From: Natrinema pellirubrum DSM 15624
GTDB taxonomy: Archaea > Halobacteriota > Halobacteria > Halobacteriales > Natrialbaceae
NCBI RefSeq assembly: GCF_000230735.2
Contig: NC_019962.1
Location: forward strand, 3,348,001-3,412,000
DNA length: 64,000 nucleotides
Direction: 5' to 3'
Shown here: positions 1 through 64,000 of the stretch, one piece after another
Layout of the letters: the number at the start of each line of letters is the position of its first letter
Position numbering within the stretch: position 1 is the first letter of the stretch
Translations under genes and position numbers: made by a program
The notes under the pieces: generated by a model
What the model was told of the DNA's origin: nothing
The model's database searches: none
Seen by the model: the letters and a program-made list of their open reading frames with translations, nothing else

Positions 1-1050
1 GCCGAACACCCCTACGTCAAAGGCGAGGTCGAGGGGTTCGATATCGACGTGGTCCCGTGTTTCCGGCTCGAGTCCGCGACGGAGATTCGGTCGGCCGTCG
101 ACCGCACGCCGTTTCATACGCAGTATCTCCAGCAACGGCTCGACGACGAGCTTGCGGGGGACGTTCGGCTCACGAAGCAGTTCCTCAAGGGGATCGGCGT
201 CTACGGAAGCGACCTCCGAACGCGCGGGTTCAGCGGCTATCTTACGGAACTCCTCGTGTGCGAGTACGGCGGCTTTCGACCGCTGCTCGAGGCCGCAGCG
301 GACTGGCGACCGCCGGTGGAACTCGATCCCGAGGATCACGGGACGAAGACGTTCGACGATCCGCTGGTGATCATCGATCCGACCGATCCGGAGCGTAACG
401 TCGCCGCCGTCTGTTCGGCGGCGAACGTCGCCCGGTTCCAACACTACGCCCGGTCGTTCCTCGAGTCGCCGCGTTCGGCGTTGTTCGAACCGGAGACGGC
501 CGAGCCGCTGACCGAAGCGGAGCTGCGCGACCACCTCGAGCGCCGTGGGACGACTCCCGTCGCCGTCCGTTTCGACGCCCCGGACCTCGTCGAGGACCAA
601 CTCTATCCACAGCTCCGGAAGTCACTGGACGGGATCACGCGAGGGCTCGACGAGCGCGGGTTCGACGTCTTCCGGGCGACGACGATGGCCGACGGGGACG
701 CCGTCGTCTTCGTCGAACTCGCGGTGAGCGAGCGGCCCGGAGTCGAGCGCCACGAGGGGCCACCGGTCCACGTTCGCGACCATGCCGGCGGGTTCTACGG
801 CGCCTACGCGGACGATCCCCAGTCGTACGGCCCGTTCATCGAGGACGACCGATACGTCACCGAGCGCGAGCGGGAGTTCACGACCGCCTGCGAGTTCCTC
901 GAGAGCGACCGGCTCTTCGACGTGGGACTGGGCGCACACGTCGAGACGACGCTCGAGGACGGGTACGAAGTGCTGGTCGGCAAGGAGGTCACGGCGTTGA
1001 TCGCGACGTTCGGTGCGGAACTCGCGGCCTATTTCGAGCCGCGACCCTGA
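1..1050 (+). CDS. cca: CCA-adding tRNA nucleotidyltransferase, 5'-truncated by window edge
   Basis: The C-terminal 349 residues of an archaeal class I CCA-adding enzyme, which builds or repairs the CCA end of tRNAs from CTP and ATP. The frame is open from the first base, so the start lies outside the window; family members are near 450 residues. The visible protein begins with a segment containing EGFDIDVVPC, which fits the third catalytic aspartate region, followed by the conserved SAVDRTPFHT block; the first two catalytic aspartates must lie upstream. It converges on the deacetylase gene with 9 bp between stops. The family is clear from the sequence; nothing looks broken. Confidence 0.93.
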   Translation, partial: AEHPYVKGEVEGFDIDVVPCFRLESATEIRSAVDRTPFHTQYLQQRLDDELAGDVRLTKQFLKGIGVYGSDLRTRGFSGYLTELLVCEYGGFRPLLEAAADWRPPVELDPEDHGTKTFDDPLVIIDPTDPERNVAAVCSAANVARFQHYARSFLESPRSALFEPETAEPLTEAELRDHLERRGTTPVAVRFDAPDLVEDQLYPQLRKSLDGITRGLDERGFDVFRATTMADGDAVVFVELAVSERPGVERHEGPPVHVRDHAGGFYGAYADDPQSYGPFIEDDRYVTEREREFTTACEFLESDRLFDVGLGAHVETTLEDGYEVLVGKEVTALIATFGAELAAYFEPRP

Positions 1051-1059
1051 GCCGGATCG

Positions 1060-2094
1060 CTAGTAGTGATCGTCCAGTTCGACGTCGAGGTCGTGTGCCT
1101 CGAGGACATCCTCGAGGGTCGATTCGGCGTTGTCGTCGGGCTCGTCGTCGGGCTCGATCGGTTCGCGGCCGTCGAAGGTCTCGTGGACCATCGCGACGCT
1201 GTCGGCGAGGACGTCCAGGCCGTATCCTCCCTCGAGAATGAAAGCAAGCGCGGCGTCGGTATCTTCAGCGAGGGTTCGAACCCGGTCGCTCAACAGGGCA
1301 TAGGCCTCCGTCGAGAGTCGGATCCGCGAGATAGGGTCGTGACGGTGGGCGTCGAAGCCCGCGCTGATCAACAGGAGGTCGGGATCGAAGTCGGTGAGCG
1401 CGGCGGCAATGGGGCCGTCGACGGCGGCGAGATACTCGCCGTCGTCGGTACCGGCCGGCATGGGAATGTTCATCGTCGTCCCCTCGCCGTCGCCCTCACC
1501 GGTCTCGTCGATATCGCCGGAGCCAGGATAGAGCCCCTGTTCGTGGAGCGAGACGAAGAAGACGTCACCGCGGTCGTAGAAGATGTCCTGCGTGCCGTTG
1601 CCGTGGTGGACGTCCCAGTCGAGGATCGCGACCCGATCGACGTCGTAGGCGTCGTGATCGAGTGCGTGCTGGGCGGCGACGGCGACGTTGTTGACGAAGC
1701 AAAACCCCATCGCGTTGTCGTAGACCGCGTGGTGACCCGGCGGACGCCCGATCGAGAAGGGCGTCTCGCGGCCCGTCGCTCCCTCGAGGGCTTCTTCGGC
1801 GGCCCAACAGGCTAACCCCGCACTCCGGGAGGCCGCGTCCCACGTTTCCTCGACGGCGGTGGTGTCGGGGTCCCAGCTGCCGCCGCCGTCGGCACAGAAC
1901 TCTCGGACCGACTCGAGGTACTCGCGCTCGTGGACGGTCGCCATCGCATCGAGGTCGCAGGGGTCGGCCTCGACGTACTCGACGCCGTGTTTTTTCTGCA
2001 GCCGTTTGCGGATCGCCCGTAGCCGGTCCGGCGACTCGGGGTGGCGCGAACCGGGATCGTGTGCGAGACAGATCTCGCTGTAGCCGAACTGCAT
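1060..2094 (-). CDS. hdaI: Histone deacetylase family protein (class II-like)
   Basis: A 344-residue zinc-dependent deacetylase of the HDAC/AcuC/acetylpolyamine family. It shows the expected blocks in order: RPPGHHA (active-site histidines), DWDVHHGNGTQ (Asp/His zinc ligands), SAGFDAH (second Asp ligand) and LEGGYGL. It starts 4 bp after the stop of the double-histone gene, so the two are probably co-transcribed; Haloferax volcanii has a similar histone/HdaI neighbourhood (from memory). The natural substrate in haloarchaea could be acetylated protein lysines or a small acetylated amine; the sequence alone does not decide. The histone neighbour makes protein deacetylation attractive but remains an inference. 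Confidence 0.92.
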   Translation of the reverse strand: MQFGYSEICLAHDPGSRHPESPDRLRAIRKRLQKKHGVEYVEADPCDLDAMATVHEREYLESVREFCADGGGSWDPDTTAVEETWDAASRSAGLACWAAEEALEGATGRETPFSIGRPPGHHAVYDNAMGFCFVNNVAVAAQHALDHDAYDVDRVAILDWDVHHGNGTQDIFYDRGDVFFVSLHEQGLYPGSGDIDETGEGDGEGTTMNIPMPAGTDDGEYLAAVDGPIAAALTDFDPDLLLISAGFDAHRHDPISRIRLSTEAYALLSDRVRTLAEDTDAALAFILEGGYGLDVLADSVAMVHETFDGREPIEPDDEPDDNAESTLEDVLEAHDLDVELDDHY

Positions 2095-2098
2095 CTGC

Positions 2099-2530
2099 TC
2101 ACTCGAACAACGAGAAGTAGGTCTCGATGTCGTCGTCGGTGATCGTTCGCCGGTCGGCGTGGCGCGCGAGGATCGCCGCCGCGCGGGCGACGTTGTCGGC
2201 GTAGTCCTCGAGAATGTCGGCCAGTGCCACCCGGGCGTCCATCGAGACGCGATATCGGTCGTCGATCTCGAGTCGGGCGATGCGGTCGACCGGTGCGACC
2301 GGTAACTCGAGGTCGTCCTTGTCGACGACGCGTTCGACGCCGAAATCCTGGGCCATCAGCGTCTTGCGCCCGTCCGCCGTCGCCTCCTCGGCGGCGTCGA
2401 TCGCGAGTTCGCTCCCGTGTTCCTGGATCCGCGTTGCGAGTTCCTTCGACGCGTCGGCACTCACCCGAAGATCGCCCGCGTTCCGCCGGATGATCGTATC
2501 CACCGGGGCGAACGGGAGTTCGACGTTCAT
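2099..2530 (-). CDS. hstA: Archaeal histone, fused double histone fold
   Basis: A 143-residue acidic protein made of two histone folds in one chain. Each half begins with a similar block (ELPFAPVDTIIRRNAGDLRV and ELPVAPVDRIARLEIDDRYR), followed by the long central helix and an ending such as LMAQDFGVERV or TITDDDIETY. The fused doublet is the usual haloarchaeal form and would fold as an intramolecular dimer. In bacteria-like chromatin of haloarchaea this protein may act more as a regulator than as a bulk packager. It lies between the deacetylase (4 bp downstream) and the replication protein A gene (66 bp upstream), all on the minus strand. Confidence 0.93.
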   Translation of the reverse strand: MNVELPFAPVDTIIRRNAGDLRVSADASKELATRIQEHGSELAIDAAEEATADGRKTLMAQDFGVERVVDKDDLELPVAPVDRIARLEIDDRYRVSMDARVALADILEDYADNVARAAAILARHADRRTITDDDIETYFSLFE

Positions 2531-2596
2531 ATATTCATAGGCGAAGCTAACTCCCTTAACGCTTTTCCTAGGCGCTCGATGAGGTTGCTCGCGACC

Positions 2597-4081
2597 TCAG
2601 AACACGTCGTTTGCCTCGAGGCGGCCGTCGCGGACGACCCCTCGGGCGGTTACCTCCTCGCCGAGCCCGACGTCGACGTCGGTCGCGACGCTCATGGTCG
2701 TCTCTCCATCATCGAGGACGACCGGGCTCCCGGCCTGCACGACGACGCCCGTGAACTCGAGTTCCTCGCCGTCGGTCGGCTCGTCGGAGGTGACGGCAGC
2801 GCCGTCGGTGGCGGCGGTTTTAGCCGCTGAATCGGCGGGGTCGCCGTCACCGGTTGAGTCCGCCGTGCCGGTTCCGTCGGCCGCGGTCTCCTCGGCCGCG
2901 CTTCCGTCGCCGGCGAACGCGGAGAGCCCCGCGTTCTCGTCGCTCGAGCCGTCGGCCTCCTCGCCGGCCGCCCCCGAGTCGGACTCGAGGACCGTCACCG
3001 TCGACTGCCAGCCCGCGGAGGCCTCGAGGTCGTCCTGCCAGCCGTCCTGAATCTCGACATCGCCGAGGGCGACCTCGTCGCCGGGGCCGATATCGATGTC
3101 GGCTTTCTCGCCCCACAGCGCCACGCGGATGTCGTCGGTCGCGTCCTGAACCCGGATGTTGCGGACCTGTCCCTCCGAGCCGTCGTCGCGGTCGAAGGTC
3201 CGCTTTGGGTCGGCCGAACGGACGACGCCAGCGAGATCAACCGTTTGACCGATTTCGACGTCTTCGATGGGCGTACTCTCCGGGACGTACTCGACTTCCT
3301 CGTCGACTTCCTCGACCGCACCGCGGTTGCCGACGTGTAACTCGAGTTGGCCGTCGCGTTCCTTGACGTAGCCGTCGACGACCTCGACGGTCGTCCCGGC
3401 CTCGAGTTCGGTCGCGAGGTCGGCCCGTTCGTCCCACAGCGTGACGCGGATCCGGCCGGTCGAATCGCCCAGCACGAGGTTCGAGACCTTCCCCTCGGAG
3501 CCGTCGTCGCGGTCGAAGGTGCGGACGCTGTCGGTATCGAGCAGCAGACCGACCAAATTGACGTTCGAGAGGCCAAGCGAGAGGTCCTCGATGGCGTAGG
3601 TGTCGGAAACCTGCACCTCGACCTCGGTGTCGTCGTCGGGTTCGACGTCGTCGACGCTGACCTCGACGCCGCTAAAGCCCTCCTTGGGACGGCCCTTGAT
3701 CCGGAGGACCTGCCCCTCCTCGAGTTCCCCGATCGCGGCCTCGGCGTGGTCGTCCCAGAACGCGGCCCGCACCGAGCCGGTCTCGTCGGCGACCTCGACG
3801 TTGACGACCTGGCCGTCCTCGTCCTCGCCGTCACGTTCGAACGTTCGTTTCTCGCCGATCGAGATCACCTTGGCGACGAACTTCGCCTCCTCCATGCCGG
3901 GCTCGATGTCGGCGATCCCGCCGACTTCGCTCTCGCCGATCTCGTGAGCGATGAGCATCGCCGCCGTCTCCTCGTCCGCGAGCCCACCCATCTGCTCGAC
4001 TTTCTGCTCGACGGCCTCGCGAAACTCCTCGAGGGAGACGTCGGCCTCGAGGTCCTCGTATACGCCCTCGATATCGCTCAT
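2597..4081 (-). CDS. rpa2: Replication factor A-type single-stranded DNA-binding protein with several OB folds
   Basis: A single-stranded DNA-binding protein of about 494 residues. After an N-terminal helical segment there are three tandem RPA-type OB folds with a repeated signature (RTFDRDDGSEG followed by strands ending in LWDE or LWGE), then a low-complexity Ala/Asp/Thr/Gly linker and a short C-terminal OB-like domain ending LEANDVF. It would protect ssDNA in replication and repair. I chose the ATG at 4081 (MSDIEG); in-frame ATGs at 4096 and 4111 are alternatives. No RPA-associated protein gene is adjacent, which fits the Rpa2 lineage; the Rpa2 label rests on remembered Haloferax synteny. 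Confidence 0.9.
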   Translation of the reverse strand: MSDIEGVYEDLEADVSLEEFREAVEQKVEQMGGLADEETAAMLIAHEIGESEVGGIADIEPGMEEAKFVAKVISIGEKRTFERDGEDEDGQVVNVEVADETGSVRAAFWDDHAEAAIGELEEGQVLRIKGRPKEGFSGVEVSVDDVEPDDDTEVEVQVSDTYAIEDLSLGLSNVNLVGLLLDTDSVRTFDRDDGSEGKVSNLVLGDSTGRIRVTLWDERADLATELEAGTTVEVVDGYVKERDGQLELHVGNRGAVEEVDEEVEYVPESTPIEDVEIGQTVDLAGVVRSADPKRTFDRDDGSEGQVRNIRVQDATDDIRVALWGEKADIDIGPGDEVALGDVEIQDGWQDDLEASAGWQSTVTVLESDSGAAGEEADGSSDENAGLSAFAGDGSAAEETAADGTGTADSTGDGDPADSAAKTAATDGAAVTSDEPTDGEELEFTGVVVQAGSPVVLDDGETTMSVATDVDVGLGEEVTARGVVRDGRLEANDVF

Positions 4082-4264
4082 TCTATGCTCGTGCATGGGT
4101 AGCCCGCGCATAAGCGTTATCCATTCGGCGTCCCGGCCGGTGCCGGACGGCTGCCGACGATCCGGCTCCGTCGGTCGATTCTGATCGCGTCGAACCGCCG
4201 CGGCCGGCCGCTCGCTCGAGGGGGTGCCAGTGGGGAGTCACGCCCTCGACTGGCCCCGGTTCTG

Positions 4265-4272
4265 TATATAAA
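4265..4272. promoter_or_regulatory. Strong TATA-like box upstream of tRNA-Arg
   Basis: TATATAAA is the most AT-rich hexamer run in this stretch. Just downstream lie an inverted repeat TTCAC (4275-4279) / GTGAA (4291-4295) and a perfect palindrome CCTTTCGAAAGG (4315-4326). No gene starts 25-30 bp away on either strand, so it may be a distal promoter for tRNA-Arg or, read leftwards, a distant one for the rpa gene. Confidence 0.4.
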
Positions 4273-4327
4273 CCTTCACGTTTAGACCATGTGAATCAGG
4301 GACGACGACGGGGTCCTTTCGAAAGGG

Positions 4328-4335
4328 CTTTAATG
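4328..4335 (+). promoter_or_regulatory. Box A (TATA) of tRNA-Arg
   Basis: CTTTAATG is centred about 27 bp before the first base of tRNA-Arg, the usual archaeal box A spacing. The palindrome CCTTTCGAAAGG ends immediately before it, where the BRE would be. Confidence 0.6.
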
Positions 4336-4358
4336 TTCACCGGGGTATGAAGAGATGA

Positions 4359-4431
4359 GTCCTGATAGGGTAGTGGACTATCCTCTTGGCTTGCGGAGCC
4401 AGGGACCGGAGTTCAAATCTCCGTCAGGACG
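4359..4431 (+). tRNA. tRNA-Arg (anticodon GCG)
   Basis: A complete cloverleaf without intron. The acceptor stem GTCCTGA (4359-4365) pairs with TCAGGAC (4424-4430), and the discriminator is G4431. The D arm is GGGT/ATCC. The anticodon stem TTGGC/GCCAG encloses the loop TTGCGGA, giving anticodon GCG for CGC codons; the closing pair is U-G. The T arm CGGAG/CTCCG carries TTCAAAT. CCA is not encoded. The 3' end of this tRNA is repeated just downstream, which marks the gene as a likely past integration target. Confidence 0.95.
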
Positions 4432-4436
4432 TTTCT

Positions 4437-4480
4437 CTTCAGCACAAAACCGCGAGCGTAGCGAGCGGTTCGTGCTGAAG
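4437..4480 (+). repeat. Long imperfect hairpin directly after tRNA-Arg
   Basis: Arms of about 15 bp (4437-4453 and 4465-4480; CTTCAGCAC pairs with GTGCTGAAG and AACCGC with GCGGTT) enclose the haloarchaeal-type loop motif GAGCGTAGCGAG. It could terminate or process the tRNA transcript. Related GAGCGAAGCGAGC-like palindromes recur near 4524 and 4691. Confidence 0.55.
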
Positions 4481-4490
4481 GAAACTCATA

Positions 4491-4566
4491 CACGGAGATT
4501 TGAGCAGGGAAGTCGCAGCGGCCGAGCGAAGTGAGGCCGACCGTCTTCCCGTGTTCAAATCTCCGT
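4491..4566. repeat. Inverted copy of the tRNA-Arg T-arm segment
   Basis: CACGGAGATTTGAG at 4491-4504 followed by GGGAAG is the approximate reverse complement of CTTCCCGTGTTCAAATCTCC at 4545-4564, so the tRNA-derived fragment sits in a large inverted repeat. The loop again holds a GAGCGAAGTGAGG-type motif. Confidence 0.5.
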
Positions 4567-4573
4567 CAGGACG
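4553..4573 (+). repeat. Exact 21-bp duplicate of the tRNA-Arg 3' end
   Basis: Bases 4553-4573 are identical to 4411-4431, covering the last T-stem base, T loop, 3' T stem, acceptor strand and discriminator of tRNA-Arg. Such displaced tRNA 3' ends are the usual mark (attachment-site half) left when an element integrates into and later leaves a tRNA gene. No integrase gene is visible in the 120-bp gap or elsewhere in the window. Confidence 0.7.
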
Positions 4574-4662
4574 CTCACTCCTTACGAGTGCTTCACGATG
4601 TTCAGCACTCGCTGCGTCGTTCGGTCCTGACGTGCCCAACGCTCGCTAACGCTCGCGTTGGA

Positions 4663-4675
4663 CTCCGTCAGGACG
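4663..4675 (+). repeat. Second, shorter tRNA-Arg 3'-end fragment (13 bp)
   Basis: CTCCGTCAGGACG repeats tRNA-Arg 4419-4431 exactly. An inverted piece, GTCCTGAC, lies at 4624-4631. With the 21-bp copy this suggests more than one integration or excision event, or internal rearrangement of the same scar. Confidence 0.55.
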
Positions 4676-4749
4676 CGTTTCTGCCGAGACAACTCGAGAG
4701 CGAAGCGAGCGGCTGCTGTCGATGAAACTTGTCCGCGGAAATTGGCGAA

Positions 4750-5145
4750 TCAACTCGAGCGAACTGTCCGATAGCCGTCGACGGCTTCAGTCAGGACGTA
4801 GCCGACGATCGTCACGCCGATAACGGCCCGTCCGATCGTCCTGAGTTCGATCGTTACGATGGTCTGCTCACCGTTAACGGCGAGTACAGCACCTGCGACG
4901 AGGAGGACGATGAGAACCGCGAGATATCGCCATCGTGCGGACGGTGGCACGTCGCTGCCCTCATTTCGGAGCGCGAGGTACAGATGGCCGCCGCCGAGTG
5001 CGATCCCGTAGAATACGAGTACCACTGCGATTTCCACCATGTCTGAGTTGAAATCGAGGCCATACGCCACAAAACCAGCCACGAGTACCCCCACAAACGC
5101 CAGCAGTATGGCCCCGAGATAGACGACGACTTCGCGGCTGTTCAT
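4750..5145 (-). CDS. Small four-helix membrane protein, unknown function
   Basis: A 131-residue protein starting MNSREVVVYLG with four predicted membrane helices (about residues 5-27, 36-54, 66-84, 98-118). I chose the ATG at 5145 because a strong TATA-like box lies 25-35 bp upstream; longer in-frame extension would run through the RNase P RNA gene. It is a paralogue of the protein at 23030-23422: both have YLA after helix 2, a basic/aromatic turn (ARWRYLA versus SRLRFAA) before helix 3 and a GYR ending after helix 4. I do not recognise a function. Confidence 0.7.
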   Translation of the reverse strand: MNSREVVVYLGAILLAFVGVLVAGFVAYGLDFNSDMVEIAVVLVFYGIALGGGHLYLALRNEGSDVPPSARWRYLAVLIVLLVAGAVLAVNGEQTIVTIELRTIGRAVIGVTIVGYVLTEAVDGYRTVRSS

Positions 5146-5167
5146 ATCAGAACAAAGCGTGACAGCG

Positions 5168-5180
5168 AATAAATAACTTC
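5168..5180 (-). promoter_or_regulatory. TATA-like box for the 4-TM protein gene
   Basis: Read on the minus strand this is an AT-rich run containing TTATTTATTC, about 25-35 bp before the ATG at 5145, in the gap between the 3' end of RNase P RNA and the coding region. It supports a leaderless start there. Confidence 0.6.
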
Positions 5181-5224
5181 TGTCGGAGTTTCTGCGAGGA
5201 TAGCGACCGCTCGAGGGCGAAAAC

Positions 5225-5862
5225 TGGGTGAGAGGAGTAAGCCCCCTTCTGTTCGGCCCGGCATTCGGCTGAGCGTCCACGCCGTCCGCGGCGGTGCCGC
5301 GGGGCGTTCGGGCTACCACGGCGCGGACTTGCACCGGTGAGGGTTCGCCGTTCCATCGCTCCTCGGCCGTCGGTGTGCGGTCGATCACGACGTTCGCGGT
5401 TCTCGCGCCGAGGGCGCTCCGAACCGCGCTCGTGACCCGTGGATTCGAACCACGGTTTGACGACCGCACACGGCTCGCGGCGTCCGCCGCTCGCCCGTTC
5501 GGCGGTTCCCACCGCCTCACGTAACGTGGGCGCAAAGCGCCCACGCGTTCCCTCTGCGGGTCAACTCCCCTTCCTCTCGGTCGGGTTCGCACGCGTCATG
5601 GGTCGGGCCGAGACGTGTCGTTTCTGTTCCAGAGCCAGCGGTCTCCCGCTCCGGACTTGCGTCCGGTCACCTGCCCGAACAGGTGGGGGGACTTTCCTCG
5701 CGAGCGTGATGCGTCCCGAAGGGACGGATCACGTTATGAGCGTTGCGCGTCCTGGAGGGACGGGCAACGGTAGAGCGCGGGGCACCCCGGAGGGGCGGCC
5801 CGCACTAGGTGGCCGCGCCGTTGCCGGTGCGACCATCGCGGCGGCCGGGCTCTCTCTCCCAC
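5225..5862 (-). ncRNA. rnpB: RNase P RNA (catalytic RNA of ribonuclease P), expanded
   Basis: The RNA that removes 5' leaders from tRNA precursors. On the minus strand it carries the universal CR-I block GAGGAAAGTCC (near 5688-5698), a CR-IV-like segment GGTGCAAGTCCGCGCC (near 5320-5336) and the CR-V block ACAGAAGGGGGCTTA (near 5238-5252). P1 is supported by TGGGAGAGAGAG (5850-5861) pairing with CTCTCACCCA at the 3' end (5225-5237) with one mismatch. A TATA-like box sits 25 bp upstream of the inferred 5' end. The ~638-nt length is well above the roughly 300-480 nt I expect for archaeal relatives; the excess lies between P1 and CR-I, where three similar hairpins occur in tandem. Ends are approximate. 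Confidence 0.88.
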
Positions 5863-5882
5863 TCGATCTAGGCTCGTGGGGC

Positions 5883-5890
5883 GAATAAGT
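5883..5890 (-). promoter_or_regulatory. Box A of the RNase P RNA gene
   Basis: ACTTATTC on the minus strand is centred about 25 bp upstream of the inferred 5' end of the RNA near 5862, which independently supports that end. Confidence 0.55.
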
Positions 5891-5966
5891 CCCCCGGTCG
5901 GGGACGCAAAAAACAGCCAGTGACGAATGGAAGCGTTTTAGGACGACTATCCCCTTGTCCATCTGT

Positions 5967-6566
5967 ATGTCCCAGCGACAGGGCGTCGACCTCTCCTACG
6001 AAGACGGGGCTCGCGCGGTCGAACTCGCGCGAGAATCCGTCGAATCCTACGTACAACACGGGCAACGAGAACAACCGGGCAGTATGCGCGAAGCCTTCTA
6101 CGAGCGGACCGGGGCGTTCGTCCGCCTCGAGTCGACCCGCGGCCGGGGGAGCCTGCGGGGCTGTGCGGGCGGCTACCACTCGGATGACCAGCTCGGCCAC
6201 GTCATCGTCGACGCGGCCATCGAGGCCGCCAGCGAGGACTCCTGTGGCTCCGAGGTCAGCCCCTCGGAGCTGCCGAACCTCACGGTGTCGGTCTGTACGG
6301 TCAAGAGCGTCGTCCTGACGGACGATCCGCTGGCCGACCTCGAACTCGGCACGCACGGCGTCGCCATCGACGGCGGCGAAGGCGGCTGGCTCTACCCGAC
6401 TGTTCCCGTCGAGAACAACTGGAGCGCCCGCGAGTACCTCGATCGGACCTGCCGGAAGGCGAAGCTCGCCCCGGGGGCCTGGCAGAACGACGACGTCGTC
6501 GTGACGCTGTTCGAGGGGCAGGTCTTCCGCGAGCGCGAGGCCGACGGCAGCATCGAAGAGATCTAG
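5967..6566 (+). CDS. AMMECR1 domain protein
   Basis: A 199-residue AMMECR1-family protein with the diagnostic LRGCAGG loop near residue 70 and the YPTVPVENNWSAREYL block near residue 150. Relatives occur in archaea, bacteria and eukaryotes; in several archaea they are linked to the radical-SAM AmmeMemoRadiSam group, and no biochemical role is settled. I use the ATG at 5967 rather than a TTG 12 bases earlier: GTTTTAG lies about 30 bp upstream, fitting a leaderless mRNA. It diverges from the RNase P RNA gene. Confidence 0.9.
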   Translation: MSQRQGVDLSYEDGARAVELARESVESYVQHGQREQPGSMREAFYERTGAFVRLESTRGRGSLRGCAGGYHSDDQLGHVIVDAAIEAASEDSCGSEVSPSELPNLTVSVCTVKSVVLTDDPLADLELGTHGVAIDGGEGGWLYPTVPVENNWSAREYLDRTCRKAKLAPGAWQNDDVVVTLFEGQVFREREADGSIEEI

Positions 6567-6629
6567 ACGCCACGTTGTTTTCCGCCGCTCGATCCGTCTC
6601 GAACGCGAAGCGACGGCTGTCGTCCGGAA

Positions 6630-7793
6630 CTACTCCTCGAGTGTCGAGCCGAAGTCGACGGCAGCGGCGTCGGTCAAACAGCGATCGGTCGCCGTCTCGA
6701 GGTCGAACTCCCGGACGACCTCGCCGTCCCGGACCAGCGGCTCGAGCAGTGACTCGCCGTCGTCGGGTGCCTCGCGGTCGGCCAGCGCGACGTGGTGGCC
6801 GCCGTCGGGGGTTCGGTAAACGTCTTTGACCCCCGACAGCTTGCCGCGCTTGGAGATCGGTTCGCCCTCGATCTCGACGATATCGAGGCTGAAATCCACC
6901 GAGTCGGCACCCGTGATGTGGCTGCCGACGCCGAAGCCGTCGGCGACGTCGCGCAGGTTGCGAATCGTCTCGGGCACGAGCCCGCCGCTACAGAAGATAT
7001 CGACGTCCTCGTGGCCGCGGGCGTCGAGTTCCCAGCGGACCTCGCGGATGATGTGGCGGAAGTCGCCCCGGCGGGACCCCGTGGTATCGATCCGGACGCC
7101 GTCCAAATCGTCGCCGAGCGTCTCGGCGGCCAGCAGGCTCTCGCTTTTCTCGTCCCAGAAGGTGTCGACCAGCGCGATCCGTGGCACGTCCTCGCCGACG
7201 GCCTCGTCGAAGGCCGTCCAGGCGTCGGCCTGGTTGCCCTCGCCGAAGCAGAACATGAGCGCATGGGGCATCGTGCCGCCGGCCTCCCGGCCCAGAATCT
7301 CGCCGGCCGCGACGTGGGAGAAGCCGTCGAGTCCGGCCAGTAGCGCGGCCCGCTCGACCGTCGACGCGATCGAGGGGTGGACGTGGCGCGCACCGAAGGA
7401 AAGCACCAGCGAGTCAGGGGCGGCCACCCGTGCCTCGAGGGCAGCCGTCGCGAACCCGCTCGGTTGCGAGAGAAAGCCAAGCAGCGCGGTCTCGAGTGCG
7501 GCGAACTCGAGGTAGGGGCCCTCGATCCGGCAGACGGGGCCGCCGTCGAACAGTTGACCGTCGGGGAGCGCGTCGACGTCGACGTTACGACCCTCGAACA
7601 GCGTCGCGACGTCTTTCACGCCGGTGAAAACGTCGAACTCGCCGGTCGGGAACTGATCGGCGGTGACTTCGGCGACGACGTGTGGGTTCTTGTCCGCGTG
7701 TTCGAGCGTTGCCCGGGTCCGCTCGAAGTAGGCGTCGGTGGCTTCCCCCGCGAGAATCGCGTCCGGGGGAACGGTGCCGAACGGGTTTGACAT
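6630..7793 (-). CDS. pncB: Nicotinate phosphoribosyltransferase
   Basis: A 387-residue enzyme that joins nicotinate and phosphoribosyl pyrophosphate to give nicotinate mononucleotide in NAD salvage. Visible landmarks are the N-terminal LAGEATDAYFERT with the phosphoribosyltransferase core, FGARHVHP near residue 130, and CSGGLVPETI and GVGSHITGAD forming the phosphate-binding loops. It is the short archaeal form. A nicotinamidase-like gene lies 3.4 kb away at 11197, so both steps from nicotinamide to the mononucleotide are in this window. Confidence 0.92.
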   Translation of the reverse strand: MSNPFGTVPPDAILAGEATDAYFERTRATLEHADKNPHVVAEVTADQFPTGEFDVFTGVKDVATLFEGRNVDVDALPDGQLFDGGPVCRIEGPYLEFAALETALLGFLSQPSGFATAALEARVAAPDSLVLSFGARHVHPSIASTVERAALLAGLDGFSHVAAGEILGREAGGTMPHALMFCFGEGNQADAWTAFDEAVGEDVPRIALVDTFWDEKSESLLAAETLGDDLDGVRIDTTGSRRGDFRHIIREVRWELDARGHEDVDIFCSGGLVPETIRNLRDVADGFGVGSHITGADSVDFSLDIVEIEGEPISKRGKLSGVKDVYRTPDGGHHVALADREAPDDGESLLEPLVRDGEVVREFDLETATDRCLTDAAAVDFGSTLEE

Positions 7794-7831
7794 ATCGTCG
7801 GTTTCCCGTGGGAGACAAAAAAACTGCCCGT

Positions 7832-9292
7832 CTACGGCGTGGCGGCGGGCTCCGGCGTCCCCGGCGCCGTCGCCGAGGGCGGTCCGGTCGACAGCGGTCG
7901 GTCCGCCGCCTCGAGCGACGGCGTTGGCCGCGCGTCCGTTTCCCTAGGACGGATCGCCGCGAGTGCGTCGACGGTCGGTGCGCCGACGATCTCGACGCGG
8001 TCGTCGGTAACGGCGACGCGATACGTGCCGGCGAACGACTCGCCGTCGGGAATGCGGTATACACCGTCACCCGCGGCCCGGATTCGTTCGGCCCCGCGGT
8101 TCTCGAGGAGTCCGCGGTAGGCGTCGGCGAACTCGCGTGCGTCGGCCGAGCTGTCCCACGCGAGCCGCCAGACGTGGCCCGTCCGGTCGGTGTCGTCGGT
8201 CGCCCGGTACACCTGCAACCCGTCGCCGGCCCAGCCCGCGGTCGCCGGGTGGGTGTAGTTGTACGGCGAGTTCTCGCCAGCGCCGCTGGTGAGCGGCCGG
8301 TCGACGACGCCGTTTGCCCACAGCGTCGCGAACAGCGTCGCCTCGCCGATCGTCTCCGTCCGCGGCTCGCCGTCGTCCGAGACGGGGTCCCAGCCATCGC
8401 TCGAGCGGTCCGGCAGTTCGACGGAAACCGGCTCGGTGTCGGGATATCGCTCGGAGTGGAGCAGCTGTGCGGTACTCCGGGGCGGATCGTCGTGAGCGCG
8501 ATCGACGGCCGCCCACCCACCGCGGTCGTGGAGATCGGCGACGAACGGCGGCCCCGCGGCATAGGGGGCGTAGATCGAGAGGAAGAGCCCGGCGTTGAAC
8601 GGCCGACGGGTGAGCGCCTCGCCGCTGGCCGCCGGCGGCTGTGGGTCCGGCAGACACTGCCACGCCGCGCCACAACGGCGATCGTACCGAGCGGGAACGT
8701 AGCCCGCCTCGCCCTCGAGCAGCCCGTTCTCGGCACGTAGGCCATCGATCGTCTCGCTCTCGCGGCTGATGCCGAAGTGCTGGTCCTGTAGCGCGTGGGT
8801 CAGTTCGTGGACTAGCGTCCGCCGGTCGATACGAATCTCGTCGGCGTCGTCGGCGACGATGACGATCCGATCGTTCACGTAGTAGCCCTGAACCGAATCG
8901 GCATAGAGGTCGTCGAACGCCCGGTCGACGTCCGTCTCGCCGTCGACGAGGAAGGCACCGCGCCAGACCTCGTTTCGGAACGCCGAGCCGTTCCCGCGGG
9001 TCGCCCCTCGTTGGGCCCGGTACTCCTCGCGGGTAACGATCTCGAGGTCGACGTCGCGCTCGTACTTGCGCCCGCGAGCGACCTCGATCCGCGCCATCGA
9101 GCGGTATTTGACGGCCTCGAGTTGGGACTCGGTGAGGCCGTCGCTCGTATCGAACGAAAAGACGTCGTCGTGGGCGTAGTCGTCGACGTAGCCGAGGTCG
9201 CGATCGGTGTCGAACCCGTCGGAGGTGCCGGGCACGGCACAGCCCGAGAGGACGACGAGCGCGAGGACGGCAAACAGCCGCACTCGAGACAT
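7832..9292 (-). CDS. Hvo_1808-family surface lipoprotein with metalloprotease-like HExxH motif
   Basis: A 486-residue exported protein. The N-terminus is a signal peptide with lipobox (VLSGC), so it should be lipid-anchored at the outer face of the membrane. A mid-protein HELTHALQD motif resembles gluzincin HExxH zinc sites, followed by GEAGYVPARYDRRC. The C-terminus is rich in Pro, Thr and Ala without a membrane helix. I chose the ATG at 9292 directly before the signal peptide. It is followed upstream by a paralogue (9362-11023) on the same strand, with 69 bp between them. Proteolysis is inferred only from the motif. Confidence 0.82.
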   Translation of the reverse strand: MSRVRLFAVLALVVLSGCAVPGTSDGFDTDRDLGYVDDYAHDDVFSFDTSDGLTESQLEAVKYRSMARIEVARGRKYERDVDLEIVTREEYRAQRGATRGNGSAFRNEVWRGAFLVDGETDVDRAFDDLYADSVQGYYVNDRIVIVADDADEIRIDRRTLVHELTHALQDQHFGISRESETIDGLRAENGLLEGEAGYVPARYDRRCGAAWQCLPDPQPPAASGEALTRRPFNAGLFLSIYAPYAAGPPFVADLHDRGGWAAVDRAHDDPPRSTAQLLHSERYPDTEPVSVELPDRSSDGWDPVSDDGEPRTETIGEATLFATLWANGVVDRPLTSGAGENSPYNYTHPATAGWAGDGLQVYRATDDTDRTGHVWRLAWDSSADAREFADAYRGLLENRGAERIRAAGDGVYRIPDGESFAGTYRVAVTDDRVEIVGAPTVDALAAIRPRETDARPTPSLEAADRPLSTGPPSATAPGTPEPAATP

Positions 9293-9361
9293 AGGGTGGG
9301 TATTCGGCGACGCGATCAAAGAGCCATCGGTCGGGGAGCCGTGCTGGGACCCGCCCGAGGG

Positions 9362-11023
9362 TCAGTTCCGTCCATGACCGGCGGCGACGCGGGCGACGAC
9401 CGCCGCCAGTGCGAGCGCGATCGCCGCGACCCCGACGCCGAAGCCGGGAACGGTCTCAGCACCCTCATCGAGGGTCAGGAGTTCATCGTCGCCCGCCGGC
9501 GCGGCACCGGCCTCGACGTTCGGCAGTTCCGCGACCGACGGCGCGCGGACGATCGTCACCGTTCGGCCGTCGCGCTCGAGGTAGTACGCACCGGCGTAGC
9601 CGCCGTCCTCGATGACGGCGGTATCACGCCGGTCCTCGACCGATTCCGCACCGTGAGTCGAGAGTAACTGACTGTAGGCGTCGACGAACTGCTCGGTGTC
9701 GCCGTCCGTCTCCCACTGTGTCCGCCAGACGTAGCCGGCGTCGCCGGCCGCACCGGGGCCGCTCGCGGCGTCGGCGCCGTCGTTCGTGTAGACGACCAGT
9801 TCGTCGCCGGCCCAGCCGTCGGTGGCCGGCTGGTCGTAGTCGTACTCCCCGGTGCCGCCCCGGAAGAAGTCGTCGGCGCTGATCACCGACTCGCGGTTCC
9901 GATCGACCGTGTCGGCGGCGAACATCGCAACCATCCCCGCCTCGCCGACGGTGTCGTTTGCCACCTCACCGTCGATCCTGAGCTGTCGCCAGTCCTCGCT
10001 CGAGCGATCCGGCACCGAGACGGTCGCCGGTTCGCGGTCGGAACCGGGATGAATCACCGCCGAGGTGGTCGTCGGCGGGTCGTCGTAGGCGGCGTTGACT
10101 GCGGACCAGCCCGGCCCCTGCTCGCGCAGGTGATCGACGTAGTTGGGGCCGTCGCTGTAGGGCTGGTAGATACTGAAGTAGATCCCCCAGTTGACGTCGC
10201 CGACGCCGCCCTGCCCACCACTTCCGCTGGGCGTGAGACAGTCCCAGTCGGTACGACACCGACGCTCGTACTCGTTTTCGACATGGCTAGCGTCGCCCTC
10301 GACGAGGCCGCTCATCCCGGTATCGCTGTCTTGGGTCGTCCCCTCAAGCGACGCAAGGTCGAACCGCTGATCCTGCAAGGCGTGGACGAGTTCGTGACCG
10401 AGCGTGAGTTCGTCTAACTCCGGCGTCTCGGGGTTGTTCGAGACGATGACGATCTCGTCGGTTTCGGGGTCGTAGTAGCCGGCGACGGAACCGCCGTAGA
10501 CCGACTTCGTCGAGTTCATCGCGTCGGTGTCCCGGTCGACCATAAACAGCGCCTCGTACCCGACGTTGCCCTCGAGACGGTCGGCGTCGGTGACATTGGC
10601 AAACCGGTCGTCGTTGGTTTCCTGGTACTCCGAGCGGGTGACGACATCGACATCGACGCCGTCCTCGAAGGTCAGGTTCCGGATGCGCTCGACGCGGGCC
10701 ATCGACCGGTAGACGACGGCGTCGAGTTCGGACTCGTCGACGACGGCGTCACTGCGGTCGTCGACCGGCAGGTCGTCGTCGTACCAGTAGCCCTCGACGT
10801 AGCCGACGGTGTCCTCGGTCGAGGGGTCGGCGGGGCGGTCTGCCTGCGGTTCCGTCGCCGCGCTCGCGACCGGCTCGATAGCGGGCGCTGCGTCGACGGT
10901 GGTACTCGACTCAGCGGTCGGGGTCGTCGCCACGACCGGCCCGGCGACCCCGCCGGTTACAAGCACTGCGGCGAAGACGACTGCGAGAAGGGCGACGGAC
11001 GAACGGGAAGAAATCGATTTCAT
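9362..11023 (-). CDS. Hvo_1808-family surface protein with PGF-CTERM anchor
   Basis: A 553-residue paralogue of the downstream lipoprotein. It has an N-terminal signal peptide (MKSISSRSSVALLAVV), a conserved core with HELVHALQD, and a C-terminal VPGFGVGVAAIALALAAVVA followed by basic residues: the PGF-CTERM tripartite signal recognised by archaeosortase A, which leads to lipid attachment at the C-terminus. So the two neighbours share one fold but are anchored from opposite ends. The start at 11023 is the ATG just before the signal peptide; the 15 extra upstream codons are unlikely to be used. Confidence 0.83.
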   Translation of the reverse strand: MKSISSRSSVALLAVVFAAVLVTGGVAGPVVATTPTAESSTTVDAAPAIEPVASAATEPQADRPADPSTEDTVGYVEGYWYDDDLPVDDRSDAVVDESELDAVVYRSMARVERIRNLTFEDGVDVDVVTRSEYQETNDDRFANVTDADRLEGNVGYEALFMVDRDTDAMNSTKSVYGGSVAGYYDPETDEIVIVSNNPETPELDELTLGHELVHALQDQRFDLASLEGTTQDSDTGMSGLVEGDASHVENEYERRCRTDWDCLTPSGSGGQGGVGDVNWGIYFSIYQPYSDGPNYVDHLREQGPGWSAVNAAYDDPPTTTSAVIHPGSDREPATVSVPDRSSEDWRQLRIDGEVANDTVGEAGMVAMFAADTVDRNRESVISADDFFRGGTGEYDYDQPATDGWAGDELVVYTNDGADAASGPGAAGDAGYVWRTQWETDGDTEQFVDAYSQLLSTHGAESVEDRRDTAVIEDGGYAGAYYLERDGRTVTIVRAPSVAELPNVEAGAAPAGDDELLTLDEGAETVPGFGVGVAAIALALAAVVARVAAGHGRN

Positions 11024-11196
11024 ACGATGTGATAGGTATCCGTTGGAACAGGAGTGTAAAAAGAACAATGGTTACGCCGCGCGTTCACCGATACGGGCGG
11101 CCATATCGGTGTCGCATGCGGCGAGTCGACGATCGACTCGAGCGCTCCTTCGGAGCCGGCGCGAACGTTTTGACGATCCCGTCCGTACCGTCGGAC

Positions 11197-11769
11197 ATGC
11201 AACTCGAGCCGGAGCGCACGGCGGTGGTGGTCGTCGACATGCAAAACGGGTTCTGTCATCCGGACGGCTCGCTGTACGCGCCGGGCAGCGAGGCAGTCAT
11301 CGAACCGATCGCCGACTTGCTCGAGCGCGCTCGCGAGGCCGGGACGCAGGTGATCTTCACACGCGACGTCCACCCGCCGGAACAGTTCGACGACGCCCAC
11401 TACTACGACGAGTTCGACCAGTGGGGCGAACACGTCCTCGAGGGCTCGTGGGAGGCCGAGATCGTCGACGGGCTGCCCGTCGAAGACGGGGACCACGTGA
11501 TCGAGAAACACACCTACGACGCCTTTTACAACACCGAACTCGAGGGGTGGCTGAACGCCCGCGGGATCGAGGATCTGGTGATCTGTGGGACCCTCGCGAA
11601 CGTCTGTGTCCTCCACACCGGCGGCAGCGCGGGGTTGCGGGACTTCCGGCCGATCATGCTCGAGGACTGCATCGGCGCGATCGAGGACGACCACCGCGAG
11701 TACGCCCTCGATCACGCCGCGTGGCTGTTCGGCGAGGTCGAACCGAGCGCGGAGATCGCGTTCGCGTAA
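11197..11769 (+). CDS. pncA: Nicotinamidase-like isochorismatase-family hydrolase
   Basis: A 190-residue cysteine hydrolase. The catalytic triad of the family is visible: Asp in VVVVDMQNGF, Lys in EKHTYDAF and Cys in GTLANVCVLHTG, with a possible metal site around TRDVHPPEQ. Nicotinamidases turn nicotinamide into nicotinate. The ATG at 11197 is chosen because an in-frame upstream extension is basic and unlike the family, and GTTTTGA lies about 30 bp upstream. The nearby pncB and nad genes support the nicotinamidase role, though other amidase substrates are possible. Confidence 0.8.
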   Translation: MQLEPERTAVVVVDMQNGFCHPDGSLYAPGSEAVIEPIADLLERAREAGTQVIFTRDVHPPEQFDDAHYYDEFDQWGEHVLEGSWEAEIVDGLPVEDGDHVIEKHTYDAFYNTELEGWLNARGIEDLVICGTLANVCVLHTGGSAGLRDFRPIMLEDCIGAIEDDHREYALDHAAWLFGEVEPSAEIAFA

Positions 11770-11802
11770 CCGCCCGTCGATGGTTGCTCGCTCGGCCCCT
11801 GC

Positions 11803-11809
11803 CTTTTCA
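11803..11809 (+). promoter_or_regulatory. TATA-like box of micro-operon copy 1
   Basis: CTTTTCA is centred about 28 bp before the ATG of the 26-residue ORF at 11834, the spacing expected for a leaderless haloarchaeal transcript. Confidence 0.4.
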
Positions 11810-11833
11810 CGGCCGTCGGTCCAAGGGTCGGCT

Positions 11834-11914
11834 ATGGACTCCGGTCGATCACGACTCGACGACGAAGCGAACGGTCCGCGCCTCGAGTCGGCGACGGGCG
11901 GTGATCGCACATGA
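11834..11914 (+). CDS. 26-residue ORF, first gene of micro-operon copy 1
   Basis: ATG GAC TCC ... ACA TGA encodes 26 hydrophilic residues beginning MDSGRSRLDDEANG. Its TGA overlaps the ATG of the following 54-residue membrane protein by the four bases ATGA, and a TATA-like box lies 28 bp upstream, so the transcript probably begins at this ATG. The same arrangement, with the same length of exactly 26 codons, is found 365 bp further on. It may be a real micro-protein or a leader that couples translation to the membrane protein. No family recognised. Confidence 0.5.
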   Translation: MDSGRSRLDDEANGPRLESATGGDRT

Positions 11915-12075
11915 ACCGGCGGCGACTGCGTCCGCTGTATCTGGTCGGTATCGCGCTCAACGCGATCGCGTTCAGCTATGCGGTCACGAACGGTACGTGG
12001 CTGTACGCCGGCGCGTTCGCCCTCGTCGCGGGCTATCTCGTCGTTCGGCTGCGGATGGTATCCACCGACGGCTGA
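11911..12075 (+). CDS. 54-residue two-helix membrane protein, copy 1
   Basis: A small protein starting MNRRRLRPLYLVGIALNAIA with two predicted helices (about residues 8-26 and 29-46) and ending RLRMVSTDG. The cytoplasmic-looking N-terminus is very basic. It is a clear paralogue of the protein at 12276-12440: both have MN(R/E)RRL, P(L/V)YL(V/L)G, a second helix ending RLR and a short acidic tail, and both are 54 residues long. Translationally coupled to the preceding 26-codon ORF. Function unknown. Confidence 0.72.
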   Translation: MNRRRLRPLYLVGIALNAIAFSYAVTNGTWLYAGAFALVAGYLVVRLRMVSTDG

Positions 12076-12167
12076 GTCGCTGCGCCGCCGATACTCGAGG
12101 ACTGCCACCGACGGGGACACGTCGCTCGCGAGAGCGGAACGCTCGGCCGACGGGTGCCGGTCCGCAG

Positions 12168-12176
12168 ATGTTTACC
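12168..12176 (+). promoter_or_regulatory. TATA-like box of micro-operon copy 2
   Basis: ATGTTTACC is centred about 27 bp upstream of the ATG at 12199. Its spacing matches copy 1, although the surrounding bases differ, so both units seem to keep their own promoter. Confidence 0.45.
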
Positions 12177-12198
12177 CCCGTCAGTCGAACGAACGGGT

Positions 12199-12279
12199 AT
12201 GAGCGGGGTTCGATCGGTACGTGTGGTGGTCGACGATAACTCGAGCGACGGATCGACGATGGAGGGACCGTCCGAATGA
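12199..12279 (+). CDS. 26-residue ORF, first gene of micro-operon copy 2
   Basis: Encodes 26 residues beginning MSGVRSVRVVVDDNSSDG and, as in copy 1, its TGA overlaps the next ATG in ATGA. Sequence identity to the copy 1 peptide is weak (shared SG.RS start and Asp/Ser-rich body), while length, promoter spacing and stop-start overlap are conserved. That pattern suggests selection for the arrangement, with a relaxed peptide sequence. Confidence 0.5.
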   Translation: MSGVRSVRVVVDDNSSDGSTMEGPSE

Positions 12280-12440
12280 ACGAACGGCGGTTACTGCCGG
12301 TGTACCTGCTCGGTGCCGCCGGTAGCGCGTACGTGTTCTGGTACTACGTCTCGGCGAGTGCGTTTCTGCCCGCGCTCGTCTTCGGGCTCGTTACCGCGGC
12401 GTTCGTGGCTCGATTGCGGATACTGACCGCCGACTCGTAG
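12276..12440 (+). CDS. 54-residue two-helix membrane protein, copy 2
   Basis: Starts MNERRLLPVYLLGAAGSAYV, has two predicted membrane helices (about residues 7-25 and 29-46) and ends RLRILTADS. Paralogue of 11911-12075 with the same length and topology. It starts within the stop of the 26-codon ORF. No recognised family; possible roles include a partner subunit of a larger membrane complex or a membrane stress peptide, neither of which the sequence can settle. Confidence 0.72.
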   Translation: MNERRLLPVYLLGAAGSAYVFWYYVSASAFLPALVFGLVTAAFVARLRILTADS

Positions 12441-12511
12441 ACGACGCCGATCGGTGACCGACGGAGAGCGAGAACGAGGCGGAGCCGCGACGAGCGCGGC
12501 CGTGACCGCGA

Positions 12512-13003
12512 TTAGTCGCCCCGGAAGACCCGATACGCGCCCTGCCCGATCGCGACCTCGTGGGTTTCCCCGTCGGGCGTCGTACTCTCGACGACGATCT
12601 CGCTGACGCCGACGCTGCCGCCGACTCGGACGACGTCCGCCGTCGCCACGAGATCCCCCGTCGCCGGTCGGAGATAGTTGAGGTTCAGATTGATGGTCGC
12701 GATCCGCGCGCTGAAGGGATCGTCCATGGCCGTCCGCAGACAGAGACCGCCGACGGTATCGATCAGCGTCGCGGCAACGCCGCCGTGCATGTCCGCCCGT
12801 TCGTCGTCGGCGGCGGTGGGCCGCGTGTTCGTCAGTTTCTCGTCGTAGGGGATCGACATCGTCATCGTGCCGTCGCCGACGTGATCGATGCTCGTCCCGA
12901 GCCACGAGAGGAACTCCTGGTTCTCGTCGAGGAAGTGTTGCAGCATGCTCTCGCGATCGTCGAACTCCTCGAGCATGGCCTCCGTCGGGGTGTCCTCAGT
13001 CAT
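12512..13003 (-). CDS. PaaI-type hotdog-fold thioesterase
   Basis: A 163-residue single hotdog domain protein. The characteristic block ADMHGGVAATLIDTVGGLC contains the HGG(V)xxxLID motif of PaaI/YdiI thioesterases, which hydrolyse acyl- or aryl-CoA thioesters. The in-frame sequence upstream of the ATG at 13003 is Arg/Pro-rich and not part of the protein. Substrate unknown; no fatty-acid or phenylacetate genes adjoin. Confidence 0.85.
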   Translation of the reverse strand: MTEDTPTEAMLEEFDDRESMLQHFLDENQEFLSWLGTSIDHVGDGTMTMSIPYDEKLTNTRPTAADDERADMHGGVAATLIDTVGGLCLRTAMDDPFSARIATINLNLNYLRPATGDLVATADVVRVGGSVGVSEIVVESTTPDGETHEVAIGQGAYRVFRGD

Positions 13004-13101
13004 AGCCGCCCGTCTCTCGGCGACGCTCTTGACAGCTACGTTTCTAGTCGTTCCCGTTGTCCGCCGTTGGTTCGCGGACCGCGGTCCGGGACAGGCATCG
13101 A

Positions 13102-13995
13102 TCAGCGCTCGTCGCTCGAGCGGACCCGCACGCGAACGTTCGTGCCGACTTCGAAGCGGCGATCGGGACAGATCAGTTTCGCACCGAACGCGCCGTCGCG
13201 GGCACAGAACAGCGACACCCCGGTGATCGGCTCGCCGTTCGCGGTGACGGTCACGTCGTCCCACGCGATCGTCCGCCTGGTCGCGACGCCGAGTCGGTCG
13301 CCGTTCAGCGAGACGACCGTCTCGGCCGGGTCGTCGACCTCGAGGGACTCGCCGCCCTCGAGCAGTCCGCCGCCGTCGTAGTGGGGGAGCCCGCCGTCTA
13401 TGACGCCGCCGTCGTCGGCCCGGACGCCGGCGAATTCCGCGCCGGGGTTCGGATGCGCCGGCGAATCGAGGACCGCGTAGGTCTCCCCCGTCGAGACGAC
13501 CCGGCCGGTGCCGTCCCACTCGAGGGGCCGGACCGACACCCCGAGTTCGAGCGGGAGCGAGCCCGACGCCCGGTAGGGGTTCTGGTCCGGCTCCCGGACG
13601 CCGACGTGGAGGTGGTTGTCGACCCACGGCGCGAAAAAGCCCGCGCGGACGAGTCGCCCCAGCGAGTCGCCACGCGCCACGCGGTCGCCGGCCGCGACCG
13701 CGGGCTCGACGTGCAGGATCCGGACTGTGTGGCCAGCCAGCGGGCTCGAGGCCGCTGGCTCGAGCAGGATCAGGTAGTCGTGGTCGGGCGCGTAGGGTTT
13801 CGGCGGCGCGCGGACGGTGCGGGTCTCCCGGACGGTGCCGGCGACCGGGCTCGGCGCGGCGGTCGTCCGCCCGTCGGCGAGCGTCCCGGGATAGAGATCG
13901 ATCGCACAGCCGCCGTCGTGGGCGGGATAGGGCGAGTTGTACAGCGAGAAGCGCTCGTACTGGGCCAGGACTGCTTCGGGGAGCGTAACGGCCAT
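13102..13995 (-). CDS. M23-like (LytM/duplicated hybrid motif) protein
   Basis: A 297-residue protein whose first half looks like an M23 metallopeptidase domain: PAHDGGCAIDL supplies a His...Asp pair near residues 26-33, SPVAGTV is the typical biotin/lipoyl-like strand, and NHLHVGV near residue 125 matches the HxH motif. The second half (after about residue 150) is all-beta and unassigned. There is no signal peptide, and archaea lack murein, so the usual substrate is absent; it may be an intracellular protein using the fold otherwise. Divergent from the lipoate ligase-like gene by 57 bp. Confidence 0.6.
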   Translation of the reverse strand: MAVTLPEAVLAQYERFSLYNSPYPAHDGGCAIDLYPGTLADGRTTAAPSPVAGTVRETRTVRAPPKPYAPDHDYLILLEPAASSPLAGHTVRILHVEPAVAAGDRVARGDSLGRLVRAGFFAPWVDNHLHVGVREPDQNPYRASGSLPLELGVSVRPLEWDGTGRVVSTGETYAVLDSPAHPNPGAEFAGVRADDGGVIDGGLPHYDGGGLLEGGESLEVDDPAETVVSLNGDRLGVATRRTIAWDDVTVTANGEPITGVSLFCARDGAFGAKLICPDRRFEVGTNVRVRVRSSDER

Positions 13996-14052
13996 CGGTC
14001 GTCCGACGCTGGGTGGCGTGACCGTTTAGACCCACCGAGTCGAACGGCCGAT

Positions 14053-14760
14053 ATGCGCGTGCTTCGTGGACGGGCCGATTCGATCCCCGCCGATCGCGAC
14101 GCGACCCGACGACTGCTCTCGAGCGCCGCCGACGGTGAACCCGCCGTCCGGGTCTGGGTCCCTCACCGACAGGTCGCGTTCGGCCGCCGGGACGCCGAAC
14201 TCGAGGGGTACGACCGCGCCCGCGAGGCGGCCGACGAACGGGGGTTCCCGCCGATCGAGCGGTCGGTCGGCGGGCGGGCGGTCGCCTACGACGGCGAGAC
14301 GACGCTTGCCTTTGCCCGTGCGGAGCCGGTCGCGGAGTATCGGCAGGGGACAACCGACCGCTACGAGCGCGTCACGGCCGCCGTCGAGCGCACGCTCGAG
14401 GGACTGGGCCCCTCGCCGGTCAGGGGCGAGCCCGAAGACGCGTTCTGTCCGGGGACCCACTCGCTGTCGGCCGAGGACAGAGACGGGCAGCGACGGAAGG
14501 TCGTCGGCATCGCCCAGCGGGTCCGGCAGGACGCCGCGCTCGTCGCTGGCGTCGTCCTCGTCGCGAACCGGGAAGGACTCGCAGACGTTCTCGAGGAAGT
14601 CTACGGCACGCTCGGGCTCTCGCTCGAGCCGGCGTCGGTCGGCTCAGTCGCGGACGCGGACGGCCCGGCCGATCCAGCGCCCGTGCGCCGGGCGCTCGAG
14701 GACGAACTGGTCGGCGACGCGACTGTCGGTTCGATCGACGACGCGGAGTCGGAGCCGTGA
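14053..14760 (+). CDS. Lipoate-protein ligase A-like (BPL/LplA/LipB) family protein
   Basis: A 235-residue protein with the cofactor-ligase fold: VWVPHRQVAFGRRD, then RSVGGRAVAYDGETTLAFA (the GG(R)AV.H/Y loop that binds the adenylated cofactor) and FCPGTHSLSA....RKVVGIAQRVRQDAALV, where the conserved lysine of KxxGxAQR is seen. Members attach or transfer lipoate or octanoate to E2/GcvH lysines. No lipoylated subunit gene lies nearby, so the partner is unknown. The ATG at 14053 is preceded by a TTTAGA box about 28 bp upstream. Confidence 0.8.
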   Translation: MRVLRGRADSIPADRDATRRLLSSAADGEPAVRVWVPHRQVAFGRRDAELEGYDRAREAADERGFPPIERSVGGRAVAYDGETTLAFARAEPVAEYRQGTTDRYERVTAAVERTLEGLGPSPVRGEPEDAFCPGTHSLSAEDRDGQRRKVVGIAQRVRQDAALVAGVVLVANREGLADVLEEVYGTLGLSLEPASVGSVADADGPADPAPVRRALEDELVGDATVGSIDDAESEP

Positions 14761-14787
14761 CGCAACGAGTCGGCCGCTCGCGTCGGG

Positions 14788-15057
14788 CTACGGTTTCAGC
14801 GGGAGTTCCCCCCAGCCGTCGTTTCGCATGAACTCGCGGTTCCGTTCGGGCCAGGCCAGGAGTCGCTCCCTGAGCGGGTCCCCGTCGGCCGTCTCCGGGT
14901 CGGGACCGCCCAGCTTGGCGAGCAACGTCAGGACGGCCCAGCCGCCGTAGCCGACCACGACCGTCACGCCGGTCAGGACGACGATCGAAACGGCGAGTTC
15001 ACCCAATCGTTTCGGGAACGGTTTGCGATCGCGCCCCGAGTCGTCGCGGGCGGACAT
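14788..15057 (-). CDS. Small single-helix membrane protein
   Basis: An 89-residue protein with a basic N-terminus (MSARDDSGRDRKPFPKRL), one or two predicted membrane spans within residues 18-47 and an acidic, Trp-containing C-terminus (WGELPLKP). Converges on the LplA-like gene. No function recognised. Confidence 0.6.
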   Translation of the reverse strand: MSARDDSGRDRKPFPKRLGELAVSIVVLTGVTVVVGYGGWAVLTLLAKLGGPDPETADGDPLRERLLAWPERNREFMRNDGWGELPLKP

Positions 15058-15188
15058 ACGTGACGTGTCGACGCGCCATCACCTAATAATATCGGACCGC
15101 TACCACGATCCCCGAAGTGAGGTAACGTTTTTCGTCTCCACGTCGTTCCCCCGGGTATGCACACACCGACGGGACCGGAGGGGCGGCG

Positions 15189-15695
15189 ATGACGGCGGAG
15201 GACTCGATGGGGACGGACGACGTCTGGGACGACCTCCTCGAGGACGCGGCGGGAATCGCGGAAGAGTACCGCGAGGAGGGATGGGACGCCGTCGTCCTCG
15301 AACCGACCGACGTCTCACCGGTCGAAAGCGACGACCGGACCGGGCTCGACGTCGCGGTCTCGCAGTCGGCGTACGAACTCGTCGAAGGCCTGATCGAGGA
15401 CGGCGACGTGACGATTTCCGCGGCCGACGTCTACTATCGGCCCCTCGAGGAGGGCGACGGCGATCGGCGGGTGGCGCTTGCGGTCGAACGCGACGAGGAA
15501 ACCGAGACGGCCGTCCTCGTCCCGCTGGTCTACGACGTCTCGGCGTGTCGATCCGTCTTCGAAACCGCGCTGCTCGAGGCAGAGTTGCTGGTTCACGTCG
15601 CGGCCGATCCGGTCGCGGGCTGGGTGACGTTCTCCCACGACGATCCCTCGCTCTTCCTCGAGGAGTCGGACGTGCAGGCCTGGAGCGAGGAGTAA
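15189..15695 (+). CDS. Conserved haloarchaeal acidic protein, unknown function
   Basis: A 168-residue soluble, very acidic protein (MTAEDSMGTDDVWDDLLEDA...), with alternating strands and helices and a late block HVAADPVAGWVTFSHDDP. A second in-frame ATG at 15207 (MGTDDVW) could be the start; both lack a ribosome binding site. It converges on nadC with 6 bp between stops. I cannot name the family with confidence. Confidence 0.65.
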   Translation: MTAEDSMGTDDVWDDLLEDAAGIAEEYREEGWDAVVLEPTDVSPVESDDRTGLDVAVSQSAYELVEGLIEDGDVTISAADVYYRPLEEGDGDRRVALAVERDEETETAVLVPLVYDVSACRSVFETALLEAELLVHVAADPVAGWVTFSHDDPSLFLEESDVQAWSEE

Positions 15696-15701
15696 GAGGC
15701 G

Positions 15702-16517
15702 TCAGGTTCCGGTTCGAAAGGAGAGATCGAGCGACGGCGCCGAGTGGGTCAGCGACCCCATCGATATCACGTCGACGCCGGTGGCGGCGTAGTCGGGCAC
15801 GTCCGCGACGGCGATCCCGCCGCTGGCCTCGGCCAACACGCCGTCGTAGTCGGCGAGTTCCGCGACCGCGTCCCGCGTTCGGTCGGGCGTCATGTTGTCC
15901 AGCAGGACGATATCGGCACCCGCTGTGGCCGCACGCGGGGCGTCTTCGACGCGCTCGACCTCCACGTCGATCTTCGTCGCGAACGACGTCCGCTCGTCGA
16001 AGTGGGCGATCGCCCCCTCGAGGCCCATCTCTTCGATGTGATTGTCCTTGACCATGACCATATGCGAGAGGTCGAGCCGGTGGGTGTCGCCGCCGCCCGC
16101 GACGACCGCGCGCTTCTCGACCCCGCGCAGGCCGGGCGTCGTCTTTCGGGTCGCCGCGATCGCGACGTCATCCGATTCGGTTCGCGCCGCGGTGACGGCC
16201 TCGCGCGTCCGCGTCGCGATCCCCGAGGCGTGGCCCGCGAGGTTCACGGCGACGCGCTCGCCCCGCAACACCTCGCGTGCGGCCCCTTCGACCCGAAGGA
16301 GTTCGTCGCCAGGTTCGATCTCGGTTCCGTCCTCGAGGCGGTCGGTCACGGTTACATCGAGGTAGTCGAAGACCGCCGTCGCGGCCTCGAGGCCGGCAGC
16401 GACGCCCGACTCTTTCGCGACGAGTCGCCCGGTCGTTTCGCCGGGCACCTGATTCGTCACGTCATGGTGGCCCACGTCCTCGCGGAGCCAGCGTTCGACC
16501 TGCACGTCGGTGATCAT
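15702..16517 (-). CDS. nadC: Nicotinate-nucleotide pyrophosphorylase (carboxylating)
   Basis: A 271-residue quinolinate phosphoribosyltransferase that turns quinolinate and PRPP into nicotinate mononucleotide, CO2 and PPi. Family blocks are present: EDVGHHDVT at the N-terminus, ATRKTTPGLR, HRLDLSHMVMVKDNHI and EASGGI near the end. It is the last gene of the minus-strand nad group and, with CGCTTTTTTG about 30 bp upstream of its ATG, may also have its own promoter. An MFS transporter gene separates it from nadB. Confidence 0.94.
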   Translation of the reverse strand: MITDVQVERWLREDVGHHDVTNQVPGETTGRLVAKESGVAAGLEAATAVFDYLDVTVTDRLEDGTEIEPGDELLRVEGAAREVLRGERVAVNLAGHASGIATRTREAVTAARTESDDVAIAATRKTTPGLRGVEKRAVVAGGGDTHRLDLSHMVMVKDNHIEEMGLEGAIAHFDERTSFATKIDVEVERVEDAPRAATAGADIVLLDNMTPDRTRDAVAELADYDGVLAEASGGIAVADVPDYAATGVDVISMGSLTHSAPSLDLSFRTGT

Positions 16518-16605
16518 ACGCGAGTCTGTGAGCGCCCGGCAAAAAAGCGACCCGCTTGGTGCGGCCTCGAACTCGCGACCGAGCCGGTTCGTCGCGATCG
16601 ACGGG

Positions 16606-17772
16606 CTACTCGGGGAGTCGGCCCGTCTGCTCGAGGCCGACGAGGACCGCGATCGTGGCGGCGAGACCGAGCGCGGCGACGGCGAAGACCGCGTCGTAGG
16701 TGTATCCCCGCTCGATGAACAGTCCCAAAGCGGACGAGCCGAGTGCCTGCGTGAGCATCCACGCGGAACTGAACACGGCGTAGGCGCTGCCGCGCGCGGA
16801 GTCCGGGAGCGTATCGAGGAGATACGTGTCCGTGGCCGGAAACAGCGTATGGATGACGAACCCGATGACAGCCGAAAGCGCGACCAGCACGAGCAGGCCG
16901 TCGACGGCGGTAAGCGCGAGCAGGCACGCCGAGAACGCACCGACGATCCCGAGCAGAAACGGGACCTTCGGGAGCCTGTCGGCCAGGTCGCCGCCGAAGA
17001 AGAACGCGGGCACCCCGGCGGCGAAGACGATCGTGAGCATCGCCCCCGCGGTGCGGTCGGAGAGCCCCTTCGACTGCATGTAGAGTTCGTAGAAGTTGAA
17101 CACGCCCTGCCAGACGAACGACGCGGCGCCGACGATGGCAAGCGCCGTCACGATGATCCGCCACTCCGAGCGCGCGCCGGCGACGAAATCGCGGTCGGCC
17201 CGTCCGGCCGCCGGCATCTCGGTCCCGCTCGCGGCGTACCACGCGTAGGCGGTGACGAGCGCCGCTCCGACGGCGATCACCCACAACGAGAGCCGCCAGT
17301 CGACGAGCAGGGCGAGCGCGACGAAGGGAGCAGCGATCACCGCGGCGAGCTGGCTGGCGGCCCCGTGAATCCCCATGACGCGGCCGATCCGCGTCGGGTA
17401 CAGTTCGCTCAACAGCGGGTTCGCCGAGACGAAGTACACCCCGGAGGCGATCCCCATGAGGAACGCGCCGATCATGAGATGACGGACCGTCGTCGCGGTC
17501 GCGGCGAGGCCGGACGAGACCGCGAGGATCGTGCCCGCACCGATCACGACGTAGTGTCTCGGGACCTTCGTGAGCAGCCACCCGGTGGGCAATCGGGGCG
17601 ATGCGCTCCCAACCCACGCGAGTGTCACGATGAGGCCGGCGGTCGCCTCGCCGATCGCGAACTCGCCGATGAACACGTCGAGCAGCGGTGCGAAGACGAT
17701 TCTGGCGAGGTTGACGAAGAAGACGAGTCCACAGAGGGAGGCGAAGAGTCGAGCGCGGGCCACGCTCGACAT
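16606..17772 (-). CDS. MFS transporter inside the nad gene group
   Basis: A 388-residue major facilitator with twelve predicted helices. The loop after helix 2 reads LPTGWLLTKVPRHYV, a variant of the MFS signature, and the loop between helices 6 and 7 is short. It lies between nadB (63 bp upstream) and nadC (88 bp downstream) on the same strand. The shared 10-mer CACAGGTGAC at its start and upstream of nadA suggests common control. A role in uptake of an NAD precursor such as nicotinate or quinolinate is a reasonable inference, but no substrate motif proves it. Confidence 0.85.
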   Translation of the reverse strand: MSSVARARLFASLCGLVFFVNLARIVFAPLLDVFIGEFAIGEATAGLIVTLAWVGSASPRLPTGWLLTKVPRHYVVIGAGTILAVSSGLAATATTVRHLMIGAFLMGIASGVYFVSANPLLSELYPTRIGRVMGIHGAASQLAAVIAAPFVALALLVDWRLSLWVIAVGAALVTAYAWYAASGTEMPAAGRADRDFVAGARSEWRIIVTALAIVGAASFVWQGVFNFYELYMQSKGLSDRTAGAMLTIVFAAGVPAFFFGGDLADRLPKVPFLLGIVGAFSACLLALTAVDGLLVLVALSAVIGFVIHTLFPATDTYLLDTLPDSARGSAYAVFSSAWMLTQALGSSALGLFIERGYTYDAVFAVAALGLAATIAVLVGLEQTGRLPE

Positions 17773-17776
17773 TCTC

Positions 17777-17786
17777 CACAGGTGAC
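17777..17786. promoter_or_regulatory. Candidate operator shared with nadA
   Basis: CACAGGTGAC lies 5-14 bp upstream of the MFS ATG. The reverse complement, GTCACCTGTG, occurs at 20497-20506 just before nadA. I see no third copy upstream of nadC, pncB or nadE. Confidence 0.35.
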
Positions 17787-17835
17787 TTCAAGCGTTCCGA
17801 AAGCGGAACGGGGACTGCTACCAGGAGTCGTCCGG

Positions 17836-19356
17836 TCAGGCTCGAGGCGGACGTTCCGCGTCGACGACGTAGTGACAGCCGATCGACTCGGTGTTCTCGC
17901 TCGCCGCACGCGCGATCAACAGCGCGACGACGCTGGCGTTGCGCAGTTCGTAGAGGCTGCGTGTCGTCCGTGTGCGGACGTAGGCGTCGACCTCGCCCTT
18001 GAGCCGCCGGAGGACCGAACCCGCGCGGGCGATCTCCTCGGGGTCGCGCTCGAGACCGAGGTACTCGTCCATCGTCCGCGTGAGACGGGTGAACTTCTCG
18101 GCGGCGAACCGGTCGGGCAGGTCGGGGTCGCGGTTCCGGAGTTCGGGCGCCTCGACGGACTCGGGTTCGAACCCAGTTGCGTCCTCACCCGCGCGCAGTC
18201 CCCAGACGAGCCCCTCGAGCAAACTGGTACTGGCCAGCCGGTTCGCGCCGTGGACGCCGGTGCGGGCACACTCCCCGGCGGCGTAGAGCCGGTCGAGCGA
18301 GGTGCGGCCGCGGTCGTCGACGGCGATGCCGCCACACAGGAAGTGTTCGCAGGGCGCGACGGGGATCTCGTCGCCCTCGATGCCCCGATCCCGGCACTTC
18401 TCGGCGATGGCGGGGTACTCCGCCTCGAACTCGAGGGGACTCACGTCGAGGACGACCGCGCCGGTTTCCTCGCGTTCCGTTTCGACGGCGCGGGCGACCA
18501 CGTCCCGCGGCGCGAGATCGCCCTGCGAGTGGTACTCGGTCATGAACCGCTCACCGTCGCCGTTGCGAAGCACTGCGCCCTCGCCGCGCAGGGCTTCCGA
18601 GAGCAGGAACGGGTCCTCGCCGGCATACGCAGTCGGATGGAACTGGACGTACTCCATGTCCTCGACGTCGGCCCCGGCGAGGGCGGCCATGGCGATCCCG
18701 TCGCCGGTCGCGCCGCCGGGGTTGGTCGACCGGCCGTAGAGCGCGCCGATGCCGCCGGTCGCCAGCACCGTCGCGCCGGCATAGATCGGGTGGCCCTCGG
18801 GATCCTCGTCACTGACCACGCCGTGGACCCGTCCCTCGGCGGTGATCAACTCGAGCGCCGCCGTGTCCTGGCGGACTTCGATGCGCTCGTGATCGTCGAC
18901 GTAGCTGAGGAACGGCCGCAGGATGTGCGAGCCGGTCGCGGCGTCGACGTGGAGGATCCGGTACTCGGAGTGGGCGGCCTCGCGGGTGTAGTCGAACTCG
19001 CCGTCCTCGCCCTCGTCGAACGCGACCTTGAGGGTATCGACGAGAACGTCTTCGACGGCGTCGTCGGCGTTCGCGACGAGCGTCTCGACGGCGTCGGGAT
19101 CGGCAGTGCCGTCGCTGGCGTCGATGATATCCGATTTGAGCGACTCGGGATCGTCCCGCGTCGTGGAGATACCCCCTTGCGCCCAGTCGGTGCTGGCGTC
19201 GTCAGGTTTGGTCGCTTTCGTCAGGAGGAGAACGTTCGCGCCCTCCCGCGCGGCCGACAGGGCGGCCGCACAGCCCGCGATACCGCTGCCGACGACGAGA
19301 ACGTCCGTAACTTCGCCGTCGGTCGTCGTCGCCGTGCTGGTGTCGGTTTCGGTCAT
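17836..19356 (-). CDS. nadB: L-aspartate oxidase
   Basis: A 506-residue FAD enzyme oxidising L-aspartate to iminoaspartate, the substrate of quinolinate synthase. The N-terminal dinucleotide-binding motif is VLVVGSGIAGCAAALSA, followed by the substrate loop STDWAQGGIST; FHPTAYA and GGIAVDDRGRTSL are the conserved succinate dehydrogenase-like blocks, and the C-terminal helical domain contains the ELRN(A/M) segment. Its start is one base after the nadA stop, so the two are translated from one message. Confidence 0.95.
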   Translation of the reverse strand: MTETDTSTATTTDGEVTDVLVVGSGIAGCAAALSAAREGANVLLLTKATKPDDASTDWAQGGISTTRDDPESLKSDIIDASDGTADPDAVETLVANADDAVEDVLVDTLKVAFDEGEDGEFDYTREAAHSEYRILHVDAATGSHILRPFLSYVDDHERIEVRQDTAALELITAEGRVHGVVSDEDPEGHPIYAGATVLATGGIGALYGRSTNPGGATGDGIAMAALAGADVEDMEYVQFHPTAYAGEDPFLLSEALRGEGAVLRNGDGERFMTEYHSQGDLAPRDVVARAVETEREETGAVVLDVSPLEFEAEYPAIAEKCRDRGIEGDEIPVAPCEHFLCGGIAVDDRGRTSLDRLYAAGECARTGVHGANRLASTSLLEGLVWGLRAGEDATGFEPESVEAPELRNRDPDLPDRFAAEKFTRLTRTMDEYLGLERDPEEIARAGSVLRRLKGEVDAYVRTRTTRSLYELRNASVVALLIARAASENTESIGCHYVVDAERPPRA

Positions 19357-19357
19357 C

Positions 19358-20491
19358 TCAGATCTCGAGCATGCGGTCGAGGGCCACTTCCGCGAGTTCC
19401 TTCTCCTCGGGGGCGACCTCGATCACGTTGTGTTCCCGGCCCGCGACGAGTTCCTCGAGGACCCAGGTGAGGTAGTTGGGATCGATCTGGCGCATGGCGT
19501 TGCAGTCCATGCAGGCCTCGCCACAGAGCGGGAGGACGTTCACCTCGGGGTGCCAGCGCTGGAGGTGGTTCGTGAGGTGGATCTCGGTGCCGATGGCCCA
19601 CGTCTCGCCGGGGTCGGCGTTTTCGACGGTTTCACAGATCGTACTCGTCGAGCCGACCCGGTCGGCGGCCTCGACGACCTCGCGGCGACACTCGGGGTGG
19701 ACGACCACCTTCGCGTCGGGGTGGTCCGCACGGATCTCGGTGATGTGGTCGGCGGTGAACCGTTCGTGGACCTGACAGTAGCCGTCCCAGAGGATGATAT
19801 CGCTTTCCGCGACCTCGTCGGCGTCTTTCCCCGCCGGATCCCAGGGGTCCCACTGGGCAATCTCGTCTTCCATACCGAGCCGGTGGGCCGTGTTCTCTCC
19901 GAGGTGTTTGTCCGGGAGAAAGAGGACCTTATCGCCCTCCTCGAAGGCGTACTCGAAGGCCTTGTGGGCGTTCGAAGAGGTACAGACGAGCCCGCCCTGG
20001 CTCGCACAGAAGGCCTTCAGGTCCGCGTAGGAGTTCATGTAGGTGATCGGGATTATCTCCTCGTCGGGTGCGGCGGCCGTGATCTCGGCCCACGCGCTGT
20101 CGACCTGCAGGGCCTCGGCCATCCCCGCCATCGGACACGAGGCCTCCATGCTTGGCAGGATCACCGACTGGTCGTCGTCGGTGATGATGTCCGCGCTCTC
20201 GGCCATGAACGTCACGCCGCCGAAGATCACGTACTCGGCGTCGGCCTCGGCCGCCTCCTTCGAGAGCTGGTAGGAGTCCCCGATGAAGTCGGCGTGTTCG
20301 ACGATCTCGCGTCGCTGGTAGTTGTGCCCGAGGATGACGACGTCGTCACCCAACTCCTCGAGGGCCGCCTCGATGCGGTCCGTTCGTTCCGACTCCTCGA
20401 GATCCCGGTACTGGGGGGGCAACTGCTCTAGGTTGTCGTATTTGAACAGACTCAGGTCGGTTTCCAGCTCCGCCGTTTCCATGTTAGCCAT
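19358..20491 (-). CDS. nadA: Quinolinate synthase A (4Fe-4S)
   Basis: A 377-residue iron-sulfur enzyme condensing iminoaspartate with dihydroxyacetone phosphate to quinolinate. The three cluster cysteines fit Cys in GLVCTSSNA, CRREV/HPEC and LCGEACMDCNAM; LGHNYQRREI near the N-terminus and MEASCPMAGMA are also conserved. First gene of the nadA-nadB pair. Start is the ATG at 20491 (MANMET), with METAEL at 20482 as alternative. An AT-rich box lies 35-50 bp upstream, so a short leader is likely, containing the palindrome GTCACCTGTGAGTGAC. Confidence 0.95.
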   Translation of the reverse strand: MANMETAELETDLSLFKYDNLEQLPPQYRDLEESERTDRIEAALEELGDDVVILGHNYQRREIVEHADFIGDSYQLSKEAAEADAEYVIFGGVTFMAESADIITDDDQSVILPSMEASCPMAGMAEALQVDSAWAEITAAAPDEEIIPITYMNSYADLKAFCASQGGLVCTSSNAHKAFEYAFEEGDKVLFLPDKHLGENTAHRLGMEDEIAQWDPWDPAGKDADEVAESDIILWDGYCQVHERFTADHITEIRADHPDAKVVVHPECRREVVEAADRVGSTSTICETVENADPGETWAIGTEIHLTNHLQRWHPEVNVLPLCGEACMDCNAMRQIDPNYLTWVLEELVAGREHNVIEVAPEEKELAEVALDRMLEI

Positions 20492-20496
20492 TGGAC

Positions 20497-20512
20497 GTCA
20501 CCTGTGAGTGAC
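20497..20512. promoter_or_regulatory. Palindrome in the nadA leader, candidate NAD regulator site
   Basis: GTCACCTGTGAGTGAC contains TCAC-CT-GTGA and a wider GTCAC...GTGAC dyad, a few bases upstream of nadA and downstream of its TATA-like region, the usual place for an archaeal repressor. Ten of these bases recur at the MFS gene of the same group. Confidence 0.45.
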
Positions 20513-20695
20513 TACAACTCAGAGGCGCATATTGAATAATTTTTTCCTTCGATACTGCGTTCCGGGGGAATACCATCGGCTGGTAGAACGATCGAAAACC
20601 AGCTATCAGTTGTTCGGGCAGACCGACCGGTCCGTAGCCGAGACAGTCCGCGACCGGGACACTGGAGCCTTTCCGTTCGCCGCCCTAGCGACGGT

Positions 20696-21766
20696 ATGGC
20701 ACTCGAGGACGCCTTCGCGGACTTCACCCGACGGGACTGGGAGCGCGAATCGGCGGCGGGCACGGTTCGCCTCGCCGTCGTCGGGATCGGCGGCTTCGCA
20801 CGCCAGCGCGCGCTGCCGGCGATCGACGCGGGGGCCTACTGCGAGACGACGACGCTGGTGACGAGTTCCCCCGATCGGGCGACGGACGTCGCCGAGACGT
20901 ACGACGTCGACGCTGTCGTCGACTACGACGCCTTCCTCGCGGGCGATCGCGCGGACGCCTACGACGCCGTCTATGTCGCGACGCCGAACGCGACCCACGG
21001 ACGGTACGCGATCGCGGCGGCCGACCACGGCAAACACGTCATCTGCGAAAAACCGCTCGAGACGACCGTCGACCGCGCCCGCGAGATCGTCGACGCGTGT
21101 GCCGACGCCGGCGTGACCCTGATGACGGCCTATCGACTCCAGACCGAGCCGACGGTGCGTCGTACCCGAGAACTCGTCCGCGAACGGGCTATCGGCGACG
21201 TCGTTCAGATCCACGGCGGCTTCTCGAACCCGCTGCTCGAGACCGCAGGGCCCGATACGTGGCGGCTCGATCCCGCTCTCGCCGGCGGCGGCGCGCTGGT
21301 CGATCTCGGGATCTATCCGCTCAACACGGTCCGGTTCCTGCTCGATCGCGAGCCGACGGGCGTGTACGCGACCACGCACTCCAGCGGCGGCCCCTTCGCG
21401 GCCGTCGACGAACACGTCGCCGTCCAACTCGAGTTCGGGACGGACGCGACGGCCTCGTGTACCGCCAGTTTCGACGCTCACGCCAGCAGCCGGCTCGAGC
21501 TGGTCGGCACCGACGGAAAAGTCCACATCGAGTCGCCGTTCGGCGGCGTCGTTCCACAGGAGATGGTCGTCGAGAGCGGGGACGTCTGTATGGAGTACAC
21601 CGGCCCGTCCGTCGACGAGGTCTGCGAGGAGTTCGATTACTTCGGCTACTGCGTACTGACCGGCACCACACCCGAACCCGACGGCGCGGACGGGCTGGCG
21701 GACCTGCGCGTCATCGAGGCTGCCTACGAATCGGCCGAGACTGGGTGCCGAGTCGGGCTCGAGTAG
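20696..21766 (+). CDS. gfo6: Gfo/Idh/MocA-family oxidoreductase, D-xylose dehydrogenase-like
   Basis: A 356-residue NAD(P)-dependent sugar dehydrogenase. The Rossmann motif is VVGIGGFARQ, followed by the family's catalytic EKPLETTV block at about residue 125 and GGGALVDLGIYPLN in the C-terminal sheet domain. It closely fits haloarchaeal Gfo6, the D-xylose 1-dehydrogenase that opens oxidative pentose degradation. No other xylose genes are in the window, so the substrate call rests on sequence resemblance only. Confidence 0.82.
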   Translation: MALEDAFADFTRRDWERESAAGTVRLAVVGIGGFARQRALPAIDAGAYCETTTLVTSSPDRATDVAETYDVDAVVDYDAFLAGDRADAYDAVYVATPNATHGRYAIAAADHGKHVICEKPLETTVDRAREIVDACADAGVTLMTAYRLQTEPTVRRTRELVRERAIGDVVQIHGGFSNPLLETAGPDTWRLDPALAGGGALVDLGIYPLNTVRFLLDREPTGVYATTHSSGGPFAAVDEHVAVQLEFGTDATASCTASFDAHASSRLELVGTDGKVHIESPFGGVVPQEMVVESGDVCMEYTGPSVDEVCEEFDYFGYCVLTGTTPEPDGADGLADLRVIEAAYESAETGCRVGLE

Positions 21767-21884
21767 CGCCGGCGACGGACGTCTCGGAGTCAGTCTCGAG
21801 AGCGAGAGCCACGTGATCGGTCGCGTCGTCGGCTGCCGGATCACACGACCGCGGGCTGCCGAGCCGCCCAGCCACTCGGTCCGC

Positions 21885-22868
21885 CTACAGCCGGTCGGGC
21901 GCGAGTTCCCGGATCGTCGCCTCGGCGACGTCATCGGAAGCGGGCTCGGGGACGACGACGATCGGATGGTCGATCCCGGTCTCGGAAACGAGGGTCCGGA
22001 ACCGCTCGCGAGCCGCCTCAGGAGTGCCGGCTACGCCCAGATCCGCGATCATCGCGTCGGTCACCGCGGCCGCCGCCTCGCCCTTCTCGCCCGCCCGCCA
22101 GGCTTCGGCGATCCGATCGGCTTCGTCGGGGTATTCGGTCGCGACCGCCCGGCGGTACCCCTCGCCGCTGCCGACGTAGTAGGCGACGTGGCGGCGCAGG
22201 GTCTCGCGCGCTTCCTCGGGGTCGTCGCTGACCGCCGACGGCACGTACGGCGCGATCTCGATCGAATCGGGATCGCGGTCGCGCTCTCGTGCGGCCGCTG
22301 CGACCTCCTCGAAGGCCGTCTCGAGCCGCGAGAACGGGACGTTGTGCGGGATCCAGCCGTCGGCCAGCCGGCCGACAACCCGGCGGTTGGCCGGGCCGAG
22401 CCCGGCGTGGTAGATCGGCACCGAGACCTCGATCGACGGGAACGCCGACGACTCGAGCAGTTCGCCCTCGTAGTCGACCGGGTCGCCGGTACCCGCGGTC
22501 AGTTCGCGGACCAGTTCGATCGTCTCGTGGGCGCGTCGCACCGGCCGGTCGAACGCCATCCCGTGGAGCCCCTCGACCGCGGTGGCGGTACTCGTTCCGA
22601 GGCCGAGCCTGAACCGGCCGTCCGAGACGTCTTGGAGCGAGGCGGCGGTCATCGCGAGGACGGCCGGCGTCCGCGAGTAGACGTTCACGATCGCGGTACC
22701 GATCCCGATCTCGTCGGTCCGGCAGGCGATCTCGGTCGCCTGTACGATGCTGCTTGCCCCCCAGAGTTCACCGAGCCAGACGGCGTCGTAGCCGCTGTCC
22801 TCCGCGCGGACGGCCACGTCCGCGAGATCGGTCTCGCCGAAGTCCGTCACCATGAGTCCGACGTCCAT
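21885..22868 (-). CDS. LLM-class (F420-dependent) flavoprotein oxidoreductase
   Basis: A 327-residue luciferase-like TIM-barrel protein. Typical blocks are MVTDFGETDLADVAVRAEDS at the N-terminus, YDAVWLGE, LGLGTSTATAVEG and YHAGLGPANRRVVGRLADGW. Haloarchaeal members are generally assumed to use coenzyme F420. I start at 22868 because the upstream in-frame residues are basic and outside the family pattern. Substrate unknown. Confidence 0.85.
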   Translation of the reverse strand: MDVGLMVTDFGETDLADVAVRAEDSGYDAVWLGELWGASSIVQATEIACRTDEIGIGTAIVNVYSRTPAVLAMTAASLQDVSDGRFRLGLGTSTATAVEGLHGMAFDRPVRRAHETIELVRELTAGTGDPVDYEGELLESSAFPSIEVSVPIYHAGLGPANRRVVGRLADGWIPHNVPFSRLETAFEEVAAAARERDRDPDSIEIAPYVPSAVSDDPEEARETLRRHVAYYVGSGEGYRRAVATEYPDEADRIAEAWRAGEKGEAAAAVTDAMIADLGVAGTPEAARERFRTLVSETGIDHPIVVVPEPASDDVAEATIRELAPDRL

Positions 22869-23029
22869 GCTCCCGTCCTCTCGATCCAGCGGCAAAAATC
22901 GACCCCCTCGAGCGGTCCCGCGGATCGCCGACGGCCCGGTGACCGTGCGGGGCCGCGACGACGACGCCGACAGTCGCCGAACCTGCAAACGAACGCAACG
23001 TTGACCCGGCTCCGCGTTGACCGATCGGT

Positions 23030-23422
23030 ATGATCGATCGCGAAGGTCGCGTCCTCTTCGGCTCGCTGCTGGTGTTCGTCCTCGCGGTCGCTGTCTCGGT
23101 CGTCCTCGAGGGACAGTTCGGGGTTTCGCTTCGGGACGGCCCGGTGGTCGCGGTACTGCTGTTCGCCGGGGTCGCCGTCGCCATTCCGCAGTTGTATCTC
23201 GCAGCCACTGACGCGACGATCCGGCCCCAAAGCAGGCTTCGGTTCGCCGCGCTCGCGACCGCCGTATTCGCAGTCGCGTTCGCCGCCGAGGCCGAGGGGC
23301 TCCGGGAACTCGTCATCGCCACGATCGGGACCGGCGCGCTGTTGGCGCTGGTCTGTTACGAGGGGGTCACGGGGTATCGGGCCGCCGGCGGCGACTTCTC
23401 GTTCGATCTCGGCTCGGAGTGA
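23030..23422 (+). CDS. Small four-helix membrane protein, paralogue of 4750-5145
   Basis: A 130-residue protein with four predicted helices (about residues 8-25, 34-54, 68-85, 92-113), starting MIDREGRVLFGSLLVFVL and ending with an acidic tail. It shares with the protein at 4750-5145 the sequence LYLA after helix 2, a basic turn before helix 3, TIG leading into helix 4 and GYR after it. Here helix order and loops are conserved while overall identity is modest. The hmgA gene follows 49 bp downstream but has its own TATA-like box. Confidence 0.72.
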   Translation: MIDREGRVLFGSLLVFVLAVAVSVVLEGQFGVSLRDGPVVAVLLFAGVAVAIPQLYLAATDATIRPQSRLRFAALATAVFAVAFAAEAEGLRELVIATIGTGALLALVCYEGVTGYRAAGGDFSFDLGSE

Positions 23423-23471
23423 CCGCGGCCAATCAGCAACTGTTAGGGGCCGGCCCCGTCTCGGCCTACTC

Positions 23472-24698
23472 ATGACAGATCCTGAGACCCTCGCCGACCG
23501 GGTGCAGGAGGGGGACCTCCGCATTCACGAACTCGAGGACCACGCCGACCACGACACCGCGGCCGCGGCCCGACGGCTGCTGGTCGAACGTGAATCGGGG
23601 ACCGACCTCGAGGCGATCGGCGACTACGCCTTCGACGCCGAGCGGGCGGAGCCGAACATCGAGAACATGATCGGTGCGGCGCAGGTGCCGATGGGCGTCG
23701 TGGGACCGGTCCCAGTGGACGGCGGCGCGGCCGACAGCGATCACTACCTGCCGCTGGCGACGACCGAAGGCGCGCTGCTGGCGTCGGTCAACCGCGGGCT
23801 GGGCGTGATCCGGTCCGCGGGCGGTGCCGACGCCCGCGTGACGAAAAACGGGATGACCCGCGCCCCGGTGTTTCGGGTCGCGGGCGTCGCCGAGGCGGCC
23901 GAGACGGTCGACTGGGTCTCTCAGAACCTCGAGGCGCTGGCCGAGGCCGCCGAGTCCACCACGAGCCACGGCGAACTGCTCGACGTCGAGCCCTACGTCG
24001 TCGGCGACTCGGTCTTCCTGCGCTTTGCCTACGACACCAAGGACGCGATGGGGATGAACATGGCCACGATCGCCACCGGCGAGGCCTGCGAACTCGTCGA
24101 GCGCGAGACGCCGGCCTCGCTCGTCGCGCTCTCGGGGAACATGTGTTCGGACAAGAAACCCGCCGCCATCAACGCCGTCGAGGGACGGGGCCGCTCGGTC
24201 ACCGCCGACGCCGTGATCCCCGGCGAACTGGTCGAGGACCGGTTGCACACGACCGCCGACGCCATCGCCGAGGCCAACACCCGCAAGAACCTCGTCGGGA
24301 GCGCCAAGGCGGGCAGTCTGGGGTTCAACGCCCACGCCGCCAACGTCGTCGGCGCGGCCTTCCTCGCGACCGGACAGGACGAGGCCCAGGTCGTCGAGGC
24401 CGCCAACACCATCACGACGATGGACGCCCGCGAGCGCGAGGACGGCACCACCGACCTCTACGCCAGCGTCTCGCTGGCCTCGCTCGAGGTCGGGACCGTC
24501 GGCGGCGGCACGAAACTCCCGACCCAGGCCGAGGCGCTGGACGTTTTGGGGCTGCGAGGCGGGGGCGATCCGCCCGGCTCGAACGCCGACGCGCTGGCCG
24601 AAATCATCGCCGTCGGCGCGCTCGCCGGCGAACTCTCCCTGCTCGGTGCGTTGGCGTCGAACCACCTCGCGAGTGCCCACGAAGACCTCGGTCGATAG
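23472..24698 (+). CDS. hmgA: 3-hydroxy-3-methylglutaryl-CoA reductase
   Basis: A 408-residue class I HMG-CoA reductase, which makes mevalonate for archaeal isoprenoid lipids with NADPH. Catalytic and binding blocks are visible: ENMIGAAQVPMGVVGP, LPLATTEGALLASVNRG (catalytic Glu), RFAYDTKDAMGMNM (catalytic Asp), SDKKPAAIN (catalytic Lys), and GSAKAGSLGFNAHAANVV. The last catalytic histidine is in LASNHLASAH. TGTTAGG lies 28 bp upstream of the ATG. This is the classic statin target and selectable marker gene of haloarchaea. Confidence 0.96.
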   Translation: MTDPETLADRVQEGDLRIHELEDHADHDTAAAARRLLVERESGTDLEAIGDYAFDAERAEPNIENMIGAAQVPMGVVGPVPVDGGAADSDHYLPLATTEGALLASVNRGLGVIRSAGGADARVTKNGMTRAPVFRVAGVAEAAETVDWVSQNLEALAEAAESTTSHGELLDVEPYVVGDSVFLRFAYDTKDAMGMNMATIATGEACELVERETPASLVALSGNMCSDKKPAAINAVEGRGRSVTADAVIPGELVEDRLHTTADAIAEANTRKNLVGSAKAGSLGFNAHAANVVGAAFLATGQDEAQVVEAANTITTMDAREREDGTTDLYASVSLASLEVGTVGGGTKLPTQAEALDVLGLRGGGDPPGSNADALAEIIAVGALAGELSLLGALASNHLASAHEDLGR

Positions 24699-24775
24699 CG
24701 ACGTCACGCGCGGGACCGTCACCGACCCACCTTATCAGCCAGAACAGCTAAACGCGATCGTCAGACAGTAGACGT

Positions 24776-26029
24776 ATGAGCCAGCACCGACTCCGTGCGA
24801 GCGCGCCGTTCCTCTTGGGTTGTTTCGGGGCGGTGTTGTTTCTCGTTGCGATCGCACATCACGTAAACGAGGTCTCCCTTATAGACGGCGTGACCGGGCC
24901 CGTACTCGCCGTCGCGCTCGACGGCCTGCTCGCGCTGGGGATCGTCTACAGCGGCTACTGGGTGGCGGGGACGGACCTCCCGACCGAGGGAGAGTGGACG
25001 GCCTTGAGCTGGTCGCTCGGCGGTGCCGTGCTGATCGGCGGCGTGATCAGCGCGACCGTCCTCGTCCGAGCGTTCGAAGGACGGACCATCGCCGAACCGA
25101 TCTTTCCGGTACTGGTCGCGACCGAAGTCGGTGCCATCGCCGGACTGCTCGCCGGATACAACAACGCTCGAGCGCGGGCAGACGCCCGACGGGCGAAGAC
25201 CATAAGCGACGCGTTCGCGTTCGTGAACACGCTCATTCGTCACGACCTGCGGAACGATCTGACCGTCATCCGCGGCTACGCCGAGGCGATCGCGGCCGAT
25301 CTCGGACCGACCGCGAACGAGAACGGTCCGGGCGGTCCGTCGGTCGTCGTCGAGAAGTCCACTGAGGCACTCGACCGTATCGACACCACCGAGGCGATCG
25401 CCGAAACGTTACTCGGCGAAGCGTCCCTCGAGCCGGTCGATATCGCGGGGATCACCGCGGAGATGGCGAACCGCGTCGAGGAGGCGTTCGAGGCGACCGT
25501 CACGACCGACCTGCCCGACGAGGCGCTGGTCACTGGCAACGCCGGTCTGCGGTCGGTCGTCGACAACCTCCTCGAGAACGCCGCCGAACACAACGACGCC
25601 GACGACCCGTCCGTCCACGTGGACGTGACGACCGACTCGGAAACGGTACGGTTGGTCGTTCGGGACAACGGCCCGGGAATCCCCGATTCACGAAAGGGGA
25701 CGATCTTCGATTCCGAGCCGGGCGATCCCTCCGGGAGCGGGCTCTCCTTGGTCGGGACGCTGATCGACGCCTACGGCGGGAGCGTCCGGATCGAAGACAA
25801 CGAGCCCCGTGGATCGGTGTTCGTCGTGGAACTCCCGCGGGCGGCCGCGACCGACGGCTGTGGCCGCCTCGCTGGGGCTGTTGGTTCCGATGCCTCGCCC
25901 TGGCCGATTCGTCCCGTCTCCCGCGTGTTCAACCGCCCGCCGGTCACCGTGGCGGCACCGATCGGAACCGGTTCAGGGAACACTTGTAGCGGTACTACAG
26001 CAACCGATACCGGCCGCTGCTCTCGCTGA
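24776..26029 (+). CDS. Membrane sensor histidine kinase with unusual C-terminal tail
   Basis: A 417-residue kinase with four predicted membrane helices in the first 130 residues, a dimerisation/phosphoacceptor box FVNTLIRHDLRNDLTVIRGY (His near 156) and an ATPase domain with NLLENAAEHN, DNGPGIP and GSGLSLV. After VVELPRAA near residue 355 there is a ~60-residue Gly/Pro/Thr/Arg tail of non-domain character that runs 35 bp into the 3' end of the convergent gene. A frameshift or lost stop could have created the tail. No response regulator gene is adjacent. Confidence 0.85.
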   Translation: MSQHRLRASAPFLLGCFGAVLFLVAIAHHVNEVSLIDGVTGPVLAVALDGLLALGIVYSGYWVAGTDLPTEGEWTALSWSLGGAVLIGGVISATVLVRAFEGRTIAEPIFPVLVATEVGAIAGLLAGYNNARARADARRAKTISDAFAFVNTLIRHDLRNDLTVIRGYAEAIAADLGPTANENGPGGPSVVVEKSTEALDRIDTTEAIAETLLGEASLEPVDIAGITAEMANRVEEAFEATVTTDLPDEALVTGNAGLRSVVDNLLENAAEHNDADDPSVHVDVTTDSETVRLVVRDNGPGIPDSRKGTIFDSEPGDPSGSGLSLVGTLIDAYGGSVRIEDNEPRGSVFVVELPRAAATDGCGRLAGAVGSDASPWPIRPVSRVFNRPPVTVAAPIGTGSGNTCSGTTATDTGRCSR

Positions 26030-26519
26030 CGATGCCCCGGCGCGTCAGCTTCTCGAGAGCGTCCCGAACGTACTCTGGCCTGACGCCGCGTTCGGCAGCG
26101 TAATCGATGATTTCGCCCTCAGTCGGCTCCTCGAGGGCTTCGAGGGCCGACTCCACGATCTCTCGCTTGCTCCCGCTTCGGGTCGGGCCGCGCGGGTCGC
26201 GCTCGCCGGCGGCGTCGACCGCGTCGACGTCCAGTCCGGACTCCGCGAGGTACTCGTCGTCGTCGACGACGCCGTCGGCGACCTCGTCCTCGAGGGCGTC
26301 GAAGGAATCGAGTTCGGCGAAGGCCTCGCCCTCGCCCTGTCGGTTCGCGAGCATCGAGGCGCGCACGTCGCGGGCGTGAGCCGCGTCGTCGGTCTCGACG
26401 AACTTCTTGCGTTTCTCGTAGGCCTTGCGCGCGCCACAGCGGGGACACTGGGTCGTCTCCGAACGGCCCTCGATGATCCAGAGGTTCGAACACTCGCTAC
26501 AGCCGACGACGGCGTACAT
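25995..26519 (-). CDS. DUF5817-type zinc ribbon and winged-helix protein
   Basis: A 174-residue protein. The N-terminus MYAVVGCSECSNLWIIEG....TQCPRCGARK is a four-cysteine zinc ribbon; then a charged helical region (KRKKFVETDDAAHARDVR), an acidic linker and a C-terminal winged-helix (TEGEIIDYAAERGV...DALEKLTRRGIVS). This layout suggests a DNA- or RNA-associated regulator. The start at 26519 is the ATG immediately before the zinc ribbon. Its 3' end overlaps the histidine kinase ORF by 35 bp on the opposite strand. Confidence 0.82.
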   Translation of the reverse strand: MYAVVGCSECSNLWIIEGRSETTQCPRCGARKAYEKRKKFVETDDAAHARDVRASMLANRQGEGEAFAELDSFDALEDEVADGVVDDDEYLAESGLDVDAVDAAGERDPRGPTRSGSKREIVESALEALEEPTEGEIIDYAAERGVRPEYVRDALEKLTRRGIVSESSGRYRLL

Positions 26520-26605
26520 GGCTCGAGATGGCTCCTCGGGACAGTTCAACCTTCGCCACGCACAGCGATCGTGATCGCCGGCGGTTCGCTACTGCTCCGG
26601 CGACG

Positions 26606-26938
26606 TCAATGGGCGGCCACGTCCGAGACGACGTTGAGACAGTAGACGCCAGCGAGGACGAGTCCCAGCCCGACGACGGCTGCCGGATCGAGGCGCTCGC
26701 CGAAGACGACGACGCCGATCGACGCGACGCCGACGATTCCGAGCGCGGCCCACGTCGCGTAGACGAGTCCGACCGGCAGTTCCTCGAGAGTCAACGAGAG
26801 GAGGTAGAAAGCGACGCCGTAGCCGAGCAAGACGACGAGACTCGGGAGCGGCCGTGAGAACCCCTCGGAGAGTTTGAGCGCCGTCGTACCGACGAGTTCC
26901 GATAGGATCGCCCCGGCGAGCAGTACGTACGGATTCAT
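26606..26938 (-). CDS. Small multidrug resistance (SMR) family transporter
   Basis: A 110-residue, four-helix membrane protein of the EmrE/SugE/QacE type, working as a dual-topology dimer that exchanges protons for cationic compounds or guanidinium. The essential membrane glutamate is in ILSELVGT near residue 14, and LPVGLVYATWAALGIVG in helices 2-3 is typical. Only one SMR gene is present here, so a homodimer is likely. Substrate cannot be told. Confidence 0.88.
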   Translation of the reverse strand: MNPYVLLAGAILSELVGTTALKLSEGFSRPLPSLVVLLGYGVAFYLLSLTLEELPVGLVYATWAALGIVGVASIGVVVFGERLDPAAVVGLGLVLAGVYCLNVVSDVAAH

Positions 26939-27052
26939 GTTGCTCCATTAACACATGTGGTTGATACGCTTTCCGGTCGCGATCCGTCGTCGGCGACCCA
27001 CGTCCCGGCCCGGGTCGATCGGTGGGTGCCGGAATCGATCGGAACCCGTGGA

Positions 27053-27060
27053 ATTATATC
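27053..27060 (+). promoter_or_regulatory. TATA box of the cupin gene
   Basis: ATTATATC is centred about 27 bp upstream of the ATG at 27084, a near-ideal leaderless promoter and the evidence for that start. Confidence 0.65.
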
Positions 27061-27083
27061 GGCGATCATCGTTCGACGGTCGT

Positions 27084-27443
27084 ATGGAACGCGTTTCCCT
27101 GACCGACCGCGAGCCGGCCGAGGCCGCCGATGGCGTCCATCTGGCGCTGCTTGCCGGTACCGACTCGATGAACGTCCAGCACTTCGAGATCGAACCGGGC
27201 GCGGTCGTCGAGGAACACAGCCACCCACACGAACAGACCGGGTACATCTGCTCGGGAGAACTGACCTTTCTCGTCGGTGGCGACGACCGCGACGGGCGAA
27301 CGGAGATCGTCTGCGGTCCGGGCGACTCCTACGCGATTCCGGGCGACCAGCCCCATGCCGCGGAAAACCGTAGCGACGAAGTCGTCCGCGGCGTCGACAT
27401 CTTCAGCCCGCCGCGGAAGGACCCGAGCTGGCGCGGGGAATGA
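27084..27443 (+). CDS. Single-domain cupin protein
   Basis: A 119-residue cupin. Metal-ligand motif 1 is EEHSHPHEQTGYICSGE (two His, one Glu), and motif 2 is PGDSYAIPGDQPHAAEN (His). Small cupins of this type bind a metal and can act as isomerases, dioxygenases or sensors; the sequence does not say which. The ATG at 27084 follows an ideal TATA spacing; an in-frame upstream extension is Arg-rich and not protein-like. Confidence 0.85.
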   Translation: MERVSLTDREPAEAADGVHLALLAGTDSMNVQHFEIEPGAVVEEHSHPHEQTGYICSGELTFLVGGDDRDGRTEIVCGPGDSYAIPGDQPHAAENRSDEVVRGVDIFSPPRKDPSWRGE

Positions 27444-27563
27444 CGCCGTCGATCACCGCCGTCTCGATGCGGAACCGCCGTCGGTCGCTCCAGCGGTCCC
27501 CACGTCGTACTCGAGAGCGGTTCGACGGACCGCCTCGAGCGTGCCTCGCCAGTCCACCGTCCC

Positions 27564-27722
27564 CTACGTCAGCAGCGTCGTCACGACCTCGAGGAAGACG
27601 ACGACCCCGAGCCAGGTGATGGCGGCCGCGACCGCGAGCGGGAGGACGATTCGGCCGGTCGTTCGCAGCCTCGTCAGCGTCGTTTCGGGGACGGTCAGGG
27701 GGACGTAGCTGTCCTGTTGCAT
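27564..27722 (-). CDS. 52-residue single-helix membrane protein
   Basis: A short gene encoding MQQDSYVPLTVPETTLTRLR followed by one predicted membrane helix (about residues 25-48) and ending VVTTLLT. The basic stretch before the helix places the N-terminus inside. CTTTCAA on the minus strand lies about 30 bp upstream. Similar short Tyr-Val-Pro-Leu-starting proteins are common in haloarchaea, but I cannot name the family. Confidence 0.6.
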   Translation of the reverse strand: MQQDSYVPLTVPETTLTRLRTTGRIVLPLAVAAAITWLGVVVFLEVVTTLLT

Positions 27723-27832
27723 AGCTCCGATGCCCACGGCCGCACTCTTGAAAGTCAGTCAGACGGGCGGCCGACGCCGGCGGCGGGGCGGCACCCGCTC
27801 GAGCGCCGACGGACGACCGCGGCCCCGACGGA

Positions 27833-28276
27833 TCACGCTAGCGACTTGCGCATCTCTACGTGGGGGATCCCCGCCTCTTCGAATTCCGAGCCGTGGCGCT
27901 CGTAACCGAGTTCGCGGTAGAAATCGGCGGCGTGGGTCTGGGAGTGGAGTTTCAGCGTCGTGAGCCCCTCGTCGGCGGCCCGGCGCTCGAGCGTTGCCAT
28001 CAGCGCCCGTCCCACGCCCTCCTCGCGGCGGGACTCGAGGACGGCGACGCGTTCGATCTTGCCGACGCCGTCCTCGGGTTCGCGCAGCCGGGCCGCGCCG
28101 ATCGGCTCCGCGCCGTCGTAGGCGACGAAGTGGGTCGCCGTCTCGTCGTGGTCGTCGTACTCGAGTTCTTCGTCGACGCCCTGTTCCGCGACGAAGACCG
28201 CGTGGCGAACGTCGAAGGCGTCCGTTCGTTTTCGGTCAGTGTCGGCGATCCGGACCGCGAGGTCGCGTTCGTCCAT
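27833..28276 (-). CDS. GNAT-family N-acetyltransferase
   Basis: A 147-residue acetyltransferase. N-terminal VRHAVFVAEQGVDEELEYDD matches the ElaA/PhnO-like subgroup, the acetyl-CoA loop is RREEGVGRALM near residue 85-95, and KLHSQTHAADFYRELGYE is the conserved C-terminal strand-helix. The target (small amine or protein) is unknown. Confidence 0.88.
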   Translation of the reverse strand: MDERDLAVRIADTDRKRTDAFDVRHAVFVAEQGVDEELEYDDHDETATHFVAYDGAEPIGAARLREPEDGVGKIERVAVLESRREEGVGRALMATLERRAADEGLTTLKLHSQTHAADFYRELGYERHGSEFEEAGIPHVEMRKSLA

Positions 28277-28431
28277 CGACGAGGGCTACGACGGCCGGCC
28301 GTGAGAGCGTTACGAAGCGAACGGAGCGGCCGTCGCTCGAGCGGATCCGACGGGTGAACGGACTCGAGTTGGCTATCGCTGGTCGATATCGATGGCAAAA
28401 GAAATCGAGACAGAGAGATGCCGCGTGAGTG

Positions 28432-28556
28432 CGAGAAACCCGTTACGAGAGTTTCTCGATGTCGTCAGAACGCGTAGCGTTCTGACTGCTCGAAAAACTG
28501 TTTACGACAGTTTTTCGATGTTCACGCGGTTCCACCGCGTGAGCGCGAGAAGCTTT

Positions 28557-28572
<16 letters not shown>
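28432..28572. repeat. Array of five perfect hairpins at the 3' end of icd
   Basis: Five adjacent inverted repeats with perfect arms: 28432-28458 (8 bp, CGAGAAAC), 28464-28486 (10 bp, GTCAGAACGC), 28491-28517 (10 bp, CGAAAAACTG), 28523-28541 (8 bp, CACGCGGT) and 28546-28572 (12 bp, CGAGAAGCTTTC). The last one holds the icd stop codon in its loop. Hairpins 1, 3 and 5 are related, and on the minus strand each reads Ile-Glu-Lys-Leu-Ser-stop, so they look like duplicates of the end of icd. They may act as stacked terminators or 3'-end stabilisers. Confidence 0.75.
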
Positions 28573-29819
<1,247 letters not shown>

Positions 29820-29867
29820 CTCGTCTATACGGTTCTTCGATGGGGGTAAAAGGTCTACCATTTCCAT

Positions 29868-30400
29868 CGCGGGCCGGCAAAACTTGACCGATGCGCAGTC
29901 GACTTACTGGGCCCGAAACCGACGGAGAACGGCCGACGAGCGGGGAATCGCTCTCGATGACTGTCCACCACGGGATAAAAATCCACTAAATGATGGGTGC
30001 GTTCGCCGCAAAACCAGCACTTCACCGCGAACCGGCCGTGGGTGCCGTCCCGAACCCGGGATCCACCCGCCGAGGTCGTCCTCGCTGCCGGCCTCGGGAC
30101 GGCGAGCGTTTCGGACGAATCAGCGTGCCAGTGACGCGCCCGGCTGGCGTCTCTCACGCCACTCGGGACGAGTCCGCCGATCGGTATAACGCGTGGCGGC
30201 CGTTTCGGGGTTCCCGGAAGCGAGATTCCCAGTCGCGGGATTTCCGGCCAGAAAGCACCTAACGGCGCAGACTCTATCGTTGCCACACGCGGTATACACG
30301 TCGTTTCTTCCTCGAACGGTCGGGTTCGCGACCGGACCGTCTCGACTGCTCTCCCGACGAACGGGACGCTATCGCCTGCGTTTCGACGATCGTCGTGAAG
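29868..30400. other. Non-coding stretch between icd and a zinc micro-protein
   Basis: About 530 bp without a convincing gene. It contains the icd promoter region at its left edge and an AT-richer patch near 29974-29992 (AAAAATCCACTAAATGATGG). Open frames here have composition and stops typical of shadows, and I see no tRNA fold. A minus-strand frame with CWFCGERTHH was considered and not accepted. Confidence 0.4.
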
Positions 30401-30403
30401 TAG

Positions 30404-30411
30404 TTTTATTA
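30404..30411 (+). promoter_or_regulatory. TATA box of the zinc micro-protein gene
   Basis: TTTTATTA is centred about 27 bp upstream of the ATG at 30435, in the usual position for a leaderless transcript. Confidence 0.6.
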
Positions 30412-30434
30412 TCGACGTATTCATCTGGGGAACC

Positions 30435-30569
30435 ATGCTCCGAGTACCACAGCACGCGATCCGGCGGTGTCCGCAGTGTGGGTTACCGCTGGCGAACGTC
30501 CAGGGGATCGACGCCTGTCCCGACTGTCAGTGGATCACCGACCGACCGGATCGGCCGCGTTGTGACTGA
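30435..30569 (+). CDS. 44-residue zinc-finger micro-protein with two CPxC motifs
   Basis: A small gene whose product begins MLRVPQHAIRRCPQCGLPL and contains CPQC and CPDC about 15 residues apart, enough for one treble-clef or ribbon zinc site, with a further Cys before the C-terminus. Small CPxCG-type zinc proteins are a recognised haloarchaeal class, several of which affect growth, motility or biofilm. The promoter fits a leaderless message. It sits 64 bp upstream of map on the same strand. Confidence 0.72.
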   Translation: MLRVPQHAIRRCPQCGLPLANVQGIDACPDCQWITDRPDRPRCD

Positions 30570-30633
30570 TCGGTCCGACCGAGGCCGTCGGAGAGACGGA
30601 ACCTCTTTTTGTCGACCGGTACAACCCCGGTGC

Positions 30634-31530
30634 ATGGCCGAATCCGACGTGGACCTCGAGTCCGAAAAGTACGAGAAACACCGCGAGGCGGGCGAGATCC
30701 TCGCGCAGGTACGCGCGGAGGCCGCCGAGCGCGTCGAGGTCGGCACGAGCCACCTCGAGGTCGCGACGTGGGCCGAAGATCGCATCCGCGAACTGGGCGG
30801 CGAACCCGCCTTCCCCGTCAATATCTCCGTCGACGAGGAGGCGGCCCACGCGACGCCGTCGATCGACGACGAGACGACATTCGGCGAAGAGATGATCAAC
30901 TTAGACATCGGCGTCCACGTCGACGGCTGGCTGGCCGACACCGCCGTCACCGTCGACCTCTCCGGCAATCCGGAACTCGCCGAGGCCTCCGAACAGGCCT
31001 TAGAGGCCGCGCTCGACATCGTCGAACCCGGCGTCGGGACCGGCGAGATCGGAGCCGAGATCGAAGACGTCATCGACGGCTACGGCTACAACCCCGTCGT
31101 CAACCTCACCGGACACGGGCTGGGCCACTGGGAGCAACACACCAGTCCGAACATCCCCAACCGCGCCGTCTCGCAGGGGACGACGCTGGAGGTCGGCGAT
31201 GTCGTCGCGATCGAACCGTTCGCGACCGACGGCGGCGGCAAGGTCTCGGAGGGTGCAAGCGAGGAGATCTTCTCGCTCGAGCGCGAGGGCACCGTCCGCA
31301 ACCGGCAGGCCCGCGATGCCCTGGAGCAGATCACCGAGGAGTTCCGGACGCTGCCGTTTGCGACCCGCTGGCTCGAGACGGACCGGCCGGAGATGGCGCT
31401 GCGGCGGCTCAAGCGCAACGACATCGTCCACAGCTATCCGGTTCTCAAGGAAGACGACGGCTTCCTCGTCAGCCAGAAGGAACACACGATCATCGTCACC
31501 GAGGACGGCTGCGAAGTAACGACTGAATAA
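30634..31530 (+). CDS. map: Methionine aminopeptidase type II
   Basis: A 298-residue archaeal methionyl aminopeptidase that removes initiator Met from new proteins. The pita-bread metal site is visible: INLDIGVHVDGWLADTAVTV (two Asp ligands), GHGLGHWEQH (His), AIEPFATDGGG (Glu) and KEHTIIVTEDG (Glu). The insert typical of type II lies between GTVRNRQA and RWLETDRPEMA. Start at 30634; the long upstream extension in frame crosses the zinc-protein gene and is not real. Confidence 0.95.
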   Translation: MAESDVDLESEKYEKHREAGEILAQVRAEAAERVEVGTSHLEVATWAEDRIRELGGEPAFPVNISVDEEAAHATPSIDDETTFGEEMINLDIGVHVDGWLADTAVTVDLSGNPELAEASEQALEAALDIVEPGVGTGEIGAEIEDVIDGYGYNPVVNLTGHGLGHWEQHTSPNIPNRAVSQGTTLEVGDVVAIEPFATDGGGKVSEGASEEIFSLEREGTVRNRQARDALEQITEEFRTLPFATRWLETDRPEMALRRLKRNDIVHSYPVLKEDDGFLVSQKEHTIIVTEDGCEVTTE

Positions 31531-31630
31531 CGCAGTCGGTTTCGAACCGAAATCGGCACTGGGCCGAAACGAGGGATCCGCGGAGGGGGAGAAAACGGGA
31601 GACCGACCGGCCGCGGTCAGTGCGGCGTTC

Positions 31631-31831
31631 TCAGGCGTTGTTCATCCGCTGGCTCGAGCGATTGCCACAGCGCTGGCACTCGCTCACGCGGTACGGTTCG
31701 CGGGAGAACTGGGCGTTCTCCTGTTTGATGCTCTCGGTTCTGATCTGGACCGAAACCTCGTGAAGCGTTTCCAACTCGCACTCCTCGCAGTGTTCGGTCA
31801 TCCCGTTAAAGGAGTCGTCAGTCGTTGCCAT
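31631..31831 (-). CDS. Small zinc beta-ribbon protein
   Basis: A 66-residue protein with CEECELETLHEVSV and, after a charged middle, SECQRCGNRSSQ; the paired Cys-x2-Cys motifs form a probable beta-ribbon zinc site. The family is common in haloarchaea (I recall a DUF7835 label but cannot verify). Start at 31831; a second ATG at residue 11 is possible. Confidence 0.75.
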   Translation of the reverse strand: MATTDDSFNGMTEHCEECELETLHEVSVQIRTESIKQENAQFSREPYRVSECQRCGNRSSQRMNNA

Positions 31832-32085
31832 TACCTGATTACTTGCAGTAGTCCCATCTTAAACCCACGCTTCATTTTGAAGGGTGAGTCGTCAAAACCG
31901 CAAGACGGCGTTGCCTTCGTTCGAGAGACCGGACGAGAGCGTCCTATTTCGTTTATCGACAACGCTCGACGCGTTACGAGCGTTTATTCCCGAGACAACG
32001 GCCGGAAAGCGGCAACAAAATCCCCTACAATCGCCCCGAGCGGCGGGACTGAAACGCTTTAGGCGCGCCTCGAGTGGTATCCGAC

Positions 32086-32625
32086 ATGGAGCAGGTGTTC
32101 GCACCGTGGCGGATCGAGTGGATCGAACGCGAGGACAAAAACGCCGATATCGAGGACTGCGTTTTCTGTGAACTGCCCCATCAGGACTCGGATCGGGAGA
32201 ATTTGATCGTTGCGCGAAGCGAACACGCGTTCGTCATGCTGAACAACTACCCCTACAACCCGGGCCACGCGATGGTGATTCCACACACCCACACCGGCGA
32301 GTACGCGGCCCTTGAAGACCCGATCCTGCTCGATCACGCCCGCTTGAAACAGCGAACCTTCGACGCGCTCGATGCCGCACTCGAGCCGAACGGGTTCAAC
32401 GCCGGCTTGAACCTCGGTGACGGGGCCGGCGGCTCCATCGACGACCACCTCCACACCCATATCGTCCCGCGATGGGAGGGGGATACCAACTTCATGCCGG
32501 TCATCGGCGACACCTCGGTGATCGTCGAAGCGCTCGACGAAACGTACGACCGCGTGCGCGAGGCCTTCGCCGCACAGGAGGGGGCGACCGTCGCCGGCGA
32601 AGACGACGCGATCAGCTTCGAGTAG
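32086..32625 (+). CDS. HIT-family hydrolase
   Basis: A 179-residue histidine-triad protein acting on nucleotidyl compounds such as diadenosine polyphosphates. Cys pair CVFCEL near the N-terminus resembles the zinc site of HIT/GalT relatives; NPGHAMVIPHTHTGEY and the catalytic triad HLHTHIVPRW follow. I start at the ATG 32086 (MEQVFAPWR), with CTTTAGG about 27 bp upstream; a GTG 12 bases earlier is less likely. Confidence 0.9.
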   Translation: MEQVFAPWRIEWIEREDKNADIEDCVFCELPHQDSDRENLIVARSEHAFVMLNNYPYNPGHAMVIPHTHTGEYAALEDPILLDHARLKQRTFDALDAALEPNGFNAGLNLGDGAGGSIDDHLHTHIVPRWEGDTNFMPVIGDTSVIVEALDETYDRVREAFAAQEGATVAGEDDAISFE

Positions 32626-32727
32626 CGACGACGGCTCGAGGGCGGTCGCGAACGGGCGCTTCCGGAGAGCCAGCAATCCGTGCGGGACGACCGGACGCTT
32701 TTGGTCCCGGTAATGCCATACGGTACC

Positions 32728-33132
32728 ATGGACCACGACGTTGTCCACACCGACGATGTCCCGATGACCGACCTCTCCGAGGTCGAAGAAATCCCACCGG
32801 ACCTGCGGATCCGCGCGCTCGATGACTTCTTCGACACCGACGCGGTCAACCTGAAGCTGTGGTACTTCGAGCCCGGCGAGGAGATCAAGTATCACGCCCA
32901 CGCCGAGCAGGAGGAGTTATACTACGTCCTCGAAGGGGAGTTCTCGCTGAAACTCGGTCGCTCGGGCGAGGCAGAGTACGTCGACGCGGCCCCCGGAACG
33001 TTCTGGGTCGCCAAGCCGGAGGTCGGCCACGGCCACCGCAACGTCGGCGACGAGGAAGGCGTCGTCCTCGCGATCGGCGCACCTGCGGTCGAGGACCCGG
33101 GGCTGGATCCCCACGGGCTCGACGAGGAGTAG
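32728..33132 (+). CDS. Cupin-domain protein
   Basis: A 134-residue single cupin with motif 1 EIKYHAHAEQEELYYVLEGE (two His, Glu) and motif 2 PGTFWVAKPEVGHGHRNVG (His). The start at 32728 (MDHDVV) follows a CTTTTGG box by about 28 bp; an ATG at 32713 is in frame. Different from the cupin at 27084 in its longer N-terminus. Function unassigned. Confidence 0.85.
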   Translation: MDHDVVHTDDVPMTDLSEVEEIPPDLRIRALDDFFDTDAVNLKLWYFEPGEEIKYHAHAEQEELYYVLEGEFSLKLGRSGEAEYVDAAPGTFWVAKPEVGHGHRNVGDEEGVVLAIGAPAVEDPGLDPHGLDEE

Positions 33133-33156
33133 CGAGGCGGGGTTCCCATACGGTCT

Positions 33157-33169
33157 CCTGTCCGTCAGT
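33157..33169. repeat. Left arm of a 13-bp inverted repeat flanking two redox genes
   Basis: CCTGTCCGTCAGT here is matched exactly in inverted orientation at 34108-34120. The arms bracket the glutaredoxin-like and redoxin-like genes. Both arms lie in convergent intergenic gaps next to hairpins. Confidence 0.45.
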
Positions 33170-33207
33170 ACCGGTGCAACTGTAGAGCGGTCGCAGTTGC
33201 ACCGGTA
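33169..33207. terminator. Strong bidirectional hairpin between convergent genes
   Basis: Perfect 14-bp arms, TACCGGTGCAACTG (33169-33182) and CAGTTGCACCGGTA (33194-33207), around an 11-base loop. It sits between the stops of the cupin (plus) and glutaredoxin-like (minus) genes and could stop or stabilise both transcripts. Confidence 0.6.
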
Positions 33208-33227
33208 AATCGGTACAGCAACCCGTC

Positions 33228-33464
33228 TCAGGCGTAGGTCGCGTCGAGATAGTCGACGATCCGCTCGGACTCGGCCATCGTGATCCCACGGTCCTCGTCG
33301 ACGATGACCGGGACCTGCCGCTGGCCGGAGATACGCTTGACCTCGTTGCGTTTCGAGTGGAGTCCTTCGACCCAGACGCTGTCGTACTCGACGTCGAGTT
33401 CGTCGAGGCGGTCGGCGACGAGTTCGCAGTACGGACAGCCCTCGAGTTGGTACAGGGTAACCAT
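33228..33464 (-). CDS. Glutaredoxin-like protein (GST N-terminal fold)
   Basis: A 78-residue thioredoxin-fold protein. MVTLYQLEGCPYCELVADRL carries the CPYC active site at residues 11-14, with the cis-proline in RQVPVIVDEDRGI and the final AESERIVDYL helix. Probable thiol-disulfide reductase using a low-molecular thiol such as gamma-glutamylcysteine. Start at 33464, chosen at the fold's beginning. It diverges from the redoxin-like gene (102 bp). Confidence 0.88.
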   Translation of the reverse strand: MVTLYQLEGCPYCELVADRLDELDVEYDSVWVEGLHSKRNEVKRISGQRQVPVIVDEDRGITMAESERIVDYLDATYA

Positions 33465-33566
33465 ACCTGCCCGTTCGGGTCGCGGCGACAAAAGCGTAGG
33501 TGCCCGTCTCGAGCGATAGGCTGCCGCGGCACGGAGGTTTTAGTCGGTCGACGGTCGATTCGGGGT

Positions 33567-34046
33567 ATGCCACCGATCGAGGGTGAGACGGTGCCGGAGT
33601 TCGAGGCGCTGTTGTGTGACGGCGAGACGTTCCGGTCGACGGCGCTGTCCGCGGCGCTCGGCGAGCGCGGCGGCGTCGTGATCGCGACCGGCTTCGCGTT
33701 CAGCGCGATCGCACAGAACTGGTGGAAACAGTTCGTTCGGGCCGGCTGGGACGAGTTCGAGGACGTCGCCGTCCTCGGGATCAGTCGGGACGGTCCGTAC
33801 GCACAAAACGAGTTCCTGCGCTGGCTGGACGAGCCCGGGTTCCGCTTTTTCGCCGATGTCGACGGTGAGGTCAGCGAGTCGCTCGAGTTGCTGGCCGACC
33901 GCGATCATATGGCGGACGTCTCGACGCCGTGGCGGTCGGCGTTCGTCCTCGATGCGGATCGCGAGGTCCAGTACGCCTTCGTCGCGGACGACTGGATCTC
34001 GCCGCTCCCCCGCGAGGAGATCGAGGCCGCCGTCGCGGAGCTGTAG
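33567..34046 (+). CDS. Peroxiredoxin-like (redoxin) protein lacking the peroxidatic cysteine
   Basis: A 159-residue AhpC/TSA-type fold: VPEFEALLCDG at the start, VAVLGISRDGPYAQNEFLRW, FADVDGEVSE and FVLDADREVQYAFVADDW. Where peroxiredoxins carry the catalytic TPxCT, this protein reads GFAFSAIAQNWW, with no cysteine; the only Cys is near residue 17. So it is unlikely to be an ordinary thiol peroxidase, and may be a structural or regulatory descendant. The glutaredoxin-like neighbour is transcribed the other way. Start at 33567. Confidence 0.82.
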   Translation: MPPIEGETVPEFEALLCDGETFRSTALSAALGERGGVVIATGFAFSAIAQNWWKQFVRAGWDEFEDVAVLGISRDGPYAQNEFLRWLDEPGFRFFADVDGEVSESLELLADRDHMADVSTPWRSAFVLDADREVQYAFVADDWISPLPREEIEAAVAEL

Positions 34047-34070
34047 GGACGGCAGACGGGTTGCTGTCCC
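34046..34070 (+). terminator. Hairpin at the redoxin stop codon
   Basis: GGGACGGCAG (34046-34055) pairs with TTGCTGTCCC (34061-34070) using two G-U pairs around a 5-base loop, beginning at the last base of the stop codon. A second 8-bp hairpin, TCGGTGGG/CCCACCGA, follows at 34075-34106. Confidence 0.5.
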
Positions 34071-34107
34071 GTTCTCGGTGGGCCCAGGACGAGCCGATCC
34101 CACCGAC

Positions 34108-34120
34108 ACTGACGGACAGG
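34108..34120. repeat. Right arm of the 13-bp inverted repeat
   Basis: ACTGACGGACAGG is the exact reverse complement of 33157-33169. It ends 9 bp before the stop of the convergent winged-helix gene. Confidence 0.45.
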
Positions 34121-34128
34121 CGACCGTC

Positions 34129-34494
34129 TCAGTGTTCACAGTACAGCGTCCTGCCGTTGCACTCACACTCGATCCGGAGCGGATCGTCGTAGGTCACGGA
34201 CACGTGATCCATGGCCTGCGTGTAATGGGCGGGCATGCCGGTCCGCGACCGCTCGTTGAGCTGTGAGAGCAGTCCCGCTTCCTCCAAGTTCTCGACCTTC
34301 CGATAGGCCGTCGACTGCGGGAGATCCAGCGCCTCGGCGATCTCGTTTACCGTCGTCGGCTCCTCGGCGTACAGATACACCGCTCGCGCGTCGTCGTCGT
34401 TGAGCAGGTCCATGACCCGATAGGGATCACAGCCCATCTCGCCGTCCCGTTTCTCCCGCGGACAGCGGGTCGGCCGGTCGGCTGACTCGTTCAT
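34129..34494 (-). CDS. Winged-helix regulator with cysteine-rich ends
   Basis: A 121-residue DNA-binding protein with an ArsR/TrmB-like helix-turn-helix, EPTTVNEIAEALDLPQSTAYRKVENLEEAGLLS (the recognition helix region is residues 55-75). Cysteines cluster at both ends: Cys near residues 11 and 22, and ECECNGRTLYC at the C-terminus, which could bind metal or sense redox state. It converges on the redoxin-like gene. Targets unknown. Confidence 0.82.
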   Translation of the reverse strand: MNESADRPTRCPREKRDGEMGCDPYRVMDLLNDDDARAVYLYAEEPTTVNEIAEALDLPQSTAYRKVENLEEAGLLSQLNERSRTGMPAHYTQAMDHVSVTYDDPLRIECECNGRTLYCEH

Positions 34495-34587
34495 GTTCGT
34501 TGATACGCACCGGAGCCACTTTGCTCCCAGAGCCGGTTCCCGGCAACTGAGGATTGGTCTGTACGAGTCGGGTCGGCTACCGACTCG

Positions 34588-35841
34588 CTACACGGGCTCG
34601 CCGAAGGCGTACATCGTCTCGTGGGCCGTGATCTCGAGGTCGACGAAGTCGCCGGGCGCTATGCCGTAGTCGTCGGCGTTTTGGACGATTATCTGCCGGT
34701 AGGCCGAGTCACGACACTTCACCGAATCGGCGGTGCCGTCCTCGACGACGAGACAGTCCTCGCGGACCTCGCCGACCATGTCGGCGTAGGCCTCGCCGAC
34801 GATCTCGCGCTTGACTTCGCTCATCTCCTTCGAGCGTTCCTTCTTGATCGTCCCGCCAAGCCCCTTCAGCTCGGCGGCATCGGTGCCGGGCCGCTTCGAA
34901 AAGCGCGTGACGTTGATCTTTTCCGGCCGGGTCTCGCGAAGCAGGGCCATCGACTGCGCGTGGTCGTGATCGGTCTCGGTCGGGAAGCCGACGATGAAGT
35001 CCGTCGACAGCGTCCAGTAGTCCAGTCGCTCGTCGAAGGCCTCGACGACCTCGAGATACTCCTCGACCTGGTGCTGGCGGCGCATGTCCCCGAGAACGTC
35101 GTCGCTGCCCGACTGGACGGGTGCGTGCAGGAAGTCGTAGAGTTCGTCGTTTTCGGCGAAGACATCGGCGAGGTCCTCGCGGATGCCGTGGACGCCCTTC
35201 GGGTTGGCCATCCCCACTCGCACGCGGAAGTCGCCCTCGATCGCACAGATCCGCTCGAGCAGGCGGTGGAGTTTGCGCTCGCCCTCGTCCCAGCCGTAGA
35301 CGCCGGTGTCCTGACCGGTGATACGAATCTCCTTCGCGCCGGCGTGGATCAGTGCCCGGGCCTTCTCGACGTTTTCCTCGATCGACGGGGAGTCGATCTT
35401 GCCGGTGGCCTGCTTGGTGATACAGTACGAACAGTCGGACATACAGCCCCGTGCGATCGGGAGGATGCCGACGACGCCGTCTAAGATCGGCTCGGCGTCG
35501 GGGGTCGTCGTCGGGCACTCGCCGTTGGTGACCGCTTCCGGGACCTCGTCCCAGTGCAGTACCTGCCCGTCCACGTCGGCCCGTGCGAATTCCTCACCCT
35601 GGGCCAGGGCCATACACCCCGTGATGAAGAGATCCGCCGTCTCGTCTGCCAGTTCCTCGGCCCGCCGGAGCATGTTGCGTTCGGTCTTCTCGACGACGGT
35701 ACAGGTGTTGAGGATGGCGACGTCGGCCTGTTCGGGGCCGTCGACCCGGTAGTGGCCCGCGTCTCGGAGTCGCCGCTCGATCTCGCGGCTCTCCCCGCGG
35801 TTGGACGTGCAGCCGTAGGTTTCGATGTGATACCGGGCCAT
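34588..35841 (-). CDS. tRNA t6A37 methylthiotransferase (MtaB/CDKAL1-like)
   Basis: A 417-residue radical-SAM enzyme that adds a methylthio group to t6A at position 37 of tRNAs reading ANN codons. The N-terminal UPF0004 domain has cluster cysteines in YGCTSN, LNTCTV and FITGCMA; the radical-SAM motif is ARGCMSDCSYC near residue 140; the C-terminal TRAM domain ends the protein (DYGIAPGDFVDLEITAHETM). Start at the ATG 35841 (MARYHIETYG). Good match to the archaeal/eukaryal subgroup. Confidence 0.92.
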   Translation of the reverse strand: MARYHIETYGCTSNRGESREIERRLRDAGHYRVDGPEQADVAILNTCTVVEKTERNMLRRAEELADETADLFITGCMALAQGEEFARADVDGQVLHWDEVPEAVTNGECPTTTPDAEPILDGVVGILPIARGCMSDCSYCITKQATGKIDSPSIEENVEKARALIHAGAKEIRITGQDTGVYGWDEGERKLHRLLERICAIEGDFRVRVGMANPKGVHGIREDLADVFAENDELYDFLHAPVQSGSDDVLGDMRRQHQVEEYLEVVEAFDERLDYWTLSTDFIVGFPTETDHDHAQSMALLRETRPEKINVTRFSKRPGTDAAELKGLGGTIKKERSKEMSEVKREIVGEAYADMVGEVREDCLVVEDGTADSVKCRDSAYRQIIVQNADDYGIAPGDFVDLEITAHETMYAFGEPV

Positions 35842-35935
35842 CCGTTCGATGATCCATCGGGCGCGGGAGGCCAAAAGCCCGACGGATCCCGGTCGTCACG
35901 GCTCCGGGATCGGTTCACACGGTGTCGACGCGAGG

Positions 35936-36274
35936 TCACGCGTCGTCGGAATCGGCCCCCGTCGCTTCGGACAGCGCCTCGAGCGCGTCCCGACCGGTAT
36001 AGAGGTGTCGCCGGCCCGTCGGTGCCTGGGTGATGAGGACGCCGGCAGAGAAGTCGGGGTCGCCGTTCTCGTCGTAGATCTCGTCGGGATTCGAACCGAT
36101 CCGGACCGACTCGCGGACCGCGAGCATCGCCTCCCGGATCGCGTCGTCCCGGTCCGCGGCCGCGGCGACGTCCTGTCGGTCGATCGATTCCTCGAGGGCC
36201 GCGAGCCGCTCGAGGACGTCGTCGACGTGGTCGGCGGCGCGATCGGAGTCGTAGATGTAACGACGGACGCGCAT
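35936..36274 (-). CDS. Conserved haloarchaeal protein, unknown function
   Basis: A 112-residue acidic soluble protein starting MRVRRYIYDSDRAADHVDDV, mostly helical in the first two thirds, then a short beta segment (SAGVLITQAPTGRRHLYTGR). The ATG at 36274 is the first good start; the frame continues upstream only as Arg-rich shadow. It lies 26 bp from the membrane protein gene on the same strand, so the two may be co-transcribed. Family not recognised. Confidence 0.65.
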   Translation of the reverse strand: MRVRRYIYDSDRAADHVDDVLERLAALEESIDRQDVAAAADRDDAIREAMLAVRESVRIGSNPDEIYDENGDPDFSAGVLITQAPTGRRHLYTGRDALEALSEATGADSDDA

Positions 36275-36300
36275 GGTCGCGGTACGGACCCGACGGGTTT

Positions 36301-36648
36301 CTAGTCGTCGAACTCGGCGGCTCGGCCGTCGCCAGCCGTGCCGCTCCGATAGATCGCGTAGAGAAGCAAGAGTGCGATCAGGAAGTCGAAGCCGTGTTCG
36401 ACGAGGTGATGGACCGTCATCGGGACGAGCCCGAGGACGGTTCCCAGTCCGGTTATCGACCGGACGACAAGCACACCCAGTACGACCGCGATCAAACAGT
36501 AACGAGCCGTTCGACGCCGGGCGTAGGCGGCGACGCCGACGACGAACAGCGCGGTCGTCCCGAGCGCGGCCAGCACGATGATCGCGACGAGGACGGGCGC
36601 GAGTTGCGGGTCGAGCCACCCCTCGGCGACCGACATTGCGGGCACCAT
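36301..36648 (-). CDS. Three-helix membrane protein, unknown function
   Basis: A 115-residue protein with three predicted membrane helices (about residues 17-40, 48-74, 84-102) and an acidic C-terminal tail (GDGRAAEFDD). Start at 36648 (MVPAMSV) or 36636 (MSVAEG). Same strand as the preceding small protein. No family assigned. Confidence 0.62.
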   Translation of the reverse strand: MVPAMSVAEGWLDPQLAPVLVAIIVLAALGTTALFVVGVAAYARRRTARYCLIAVVLGVLVVRSITGLGTVLGLVPMTVHHLVEHGFDFLIALLLLYAIYRSGTAGDGRAAEFDD

Positions 36649-36828
36649 GCGATCGATACCGCTACTCGGACCGGTGGCTACCTATTCGCTTCGGTGTCGG
36701 GCTCGAGTCCCCGCCGCGCCGTCGGGCTCGGCTCTCACTCGCCGGAGTCGGGAGCCGCGGCTCGGTACGGAGCGTCTCGAAAAACGGAATCGTCGTACAG
36801 CGCCGTCAAAGCGACACTGACGGCGACG

Positions 36829-37023
36829 TTAGTTGCGGACGACGTTCGTCGCGCGAGGACCCTTGGGGGCCTGTTCGATGTCGAACTCGATCTCGGTGCC
36901 TTCCTCGAGGTCCGGGCCGCCGACGTCTTCCATGTGGAAGAACACGTCATCGTCCGCATCCTCAGTCGAAATGAAACCGTAGCCGCCTGTGTCGTTGAAG
37001 AAATCAACGTTGCCTTTCGCCAT
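36829..37023 (-). CDS. cspA: Cold-shock domain protein
   Basis: A 64-residue CspA-type single OB fold that binds single-stranded nucleic acid. RNP1 is GGYGFIST and RNP2 VFFHM; the protein begins MAKGNVDFFNDTGG and ends GPRATNVVRN, nearly the whole of the fold. Start at 37023; the longer in-frame extension upstream is Arg/Ser-rich and carries no domain. A TTATCCGTGTATTG run lies 25-40 bp upstream. Confidence 0.95.
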   Translation of the reverse strand: MAKGNVDFFNDTGGYGFISTEDADDDVFFHMEDVGGPDLEEGTEIEFDIEQAPKGPRATNVVRN

Positions 37024-37193
37024 TACAACCAAAGAGAGGGGCAATACACGGATAACCCTTCCGAGAGTCGTGATACCACGACCGTCGGCCCGATCGGACC
37101 GGGATCGGGCCGCGGTTCTCGGCGGCCGGGAACGCGAGCCACCCGTTATATGCCCCCCGGCGCTAGCCGACGCCAGGGTTTGCGGGGACTCAT

Positions 37194-37721
37194 ATGACCG
37201 ACACGCGACAACGAATTCGGGCACACGTCGACGACAACGCCGGCGTCCACTTCAACGAACTCGTCAGGGAGTCGGCGTTCGCGCCGGGACAGATACAGTA
37301 CCACATCCGGCGGCTGCTCGAGGACGACCGGCTCGTTCGCGAGGAGTTCTACGGCCGGACCCACTACTATCCGCCGACCTACGACGAGTGGGAGCGGGCC
37401 GCGCTGGCACTGTTTCGCCGGGAGACGGCCCGCGAGATCGTCGTCGCGCTGGCGGAAACCGACACCGCCGCGCCGGCCGATATCGCCGACGACCTCGGGA
37501 TCGCACGCAGCACCCTCGAGTACCACGTCGATCGGCTCGTCGCACACGACATCGTCGAGAAACGCTACGACGACCGGAACCGCGTCGTCCTCGACCTCGC
37601 CGATCCCGAGGCGACGGGACGGCTCCTGACGACGGTGACGCCGACGGTTCCCGATCGGCTCGTCGACCGGTTCACGCGGCTCGTCGACGAACTGCTTGCA
37701 GGGACCGGTGACTCGTCGTAG
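37194..37721 (+). CDS. Double winged-helix transcriptional regulator
   Basis: A 175-residue protein with two winged-helix units: residues 5-60 (IRAHVDDNAGVHFNELVRES...GQIQYHIRRLLEDDRLV) and residues 75-130 (ETAREIVVALAETDTAAPADIADDLGIARSTLEYHVDRLVAHDIV). This tandem HTH form is common in haloarchaea and often sits beside membrane proteins. Divergent from the cold-shock gene (170 bp); converges on the AI-2E-type permease. Confidence 0.85.
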   Translation: MTDTRQRIRAHVDDNAGVHFNELVRESAFAPGQIQYHIRRLLEDDRLVREEFYGRTHYYPPTYDEWERAALALFRRETAREIVVALAETDTAAPADIADDLGIARSTLEYHVDRLVAHDIVEKRYDDRNRVVLDLADPEATGRLLTTVTPTVPDRLVDRFTRLVDELLAGTGDSS

Positions 37722-37745
37722 CGGCTCGCTCGAGTCGGTCGCCGA

Positions 37746-38771
37746 TCACCGCATCCCGGGCTCGTCCGCGAGCCGGTCGTAGTGGTCGTTCATCACGTCG
37801 AGAACGGCGATCAGCGCGCCGAGGACGACGGGCCCGTAGAACAGTCCCATGACGCCGAACGCGTAGACACCGCCGAGGACCCCGAGGATGATGACGGCGG
37901 GGTTGAGTTCCGCGTACCGATCGACGAGGATGGGACGGAGATAGTCGTCGGACAGGCCCACGACGATCATACTGTAGACGAACAGCGCGACCGCAAGCAG
38001 CGGCTCCTCGATCAGGAAGAGATAGATCACGGCGGGTCCCCAAACCATGAACGACCCGATCAGTGGGATCAGCGACAGAATGATCATGATCGCCGTCCAG
38101 AACGCCGCGTTCGGGACGCCGGTCGCCAGCAGTCCCAGTCCCGCGAGGGTCCCCTGAATGATCGCGATCATGACGTGGCCGGCGAGGACGGCCCACATGA
38201 CCTCGTCCAGTTCCTGATAAAAGTCGTCCTGTACGTCGTCAGGTAGCGGCGTCAGCTCTCGCATCCACGTCAGCAGGTCGCTACCGTCCTTGAGCAGGTA
38301 GTACAGCAGGAAGATCGCGAGCCCGAGCCCGATCAGCGTGTGGGTGATCGCGCTGAACCACTCGGTCGAACTCTCGAGGACCATCGTCCCGACGTTCTGT
38401 GCCGCGTCGGCCAGCGCCGACGGGAGATCGACCGTCTGCCCGGTCTGTTCCTCGATGGCACGCTCGAGTTCGCCGAGTTGGATGGAGTCGGTGTTGACCT
38501 GCTCGAGGAGCCGCCGGGCATCGCTGGCGATTGCGGCGACAATGACGACCAGCGGGACGACGAAGCCAGCGACCGCGAGCCCGACGAGCGCGAACGCGGC
38601 GATCGGGGGCGCGACCCGCTCCTCGAGGCGTTGCTGGAGCGGATACAGAACGTACGCGATGAGAATAGCGCCGAGGACGTACTGGGAGAACGGCAACACG
38701 AGCAACAGGGAGAGATAGGCGAAGAGCCCGACGAGAACGAGCAGAAATCCCTTGCTGATATTCACGCCCAT
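37746..38771 (-). CDS. AI-2E/PerM-family transporter
   Basis: A 341-residue membrane protein with about eight helices, a large extracytoplasmic region (residues 100-150, with ELERAIEEQTGQTVDLPSAL) and the typical C-terminal SDDYLRPILVDRYAELNPAVIILGVLGGV block. Family members export varied small solutes or ions; AI-2 itself is not expected. Start at 38771 (MGVNISKG): TTTTAT lies 20-25 bp upstream, inside the alternative ATG at 38792. Confidence 0.88.
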   Translation of the reverse strand: MGVNISKGFLLVLVGLFAYLSLLLVLPFSQYVLGAILIAYVLYPLQQRLEERVAPPIAAFALVGLAVAGFVVPLVVIVAAIASDARRLLEQVNTDSIQLGELERAIEEQTGQTVDLPSALADAAQNVGTMVLESSTEWFSAITHTLIGLGLAIFLLYYLLKDGSDLLTWMRELTPLPDDVQDDFYQELDEVMWAVLAGHVMIAIIQGTLAGLGLLATGVPNAAFWTAIMIILSLIPLIGSFMVWGPAVIYLFLIEEPLLAVALFVYSMIVVGLSDDYLRPILVDRYAELNPAVIILGVLGGVYAFGVMGLFYGPVVLGALIAVLDVMNDHYDRLADEPGMR

Positions 38772-38882
38772 TATTTCTCCGTTCGTTGGCATAAAACCAC
38801 GGCATGAACGTATCGCCACTCTGGACTGTCGTAGCAAGGCGTCACACGGCTTCAAGAGGCTGGTACGTGTATTTCTAGCCGA

Positions 38883-39620
38883 ATGTCGACTCAGCTCGAT
38901 CCCCTTTCCCTCTCGGCCGATCTCCTGTATACGGTCAAGACCGAGGGCGACGCCGAGCCGTTGCGAGACCACCTCGCGACGATCGATCGGTCGCGGTTGG
39001 AGCGGGCGCTGTCCAGCCGCGAGGGGAAACTCGCCTTCTGGCTCAACTGTTACAACGCCTACGCCCAGCTCCTGCTGGAGTCGGAGGAGCCGGACCTCCA
39101 CGAGGGCGGGCTGCTCGAGGCGTGGAAGTTCTTCGCCCGCGATCGGGTCCCCGTCGGCGGCGTCTGGCTGAGTCTCAACGACATCGAACACGGGCTGCTC
39201 CGGAGTTCGAAGCTGCCGTGGGGAATGGGCTATCTCCCGCGCCCGTTTCCCTCCTCGTTCGAACGGCAGTTTCGCCTCGACGACTGCGATCCCCGGATCC
39301 ACTTCGCGATCAGTCACGCGACGGATCACTGTCCGCCGATCGCGGTCTACTCTCCCCAAGACGTCGACGAGGAACTCGACATCGCCATCGAGTGGTTCTT
39401 AGAGGAAAACGTCAGCTACGACCGGGAAACCGAGACGGCGACGGTCCCCCAACTCTTCCGACGCTATCGCGGCGACTTCGGCGGCCGCCGCGGCATCGTG
39501 GCGTTCCTCCGGGAGTACAACGCGGTCCCGGCCGACGCCGGCCCCTCGCTCGAATACGAACGGGTCGACCACTCCGCCGAGTTGGACGTCGATCTGGAGG
39601 GCGACGAGGTCCGGCGGTAG
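38883..39620 (+). CDS. DUF547 domain protein
   Basis: A 245-residue protein with the DUF547 core: FWLNCYNAYAQLLLE, SLNDIEHGLLR, DPRIHFAISHATDHCPPIAVYSPQDVDEEL. The conserved Cys and His residues suggest an active site related to papain/transglutaminase-like folds, but no activity is established. No signal peptide, so cytoplasmic. Divergent from the permease. Confidence 0.87.
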   Translation: MSTQLDPLSLSADLLYTVKTEGDAEPLRDHLATIDRSRLERALSSREGKLAFWLNCYNAYAQLLLESEEPDLHEGGLLEAWKFFARDRVPVGGVWLSLNDIEHGLLRSSKLPWGMGYLPRPFPSSFERQFRLDDCDPRIHFAISHATDHCPPIAVYSPQDVDEELDIAIEWFLEENVSYDRETETATVPQLFRRYRGDFGGRRGIVAFLREYNAVPADAGPSLEYERVDHSAELDVDLEGDEVRR

Positions 39621-39668
39621 CCGAGACCCCGCAGGCCGACGCTCGAGTCGGCAGACGGTCCGGCCGGC

Positions 39669-40325
39669 TCACTCGAGGCGTTGGATCGTCGCGTTCGGCG
39701 CGATTCGCATCACGCTTCTGGCCGCGCGTTCGGCGTTTGACCGCGAGGCGTACCCCTCGCCGCTGTCGGCGACGATGTTGCCGTTCCAGTGGACGAGCCG
39801 CCAGCGCCACTCGCCGCCCCTGTCCTCGTAGACCTCGAACCGGCTCGTCCGGCCGGTCTCGCTCGTCTCGTCGATCGCTGCCGTGTCGTCCCCCTCGGCC
39901 GTCACCGGCGTCGCCTCCGTCCCGCCGTCTTCCGGTGAGTCGTCGCCGGTGAGTCCCTCGAGCGGCATCACCGCTGCCGCGGGGTCGACGTCGGCCGCAG
40001 TCGACGTCTCGTCCCGATCACCACCCGCAGCGTCGCCGTCGGCCGGGTGGTCGGTGATCCGTACGCTCGAGTCGGCCGGATCGTCCCACTCGAGTTCGAT
40101 CTCGAGTTCACCGACCTGGGGTTCGTCGGCCCCGAGTCCGGCCTCGAACGCCGCGACGACCCGCTCGGGGACGGCGACCCTGACGCTTCGTCCCTCGCCG
40201 TTCAGCCGGACCGGGCGACCGGACTCGAAGGCGGTCGCGAACTCGCGGAAGACGGCCGCGAGTTCCGTTCGGTCGTGTGCGCGCTCGAGTTCGAACTCGT
40301 CGTCGGGTTCGTCGGAAGCCACCAT
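39669..40325 (-). CDS. Amphi-Trp domain fused to a YegP/DUF1508-like domain
   Basis: A 218-residue two-domain protein. N-terminal residues 8-85 match the haloarchaeal amphi-Trp domain (ELERAHDRTELAAVFREFAT...VGELEIELEWDD). An acidic Thr/Asp/Pro linker of some 65 residues follows. The last ~60 residues (FEVYEDRGGEWRWRLVHWNG...YASRSNAERAARSVM) fit the YegP/HVO_2922 fold. A stand-alone amphi-Trp paralogue is at 57278-57517. Function unknown. Confidence 0.82.
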   Translation of the reverse strand: MVASDEPDDEFELERAHDRTELAAVFREFATAFESGRPVRLNGEGRSVRVAVPERVVAAFEAGLGADEPQVGELEIELEWDDPADSSVRITDHPADGDAAGGDRDETSTAADVDPAAAVMPLEGLTGDDSPEDGGTEATPVTAEGDDTAAIDETSETGRTSRFEVYEDRGGEWRWRLVHWNGNIVADSGEGYASRSNAERAARSVMRIAPNATIQRLE

Positions 40326-40433
40326 ACCGACGTGTACTGGAGGCGACGGGTTAGTGTTTCCCACGCGCTGGCCTCGATTCGTGCCGGGCACCCTGTCGGT
40401 GCGTTTTTGTCGACGCCCTTCCTTCGCACGCTC

Positions 40434-41237
40434 GTGACTGCACGCGACTGGCACGCCGACCGGGAGGCCGTCTTCGACCGCGACGCGCGGACCTGTCGAC
40501 ACTGCGGGACTGCCGACGACACCGAGGCGCTCCGAGCCTACCCCGTCGGCGACGTGGCGCTCGAGGGGGAGGTCCACGAGAGCGCGCTCGTAACCGTCTG
40601 TGCGGACTGTTTCGGGACGCTGTCGGACTCGCCGTCCGCGATGCCGACCGGCGCCGAGGAGCTGTTTCACCACGTCCGCGAGACGACCCGCATCCAGGGA
40701 GAGACGATCTCGACGGTCGCCTCGTTCGCCTCCGTCGCGACCGCGCTCCCCGGCGACCTCGAGTCCGCACTCGACGACGAGGGGGAGGACGCCGCCCTCG
40801 AGGAATCGATCGCACAGTACCGGCGACACCGACGCGACGTGTTGCTCGCGATCGCCGTCGTCGACGCCCGCCTCGAGCGACTGGCCGCACTCGACTACGA
40901 CGCCGACGAGCCGGCGGCCGCGGACGCCCTCGAGGCGTTTTCCGAGACCGCGACCGACCTCCAGTCGGCGCTTCGCGAGGTCGTGACACTGAGCGAAACC
41001 GTCGCGACCGGGCTCGATCGCTGTCACGGCTGTTTCGACGCCCTCGAGTCGGGGCCGACCTGTGACACCTGCGGGCTCGCGGTCCGCGAGACGGCCGACT
41101 GGGAGGACGACGACGGGACCCTCGCGTTCGACCGGCTGTTCGCGACGATCAACGACCGCCTGCAGGAAGCCTCGGCGACGACGGAAACGCTGACCGATCG
41201 GACGACGACGCTGGCCGAACGGCTAACGGCGGCGTAG
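40434..41237 (+). CDS. HNH-like zinc-binding protein
   Basis: A 267-residue protein with an HNH-type N-terminus (REAVFDRDARTCRHCGT....VCADCFGTL) whose Cys pairs form the structural zinc site, then a long helical, probably coiled-coil region, and a second C-terminal zinc ribbon (CHGCFDALESGPTCDTCG). Nuclease activity is uncertain. I start at the GTG 40434 because GTTTTTG lies 28 bp upstream; no ATG is nearby. Confidence 0.75.
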   Translation: MTARDWHADREAVFDRDARTCRHCGTADDTEALRAYPVGDVALEGEVHESALVTVCADCFGTLSDSPSAMPTGAEELFHHVRETTRIQGETISTVASFASVATALPGDLESALDDEGEDAALEESIAQYRRHRRDVLLAIAVVDARLERLAALDYDADEPAAADALEAFSETATDLQSALREVVTLSETVATGLDRCHGCFDALESGPTCDTCGLAVRETADWEDDDGTLAFDRLFATINDRLQEASATTETLTDRTTTLAERLTAA

Positions 41238-41279
41238 GTCCCTCGTTCTTTTTGCCGTCTCGAGCCTAGAGATAGTCGA

Positions 41280-42167
41280 ATGACCGAGTCGACGGTCGAG
41301 TCCGACGGCTCGAGCGAGTACCGGGTCCTCGTGCCGCTCTCGAACCCCCGCACGGAACGGCATCTGATCGAACTGGCCAGCACGCTGGCCGCCGACCGCG
41401 GCGGCGTCGTCCACGCGGTCCACATCGTGCAGGTCCCCGACCAGACGCCGCTGGACCGCGGTGCCGAGCAGCTCGAGCGGATCGACGCCGAGTCCGAGAA
41501 ACTGCTCGAGCGGGCCCGCGACCACGCCGCGGAGTACGACGCGCCGCTGGAGACGACGACGATCGTCTCGCACCGGTCGTTCGAGGAGATCTTCGATGCC
41601 GCACGCACCCACGACGCCGATCAGGTAGTCATGGGCTGGGGCGGCGACCGACCGTGGACGGCGGGCCGTGCCGAAGGGCCACTCGACGAAGTCGCCCGCG
41701 ACCTCCCGTGTGACTTCCTCGTGCTGAAAGACCGCGGGTACGATCCGAGCCGGATCCTCCTGCCGACCGCCGGCGGGCCCGACTCCGATCTCGGCGCGGA
41801 GGTCGCGCGGACGCTGCGCTCGGCGACCGGGGCCTCGATCGACCTGCTCCACGTCGTCGACGACGAGAGCGAGCGCGAGGCCGGCGAACGGTTCCTCACC
41901 GAGTGGGCCGCCGATCACGACATCGGCGACGCCGTACTGACCGTCGATACGTCGGGCGACGTCGAGCGGGCGATCGCCCGCGAGGCCACCGACGAGACGC
42001 TCGTGATCGTCGGCGCGACCGAGCGCGGGCTACTCTCGCGGCTCGTCCGCGGCTCGATCGTCTCCGACGTCGTCGACGACCTCGAGTGTTCCGTGCTGCT
42101 GGCCGAGCGCCCGACCGAGCGGTCGCTGCGCGAGCGGCTGTTCGGTCGCTCGAGCGACGAAGAATAG
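41280..42167 (+). CDS. Tandem universal stress protein (two UspA domains)
   Basis: A 295-residue protein with two Usp domains. Domain 1 (residues 14-145) has VLVPLSNPRTERHLIELAS and domain 2 (150-285) has ILLPTAGGPDSDLGAEVART and VIVGATERGLLSRLVRGSIVSDV, where the G-x2-G-x9-GS ATP-binding pattern is recognisable. Often adjacent to transporters, here converging on uridine phosphorylase with 13 bp between stops. Confidence 0.87.
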   Translation: MTESTVESDGSSEYRVLVPLSNPRTERHLIELASTLAADRGGVVHAVHIVQVPDQTPLDRGAEQLERIDAESEKLLERARDHAAEYDAPLETTTIVSHRSFEEIFDAARTHDADQVVMGWGGDRPWTAGRAEGPLDEVARDLPCDFLVLKDRGYDPSRILLPTAGGPDSDLGAEVARTLRSATGASIDLLHVVDDESEREAGERFLTEWAADHDIGDAVLTVDTSGDVERAIAREATDETLVIVGATERGLLSRLVRGSIVSDVVDDLECSVLLAERPTERSLRERLFGRSSDEE

Positions 42168-42180
42168 CGTCGTCGCGGCG

Positions 42181-42909
42181 TTACAGTTGGGTCGCGGCCT
42201 CGAGCGCGATGTCGATCGCGCGGCCGACGTTGTTTTTAGCCTTGGCCGGGAGTTCGTCGTCCTCGGTGTCGGTCCCCTTCTGGGTGCCTTCCACGAGGTT
42301 GCCGTCGACGGTACAGATCGCGCCAGCGGCCAGTCCCTTACGACGGGCCAGTGAGAAGACGGCAGCGGCCTCCATCTCGACGGCGAGCAGGCCGGCGGCC
42401 TCCCAGTCGTCGACGGCGTCGTCGGTCTCGGCGTAGTAGGCGTCGTCGGAGGCGATCGGGCCGACGTGGACCGCTTCGCCGTTGGCTTCCGCCGAATCGA
42501 CCAGCGCGGACAGCGCGTCGTAATCGGGCACCGCGGGGTACTCGACGGCCTCGTACCGTTTGCTCGTCCCCTCGTTTTTCGCCGCGCCGGTCGCGACGAT
42601 CATGTCGCCGATCTCGATCCCCGACTGGAGCGCGCCGGTCGTCCCGACCCGGAGGAACGTCTCGACGCCGACGTTCGCCAGTTCCTCGATCGCGATCGCC
42701 GCGGAGGGACAGCCGATCCCCGTCGAACAGATCGTCAGCTCCCGCCCCTCGTAGGTGGCGTTGACGACCTTGTACTCGCGGTTGCGCGCGATCGTCTCCG
42801 ACTCGTCGCAGTGGTCGGCGATCCGATCGACCCGGCCGGGATCGCCCGGGAGCAATGCGATGTCCGTCAGGTCGCCGTCGTCGACCAGCAGGTGTGGCTG
42901 CGTCGCCAT
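42181..42909 (-). CDS. udp: Uridine phosphorylase
   Basis: A 242-residue nucleoside phosphorylase splitting uridine with phosphate to uracil and ribose 1-phosphate. MATQPHLLV at the start, LLPGDPGRVDRIA (phosphate loop), FLRVGTTGALQ and AVEMEAAAVFSLARR (ribose site) mark the NP-I family. The start at 42909 excludes a basic upstream extension. It lies on the same strand as a PfkB kinase and ribose-1,5-bisphosphate isomerase, which would take the ribose 1-phosphate further. Confidence 0.9.
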   Translation of the reverse strand: MATQPHLLVDDGDLTDIALLPGDPGRVDRIADHCDESETIARNREYKVVNATYEGRELTICSTGIGCPSAAIAIEELANVGVETFLRVGTTGALQSGIEIGDMIVATGAAKNEGTSKRYEAVEYPAVPDYDALSALVDSAEANGEAVHVGPIASDDAYYAETDDAVDDWEAAGLLAVEMEAAAVFSLARRKGLAAGAICTVDGNLVEGTQKGTDTEDDELPAKAKNNVGRAIDIALEAATQL

Positions 42910-43012
42910 ACCCTCGGGTTCCGCGGGCGGTGAGAAAAAAGGTTCGAGGAAGGGTCGAGAAGCGACCGGTTCGGCTCGGCAACTCTCGACGCCACCCCCT
43001 TCCCGTCCCTGA

Positions 43013-43315
43013 TCAGCCCGTCGGACGCACTTCGACGCAATCGGGCCGAATCGTGACCATCGCGCCGTCGGCCTCGAACTCGACGATCCCCGTCGCTCGA
43101 GCGGCGCCGCGATTGGTGTCGGCGAACAGTTCGTCGAGCGCGTCGGGATCGACGTAGTCGTATAGCTGCGTGCTGGCCGCCGTGACGTCGTGGCCGTGAT
43201 AGCGGGCCAGGGCGGTTGCAGCGGCGATACTCGGCGGTTCGTCATCGTGTCGGTCGTACTGGATGCGCCGTCTGAGGCCGCATCCGTGGGACTCGGTTAC
43301 CCTTCCTTCCGTCAT
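43013..43315 (-). CDS. HalOD1 output domain protein
   Basis: A 100-residue protein consisting of one HalOD1 domain (PPSIAAATALARYHG....LYDYVDPDALDELFAD...IVEFEADGAMVTIRP). HalOD1 is a haloarchaeal output domain of signalling proteins; stand-alone copies have no proven role. It is placed between uridine phosphorylase and the PfkB kinase, possibly by chance. Confidence 0.87.
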   Translation of the reverse strand: MTEGRVTESHGCGLRRRIQYDRHDDEPPSIAAATALARYHGHDVTAASTQLYDYVDPDALDELFADTNRGAARATGIVEFEADGAMVTIRPDCVEVRPTG

Positions 43316-43448
43316 GTCTCTCAGTCACGGGAAAGTGACTGTTCAGTCGAGTGGCCAACGGCCCGGCCCATATACCTACCGTCAGACGACACCGGGTGAG
43401 AACCACACGGCGGCGACGTGACGGTGCGCGACCGATCGTTACGCCTTT

Positions 43449-44333
43449 TTACGGGCGGCGCTCGAGGAGCCCCTCGAGTTCCGCGTCGGTCGGTGCGCTC
43501 CGGGCCCCCTCGCGGCTCGCGGTCACGGCCCCGCAGGCGTTGCCGGTCGCAAGCGCCCGCTCGAGGTCGCGGTCCGCGAGCCACCTCGTGAGAAAGCCGG
43601 CGGCGAAGGCATCGCCCGCACCGGCGGTATCGACGGGGTCGATGTCGAACCCCGCGTGAACGACGGTTCCCGACGGCGCGTACGCTTCCGCGCCGTCGGC
43701 TCCGCAGGTGACGACGACGATCCGGTCGTCGGCGGCCCCGTCGGGGTCGTCGTCGAACAGGGCGGCGGCCTCCCGGTCGGTCACGAAGACGACGTCAGCC
43801 AGCGCGAGCGGTTCGCCGTACTCGCGGTCGGCGAGCCGCCGACCGGGATCGAAGCTGATCCCGATACCGGCCTCGTCGGCGATCCGTGCGATCGCGGCGG
43901 CCGTCTCCGGTCGCTGTCCCGTGAGATGGATGTGATCGGCCGCCCGGATCCGCGACGGCTCGAGGGCCGACGGCCCGACGGCCTCGTTGACGCCGTCGTT
44001 GCCGAGGATCGCGACTTCGCCGTCGTCGTCGACCAGCAGGTACTTCACCGCCGTTTCGGCGTCCTCGACGACGCGGACCCCCGCGAGAGAGACGCCGGCG
44101 GCCTCGAGTTCGCGGCGGGCGAGCAGGCCGTTGTCGTCGTCGCCGACGCTGCCGATCAGGCCGACGTCGACGCCGAGGCCGGCAAGCGCCGCGGCGACGT
44201 TGGCCGCACTGCCGCCGCCCGACTGGCGTTGCGAGCGGATCGCCGCCTCGCCGTCGCTCTCGGGCAGTCTGTCGACACGGAGGGTCACGTCCCAGTTGAC
44301 GTGGCCGGCCGCGAGTACGGTGATCGAATCCAT
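43449..44333 (-). CDS. PfkB-family sugar kinase, candidate ribose-1-phosphate kinase
   Basis: A 294-residue ribokinase-fold enzyme. GHVNWDVTLRVDRLP and SGGGSAANVAAALAGLG form the sugar end, and DTAGAGDAFAAGFLTRW contains the catalytic Asp and anion hole. In halophilic archaea a PfkB-family kinase is known to phosphorylate ribose 1-phosphate to ribose 1,5-bisphosphate. Uridine phosphorylase and ribose-1,5-bisphosphate isomerase on the same strand on either side make that role the best guess; ribose, fructose or nucleoside kinases are alternatives. Confidence 0.85.
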   Translation of the reverse strand: MDSITVLAAGHVNWDVTLRVDRLPESDGEAAIRSQRQSGGGSAANVAAALAGLGVDVGLIGSVGDDDNGLLARRELEAAGVSLAGVRVVEDAETAVKYLLVDDDGEVAILGNDGVNEAVGPSALEPSRIRAADHIHLTGQRPETAAAIARIADEAGIGISFDPGRRLADREYGEPLALADVVFVTDREAAALFDDDPDGAADDRIVVVTCGADGAEAYAPSGTVVHAGFDIDPVDTAGAGDAFAAGFLTRWLADRDLERALATGNACGAVTASREGARSAPTDAELEGLLERRP

Positions 44334-44433
44334 TCGCCGATAGTAAAGGGACGGGACCGGCCGGCAAAAACCTAGGTTTCGGTGGCAGACGCTGAGGGAC
44401 AGACGCGAACGACGCGGGGAAACCGGCCCGCGG

Positions 44434-45255
44434 TCACATCACGGTGAACAACAGGACGTTGTGAACGGCCGGACCGAGCCCGACCGCGGCGACGAGGGCG
44501 AGGACCGTCCGGCCCTGCTGTGGCCGGTCAGCGACGTACTCGCGGAACAGCCCGACGATGACCAGCGCGAGCGCGACCTTGACCAGCACGAACAGCCACC
44601 CGGCACCGACGTACTCGGCGGTCGGCAGCGCCTCTCCGGCCTCGAGCAACAGCAGCGACAGCGGAACGTCCTCGCCGGCCCCGAGGACGTCGTAGCCGAC
44701 GGCGGTCGTAACGCCGTCCAGCGTGTGTGCGAAGACGACGAGCGCGCCGGTCGTACCCGTGGTCGCCGCGACGTCGGTAAACCAGAGGCTCAGGGCGAGC
44801 CAGGCGAGCGCAGTGACGATGCCGGCGATGACGACCGTGATGACCGGCCAGAAGGGCTCGAACGTCCCCGTCTGGATACTCCGGAAGAGCGCGAACATCG
44901 TGAACACGGTAAAGAAGGCCGTCCCGGCAACGCCGACGAAGCGGGGGATCGTCGGCTGGAGGCCGCCGACGTGGAGGAAGACGCCGACGACCCAGGCCAG
45001 TCCCGCGATGATCGCCGTCACGACGTAGACCATCGGCGCGGTAAACAGGGGCTCGATGGTCGGCGGGAACGCTCCCATCTTGTAGAGGACGTGTAACGTC
45101 GCGCCGAACATCATCCACGGGGCGAAGGCCAGCACGGTCCGGTCGGTCACGGGTGGTTCGATCGCCCACAACAGCGCGATCACCCCCCCGAGAATCACGG
45201 CGGCCGGCACCACCATGTACCACGGCGGAACGACGAACCCCTCGGGTAACACCAT
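44434..45255 (-). CDS. DUF63 membrane protein
   Basis: A 273-residue protein with seven predicted helices, typical of DUF63. The conserved acidic/histidine motif FAHTLDGVTTAVGYDVLG lies mid-protein and resembles a polar membrane site; the end is GPAVHNVLLFTVM. Start at 45255 (MVLPEGFVVPPWY). It sits between the PfkB kinase and ribose-1,5-bisphosphate isomerase. Function unknown; metabolite transport for this pathway would be speculation. Confidence 0.88.
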   Translation of the reverse strand: MVLPEGFVVPPWYMVVPAAVILGGVIALLWAIEPPVTDRTVLAFAPWMMFGATLHVLYKMGAFPPTIEPLFTAPMVYVVTAIIAGLAWVVGVFLHVGGLQPTIPRFVGVAGTAFFTVFTMFALFRSIQTGTFEPFWPVITVVIAGIVTALAWLALSLWFTDVAATTGTTGALVVFAHTLDGVTTAVGYDVLGAGEDVPLSLLLLEAGEALPTAEYVGAGWLFVLVKVALALVIVGLFREYVADRPQQGRTVLALVAAVGLGPAVHNVLLFTVM

Positions 45256-45453
45256 ACGGGGCAATGGCTGTCACCAGTGACTAACACTTTCCGATCCCGG
45301 ACGATTCACAGTGTTGAAGGTTTCGGCCGCTGTCGCGTCGTCCCGGAACGCGGTTCGAACCATTAGACGTCCGAGAACCGGCGTATCGACCGTGCGAACG
45401 GTGGTGAGATCTCGAGAGCCCGCGTCGACGTTCCGACCATCGAGAGGCGTCGG

Positions 45454-46461
45454 TCACTCCGCCCAGGGCTCGTCGGTCGTGTCGCCGAACAGTTCCCGCA
45501 TGAGCGTCACGATGCTCTCGGGTGGGAACTGACCGCGCTCGGTGACGATCGCGTCGACGTACCGCGGCGGTGTCACGTCGAACGCAGGGTTCTCGACGGT
45601 CAGCCCGTCCTCACTTCCGGGTTCGCCGACTGACCCGTCCGGCGCGTCGCTCGAGCGGATCGACGCGCGCTCCTCGTCGGAGAGTACCTCGCGTTCGTCG
45701 CGGGTCTCGATCGCGACGGTGTGGCCCGTCAGGGTATCCGGATGCAGTTTGATCGTCTGGGCAGCGACCATCACCGGCACGCCGCGCTCGCGAGCAACGA
45801 CGGCCAGTCCGCTGGTGCCGATCTTGTTGATCACGCTGCCGTCGGCCGCGATGCTGTCAGCCCCGACTAGCACGTGGTCCGCCGCGTCCAGGTACCGCCG
45901 GGCTGCCCCATCGACGATCAGCGTCACCGGCACCCCCCACTCGCGCAACTGTGTGGCCGTGATGTGACCCTGCTTGCGGGGCCGGGTCTCCTTGACGATC
46001 GCCTCGAGGGACTTTCCGTCCTCGAGGGCGGCCTCTACACAGGCCAGCGCGTCCGTCGAGTGGCAGTGAGTCAGGACGACGTCGCCGTCCCGTAACCGGT
46101 TGGCACCGATCCCACCGAGGGTCTCCCGGGCGTGTTCGAGATCGCGCCGGAAGGACGCGGCGCGGTCGATCGTCGACGCCCGTAACTCGGCGACGGTATC
46201 GCCGTCGACGCCCCGAAGCACGTATCGGAGCGCGTTCGGCAGGCTGACCGCTGTCGGCCGGGTTTCATAGAGGGTCCGGGCGGCTGCTCGAAGCCCGCGG
46301 CGAAACGCCGCCGGCGTCTCGGCCGGACTCCCCTCGGCCTGGGTCGCCAGCGCCGCCGCGGCCGCGTCGGCGATCGTCGCCGCCCCGCGAATCTCCATCG
46401 CGGCGATTGCGTCGGCGGTGGACTCGACGGCCGGCACCACCTCCGGTTCGGCATCACCCAT
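45454..46461 (-). CDS. Ribose-1,5-bisphosphate isomerase (eIF-2B-alpha related)
   Basis: A 335-residue member of the eIF2B/MtnA superfamily. The catalytic cysteine sits in VLTHCHSTDAL and the catalytic aspartate in HVLVGADSIAADGSVINKIGT, the pair known from the archaeal isomerase; KETRPRKQGHITA binds phosphate. It converts ribose 1,5-bisphosphate to ribulose 1,5-bisphosphate. No RuBisCO is visible here, so the product is probably handled by another route. An acidic insertion (SDEERASIRSSDAP...) of about 30 residues lies before the C-terminal block. Confidence 0.85.
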   Translation of the reverse strand: MGDAEPEVVPAVESTADAIAAMEIRGAATIADAAAAALATQAEGSPAETPAAFRRGLRAAARTLYETRPTAVSLPNALRYVLRGVDGDTVAELRASTIDRAASFRRDLEHARETLGGIGANRLRDGDVVLTHCHSTDALACVEAALEDGKSLEAIVKETRPRKQGHITATQLREWGVPVTLIVDGAARRYLDAADHVLVGADSIAADGSVINKIGTSGLAVVARERGVPVMVAAQTIKLHPDTLTGHTVAIETRDEREVLSDEERASIRSSDAPDGSVGEPGSEDGLTVENPAFDVTPPRYVDAIVTERGQFPPESIVTLMRELFGDTTDEPWAE

Positions 46462-46657
46462 GCGAACGAGTTACACGACAGTGCTGAAAAGACTGCCGTC
46501 GGTTCCGGCGGGTCGCTCCGTCGATCCGGTCGACAGCCCGAGCCCCCGATCCGAACACCGCTCGAGCGACCGTCGAACCGGATCGGCCACCGAATCGAGA
46601 GTCGACCGGTGATCGGAAGCCGAAACCCGGAAACCGATCCGTCGGCTACGAGCGTCC

Positions 46658-47131
46658 ATGACCGAACGAACCGGCACGTTCGTCGTGACCCACGCCGAGC
46701 CCGACTCGGCGGTCGTCCGCGACGTCCAGACCGCACAGGTACACACCCTCGCGTCCAACCCTGACCTCGAGGTCCACGACGTCCTCGAGGCGACCGTCGC
46801 TCCCGAGCCGCCGATGGAAGTCACCTGGGAGGTGATCGAGGTCGACGATCAGCGCTCTATCGAACTGGTCGACAGCGACCTCGAGCCGACCACCTACGAG
46901 AAAGAGCTGGCGGCCGACGCCGAGATCGGCGACCTCGTCCAGGAGGAGCGGGCCGGTACCGGCGAGATCCACGTGTTCCGGGTTCCCGGCGACGAGGTCG
47001 CGGCCGCCGCCGACGACGTCCTCGAAGACGAGGAGACGATCGCTCGGGCCGCCCGGCTCGAGGCGGTCCGGGTCGAGGTCCGGTCGGCCGCCGACGAGGG
47101 CGTGTTGAGCGTCCGCTACCTGCCGGACTGA
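46658..47131 (+). CDS. Haloarchaeal protein next to secF (DUF5812-like)
   Basis: A 157-residue acidic beta-rich protein (MTERTGTFVVTHAEPDSAVV...DVLEATVAPEPPMEVTWEV), ending VRVEVRSAADEGVLSVRYLPD. I believe it is the DUF5812 family, usually found before secF in haloarchaea, but I cannot verify the number. Co-oriented with secF, with 74 bp between. Cytoplasmic; role unknown. Confidence 0.7.
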   Translation: MTERTGTFVVTHAEPDSAVVRDVQTAQVHTLASNPDLEVHDVLEATVAPEPPMEVTWEVIEVDDQRSIELVDSDLEPTTYEKELAADAEIGDLVQEERAGTGEIHVFRVPGDEVAAAADDVLEDEETIARAARLEAVRVEVRSAADEGVLSVRYLPD

Positions 47132-47205
47132 CCACGGTCCGATCGGCCGCTCGCCCGGGTCGAATTGAGAAGGCTTACTTCGCGGGGCTGTAAGTAGTCC
47201 GGTAT

Positions 47206-48081
47206 ATGGGGTATTTCGACGTACCGGAGATCGATTACACCCGGTACAGTAATCGCCAGCTCGCAGCGGTTCCGCTGGCGGTTCTCGCGGTCGCACTGCT
47301 CGTGTTAAGCGGCGCGTTCCTTGCGTACGGAACGCCGGTGCCGCTTGGCATGGACTTCGCCGGCGGGACGGAACTGACCGTCCAGACGACGACGGCGGAA
47401 GGCAACATCGGCGCGGCGTTCGACGAAACGCCCGAGTCCGTGACCGGAACGGGAAGCGAGAACCAGTACATCGTCCAGTTCTCGTCGACTGACTCGCAGG
47501 CCCTGAGCGATCAGGCCGAGGGCAATCTCGAGCAAGACGGCAGCGCCGCGGTCGTCCAGTCGGTGTCGTCGACGTCAGCGAGCTTCGGCCAGGACAGTCA
47601 GCAGACGGCCATGCTCGGGCTCGTCATCGCGTTCGTCGGCATGAGCGCGATCGCCTTCCTGCTCTTTCGGACGTTCGTGCCCTCGATCGCGATCGTCATC
47701 TCCGCGTTCTCCGACCTCGTGATCCCGCTCGCGTTCATGCGGCTGGCCGGCATCCCGCTCTCGCTTGGCACCGTTGCCGGCCTGCTGATGCTCATCGGGT
47801 ACTCCGTCGACTCCGACATCCTGTTGAACAACCACGTCCTGCGCCGGAGCGGTGACTTCTACGAGAGTACCCACCGCGCGATGCGGACCGGCGTCACGAT
47901 GACGGTCACGTCGATGGTCGCGATGCTCGTCATGGGCGTCTCGGCGTCCCTCTTCGGGATCAGCCTGCTGGCATCGATCGGGATCATCCTGTTCGTCGGC
48001 CTCGCCGCCGACCTGCTGAACACCTACATGTTGAACCTGAGCCTGCTTCGCTGGTACAAGTTCGAGGGGGTCCGCTCATGA
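47206..48081 (+). CDS. secF: Protein translocase subunit SecF
   Basis: A 291-residue membrane protein with six predicted helices and one large extracytoplasmic domain between helices 1 and 2 (residues 45-130). The signatures MDFAGGTELTV and, in the helix 4 region, GYSVDSDILLNNHVLRR are diagnostic. With SecD it pulls exported proteins on the outer face using the ion gradient. Its stop overlaps the SecD start by ATGA. Confidence 0.96.
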   Translation: MGYFDVPEIDYTRYSNRQLAAVPLAVLAVALLVLSGAFLAYGTPVPLGMDFAGGTELTVQTTTAEGNIGAAFDETPESVTGTGSENQYIVQFSSTDSQALSDQAEGNLEQDGSAAVVQSVSSTSASFGQDSQQTAMLGLVIAFVGMSAIAFLLFRTFVPSIAIVISAFSDLVIPLAFMRLAGIPLSLGTVAGLLMLIGYSVDSDILLNNHVLRRSGDFYESTHRAMRTGVTMTVTSMVAMLVMGVSASLFGISLLASIGIILFVGLAADLLNTYMLNLSLLRWYKFEGVRS

Positions 48082-49688
48082 GTCCGATCGGCGCCATCAA
48101 GGGCAACTGGCGCGTCCTCCTGCTCGGGGCATTCCTCGTGTTCGCCGTCGTCGCGCTCTTTATCCCCGGCGGGATCGTCGCCGACGACGGCCTCGCCAGT
48201 GACAGCGTCGACAGCGGCCCGACGAACCTCGAGTTCGGGCTCGGGCTCGAGGGCGGGAGTCGGATCCGGGTCCCGGTCGCCGGCATGACCGCGGAGGACA
48301 TCGACACCGGCGCGGTCAGCGACGACGGGACAGTCGATCAGGAGCGGATCGACGGCATCGAGTCGACGCTCCAGAGCGAACTCGATCTCGATCAGGCGGA
48401 CGTCAGCGTCGCCGTTCAGGACGACGGGACCGTCACCGCCGAGGTGTTCAACGACAACGTCAGCGAGTCGGAGTTCGCCGCGGCGTTGCAGACGGCCGAC
48501 ATCGACGCCACCGAGGACGACATCCGCGATGGCGTCACCCAGAGTACCCGCGACAATATGATCAGGACGATCCAGACGAAGATCAACGCCGCGGGCCTCT
48601 CGGGCGGGACGGCCTACGAGTCGACGACAGTAAGTGGTGACCACTACATCGTCGTCGAGGTCCCCAACATGGACGCCGACGAACTCCGGACCATCCTCTC
48701 GGAACGCGGCCAGGTCAAGGTCGTCGCCTACCATCCGGAGAACGGGACACAGACGAACGACACAGTCCTGCGGGGCGAAGACATCGTCGAGGTCGACCCG
48801 CCGGAACAGAACCCGCGCGGCTCGGGCTACTTCGTTCCCGTCCAGGTCAGCGAGGACGCCGCACCGGGGTTCCAACAGCAGATGGTCGATCTGGGATTCA
48901 CGACCGAGGGACAGGGACAGTGCAGCCTCAGCGGTGACAGTGGGAGCGTCGACTTCGATCACGACGGTCAGCAGTACTGTCTGTTGACCGTCGTGGACGA
49001 CGAGGTCGTCGACGCCCACTCGATGGGCGATCTCGCCAACCCGATGAACGAGGGGAGCTGGGAGAACGACCCGACGTTCCAGATGGGCGCACCGAGCCAG
49101 GAACAGGCCCAATCGCTGTCGGTCAACCTCCGGGCAGGGAGCCTGCGCGCACCGCTTGACTTCAGTGAGGAACAGGTCTACTCGATCGAACCCGGCCACG
49201 CCGACCAGTTCAAACAGTACTCGCTGCTGATCGGACTGCTCTCGGTCCTCACCGTCAGCGGCGTCGTCTACGCCCGATACACCGACACCCGCGTCGCCTT
49301 GCCGATGATCGTCACGGCCATCGCTGAGGTGGTCATCCTGCTTGGCTTCGCGGCGCTGATACGCATGCCGCTGGATCTCTCCCACGTCGCCGGGTTCATC
49401 GCCGTCGTGGGGACCGGGGTCGACGACCTCGTGATCATCGCCGACGAGGTGATGGACGAGGGCGACGTCAGCTCCGAACGCGTCTTCCAATCGCGGTTCC
49501 GCAAGGCGTTCTGGGTCATCGGGGCCGCCGCCGCGACGACCGTCGTCGCCCTCTCGCCGCTCGCGGTACTGAGCCTCGGTGATCTCCGCGGGTTCGCCAT
49601 CATCACCATCCTCGGCGTGTTCATCGGCGTCCTCATCACCCGCCCCGCCTACGGGGACATCCTGCGACGCCTGCTGACCGACCGCTGA
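48078..49688 (+). CDS. secD: Protein translocase subunit SecD
   Basis: A 536-residue SecD with a first helix near residues 12-32, a long extracytoplasmic part (residues 45-380, with LEFGLGLEGGSRIRVPV as the first conserved block), then five helices with GVDDLVIIADEVMDEG and RFRKAFWVIGAAAAT. The order secF-secD is the common haloarchaeal one, reverse to bacteria. Translationally coupled to secF by a 4-bp overlap. ATTTTTCGTTTTA shortly after the stop is a probable T-rich terminator. Confidence 0.96.
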   Translation: MSPIGAIKGNWRVLLLGAFLVFAVVALFIPGGIVADDGLASDSVDSGPTNLEFGLGLEGGSRIRVPVAGMTAEDIDTGAVSDDGTVDQERIDGIESTLQSELDLDQADVSVAVQDDGTVTAEVFNDNVSESEFAAALQTADIDATEDDIRDGVTQSTRDNMIRTIQTKINAAGLSGGTAYESTTVSGDHYIVVEVPNMDADELRTILSERGQVKVVAYHPENGTQTNDTVLRGEDIVEVDPPEQNPRGSGYFVPVQVSEDAAPGFQQQMVDLGFTTEGQGQCSLSGDSGSVDFDHDGQQYCLLTVVDDEVVDAHSMGDLANPMNEGSWENDPTFQMGAPSQEQAQSLSVNLRAGSLRAPLDFSEEQVYSIEPGHADQFKQYSLLIGLLSVLTVSGVVYARYTDTRVALPMIVTAIAEVVILLGFAALIRMPLDLSHVAGFIAVVGTGVDDLVIIADEVMDEGDVSSERVFQSRFRKAFWVIGAAAATTVVALSPLAVLSLGDLRGFAIITILGVFIGVLITRPAYGDILRRLLTDR

Positions 49689-50023
49689 TCGCCGTCCGAT
49701 CGATTTTTCGTTTTACGCCGTCCGACACGCGGACACCAGTCGACACTGTTGCTATCGCCGTGTGCGCGCACGAAGTCGTACGAAACCGGCTGCTGACAGG
49801 ACGTACAAACGGGCATTCGAGACACCAACACGAGACACCGGCGGAACGATCAATACCGAACTGCCTGCGATCGCAACCGTACTCGTAAGCGCCGTGCAAC
49901 TGCAGTTCGCCGAGAACGGCCCGGTGTCGACGACGCTCCTCGAGGAGGATCATCCGATCCCACACTGATCAGGACTCGAACCCGATAGCTAGGGCTCGGT
50001 GACTCGAGGCGACGAAAACGAAA
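49689..50023. other. Gap between secD and tRNA-Thr without an accepted gene
   Basis: 335 bp. It starts with a T-rich terminator-like run (near 49701-49714) flanked by a direct repeat CGCCGTCCGA (about 49691 and 49717), and ends with an A-rich stretch (GAAAACGAAAAG) that on the minus strand is the T-rich end of tRNA-Thr. A plus frame at 49762-49968 has a partly protein-like C-terminus but no promoter or recognisable domain. Confidence 0.4.
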
Positions 50024-50095
50024 AGCCTAGGCCGGGATTTGAACCCGGGCTCTCGTCCTTACCAAGGACGCGCTTTACCGCTAAGCTACCCAGGC
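50024..50095 (-). tRNA. tRNA-Thr (anticodon GGT)
   Basis: A complete 72-nt cloverleaf on the minus strand. Acceptor GCCTGGG pairs with CCTAGGC (one G-U pair), discriminator U; anticodon stem CGTCC/GGACG encloses TTGGTAA, giving GGU for ACC codons; the T loop is TTCAAAT in a CCGGG/CCCGG stem. No intron, CCA not encoded. Downstream is a T-rich stretch, and ATAAAG about 31 bp upstream is a plausible box A. Confidence 0.95.
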
Positions 50096-50193
50096 GCGTA
50101 CTTCTTCGTTGATCGGAGATGTCTTTATGCGTTTCGATCCACGGGAGCCATGCGTCGGTGTGTCGCGGTGCCGTCTCGGAGTCTCGAGGCCGA

Positions 50194-50967
50194 TCAGGGG
50201 TCGGTCGCCGACGTGGCCCGGTCGGTCGCGTGGTCCTCGAGCGAGCGGTCGGAGACCGACGGTCCGAGATCGGTGAGACAGTCCTCGACGGCGGGAAACG
50301 AGGTGCCGGCGGCGTCGGCCAGATCCTCGGCGAGGGCCAGCAGTCGCGGCGAGGGGGTCTCGCCGACGGCGACGGCCCCGGTACGGACCGCGAGTTCGAG
50401 GACGTCGCGCTCGAGGTTGGCGTCGATCGCCGTGGGGTCGTCGTCGATCGCGGCGGTCGAGTCGGGATCGTCATCCGTTGGGAGGTCGGCCCGCCGAGTC
50501 TGATCGCGGCCGAACGACTGGACGGTGCGGACGGCCGTGCCGGCGGCCTCGGTGCGAGCCAGCAGGTAAAAGCCCCGCGCGACGAGGATGTCGGCGGCCA
50601 GGATCTCGAGGTCGGCCTCGCCCGCGTCGGCGTCGCCGGCCGTCCAGGGTTCGTCGTGGGCGAGCGCCCGCGTCAGTCGAAGCCCCTCGTAGATGAGCTG
50701 GACGCCGGCCGCGTGGGTGACGACGTCGTGGTCACTGCCGGAAGAACGGTTCCGATCGGCGGTCGTCTCGTCGGCCACCCCGTGATCGTACTGTTCGTCG
50801 AAGACGTGGCCCTCGGCCGCCATCGCGGCGGCACTCTCGAGCGTGAGCGTCGCGGGTACCATCGACGCTCGATCGAGAACGGATCCGAGATACTCGTGTA
50901 GCTGTGGTGGTTCGACGTCCGCGACGGCCTCGGCGGCGGCACGCCGACAGCTGTCGGCCTTGTCCAT
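50194..50967 (-). CDS. Conserved haloarchaeal helical protein, unknown function
   Basis: A 257-residue, nearly all-helical protein starting MDKADSCRRAAAEAVADVEP. Blocks such as GVQLIYEGLRLTRALAHDEPW and LEILAADILVARGFYLLARTEA recall the helical packing of polyprenyl synthetases, but the DDxxD motifs of active enzymes are not seen. I recall a DUF7114 label but cannot verify it. Start at 50967; a long Arg/Gly-rich in-frame extension upstream overlaps the plus-strand hydratase gene and is rejected. Confidence 0.68.
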   Translation of the reverse strand: MDKADSCRRAAAEAVADVEPPQLHEYLGSVLDRASMVPATLTLESAAAMAAEGHVFDEQYDHGVADETTADRNRSSGSDHDVVTHAAGVQLIYEGLRLTRALAHDEPWTAGDADAGEADLEILAADILVARGFYLLARTEAAGTAVRTVQSFGRDQTRRADLPTDDDPDSTAAIDDDPTAIDANLERDVLELAVRTGAVAVGETPSPRLLALAEDLADAAGTSFPAVEDCLTDLGPSVSDRSLEDHATDRATSATDP

Positions 50968-51027
50968 TAGCGGGGGGTTACGACGGGGGAGGCAAAGACC
51001 TTTGGAAACGCCGGATCGACTGCTGGC

Positions 51028-51732
51028 ATGATCGACATCGACGCCGACGGACGGATTCGGACCGTGACGATCGACCGCCCTGAAGCCCGCAACGCACTCA
51101 CCGTCGACGGGCTCGAGGCCCTCGAAGCGGCGGTCGCCGATGCCGACGAGCCCGTAATCTACCTGCGCGGGCGCGGACCGGCCTTTTCCGCTGGTGCCGA
51201 TCTCAACGAGGTTGCCGCCCTCGATGGGGATCGGGACCGCGCGGCCGAGTTCGCGCGGCTGGGACAGCGGGTCGCCCGAACGATCGAGGATTCGCCCGCA
51301 GTCGTCGTTGCGGGGATCGACGGCCCCGCACGGGGCGGCGGCCTCGAACTCGCGCTGGCCTGTGACGTCCGCGTCGGAACCCCCGAGTCGACCTACGGCG
51401 AACCCGGCGTCAGCTTCGGCCTGTTCGGGGCCTGGGGCGGGACCGTCCGGCTGCCCCGCGTCCTCGGCGAGGGCGACGCCCTCGAGTTCGCGCTCTCGGG
51501 ACGGTCGATCGACGCCGAGGAAGCCCTGCGAATGGGTCTGATATCGCGGATCGAGGACGAACCCCGTACGGTCGCCGCGGAGATCGCCGACAACGCGACG
51601 GACGCGCTGGCGGTTCTCAAGCGTCGGCTCCGGGACGACGGCGAGCGCGCGACCCAGGAGCGACGCGAGGCCGCGGCCTTCGCCGACCTCGTGGCCGCCC
51701 ACGCCGACGACGTCGACGCGCTGCTCGAGTGA
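51028..51732 (+). CDS. Enoyl-CoA hydratase/isomerase family protein
   Basis: A 234-residue crotonase-fold enzyme. The CoA loop and oxyanion-hole blocks are GPAFSAGADLNEV and GPARGGGLELALACDVRV; EPGVSFGLFGAWGGTVRLPR carries the position of the catalytic Glu at the start of GEPGV. Possibly beta-oxidation or another acyl-CoA reaction. It is short for the family, with a compact C-terminus. Divergent from the helical protein gene. Confidence 0.9.
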   Translation: MIDIDADGRIRTVTIDRPEARNALTVDGLEALEAAVADADEPVIYLRGRGPAFSAGADLNEVAALDGDRDRAAEFARLGQRVARTIEDSPAVVVAGIDGPARGGGLELALACDVRVGTPESTYGEPGVSFGLFGAWGGTVRLPRVLGEGDALEFALSGRSIDAEEALRMGLISRIEDEPRTVAAEIADNATDALAVLKRRLRDDGERATQERREAAAFADLVAAHADDVDALLE

Positions 51733-51786
51733 CGAGACATGTGAGCAGTCCATAATCTTTTTCTCCATGTGACGAGATCCGGGACC

Positions 51787-52326
51787 ATGCCCGATTCGAC
51801 GTTCCTCCCCGGCGAGAGGGTCGATCTCAGACCGATCGAGGAAGACGACCTCGAGTACTTGCGGGACGCGATCAACGATCCGGCGATCTGGCGACCGATC
51901 GGCGGCTCTCGTCCGATCAACCGCACACAGGAACAGGAGTTCTTCGACGAGGTGGTGTGTGGTGACGATGGCGTCCACCTGCTGATTACCGCCGACGGCG
52001 AGCCGGTCGGGACGATCGCCGTTCGCGATATCGACTGGGAGGCCAGCCGCGGTGAGATCGGCTACTGGATCGATCCCGAGGAACACGGGCAGGGGTACGG
52101 CACCGAGGCGACCGAACTGCTGGTTGCGTACGCCTTCGACCAGCTGGGCCTCCACCGAGTCCAGGCCCGCGTGTTCGCGTTCAACGAGGCCTCCCAGCGA
52201 CTCCTCGAGTCGGTCGGGTTCGTTCGCGAAGGAACCAGCAGAGAGTTCCAGTTCGTCGACGGGGAGTACCGTGACACCCACTGGTACGGGCTGCTCGAGG
52301 ACGAATGGCGAGACCGGGAACCGTAA
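51787..52326 (+). CDS. RimJ/RimL-like GNAT acetyltransferase
   Basis: A 179-residue acetyltransferase. The N-terminal LPGERVDLRPIEEDDLEYLRDA, IGYWIDPEEHGQGYGTEATELL (acetyl-CoA loop) and GLHRVQARVFAFNEASQRLLESVGFVREG are classic for the RimL/SpeG-like group, which acetylates protein N-termini, amines or antibiotics. Start at 51787, about 28 bp after AATCTTTTT. Its stop directly abuts the stop of nadE on the other strand, leaving no gap. Confidence 0.9.
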   Translation: MPDSTFLPGERVDLRPIEEDDLEYLRDAINDPAIWRPIGGSRPINRTQEQEFFDEVVCGDDGVHLLITADGEPVGTIAVRDIDWEASRGEIGYWIDPEEHGQGYGTEATELLVAYAFDQLGLHRVQARVFAFNEASQRLLESVGFVREGTSREFQFVDGEYRDTHWYGLLEDEWRDREP

Positions 52327-53121
52327 TCAGTCCAGCGGCTCCGGAGCCGGCGGCGCGGTGCGTTTGTGGGCACTGCCCTCGTACATGCCGCGAACCCGTT
52401 CGACCGTGTCCTCGTCGACCTCGAGCAGTCGAGCGGTCGCCGCGACCGACAGCGGGCCGTCGATGTGGGTGGCCAGAATCGAGTCGAGGGTGTCGTAGCT
52501 GATTCCGAGTTCGTCCTCGTCGGTCTGGTCGGCCCACAGCTCCGCGGTGGCGGTCTTGGCGGCGAGTTCCTCGGGGACGCCGACGTGGCGGGCCAGTTGG
52601 CGGACCTGCCCCTTATATAGGTTGCCGATGGGATGACAGTCGACCGCACCGTCGCCGTACTTCGTGAAGTAACCCACCGCGGCCTCGCTCCGGTTGCCCG
52701 TCCCGAGGACCAGCCGCTCCTCGTGGTTGGCGACGAGGTAGTTCAGAACCGCCCGGACGCGCGCACGGGCGTTGCCCACCGCCTCGCGGTCGCCCTCGGC
52801 CTCGGGGTAGGCCGCCAGCACGGCGTCGACGATCGGCTCGACCTCGAGGACGTCGTAGCTGATCCCCAGATCCTGGGCGACCCGTTCGGCGTCGCTCATG
52901 TTCTCCTCGCTGCTGACCGTCGCGGGGAGGACGAGCCCGTGGACGTTCTCGGTGCCGATCGCCTCGACGGCGAGATACGCCGTCAGCGTGCTGTCGATCC
53001 CGCCCGAAAGGCCCAGCACGACACCGTCGGCCCCCGCGGCCGCGACCTGATCGTCGATAAAGGACGTGATGTGTTCGTGCCGCCGCTCGAGTTCCGACTC
53101 CGAAAACCGAAGATCGATCAT
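52327..53121 (-). CDS. nadE: NAD synthetase (ammonia-dependent)
   Basis: A 264-residue enzyme that amidates nicotinate adenine dinucleotide to NAD with ATP. The PP-loop VLGLSGGIDSTLTAYLA, the LVANHEERLVLGTGNRSEAAVGYFTKYGDGAVD block and the DELGISYDTLDSIL segment are clear. There is no glutaminase domain, so ammonia is the nitrogen source. CTATTAG on the minus strand lies 27 bp upstream of the ATG. Last biosynthetic step for the precursors made by the nad and pnc genes in this window. Confidence 0.95.
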   Translation of the reverse strand: MIDLRFSESELERRHEHITSFIDDQVAAAGADGVVLGLSGGIDSTLTAYLAVEAIGTENVHGLVLPATVSSEENMSDAERVAQDLGISYDVLEVEPIVDAVLAAYPEAEGDREAVGNARARVRAVLNYLVANHEERLVLGTGNRSEAAVGYFTKYGDGAVDCHPIGNLYKGQVRQLARHVGVPEELAAKTATAELWADQTDEDELGISYDTLDSILATHIDGPLSVAATARLLEVDEDTVERVRGMYEGSAHKRTAPPAPEPLD

Positions 53122-53563
53122 ACATGAGGGTACGACTGCGGTGACCTAATAGGCTCGCCTAACCGGAAAGAAGTGACCGGACGTTGGGTTTCGATGGGCC
53201 GGAATCATCGTCACTGAACAGTCAGTGTGCCGACTGTGGTGATCGAACGCGGGAGGTCCGGGTGCGAGAAACGAACTGCGCGTCGCAGCCGAGACGGGCC
53301 GAAGGATGCCCACTACCCCAACCCGGACACACTGTCTCGGCGCGTCCCTCGCTACCACGGCCGATCGGTAAGGAGGTCGGATGGTCCGCAGATCCTGCAA
53401 CTCGAGACCGGGTTCTTTTGGCTGGTCGTCGGACTCGCTCGAGAGCGCTACGTTGAAGTGGGACCGGTGGGTATGCTCGAGTGTCGACGTGAGTGACGCC
53501 GGTGGTGAGCAAATCCGACGGATTTGCGATCCTCGGCGCACAAGCGAACGAAGTGAGCGTAGT
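53122..53563. other. Gap between nadE and tRNA-Gly
   Basis: About 440 bp. It holds the nadE promoter near 53146-53152 and, close to tRNA-Gly, a perfect 8-bp hairpin GCAAATCC-GAC-GGATTTGC (53508-53526) followed by AAGCGAACGAAGTGAGCG, similar to the motifs after tRNA-Arg. The intervening open frames look like shadows, and I find no complete RNA fold. Confidence 0.45.
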
Positions 53564-53634
53564 GCGCCGGTGGTCCAGTGGTAGGACTCGAGCTTCCCAA
53601 GCTCGCGGCCCGGGTTCAATTCCCGGCCGGCGCA
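53564..53634 (+). tRNA. tRNA-Gly (anticodon CCC)
   Basis: A 71-nt cloverleaf. Acceptor GCGCCGG pairs with CCGGCGC, discriminator A; anticodon stem CGAGC/GCTCG encloses TTCCCAA, giving CCC for GGG codons; T loop TTCAATT in CCGGG/CCCGG. No intron, CCA not encoded. The hairpin and GCGAACGAAGTGAGCG motif immediately upstream may belong to its transcript leader. Confidence 0.95.
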
Positions 53635-53730
53635 TTTCTTCGATATAATGGCCCTCGAGCCACTGTATCGACGTTTCGTAGAATCGGTTACTGGTCGAAG
53701 AAAGCGACAACAGGACGGTGACCGACTGCC

Positions 53731-54696
53731 TTACTCGTGGATCCCCATCGCTTCGATCTGCTCCTGATACCGATTCCGGATCGTGACCTCGGTCACCTGT
53801 GCGACGTCGGAGACCTCGCGCTGGGTCTTCTTCTCGTTACAGAGCAGGGAAGCAGCGTAGATCGCGGCCGCGGCGTAGCCCGTCGGCGATTTGCCCGAGA
53901 GCAGCCCCTTCTCGGTCGTGACGTCGATGATCTCGTTGGCCTTGACCTGAACCTCCTCGGACAGTTCGAGTTCCGAACAAAAGCGCGGGACGTACTTCTT
54001 GGGGTTGACCGGCTCCATCTCGAGGCCGAGTTCCTGGGCGATGTACCGATACGTGCGGCCGATCTCCTTGCGCTCGACGCGGGAGACGGCGGCGACTTCC
54101 TCGAGCGAGCGGGGGATGCCCTCCATCCGGCAGGCGGCATAGAGGGTACTGGTCGCGACGCCCTCGATCGAGCGGCCGCGGATGAGGTCCTCGTCGAGGG
54201 CTCGACGGTAGATGACGCAGGCGACTTCCCGGACCGAGCGGGGGATGGCCAGCGAGGAGGCCATCCGGTCGGTCTCGGAGAGAGCGAACTGGAGGTTCCG
54301 TTCGCCGGCGTCTTTGGTCCGAATGCGTTCCTGCCACTTGCGCAGGCGGCGCATCTGGCTGCGTTTGTCCGAGGAGATCGAGCGGCCGTAGGCGTCTTGG
54401 TTCTTCCAGTCGATGGCGGTCGTCAGGCCCTTGTCGTGCATCGTCTGGGTCGTCGGCGCGCCCACCCGGGACTTGTTCTGGCGCTCGGAGTGGTTGAACG
54501 CGCGCCACTCCGGCCCGTGGTCGATGTTGCTCCCTTCGACGATCAGGCCGCACTGGTCACAGACGAGTTCGCCCTGGTCCTCGCTTTTGACGAGTGTCCC
54601 GCCGTCGCACTCGTCACACACCCGCTCGCGCTCCGATTCCTGCGTTTTTTCTGTCGTTTCAGGATCGCGTTCGCGCTGGCGGGTGGGGCTTGCCAT
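53731..54696 (-). CDS. tfb: Transcription initiation factor IIB
   Basis: A 321-residue TFB, which recruits RNA polymerase to TBP on the promoter. The N-terminal zinc ribbon is [24 protein letters not shown], then the B-finger/linker ([21 protein letters not shown]) and two cyclin folds (from about residues 115 and 215), with the B-recognition helix region [20 protein letters not shown] at the end. Haloarchaea carry several TFBs; this one is full-length and unremarkable. Start at 54696. Confidence 0.96.
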
Positions 54697-54803
54697 GTCA
54701 TGTTGGTAACGACGGCGGAAGGACTTAAGGTCTCGGCACAGGACGCTCCCCCTCGAACGGGCGAGAGGGTCACTGTCGGGTCGAAAAACGACCGGAAGCG
54801 CGC

Positions 54804-56288
54804 TCAGAAGTAGCCAAACAGCGTGCCGGCCAGTACCAGCACCCACATCGCCGAGCCGACCAGCAGCATGTCGTTGAACTTCGAACTGCGCGCGGCGCGT
54901 TTGGCCGCGCCGCCGGCGATCAATCCGAGCGCGACGACGACGAGCATCCGCTGGAGAACGACGTCGACGGGCAGGGCGGTGATGCCGAGCCAGCCGTAAT
55001 CGATCCAGATGGCGGCCGCAAGCGAGCCCGCGGCGATGACGGCGGCGTCGAGTCGCCGCGTGAGCCCGCGTGCGATCAGGTACGTCGCGGTCGGGATCCC
55101 AATCGCGATCACCGGATAGAGGATCGCAGCGATTTGATGGGGCGTCAGCGACGTGGCTCGGCGCTCAAGGACGAGTCCGCCCATCCGGACCCCCAGGAAC
55201 AGCGCAAGGATAGCCAGGACCAACAGGACGTGTCCGGCCTCGAGGCGGTCGTAGGCGGCGGCGAGTCGCTGGCGGTCGACGTCAGTCAGGTGATCGTCGA
55301 TCGCATGGGGGGTGTGCCGCGCGACCCGCTCTTCGGTCGATCCCTCGGCGCTCCCGCCGGCCTCGGGGCGACGGCGTCCGGTTCCGACGCCGACCAGCGT
55401 GGGGACGACGATCAGCCCGGCGAGTTCGACGAGCGTCGCCCAGCCGTCGGCGTCGACGGAGTTGCTGTTATCGAGGTAGATCCGGCGGACGTCGTCTTGG
55501 ACATCGACGCCCGGATGCTCCATGAAGTCCTGCTCGAGTTTCGTCTGGGCGTCCTGTGAACCGTGGACGCGATGGCGGAGGGTGAACCAGTCGAAGTGTT
55601 CGGAGTGGGTCTGCATGACGACCCAGTCGTCGTCCTCGTTGGGGCTCTCGTAGAGCCGGATGTGATAGCGCTGGCCGTAGTAGGTGCCGTCCTCGAGTTG
55701 GCGCGTCTCGGTCGTCCAGTAGCCGCTCTCGTTCTCGCCGGGATCGACGTAGGCGTAGCGGGTGCCGCCGTCGGCCTGGCCCCAGTTGAGGTTCGGCAGG
55801 ACGCCCGAGCGATCGGACGAGTCGTTCTCGGTGTCGTTGGCAGTTGCGTTCTCGGTGTCGTTGGCGGTCACGTTACCCGCGGTGTCGTTCGCTCCCGGAT
55901 CCGCGATCGGGTCCGTCTCGTTGTCGGACTCGTTGCCGGCGGTAATCGCGTACGTATCGGGGAGGGCTACCTCCTCCGACTCGTTCACTTCGGACCAGTC
56001 GCCGCCGTCGGATTCGGTCAGGACTCGCTCGACGTCTTCGGTATCGCCGCGGACGATCACGTTGACCGGACTGCGCTTCTGGAAGCCCTTTCGCGGGCTG
56101 AGATACTCCCAGAAGCTACTCTCGGAGTCCTCGGGCGTGACCAACTCCGGCGTCGGCTTCGATTCCCCGTCCGTGGGTCCGCCGGCCGCGGTTTGGTCGG
56201 ATGACAGCGACAGCAACACCGAGGGGCCGCCGACGAACACGAACGCGAGGACGATCAGTACCGCTCCGATGACGATCGAGCGACGCAT
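54804..56288 (-). CDS. Haloarchaeal membrane protein with LssY_C-like domain
   Basis: A 494-residue protein: an N-terminal helix or signal anchor, an extracytoplasmic region to about residue 290, and five or more C-terminal helices. In the soluble part, [22 protein letters not shown]...[31 protein letters not shown] resembles LssY C-terminal domains. A Thr/Asn/Asp linker contains near-identical repeats of NDTENATA type, with possible N-glycosylation sites. Function unknown. Converges with nothing; tfb lies 107 bp downstream. Confidence 0.7.
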
Positions 56289-56393
56289 CTCTCAAGGACT
56301 AGCGACGGGGTATATATCAAACCGTGTGTAATTATGCCGACCGTTTCGGGCGCGGTTCGGACCGCCCCCGGACGACCATCGGCGGGCCGGGGC

Positions 56394-56822
56394 TCAGACG
56401 TCGGGGCCGACCGTAGTGACCGGGACCGGGGCCTCGCGGACGACCCGCTGGGAGACGCTACCGACGACGTTCCGTTCGTACTCGTCGCCGCTGGTCCCCA
56501 TGACGATCAGGTCGACGGGCTCGCTCGCGGCGTAGTCGACGATGCACTCGGCGGGGTTCCCGGTGTCGACGGCCGTCGTCGTCTCGACGCCGCGGTCGGC
56601 GGCACGGGTCGCCGCCTCGTCGACGGCTTCGCGGGCGGTCGCCTCGAGGTCGTCGCGGACCTGCTCGACGCGGTTGTCGTCGAGGACGAGAAAGGCACGG
56701 TCGTCGACGACCGAGAGGACGTGGAGGGTTGCGTCACGGGTGGCCGCGACGTCGATGGCGTGGGCCGCGACGGTCGCCGCGTGGTCGCTGCCGTCCGTCG
56801 GAAGCAGGATCGTCTCGTACAT
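56394..56822 (-). CDS. Universal stress protein UspA family
   Basis: A 142-residue single Usp domain: MYETILLPTDGSDHAATVAA at the start and LIVMGTSGDEYERNVVGSVSQRVVREAPVPV at the end, with the G-x2-G-x9-GS ATP-binding pattern altered to GTSGDEYERNVVGS. A second Usp gene with two domains is at 41280. Single gene, no obvious operon. Confidence 0.92.
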   Translation of the reverse strand: MYETILLPTDGSDHAATVAAHAIDVAATRDATLHVLSVVDDRAFLVLDDNRVEQVRDDLEATAREAVDEAATRAADRGVETTTAVDTGNPAECIVDYAASEPVDLIVMGTSGDEYERNVVGSVSQRVVREAPVPVTTVGPDV

Positions 56823-56913
56823 TGCTGTCTAGGTGGACCACTCGCCCGGACGGAAAAAGGGGTTTCCCTCCGTCCCCGGCGACGGGAAATCCGACGCGAT
56901 CCGGGCGGACGTT

Positions 56914-57276
56914 CTAGATGCCCGGAATGCCGAGCGCGTCGGGGGTGACGAAGCCGACGGCAGCCAGCGCATAGAGGATGCCGACGGCGACGATCCAGGC
57001 GACGAAGCCGATCGCGGCCGCCGACCCCCAGCCGCCGGGGTAGCGCCAGTTGATCACGCCGACCCAGATGACCAGCATCAGCACCACGCCGAGGATGGGG
57101 ATCCAGCCGACGAAGAAGCTCGTGATCCCCCAGGCGGCCGCCCCGATGAGGGCGGTGACCGCCGCGTTGACGAAGCTCGCGTCCCTGTCCAACACCAGCC
57201 GCGCGCCAGCGAGGATACCGATCGTCCCGACCAGCAGGCTCAGGACGAAGATCAGGATCGAGTCTGCGGCAGCCAT
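56914..57276 (-). CDS. Small four-helix membrane protein downstream of amphi-Trp
   Basis: A 120-residue protein with four predicted helices and a Gly/Ile-rich C-terminus (PDALGIPGI). It starts one base after the stop of the amphi-Trp gene, so the two are almost certainly one operon. Its name is unknown to me; the linkage suggests a membrane role for the amphi-Trp partner. Confidence 0.7.
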   Translation of the reverse strand: MAAADSILIFVLSLLVGTIGILAGARLVLDRDASFVNAAVTALIGAAAWGITSFFVGWIPILGVVLMLVIWVGVINWRYPGGWGSAAAIGFVAWIVAVGILYALAAVGFVTPDALGIPGI

Positions 57277-57277
57277 A

Positions 57278-57517
57278 TTAGGGTTTCCAGCTCAGTTCGA
57301 TCTCGACCGTCTCGCGGTCGCCCCGCAGCATCGAGGACCGCTCGACCGTCTCGACCGAGACGTCGATGTTGTGTGGCGGATTGAGCGACACGTTCTTGTT
57401 GCCGACCCGTATCGAGACCGCCTCGCTCTCGCCCTCGAACTCCGCGGCGAGTTCCTCGAGGTAGGCCGCGAGTTCCTCCCGTGGCAGTGTTTCGTCGGCC
57501 GTCGTCCGTTGCGCCAT
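57278..57517 (-). CDS. Amphi-Trp domain protein, stand-alone
   Basis: A 79-residue protein that is one amphi-Trp domain (LPREELAAYLEELAAEFEG...VGNKNVSLNPP...TVEIELSWKP), named for an amphipathic strand ending in Trp. The same domain forms the N-terminus of the protein at 39669-40325. Start at 57517, 27-30 bp after the minus-strand box ATACTTTTG. First gene of a pair with the membrane protein. Confidence 0.85.
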   Translation of the reverse strand: MAQRTTADETLPREELAAYLEELAAEFEGESEAVSIRVGNKNVSLNPPHNIDVSVETVERSSMLRGDRETVEIELSWKP

Positions 57518-57568
57518 ACGGGCATATCCGGTTCCCGCCCGCAAAAGTATGGGGCTTGAACACATCGA

Positions 57569-57581
57569 TAAGTGGCACTTA
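57569..57581. promoter_or_regulatory. 13-bp palindrome upstream of the amphi-Trp promoter
   Basis: TAAGTGGCACTTA is a perfect palindrome about its central base, 52-64 bp upstream of the amphi-Trp ATG and just above its TATA-like box: a good position for an activator. It also lies 57 bp past the stop of the KaiC-like gene. Confidence 0.4.
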
Positions 57582-57637
57582 CCGGCCCATGAACGTCTGT
57601 ACCGTTCAGATTGAATGTGCCGATATGTAAACTATCA

Positions 57638-58651
57638 TTAGAACAGGTTCGCTTGCTGGTAGACCGAGATCCCCTCGCCGGTGATCTCGTAGGGCTTTTT
57701 CTCCCGGGAGTGGTTCGCGTCGCGGATCTTCTGGATCTCGATCGCCAGCCGCGTTTCCCGGAAATCGTCGGGACGGACATACTGTAAAACGAAGACGGCG
57801 TCCGTGAGATACTCCACGATTCCGTACCGCGAGGCGTAGGCAGTCTCCGAGGAGGCCTCGCTGGTCAACATGGCGGTGACACCCGCCTCCTTCAAGCTCC
57901 GGGCGAAGTCGTAGATCTCGTTGCGGCGTTTCGCGCGGTCCTCGTACATCATCTCGAGTAGGGAGACCGAGTCCAGGACGAGCCGCGAAGCGTCGAACTC
58001 CTCGACGAGCGCGGGGAGTTCGTTGCGGATCGAGGCGAGGCTGTTTGCCATCTCGATGGGATCGACGTCGACGACGGCCAGCTGGCCGTCAGCGACGTAC
58101 TCGTCGAAGCCGTACCCCTTCTCGGTCGCGCTGTTGATCACGCGTTCGCGGCTCTCCTCGAGCGTGATGAAGACCGCGCGTTCGCCCTGCTCGAGGCCGT
58201 GGTTGAGAAACTGCAGGCCGAAGGTGGTCTTGCCGGTGCCGGCGCTGCCCATTGCGACGAGCAGTGACCGCTCCGGGATGCCGCCCTGAATCATTCGGTC
58301 GAGTCCCTCGATCCCGAGGTCGAGTCGCGGGAGATCCGAGTCGACCGCCTCGTCGAAGTCGGGTTCGTCGCCGCCGAGGACGAAATCGAGGGCGTCGAAC
58401 CCCTCGGGGCCGTCGGTCCCGGGGCCGACGTCGGCGTCGATAGCCGGGGCGTCAGTATCGTGGAGGGCAGAGCCGAAGTCCTCCTCGAAGAGGGACTCGT
58501 CGCCGTCCTCGGGAGTGGAGTCGCCGGTGTCGTCGTCCACGGCCGCCGGATCGTCGCCCGCGCTCGAGTCCGGGTCGCCCGCGGCATCGGCCTCGTCGTC
58601 GAGCGCGCGCTCGAACCAGTCGTCGTCCGGATCGTCCGCGTCGTCGTTCAC
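57638..58651 (-). CDS. RecA/KaiC-like (RAD55-family) ATPase with long acidic N-terminus
   Basis: A protein of about 337 residues. The first ~120 are low-complexity Asp/Glu/Gly, and the rest is a single KaiC-type ATPase: Walker A MGSAGTGKTTFGLQFL, Walker B region SRLVLDSVSLLEMMYED, and a C-terminal block EKKPYEITGEGISVY. Haloarchaeal relatives are often annotated as RAD55/HTR-like signalling ATPases. The start is uncertain: I use GTG 58651, since residues upstream are basic and unlike the rest; an ATG at 58795 is possible. Divergent from NAD kinase. Confidence 0.83.
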   Translation of the reverse strand: MNDDADDPDDDWFERALDDEADAAGDPDSSAGDDPAAVDDDTGDSTPEDGDESLFEEDFGSALHDTDAPAIDADVGPGTDGPEGFDALDFVLGGDEPDFDEAVDSDLPRLDLGIEGLDRMIQGGIPERSLLVAMGSAGTGKTTFGLQFLNHGLEQGERAVFITLEESRERVINSATEKGYGFDEYVADGQLAVVDVDPIEMANSLASIRNELPALVEEFDASRLVLDSVSLLEMMYEDRAKRRNEIYDFARSLKEAGVTAMLTSEASSETAYASRYGIVEYLTDAVFVLQYVRPDDFRETRLAIEIQKIRDANHSREKKPYEITGEGISVYQQANLF

Positions 58652-58865
58652 GGGGACCACCTGTCGAGCGCGGCCCTCGGAGAAAGCGGTCGCTGGTGTC
58701 GACTGCGATCGCCGGTGGGAGACGGGAACGCCGACGCCATACTGGACACTGCGACGGGGTCGTCGCAGGGGTTCACCTGACCGGAATCGTTCCATCCGGA
58801 TTAAGCTTGTTGCCGCTGGCCGGACAAGCGTGGGTTTTTGGCGTAGCGGCGGGTAGCCGCCGCCG

Positions 58866-59702
58866 ATGGACGTCGCCGTCGGAATCGTCGCCCAGCGCGA
58901 CAACGAGCGTGCACAGGACCTCGCCGCCGCCCTCGTCAACGCACTCGAGGCGGCCGGCGCGAGCGCAGTCGTCGACGAGGCCACGGGCGCGGCGATCGCG
59001 GCGACCCCCGTACCGGTCGACTCGATGGACGATCGCGATCTCGTCGTAAGCATCGGCGGCGACGGGACCCTGCTGTTCGTCGCCCGCGAGGTCAGCCCCG
59101 TGCCGATCATGGGAGTCAACCTCGGTGAGGTCGGCTTTCTCAATGCCGTCGCCCCCGAAAACGCCGTCGACGTCGTCACCGATGTCGTCGCGGACATCGC
59201 GCGGACGGGCCGCGTCGAGGGCCGGGAACTGGCGCGGCTCCGGGCGACCGGCGTCGACGAGGACTGGACGCTCGCGCCCGCGCTTAACGAGATCGTCGTC
59301 CACGGGCGGCGACGCGGCCACGGCGGCGGTGCGACGATCGAGATCCGGGTCGACGGCCAATCGTACGCGGAGAGCCACGCCGACGGCGTCCTCGTCGCGA
59401 CCCCGACGGGCTCGACCGCCTACAACTTGAGCGAGGGCGGGCCGCTGGTCCACCCCGCGACGGACGCCGTCATCGTCACGCAGATGGCCGCGGCCGAGTC
59501 GATGCCGCCGCTGGTCGTCGAACCGGACACGGAAATCAGCCTCACGGTCACCGATGCCGACACCGCCTACGCGATCAGCGACGGCCGCAACAGACAGCGC
59601 CTCGAGCCGCCAGCGACGGTGACGGTAACGCCCGCGGCCGATCCCGTCACGCTCGTCGGCCCGCAGGCCAACTTCTTCGACGGCCTCGACAAACTCGAGT
59701 AA
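58866..59702 (+). CDS. nadK: NAD(+) kinase
   Basis: A 278-residue ATP-NAD kinase that makes NADP from NAD. VVSIGGDGTLLFVARE holds the GGDG motif, followed by GVNLGEVGFLNAV, HADGVLVATPTGSTAYNLSEGGP and the C-terminal lobe ending NFFDGLDKLE. With nadE it completes the NAD(P) set of this window. Its stop abuts the stop of the DsbA-like gene on the other strand without a gap. Confidence 0.95.
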   Translation: MDVAVGIVAQRDNERAQDLAAALVNALEAAGASAVVDEATGAAIAATPVPVDSMDDRDLVVSIGGDGTLLFVAREVSPVPIMGVNLGEVGFLNAVAPENAVDVVTDVVADIARTGRVEGRELARLRATGVDEDWTLAPALNEIVVHGRRRGHGGGATIEIRVDGQSYAESHADGVLVATPTGSTAYNLSEGGPLVHPATDAVIVTQMAAAESMPPLVVEPDTEISLTVTDADTAYAISDGRNRQRLEPPATVTVTPAADPVTLVGPQANFFDGLDKLE

Positions 59703-60353
59703 CTACTGGCCGTCGACGAGTCGCTCCAAGTGTTCCGGCGGCACCGCGCCGCGGGCGACGTGGCCGTCCGAGACGAACGTCGGAACGCCGGTGACGCCCG
59801 TCTGTTGGGCCTCCGCAAACAGGTCCTCGAGTTCCGCCCGGATGCCGTCGTCGGCGACCGCGTCGCGGATCTCGTCGACCGGCAGTCCGCAGTCGTCGGC
59901 GAGATCGGCCAGCACGTCGACGTCGCCGATGTCACGCCCGTCCTGCCACAGGGCGGTGTAGATCGCCTCGTCGAATGCCCCCCACTGCTCGGGGTACTCC
60001 CCCTTGACGTACCACGAGGCGACCTGCGCGTCGAAGGAGTCGACGTCGGTCGCGATCTCCTGGGCCATCTCGGCGTCGTATTCCTCCTGCAGCCGGCGGA
60101 CGTTCTGTCTGGCCTGCTCGTAGTACTCGTCGCTTTTGCCGTCGTCGACGTCGTGATCGATCGAGCCGTCCGCGTTTCGCTTCCCGCGTCGGAGGTCGAA
60201 GGGGTGCCACTCGACGTCAAGCGGCTCGTCGCGGCCCTCGCGGTACTGGGCGAGCGAGCGGGTCCCCAGATAACAGAACGGACAGACGTAGTCGGCGTAG
60301 ATTTCGATACGATCGGTCGTCTCGGTAGTCGGGCCGGTGTCAGCGTCGGTCAT
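59703..60353 (-). CDS. DsbA/FrnE-family thiol-disulfide oxidoreductase
   Basis: A 216-residue thioredoxin-fold protein with helical insert. Active site DYVCPFCYLG near residues 22-31, the insert QWGAFDEAIYTALWQDGRDI, and the cis-Pro block TGVTGVPTFVSDGHVARGAVP are typical of FrnE/2-hydroxychromene-2-carboxylate isomerase relatives. No signal peptide, so cytoplasmic. Partner unknown. Confidence 0.9.
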   Translation of the reverse strand: MTDADTGPTTETTDRIEIYADYVCPFCYLGTRSLAQYREGRDEPLDVEWHPFDLRRGKRNADGSIDHDVDDGKSDEYYEQARQNVRRLQEEYDAEMAQEIATDVDSFDAQVASWYVKGEYPEQWGAFDEAIYTALWQDGRDIGDVDVLADLADDCGLPVDEIRDAVADDGIRAELEDLFAEAQQTGVTGVPTFVSDGHVARGAVPPEHLERLVDGQ

Positions 60354-60461
60354 ACCACCGGTAGGGTTCTGAGAGGGAAAAGTCGCCGGTCCCCGGCAGC
60401 GGCGGCCGCGGCTCAGGCCGCGGCCGGAGAGACAGTACGAACGGGGTCCAGCGGACGCCGC

Positions 60462-61220
60462 CTACGACTCCGATTCGGACGGCGATGCGTCGCCGGTCTC
60501 GGTCGCGTCCGGCAGGTTCGGATCGCGGTAGGGATTGCGGCCGTAGGCCGGCAACTCGTCCTCGAGTTGCTCCTTCAGGACGCGACGGAGCCGGTTCAGG
60601 CTCGTCGTATCCAGCCCGTAGTCGGCTGCGAGCCGCTCGAACGTCTCCTCGTCGGTGATATCGTGGGCCCGGTACTGGGCGAACAGCTCCTCCATGCGGT
60701 CGGCCGACAGCGCCTGCGCGTCGATCTCGTCGAGCCCGAAGTACTGCTTCCGGTCGACGTCGACCACGTGGCGGATCACCACCAGCGCCACCTTCTCGAT
60801 GGCGCGCTGACTACCGAACTCGGTGAGATCGATCTCGTCCATGACCCCCAGCGCCAGATCGCGCTGCCACGGCGTCACCTCTAAGGCGTTACACAGCGCC
60901 TGCGTGGTCCGCAGTCGATCGAGGTGGTGGGCACGCTCGCTGTAGCCCGGCGTGGCCGCGTGCTGTTCGTCGTGGAGACGGCGCACGCTCTCGGAGAGGT
61001 CGGCGTCGGGCGACTCCGCCCGGCCGATGACCGTCGCACTCGGCGTGACGACGCCCCACTGGCGGACCGTCGAGTCGCGCTGGACGTCCGCCCGCGAGAG
61101 CGAGCCGGAGCCGGGTCGGGTCTCGAGGCGGCGCTCGCCGTCCGGATCGGCGTGGGAGCCGTCGGTCTCGGCCGCGACTGGCTCGGTAGCTGGACCGGAG
61201 TCGGCACCGTCGTCTTGCAT
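60462..61220 (-). CDS. rpoeps: DNA-directed RNA polymerase subunit epsilon (haloarchaeal)
   Basis: A 252-residue protein restricted to haloarchaea and annotated as RNA polymerase epsilon. Diagnostic parts are RQWGVVTPSATVIGR, RLHDEQHAATPGYSERAHHLDRLRTTQALCNALEVTPWQRDLALG and FGSQRAIEKVALVVIRHVVDVDR. I begin at the ATG 61220; CTTTTTCAC lies about 30 bp upstream. The frame stays open upstream to a GTG inside repeat copy 1 (61412), which would add a basic 64-residue extension of no domain character. Confidence 0.85.
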   Translation of the reverse strand: MQDDGADSGPATEPVAAETDGSHADPDGERRLETRPGSGSLSRADVQRDSTVRQWGVVTPSATVIGRAESPDADLSESVRRLHDEQHAATPGYSERAHHLDRLRTTQALCNALEVTPWQRDLALGVMDEIDLTEFGSQRAIEKVALVVIRHVVDVDRKQYFGLDEIDAQALSADRMEELFAQYRAHDITDEETFERLAADYGLDTTSLNRLRRVLKEQLEDELPAYGRNPYRDPNLPDATETGDASPSESES

Positions 61221-61396
61221 CGTCTGTCGCTCGGAGAGGGAGCGTGAAAAAGGCTCGCTCCGTCGGATCGATCGGCTGGACGGACTGACAGGTCCGCTAA
61301 CAGGTTTTCCCGGGCGGGCGGAAACTCGAGCGGACGGTTCACTGCCGGCTCGGAGAGCAACGCCGTCGCTCGAGGGTGGTGGCGGTTCGCGAAAAG

Positions 61397-61443
61397 CCCT
61401 TCGTAGCTTCACCTTGTGACCAGAACCACTTAAAGAACGAACC
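61397..61443. repeat. 47-bp repeat, copy 1 (TCAC-N3-GTGA dyad plus TATA-like box)
   Basis: Core features are TTCACCTTGTGACCAGA and CACTTAAAGAACGAACC. It differs from copy 3 (62623-62669) at only three adjacent positions. The inner TCAC-CTT-GTGA is an inverted repeat, and CTTAAAG resembles an archaeal box A read in either direction. About 190 bp upstream of rpoeps. Confidence 0.8.
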
Positions 61444-61592
61444 GTCGGTTGCGATCACGCTCAGTCGTCGATGGCCCCGCTCGAGCCCCATTCGAAATCA
61501 GAATCGTGGTCGCCGAGTCACAGGACTGGGCGACTGAGGCCGACGAGACGCGTCGCTACCCAGTGAGCCAGACCCGAGAAGAACCGGTCTCC

Positions 61593-61636
61593 CGTCGTAT
61601 CTTCACCTTGTGACCAGAGACACTTAAAGAACGACG
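61593..61636. repeat. 45-bp repeat, copy 2
   Basis: Has TTCACCTTGTGACCAGA and CACTTAAAGAACGACG. Flank CGTCGTAT replaces TTCGTAG. On the minus strand similarity to copy 3 continues for roughly 30 bp beyond the core (CGGTTCTTCTCGGGT versus CGGTCTTCTCGCGGT). No gene lies between copy 1 and copy 2 (150 bp). Confidence 0.8.
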
Positions 61637-61646
61637 CCGACGCAAG

Positions 61647-62567
61647 CTATCGGACCGCCGCGATCAGGTCGTCGACGAACCCGTCGAGTCGGGCCGGATC
61701 GGGGCCGGCCCGCGCGTGAACGTCTGGATCGATCTCCCGCGGCGGCTGGGCGAACGACCGACCCACGGCGTCGCCGACCCGTTCGCCGCCCTCGCCGGCT
61801 CGTTTTCGCTCGAGGAGGTCTCGAGCCCGTTCGATCCGGTCGGCGTCGAAGACGGCGGGCGCTTGCTCGGTGAGAAACGACTCGAACTCGAGCGCGGGCA
61901 GGTCGTGGTCGCCTTGGTCCCCAGTAGTCTTCAGGTACCGCGCGGCCATCGCCGCGCGGGTAATCGTCAGGTTTCGCTTCACGGTGGGCTTCGTCTGGGT
62001 TTCCCGAAAGCGGTCGTCGTCGGCCGCCACCGTCGTCGTCCCGTCGTCGGTCTCGACGAGGTATTCGCCGTCGCGCGCCTCCAGAATCGGAAAGAGTTCG
62101 TCGTCGCTCCGGACCAGGTGGTGCGAGAGGTACTTCCGGTAGTTGCTCGTCGCGATGCCCCGCCACGCGTGATAGAGGTCCATCGGATTGTACGTCCGCT
62201 CGACGTACGCCCTGAGAGCCGCGGGGTCGAACGCGGTCCGATAACGGATCGGGCTCCGGAGCAGGTCGATCGCCCCGTCGTTGGAGTCGGCCAGCAGGCG
62301 CGCGAACGTCCGGGCGTCCCAGCCCTGATACTCGAACTCGCCGTACTCCTCGACGACCGTCTCCGGCGGGCCCTCGAGGTGGGCGTATCGACGCAGGTCG
62401 GTCGGAACGAAGACGAACCCCACGTCGTAATCGCTGTCGGGACTGGCCGCACCCCACGCGTGGCTGCCGCGGGCGACCGCCAACGGGATCGCGACGTCGC
62501 GGTCTCGCTCGATCGTCGTCAAGTGGTCGTCGACGGTCGTACGGACGGCTGCCGAGACGGTAGTCAT
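61647..62567 (-). CDS. COG3541-type (YcgL/RlaP-like) nucleotidyltransferase
   Basis: A 306-residue member of the DNA polymerase beta superfamily. RGSHAWGAASPDSDYDVGFVFV contains the GS motif and the DxD-type pair (SDYDV); RAHLEGP...FEYQGWDARTFARLLADSNDGAIDLLRSP and RKYLSHHL belong to the COG3541 helical part. Related proteins include RlaP of RNA-repair gene sets, so nucleotide addition to an RNA end is possible, but no RtcB or partner is adjacent. Two repeat copies lie on each side of this gene, and copy 3 supplies its most promoter-like sequence. Confidence 0.82.
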   Translation of the reverse strand: MTTVSAAVRTTVDDHLTTIERDRDVAIPLAVARGSHAWGAASPDSDYDVGFVFVPTDLRRYAHLEGPPETVVEEYGEFEYQGWDARTFARLLADSNDGAIDLLRSPIRYRTAFDPAALRAYVERTYNPMDLYHAWRGIATSNYRKYLSHHLVRSDDELFPILEARDGEYLVETDDGTTTVAADDDRFRETQTKPTVKRNLTITRAAMAARYLKTTGDQGDHDLPALEFESFLTEQAPAVFDADRIERARDLLERKRAGEGGERVGDAVGRSFAQPPREIDPDVHARAGPDPARLDGFVDDLIAAVR

Positions 62568-62638
62568 AGCTGTCGCTCAAGGCCGGTGAGAACGACACCG
62601 CGAGAAGACCGGGTGACGAATGCCCTTCGTAGCTTCAC
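62564..62638 (-). CDS. Candidate 24-codon leader ORF before the nucleotidyltransferase
   Basis: From a GTG inside repeat copy 3 the minus strand reads MKLRRAFVTRSS...LERQL and stops at TGA overlapping the ATG of the nucleotidyltransferase in ATGA. Copy 2 gives a comparable short frame (MKIRRETGSSRVWLTG) and copy 1 a frame with MKLRRAF. Conservation could be due only to the DNA repeat, and the TATA-like box is slightly too close (about 20 bp) for a leaderless GTG. Tentative. Confidence 0.3.
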   Translation of the reverse strand: MKLRRAFVTRSSRGVVLTGLERQL

Positions 62639-62669
62639 CTTGTGACCAGAGGTACTTAAAGAACGAACC
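62623..62669. repeat. 47-bp repeat, copy 3
   Basis: Same TTCACCTTGTGACCAGA and ACTTAAAGAACGAACC core as copy 1, with GGT in place of ACC before ACTT. It lies 56-102 bp upstream of the nucleotidyltransferase start, so the minus-strand CTTTAAG box would begin a transcript with a leader of about 60 nt. Confidence 0.8.
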
Positions 62670-62740
62670 CCAGGCATCGCGATAGCTCGGACGGAGCGTT
62701 GCAACTGCCGAACGGAACACCCGGAGAACGGCCGCCGACT

Positions 62741-62789
62741 TCCCGTCATAGCTCCACTTTGTGACCAGAGATACTTAAAGAAACGACGG
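62741..62789. repeat. 48-bp repeat, copy 4 (most divergent)
   Basis: CTCCACTTTGTGACCAGAG and ATACTTAAAGAAACGACGG; the dyad is weakened to CAC-TTT-GTG and one extra A follows the box. It is 81-129 bp upstream of mptA on the plus strand. Confidence 0.75.
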
Positions 62790-62869
62790 CTCGAGCCGCC
62801 GTCGGCACCGGGGCGCAAGCGACCCCCGGTTCCGAAAGGTTGAATCGCCCGCTGCCCTGAATGCGGCCA

Positions 62870-63796
62870 ATGAGTCATCAGTTGCCGGACGTGCAGGCCA
62901 CGTCACCCGACGTCACCGTCGGCCTGAGCCAGGTCGGCGTCACCGGCGTCGACAAACTCGTCAAGATCGCCCGCGAGGGCAAACGACCGATCGTCCTCAC
63001 CGCCGAGTTCGAGGTCTTCGTCGACCTACCGGGCTGGCGCAAAGGGGCCGACATGAGCCGCAACATGGAGGTCATCGACGAGATCCTCGAGGACGCGACC
63101 CGCGAGGAGGCCTACGGCGTCGAGGAAGTCTGTGGCGAGGCCGCCGAACGGCTGCTCGAGAAACACGACTACACCTCGAAGGCGGAGGTCTCGATGGAAG
63201 CGGAGTTCATGCGCCGCGAGCAGACCCCCGCGAGCGACCGCGAGACCCAACACACGGTCGACATCGTCGCCTCGGCGACGGCGACCGACGAGGGGACTCG
63301 CGAGGAGATCGGCGCGACGGTCACCGGGATGACCGTCTGTCCCTGCTCGCAGGGGATGTCCGCCGCCCGCGCGAAGGAGACCCTCGAGGACTTAGGCGTC
63401 GAGGAGGAGACGATCACGGAGTTCTTAGAGGGAGTTCCGCAGCCGGGCCACTCCCAGCGAGGGCACGCGACGCTGACCGTCGAGGCCAGCGGCGACCCTG
63501 AAGTCGATCTGAACGACATCATCGACATCGCCCGGGACTCGATGAGCGCGCGGATCTACAACCTCGCGAAACGGCCCGACGAGGACCACATGACCTACGC
63601 GGCCCACGCCGACGCGAAGTTCGTCGAGGACTGTGTGCGCGCGCTGGCGGAGGGCGTCGTCGACGAGTTCGACCACCTCGACGACGACGCGGTGATCACG
63701 ATGAGCCAATCCAACGACGAGTCGATCCACCAGCACAACGCCCACGCCGAGCGAGTCGTCAAGCTGGGGACGCTGCGCGACGAGATCGACCGTTAA
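62870..63796 (+). CDS. mptA: GTP cyclohydrolase MptA (archaeal FolE2 type)
   Basis: A 308-residue, Fe(II)-type GTP cyclohydrolase that opens tetrahydromethanopterin/folate and, in haloarchaea, archaeosine-related pterin synthesis. Conserved blocks are [40 protein letters not shown] (metal-binding Cys), [13 protein letters not shown] and [18 protein letters not shown] (His). Start at 62870 (MSHQLPDVQ) with GGTTGAATC about 27 bp upstream. Converges on and overlaps by four bases the next minus-strand gene. Confidence 0.93.
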
Positions 63797-64000
63797 AACT
63801 CGAGCGGGTCGGCTTCTTCCCACCGCGGGACGAACTCCTCGTGGACGTTCGCGGCGAACTCCGGATCCTTCAGATCGATCATGGCGAAGGCCTCGCCCGA
63901 GGACAGTGGGTTAGGGACCTGAATGCAGACCTCGACGCCGTCGATGATGTTGAACGAGCCCGTGATGTCATCGTTCGTGCGGACGTCGAAGTCATCTCGC
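63793..64000 (-). CDS. C-terminus of a TrmB-like sugar-responsive regulator, cut by window edge
   Basis: Sixty-eight codons and a stop are visible, reading to the window end: a segment [20 protein letters not shown], then [20 protein letters not shown] and a final [13 protein letters not shown]. This resembles the C-terminal sugar-binding domain end of haloarchaeal TrmB regulators (EAFAMI, WE.A.PL). The DNA-binding part would lie outside the window. The stop overlaps the mptA stop codon. Confidence 0.65.

Follow-up and report, generated by a model that had tools for sequence, protein, structure and literature searches.

RNase P RNA is the catalytic RNA that trims tRNAs. In the haloarchaeal family Natrialbaceae its P3 arm is, by folding prediction, a branched domain: a short closing stem bears one constant helix A, capped by a GNRA loop, and between one and five hairpin modules in tandem. 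As defined by its sequence pattern, the module belongs to the RNase P gene alone, and modules are frequently gained, lost and reordered, and occasionally flipped, between closely related species. The gene from which this was recognised lies on the minus strand of the window, that is, the whole stretch of 64,000 nucleotides that was analysed (Natrinema pellirubrum DSM 15624, contig NC_019962.1, positions 3,348,001–3,412,000). Neither the variation in the number of modules nor the restriction of the array to Natrialbaceae is visible from the window alone.

Location and limits of the RNase P RNA gene

The RNA encoded in the window is an archaeal RNase P RNA by CR-I, CR-V and the pairing of P1 and P2, all of which are present (Table 1). 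The match to the archaeal model RF00373 covers positions 5235–5732 of the minus strand (model positions 1–288 of 288, E = 8.4e-22, 80.4 bits). This score is slightly under the gathering cut-off of 84 bits, because the long P3 exceeds what the model can span; the cut-off is a curation threshold, so that missing it is not taken as a biological failure, and it is reached in 27 of the 29 genomes of the genus.

Table 1. Elements of the RNase P RNA gene in the window, with positions counted from its first letter.
Feature	Position	Strand	Basis
RNase P RNA gene (archaeal), P1 to P1′, about 636 nt	5227–5862	minus	RF00373 match; P1 pairing for the limits
Promoter-like stretch with CTTATTC (TATA-like), about 28 nt upstream of P1	5880–5899	minus	conservation in genus loci; putative function
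P1 5′ strand GTGGGAGAGAG; partner within 5226–5240	5852–5862	minus	pairing; GGGAGAGAGAG in 29/29 genus loci
P2 5′ strand GCCCGGC; partner GCCGGGC at 5256–5262	5844–5850	minus	pairing
P3 closing stem, 5′ side CCGCG; partner TCGCG before/into CR-I	5837–5841	minus	fold; CCGCG...CGC family-wide
Helix A of the P3 junction, GCAA (GNRA) loop	5808–5837	minus	fold; GNRA kept across loci
Module 1, GC-rich hairpin, C.C mismatch	5774–5806	minus	fold, repeat; close relatives have a GTGAT/GTGAG-type module there
Module 2, GTTGC/GCAAC type, C.C mismatch	5741–5769	minus	fold, repeat
Module 3, GTGAT/ATCAC type, C.C mismatch, CUUCG loop	5705–5733	minus	fold, repeat
CR-I GAGGAAAGTCC (P4 5′ strand)	5689–5699	minus	RF00373 match
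CR-V ACAGAAGGGGGCTTA and P1 3′ strand CTCCTCTCACCC	5226–5252	minus	RF00373 match, P1 pairing

The preliminary description of this DNA had assigned the hairpins to the RNase P RNA, between P1 and CR-I, and had named a model 5′ end near 5700 as the outcome that would put them outside it. The model does return an archaeal RNase P, and its 5′ end at 5732 lies, taken literally, at about that point; but as judged from the sequence this end is a misplacement caused by the array, and the array is inside the RNA. The model start falls within the hairpin nearest to CR-I, because RF00373 cannot bridge the long P3. The strands of P1 (5852–5862 with CTCCTCTCACCC in 5226–5240) and of P2 pair with each other beyond the array, and since P1 and P2 enclose the array, the hairpins lie inside the RNA of the gene. 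The distance from P1 to P1′ of about 636 nt agrees with the length of about 638 nt given before. Both CTTATTC, about 28 nt before P1, and the P1 motif are found in 29 of 29 genus loci. In 8 of these 29 loci RF00373 itself lets the RNA begin at P1, ahead of the module, and according to the model offsets the eight are seven of the eight one-module loci and one two-module locus. The possibility that the hairpins are situated outside the RNase P RNA is therefore rejected, on the P1/P2 partners beyond the array, the upstream CTTATTC and the one-module loci which reach P1.

In family genomes generally, a long array leaves the RF00373 score close to the gathering cut-off or under it and displaces the predicted 5′ end, in the window by 130 nt; for this reason the RNase P RNA genes of this family are probably annotated in truncated form. 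The arrays thus explain why the standard model gives near-cut-off scores and misplaced 5′ ends for these genes.

Structure of the P3 arm

Four hairpins, namely helix A and modules 1–3, are predicted between P2 and CR-I, held by a short closing stem that in the window is CGCGA/TCGCG. The closing-stem pattern CCGCG...CGC is conserved throughout the family, and the GNRA loop is present on helix A in 110 of the 113 loci with this domain (at least two P3 hairpins; genus g2 excluded). Modules 1–3 form a direct repeat with a period of 35–36 nt (36 and 35 from start to start), and their common layout is an outer stem of at least 6 pairs, a C.C mismatch, an inner stem of about 5 pairs and a small loop. 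The 181-nt P3 stretch folds better than 200 of 200 dinucleotide shuffles (z = −3.84).

The two hairpins first described, at 5705–5733 and 5741–5769, keep their coordinates, while their size is corrected: each is 29 nt, not 29 bp. The earlier observation of like inner stems with three exchanged outer pairs was accurate, the RNA strand reading CGUGAU.C.CGUCC-loop-GGACG.C.AUCACG in one and CGUUGC.C.CGUCC-loop-GGACG.C.GCAACG in the other. The interruption reported as G opposite G is so on the plus strand; in the RNA, which is read from the minus strand, it is a C.C mismatch. The third, related GC-rich hairpin is indeed present, at 5774–5806, with the same arrangement of outer stem, C.C and inner stem. 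The fourth helix of the domain (5808–5837), with its GCAA loop of the GNRA type, had been overlooked.

Covariation and restriction of the module to RNase P

Among 39 distinct modules, 97.0% of the cells are standard-paired, versus 25–42% when the partner is slid. In this set both sides change in 8 of 11 pairs, and there are 96 double-change cells against 31.3 in shuffles; the sequences are related, and the shuffles therefore overstate the evidence, while the slid controls retain the relatedness. Together with the fold of the array, which beats its shuffles, these values uphold the earlier proposal of a folded RNA with compensating changes. When 107 distinct modules are taken, 10 of the 11 pairs are 94–100% paired and one is 88% paired; the mismatch position is paired in 22% and is C.C in 62 of the 107. 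These module statistics refer to hairpins with a 29-nt core of the required form, 96 of 238 hairpins being left out.

A degenerate pattern of the 29-nt module has one match in the genome of the window, at the RNase P gene. In the 29 genomes of the genus, 34 of 34 matches are in RNase P, and in 125 genomes of the family 83 of 83 coincide with the RNase P match or lie no more than about 110 nt from it (coordinates compared by eye). The 296 genomes of other families of the order gave one match, which lies on a contig other than that of RNase P and lacks the full paired form. The reversed control pattern had no match in the genus, family and other-family genome scans.

Distribution in the family and steps in length

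RF00373 matches were obtained in 29 of 29 genus genomes, 123 of 125 family genomes and 388 of 392 sampled genomes of the order. For the family, 122 of the 123 RNase P loci, from 29 genera of Natrialbaceae, were parsed with P3 delimited from the P1 motif; L100 is cut by its contig end. A P2/P3 pattern retrieved 38 named records, and in 37 of them the P3 stretch is identical to that of one of the family loci, by which the family is identified as Natrialbaceae and the genus as Natrinema. Helix A with one to five modules was found in 108 of the 122 loci, and at least two modules in 66; the rest comprise 8 loci with a plain P3, 5 (genus g11) with another, larger expansion, and 1 with an unrelated two-hairpin P3. 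These numbers come from folding with a 45-nt span, which counts hairpins rather than proven homologues; in L058 the fold missed helix A, and its modules were corrected by eye from 2 to 3. In the family loci the distance between P2 and CR-I grows in steps of 35.7 nt per hairpin (genus g11 and loci under 60 nt were left out of this test). In the outgroup P3 is short and plain, with 10–57 nt from P2 to CR-I in 22 of 33 loci, those correctly delimited; the outgroup sample consists of the 29 best-scoring and 12 hand-picked loci, is not random, and includes 8 without a recognisable CR-I.

The five loci of genus g11 (L101, L102, L106, L150 and L152) have a P3 of 162–287 nt with 4–9 hairpins, mostly of other types, and the RNA of L152, about 825 nt, is the longest in this survey. 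Another case is L052 (G079, genus g16), which is without helix A and modules; four genus mates have both, and the whole domain can therefore be lost.

Turnover of modules between species

In Natrinema (29 species), 1, 2, 3 and 4 modules occur in 8, 8, 8 and 5 species, respectively, and at least 14 changes of copy number are required on the RPA gene tree. This parsimony value of 14 compares with 16.4 for shuffled labels, and a value as low appears in 17 of 200 shuffles. That is to say, since 14 changes are close to the shuffled 16.4, copy number is only weakly inherited on the gene tree, and the tree offers little power for dating the events.

By the RPA gene, the sister of the window's species is Natrinema thermotolerans (98% identical), which has 2 modules versus 3, with 99% identity in the compared core segments of the RNA. 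Core segments are 98–99% identical in most of the ten pairs compared, yet the arrays differ; in G026/G027 and G072/G073 core identity is only 80–83%, partly from the ungapped comparison. Module 1 of the window differs in type from the module that comes first in its three closest relatives. The order of the modules also changes: G007 and G008 have the same three module types in rotated order, and G020 and G023 have similar types in a different order. A flipped module, on the strand opposite to the gene, is found in three genomes (G039, G051 and G104), and in G051 and G104 it matches a normal module at 29 of 29 nt after reversal; flipping turns C.C into G.G and alters the loop, and the stems are preserved. 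Identical 29-nt modules occur in up to five genera, and module 3 of the window is identical at 29 of 29 nt to modules in three other genomes. Such identity across genera could come from lateral transfer or interspecies recombination, or from retention.

Divergence between neighbouring modules

The modules of one array differ from each other, and the differences bear on folding. In 23 arrays of at least three modules, the mean predicted hairpin probability is 0.93 for the native sequences versus 0.28 when all modules are made identical. Compared with random mixtures of modules, natural arrays reach 0.907 versus 0.845 and are higher in 19 of 25 arrays (Wilcoxon p = 0.007), and the same outer triplet recurs within one array in only 3 of 74 pairs, where 9.66 are expected (P = 0.005); the arrays are not independent, and their relatedness weakens both of the latter tests. 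All of these folding predictions leave aside co-transcriptional folding, high salt and proteins. Descent from an ancestor with many modules could also make neighbours unlike, and may explain part of the effect. Concerted evolution, by which the copies of one array should be more alike, is rejected: the opposite was found, neighbours being unlike each other. The arrays of L028 (0.38) and L078 (0.60) have near-identical modules, as expected of recent duplications; they are predicted to misfold and exist nevertheless.

Origin and possible function of the array

The explanation that we consider probable is that recombination duplicates and deletes modules at a peripheral, tolerant site in P3, that compensatory changes then make the copies diverge while each hairpin stays self-paired, and that the array is a structural spacer. 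Modules would be duplicated and deleted through unequal recombination or slippage within the array, and the copies would afterwards diverge by paired substitutions, since selection would favour hairpins that stay separate and palindromic neighbours of identical sequence would cross-pair instead of self-pairing. Added modules would be tolerated because the tip of P3 lies at the periphery, as rRNA expansion segments do. The array most probably serves as a structural spacer whose sequence has no specific task; against a pure spacer stands the C.C mismatch, whose retention in 62 of 107 distinct modules is not expected of one.

A bolder version, which we hold to be doubtful, is an array of recombining hairpin cassettes within an essential ribozyme, in which units are duplicated, deleted, rotated and flipped from one sister species to the next, selection keeps them mutually non-complementary ('negative design'), and the number of units is an evolvable dial on RNase P size, salt tolerance or assembly.

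It is unlikely that whole RNase P genes or pieces of the array were moved between species by homologous recombination instead of being duplicated and lost in place. The identical modules in up to five genera, which stand at different positions, speak for such movement, as does the likeness of the window's module 1 to the single module of G011; sisters, however, share 98–99% of the core segments and differ within the array, and any exchange would therefore need to be very local.

With regard to function, protein binding is the main rival of the spacer. In this reading, which we rate as rather improbable, each module would be bound by a protein, an RNase P subunit such as Rpp30 or Pop5 or another partner, that reads the hairpin together with its C.C, and valency or RNP assembly would depend on the number of modules. 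A cryo-EM report on the holoenzyme of Methanocaldococcus jannaschii places Pop5 at the P2/P3 junction and has Rpp30 touching P2–P3 (PMC6565675); by analogy, the array would extend from the arm contacted by these two proteins. The C.C is moreover kept, as counted above, while its flanking pairs vary. Set against this, flipped modules with G.G in place of C.C persist, copy number ranges from 0 to 5 inside one family, the loop sequence of the module is variable, and L052 has lost the entire domain.

In other RNAs, very long insertions are in some cases cut out. If the array were likewise transcribed and then removed, the mature RNase P RNA would be in two pieces or array-free; this is very improbable, as the helix stems covary as though retained. 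Least credible of all are copies of a dispersed palindromic repeat (REP- or MITE-like) landing repeatedly in this gene, for although the modules are short tandem palindromes with identical copies across genera, such a repeat needs many genomic sites, and with 34 of 34 genus and 83 of 83 family matches in RNase P and none elsewhere in the window's genome (as far as the degenerate 29-nt pattern reaches) it is largely refuted.

Relation to known systems

Tandem repeats within the cyanobacterial RNase P RNA gene (rnpB) were reportedly described by Vioque in 1997. STRR units in bacteria are generally short and of heptamer type, they have counterparts among the intergenic repeats of the genome, and their copies vary between relatives. 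Both they and the array are tandem repeats in an RNase P RNA gene which lengthen a peripheral helix. The array is nevertheless not of the STRR type: its unit is a whole hairpin of 35–36 nt with internal covariation in the archaeal P3 arm, and the module pattern matches nowhere else in the genome.

With the RNAs represented by RF00373, the RNA of the window has the core, CR-I, CR-V, P1, P2 and the S domain in common; P3, unlike in that model, is replaced by helix A and one to five modules, and a long array takes the score to or below the gathering cut-off.

Growth of RNase P RNA by expansion segments is proposed in an accretion model (PMC12974513). The likeness to what is described there lies in lineage-specific peripheral helices around a core that is kept; the difference is that those segments are inferred over deep time, whereas units of the array are gained and lost between sister species. 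RNA enzymes and rRNAs are thought to grow by surface helices, which is almost always inferred across very long times, and the array makes the same growth step visible at the species level, within an RNA that is essential and among species with 98–99% identical cores. Its dozens of natural variants permit direct tests of how added helices are tolerated, what they cost and by which rules they fold. The arrays are also natural material for studying how palindromic helices that are repeated escape cross-pairing.

The P3 of eukaryotic RNase P and MRP has the form helix–internal loop–helix. It is enlarged, as in Natrialbaceae; unlike it, the P3 of Natrialbaceae is in the predicted fold a multibranched junction of repeated, separate hairpins and not two helices around a large internal loop, so that a P3 domain of the eukaryotic type is rejected. 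The eukaryotic domain binds the Pop6/Pop7 pair (PMC2858038).

What is already known comprises tandem repeats in RNase P RNA and growth by expansion segments; what the present case adds is the variable-copy hairpin array in the haloarchaeal P3. The literature search, whose reach did not extend to the classic comparative papers on archaeal RNase P RNA, returned no report on haloarchaeal P3 hairpin arrays. Natronobacterium gregoryi was presumably contained in the old RNase P database, and L052 may be that species; the plain P3 of L052 would then explain why the array went unnoticed.

P12 region of the same RNA

A hairpin resembling the T-arm of tRNA (CCGTG GTTCGAATC CACGG) is located at 5437–5455 of the minus strand, in an insert of the P12 region. 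The strict T-loop hairpin, whose stems vary, is found in 14 genera (53 of 123 family loci), and the relaxed form in 68 of 123 loci; it occurs in 0 of 33 outgroup loci and in about none of the composition shuffles. It may represent a tertiary T-loop motif, or else imitate the T-arm of the substrate. Modularity like that of P3 may extend to the S domain. Also in the P12 region, a hairpin at 5392–5431 of the minus strand of the window is present in L028 as well, and through it the core of L028 exceeds that of L027 by 36 nt.

Follow-up and report, generated by a model that had tools for sequence, protein, structure and literature searches.

The DNA analysed here is a stretch of 64,000 nucleotides (the window; G000:C1:3348001-3412000), which we placed in Natrinema, family Natrialbaceae, with N. 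thermotolerans and N. mahii as the nearest named records. The initial annotation had described two units of the same plan in it (box, ATG, 26 codons, ATGA, 54 codons), and both were found at the positions given below. In each unit a TATA-like box precedes a short lead-in ORF (uORF, opened by the uATG), and the TGA stop of this ORF overlaps the ATG of a gene for a 54-residue microprotein. A distance of 365 bp separates the uATG of unit A from that of unit B.

11804..11807, forward strand: TATA-like box of unit A (TTTT), 27-30 nt before the uATG; the T-run also peaks there family-wide
11834..11914, forward strand: lead-in ORF of unit A with 26 codons before its TGA, predicted to be leaderless, translated as MDSGRSRLDDEANGPRLESATGGDRT followed by the stop; uATG and NTGA kept in orthologues; ATGA overlap at 11911-11914
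11900..11906, forward strand: Shine-Dalgarno (SD)-like GGTGATC in uORF A, beginning 11 nt before the microprotein ATG
11911..12075, forward strand: 54-aa microprotein of unit A, predicted to fold as a two-helix membrane hairpin, ancestral-type copy under purifying selection
12171..12174, forward strand: TATA-like box of unit B (TTTA), 25-28 nt before the uATG
12199..12279, forward strand: lead-in ORF of unit B with 26 codons before its TGA, predicted to be leaderless, translated as MSGVRSVRVVVDDNSSDGSTMEGPSE followed by the stop; ATGA overlap at 12276-12279
12261..12265, forward strand: SD-like GGAGG in uORF B, read from the sequence
12276..12440, forward strand: microprotein B, 54 aa, Natrinema-specific paralogue

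The microproteins are paralogous, as had been proposed, with 45% identity between A and B, which are the only two copies in the source genome. A search profile of 17 rows found the 54-mer in 114 of 125 Natrialbaceae genomes, representing 25 of 29 genera. Beyond the family it is rare, with matches in only five sampled genomes of the class, and plasmid records gave one weak, unannotated match and nothing else. No Pfam or NCBIfam model scored above its curated cut-off for the 54-mer, in keeping with the suspicion that annotation misses the module. The 54-mers are coding genes, as initially supposed: pN/pS over close pairs was 0.24 (like all pN/pS values here, an uncorrected proportion from short sequences and non-independent pairs), indicating purifying selection. 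Among 45 diverse members Y10, F36 and R46 were invariant and G13, A20 and A33 nearly so. AlphaFold predicts a two-helix hairpin with helices at 3-27 and 30-53 (pLDDT 85, pTM 0.57). We found no convincing relative among solved structures and no fold match at E <= 0.001; the PDB matches were generic (best E 0.47), and the attempt to read a function from the fold was abandoned. The ends of the 54-mer are positively charged, suggesting that both are probably cytoplasmic. Tentatively, we regard the microprotein as most likely a small subunit or a regulator of a membrane complex. The 54-mers represent an undescribed family of two-helix membrane microproteins.

Most Natrinema genomes carry both copies in tandem. 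In the tree all 28 B copies formed one clade (support 0.987) and all 47 Natrinema sequences a second (support 0.968), which makes the tandem pair a duplication within Natrinema, in the ancestor of the genus. Since a box, a uORF and an overlap also accompany copy B, the duplication probably took in the entire unit; this agrees with the earlier view of a module duplicated as a unit, and its conservation extends far beyond the source genome. In many genera the microprotein gene is flanked by an isochorismatase gene, upstream and on the same strand, and by a 4HBT thioesterase gene, downstream and on the opposite strand, but several genera have other neighbours and no functional link is claimed. 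Distant microprotein homologues (E 1e-6 to 1e-9) were detected at L138, L139, L140 and L141, as a second site in some genomes. They mostly carry a promoter-like box directly before the start, without a lead-in ORF, and may be a sister family. Outside the window, near G000:C1:3304539 on the reverse strand, a 71-aa two-helix membrane protein is GTGA-coupled to a 297-codon ORF; it has no Pfam match and is unrelated to the microprotein by profile comparison.

The ATGA overlap alone was rejected as evidence, because a second codon AAC after the start (ATGAAC, Met-Asn) makes the TGA by itself. GC-rich DNA is also rich in open frames, and when no box is required the window holds 61 instances of the plan, as would be expected if it arose by chance. 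For this reason a frame test was used on 140 family copies with flanking DNA. Each promoter-spaced ATG (25-36 nt after a T-rich pentamer, defined by a loose regex, upstream of the microprotein) was traced to its stop in any frame. Ninety of 101 such ATGs stopped exactly in NTGA on the microprotein start, 4 stopped at most 12 nt from it and 7 elsewhere, whereas control ATGs from the same regions ended at NTGA in 26 of 76 cases, close to the chance expectation of one in three (Fisher p 1.5e-14). Collapsing by genus, paralogue and distance, a crude step as the loci are not phylogenetically independent, left 33 of 43 at NTGA (binomial test against 1/3, p 7e-9). Within groups, uORF length has changed in frame at least 21 times. 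A chance origin of the plan is refuted by the frame test, and we give it practically no weight.

The full set of lead-in ORFs comprised 96 loci from 14 genera, including six with an in-frame ATG but without a promoter-spaced box. It contained 24 lengths, from 9 to 67 codons, with the uATG 26-200 nt from the microprotein start. The microprotein start codon was ATG in 80 of these loci, GTG in 14 and TTG in 2; the overlap of TGA with an RTG start, as in the mycobacterial type, was seen in 94, the other 2 having TTG. Overlap or a very short stop-start gap, as in haloarchaeal termination-reinitiation pairs, was also found, and in four loci of other genera the uORF stop was 5-7 nt off the exact overlap. 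The uATG was kept in 46 of 49 Natrinema copies, and the three without it (L025 copy A, L026 and L030) still have an open frame. Natrinema uORFs had 26 codons in 33 of 46 cases and otherwise 17, 22, 25 or 32. The assertion that the ORF has exactly 26 codons therefore stands for the source genome and these 33 uORFs; elsewhere it gives way to the range of 9-67. The coupled pair is conserved outside the source genome and its frame is preserved, two points on which the initial annotation had said that it could fail.

The lead-in peptide itself drifts. With the start and the last five codons excluded, uORF pN/pS was 1.03 compared with 0.24 for the microprotein, and the uORF peptide substitution rate equalled the synonymous rate of the microprotein. 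GC content at the three codon positions was flat in the uORF (.71/.65/.68) and showed a strong coding pattern in the microprotein (.62/.45/.84). No codon run or motif was shared by uORF peptides across genera. The architecture is conserved and the peptide is not (pN/pS 1.03 against 0.24; 9-67 codons), as in the mycobacterial type. It is very improbable that the 26-mer is a functional peptide (an antitoxin, partner subunit or toxin) of a two-protein module: its presence is conserved and the 26-codon length prevails in Natrinema, but its substitutions are neutral, its length ranges widely, it has no codon-position GC signal, and in several genera it is replaced or missing. Two conserved protein products, as in a toxin-antitoxin pair, were not found, the uORF peptide being neutral and variable in length. 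We rejected the 26-mer as a conserved peptide on pN/pS, length spread and codon-position GC, and with it the earlier picture of a length-fixed partner. Its neutrality, its variable length and its absence from some genera argue against the toxin-control and small-complex roles put forward for it, and in favour of a lead-in for translation coupling. The comparison shows that selection has maintained the uATG, an uninterrupted frame, the overlap in NTGA and the SD-like motif, with the peptide as a by-product.

Across the 96 loci the T-run peaked at -29 to -26 before the uATG (T 0.73-0.92 per position), and in most loci the T-rich box was centred about 28 nt before it. This spacing is as expected for a leaderless transcript, suggesting that transcription starts at the uATG or a few nt from it. 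Leaderless transcripts make up 72% of the coding transcripts of Haloferax (PMC4983044). SD-like matches of 5 nt or longer preceded 62 of the 96 coupled starts, compared with 6 of 96 in a control window; the motif lies in the upstream ORF near the stop, as in haloarchaeal termination-reinitiation, and is not universal. GGTGA stood exactly at -11 in 40 of 96 loci.

Some family members serve as natural controls. Loci such as L058, L059, L068, L083, L088, L089 and L094, with the promoter immediately at the start of the microprotein, have neither a coupled uORF nor an SD-like match; loci of this kind overall are without a uORF and mostly without an SD match. At L056, L057, L060, L079, L080 and L129 the place of the uORF is taken by the 3' end of a longer gene, also via NTGA. 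In the first five of these the longer gene may be related to Pus10, which it resembles by eye. Both sets of loci suggest that selection acts on ribosome delivery to the microprotein start. A separate arrangement was seen in one genus, where a 5-codon ORF (MPVSI or MQVPI, each followed by a stop; L053 and L055) lies 17 nt before the microprotein start and ends on it in TAATG; its promoter is not obvious.

The uATG might also be incidental, falling at the transcription start while the microprotein is initiated de novo, with the uORF frame kept to spare the microprotein out-of-frame ribosomes. Frame and overlap would likewise be preserved in this case, and haloarchaea can translate 5'-UTRs that have no SD (described in PMC3986360). 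Selection could just delete such a uATG, yet 46 of 49 Natrinema copies retain it. Moreover, coupled starts are enriched in SD-like motifs, and the SD plays no part in Haloferax when ribosomes initiate de novo in a 5'-UTR (PMC3986360). We consider an incidental uATG improbable.

Somewhat less improbable, though still unlikely, is a regulatory leader of the attenuator or arrest-peptide type, in which the translation rate or the peptide of the uORF would respond to some condition and thereby modulate or repress the microprotein. In most genera the uORF has been held in place and the promoter has not been moved next to the gene, and 5'-uORFs in E. coli alter downstream expression to varying degrees (PMC4965119). 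However, the peptide is neutral and shares no codon run or motif between genera, and neither conserved structure nor a regulatory codon run, as expected of an attenuator or riboswitch, was found. The six leaders that were folded showed no structure beyond shuffles (z -0.75 to 0.93) and there was no Rfam match in the leader, so RNA structure or a riboswitch was rejected there.

We favour, with a probability of about 0.78, a unit in which a leaderless ribosome-delivery uORF feeds the microprotein by termination-reinitiation. Comparison between genomes shows its conservation, its frame, the neutrality of the peptide and the SD-like enrichment. Each unit would consist of a promoter, a leaderless lead-in ORF and the microprotein gene, and we infer the transcription start, translation and coupling as follows. 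Judging from the box spacing, the transcript would begin at the uATG or within a few nt of it. Ribosomes would initiate there without a 5'-UTR, translate the short ORF (26 codons here) and terminate at the TGA in ATGA. With help from the SD-like motif near the uORF stop, reinitiation on the overlapping ATG would then yield the 54-aa microprotein. The last step is modelled on Haloferax, in which termination-reinitiation has been shown: ATGA-overlapping pairs are strictly coupled there, and reinitiation is in many but not all cases more efficient with an intragenic SD, which is not essential (PMC6728339).

A scan of the window located the same device 3 kb downstream of the microprotein units, before a DUF7529 gene.

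15157..15192, forward strand: second lead-in uORF, 11 codons (MHTPTGPEGRR, then the stop), with a T-rich box, before the DUF7529 gene
15189..15695, forward strand: DUF7529 (PF24373) gene, ATGA-coupled to the 11-codon uORF

This lead-in was conserved in 29 of 29 Natrinema genomes, with a uORF pN/pS of 1.35. Its consensus is near MTTRTRPEGxR, with GGAGG inside. Outside the window, a Na+/H+ antiporter gene (PF00999) at G000:C1:3510557 on the reverse strand also has a coupled lead-in ORF, of 19 codons at this site and 18-19 codons across Natrinema, which was detected in 24 of 27 Natrinema loci (L234-L260); pN/pS was 1.05 for this uORF compared with 0.15 at the antiporter start. In 400 kb of the source genome we counted 10 module-like places, of which 4 (the two microprotein units, DUF7529 and the antiporter) were found again before the corresponding gene in one or both of two further Natrinema. 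The survey covered 400 kb stretches of three Natrinema genomes, and any whole-genome figure is an extrapolation. On this count the device recurs but is not common.

Leaderless lead-in ORFs could conceivably be a general haloarchaeal initiation route, in which a sizeable share of promoter-distant genes is reached through a 5' ORF of irrelevant peptide and an NTGA handover; we find this possible but doubtful. If true, it would explain how many apparently leadered haloarchaeal transcripts are translated without SD-based de novo initiation. The translation of leadered haloarchaeal transcripts is poorly understood, and for some of them a leaderless lead-in ORF offers a concrete, testable answer. 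At the present locus the pairing joins an unannotated microprotein family found in nearly every Natrialbaceae genome with an ORF that would be selected for its translation, not its product. It also carries a warning for annotation: even if a lead-in ORF is translated, it need not be a protein gene, and a microprotein that follows it is easy to overlook.

The closest known counterparts are the leaderless short ORFs of mycobacteria, which are RTGA-coupled, conserved in architecture and not in peptide, and for which ribosome delivery was proposed (Shell et al. 2015, PMC4633059), an idea restated in PMC12548453. Here too the TGA of a short ORF overlaps the next start and the peptide drifts within a conserved architecture. 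The mycobacterial ORFs were studied through measured transcript ends and ribosome footprints (PMC4633059); the Natrialbaceae device, in contrast, is archaeal and known from comparison alone, has an SD-like motif at the junction and is conserved at one gene across 14 genera. With the overlapping pairs of Haloferax volcanii (Huber et al. 2019, PMC6728339) it shares the ATGA overlap, the intragenic SD and the haloarchaeal ribosome. Those pairs, however, are two protein-coding genes, whereas the Natrialbaceae upstream ORF has 9-67 codons and a neutral peptide, so that its only visible role would be to carry ribosomes. Short ORFs also precede genes in the long 5'-UTRs of Haloferax, where small ORFs were found in 16 of 97 leaders of 150-250 nt (PMC4983044); that study covered only leaders of this length and did not report start overlap as a criterion, and the leaders described here are mostly shorter. 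In E. coli a 5'-terminal uAUG likewise opens a ribosome-binding uORF that can affect the downstream gene, but these mRNAs also have a conventional SD leader and start overlap is not their defining plan (Beck et al. 2016, PMC4965119). Our literature search, limited in coverage, returned no archaeal description of a leaderless coupled ORF combined with termination-reinitiation. Leaderless RTGA-coupled ORFs were already known from mycobacteria and termination-reinitiation from Haloferax; what would be new is their combination in archaea.
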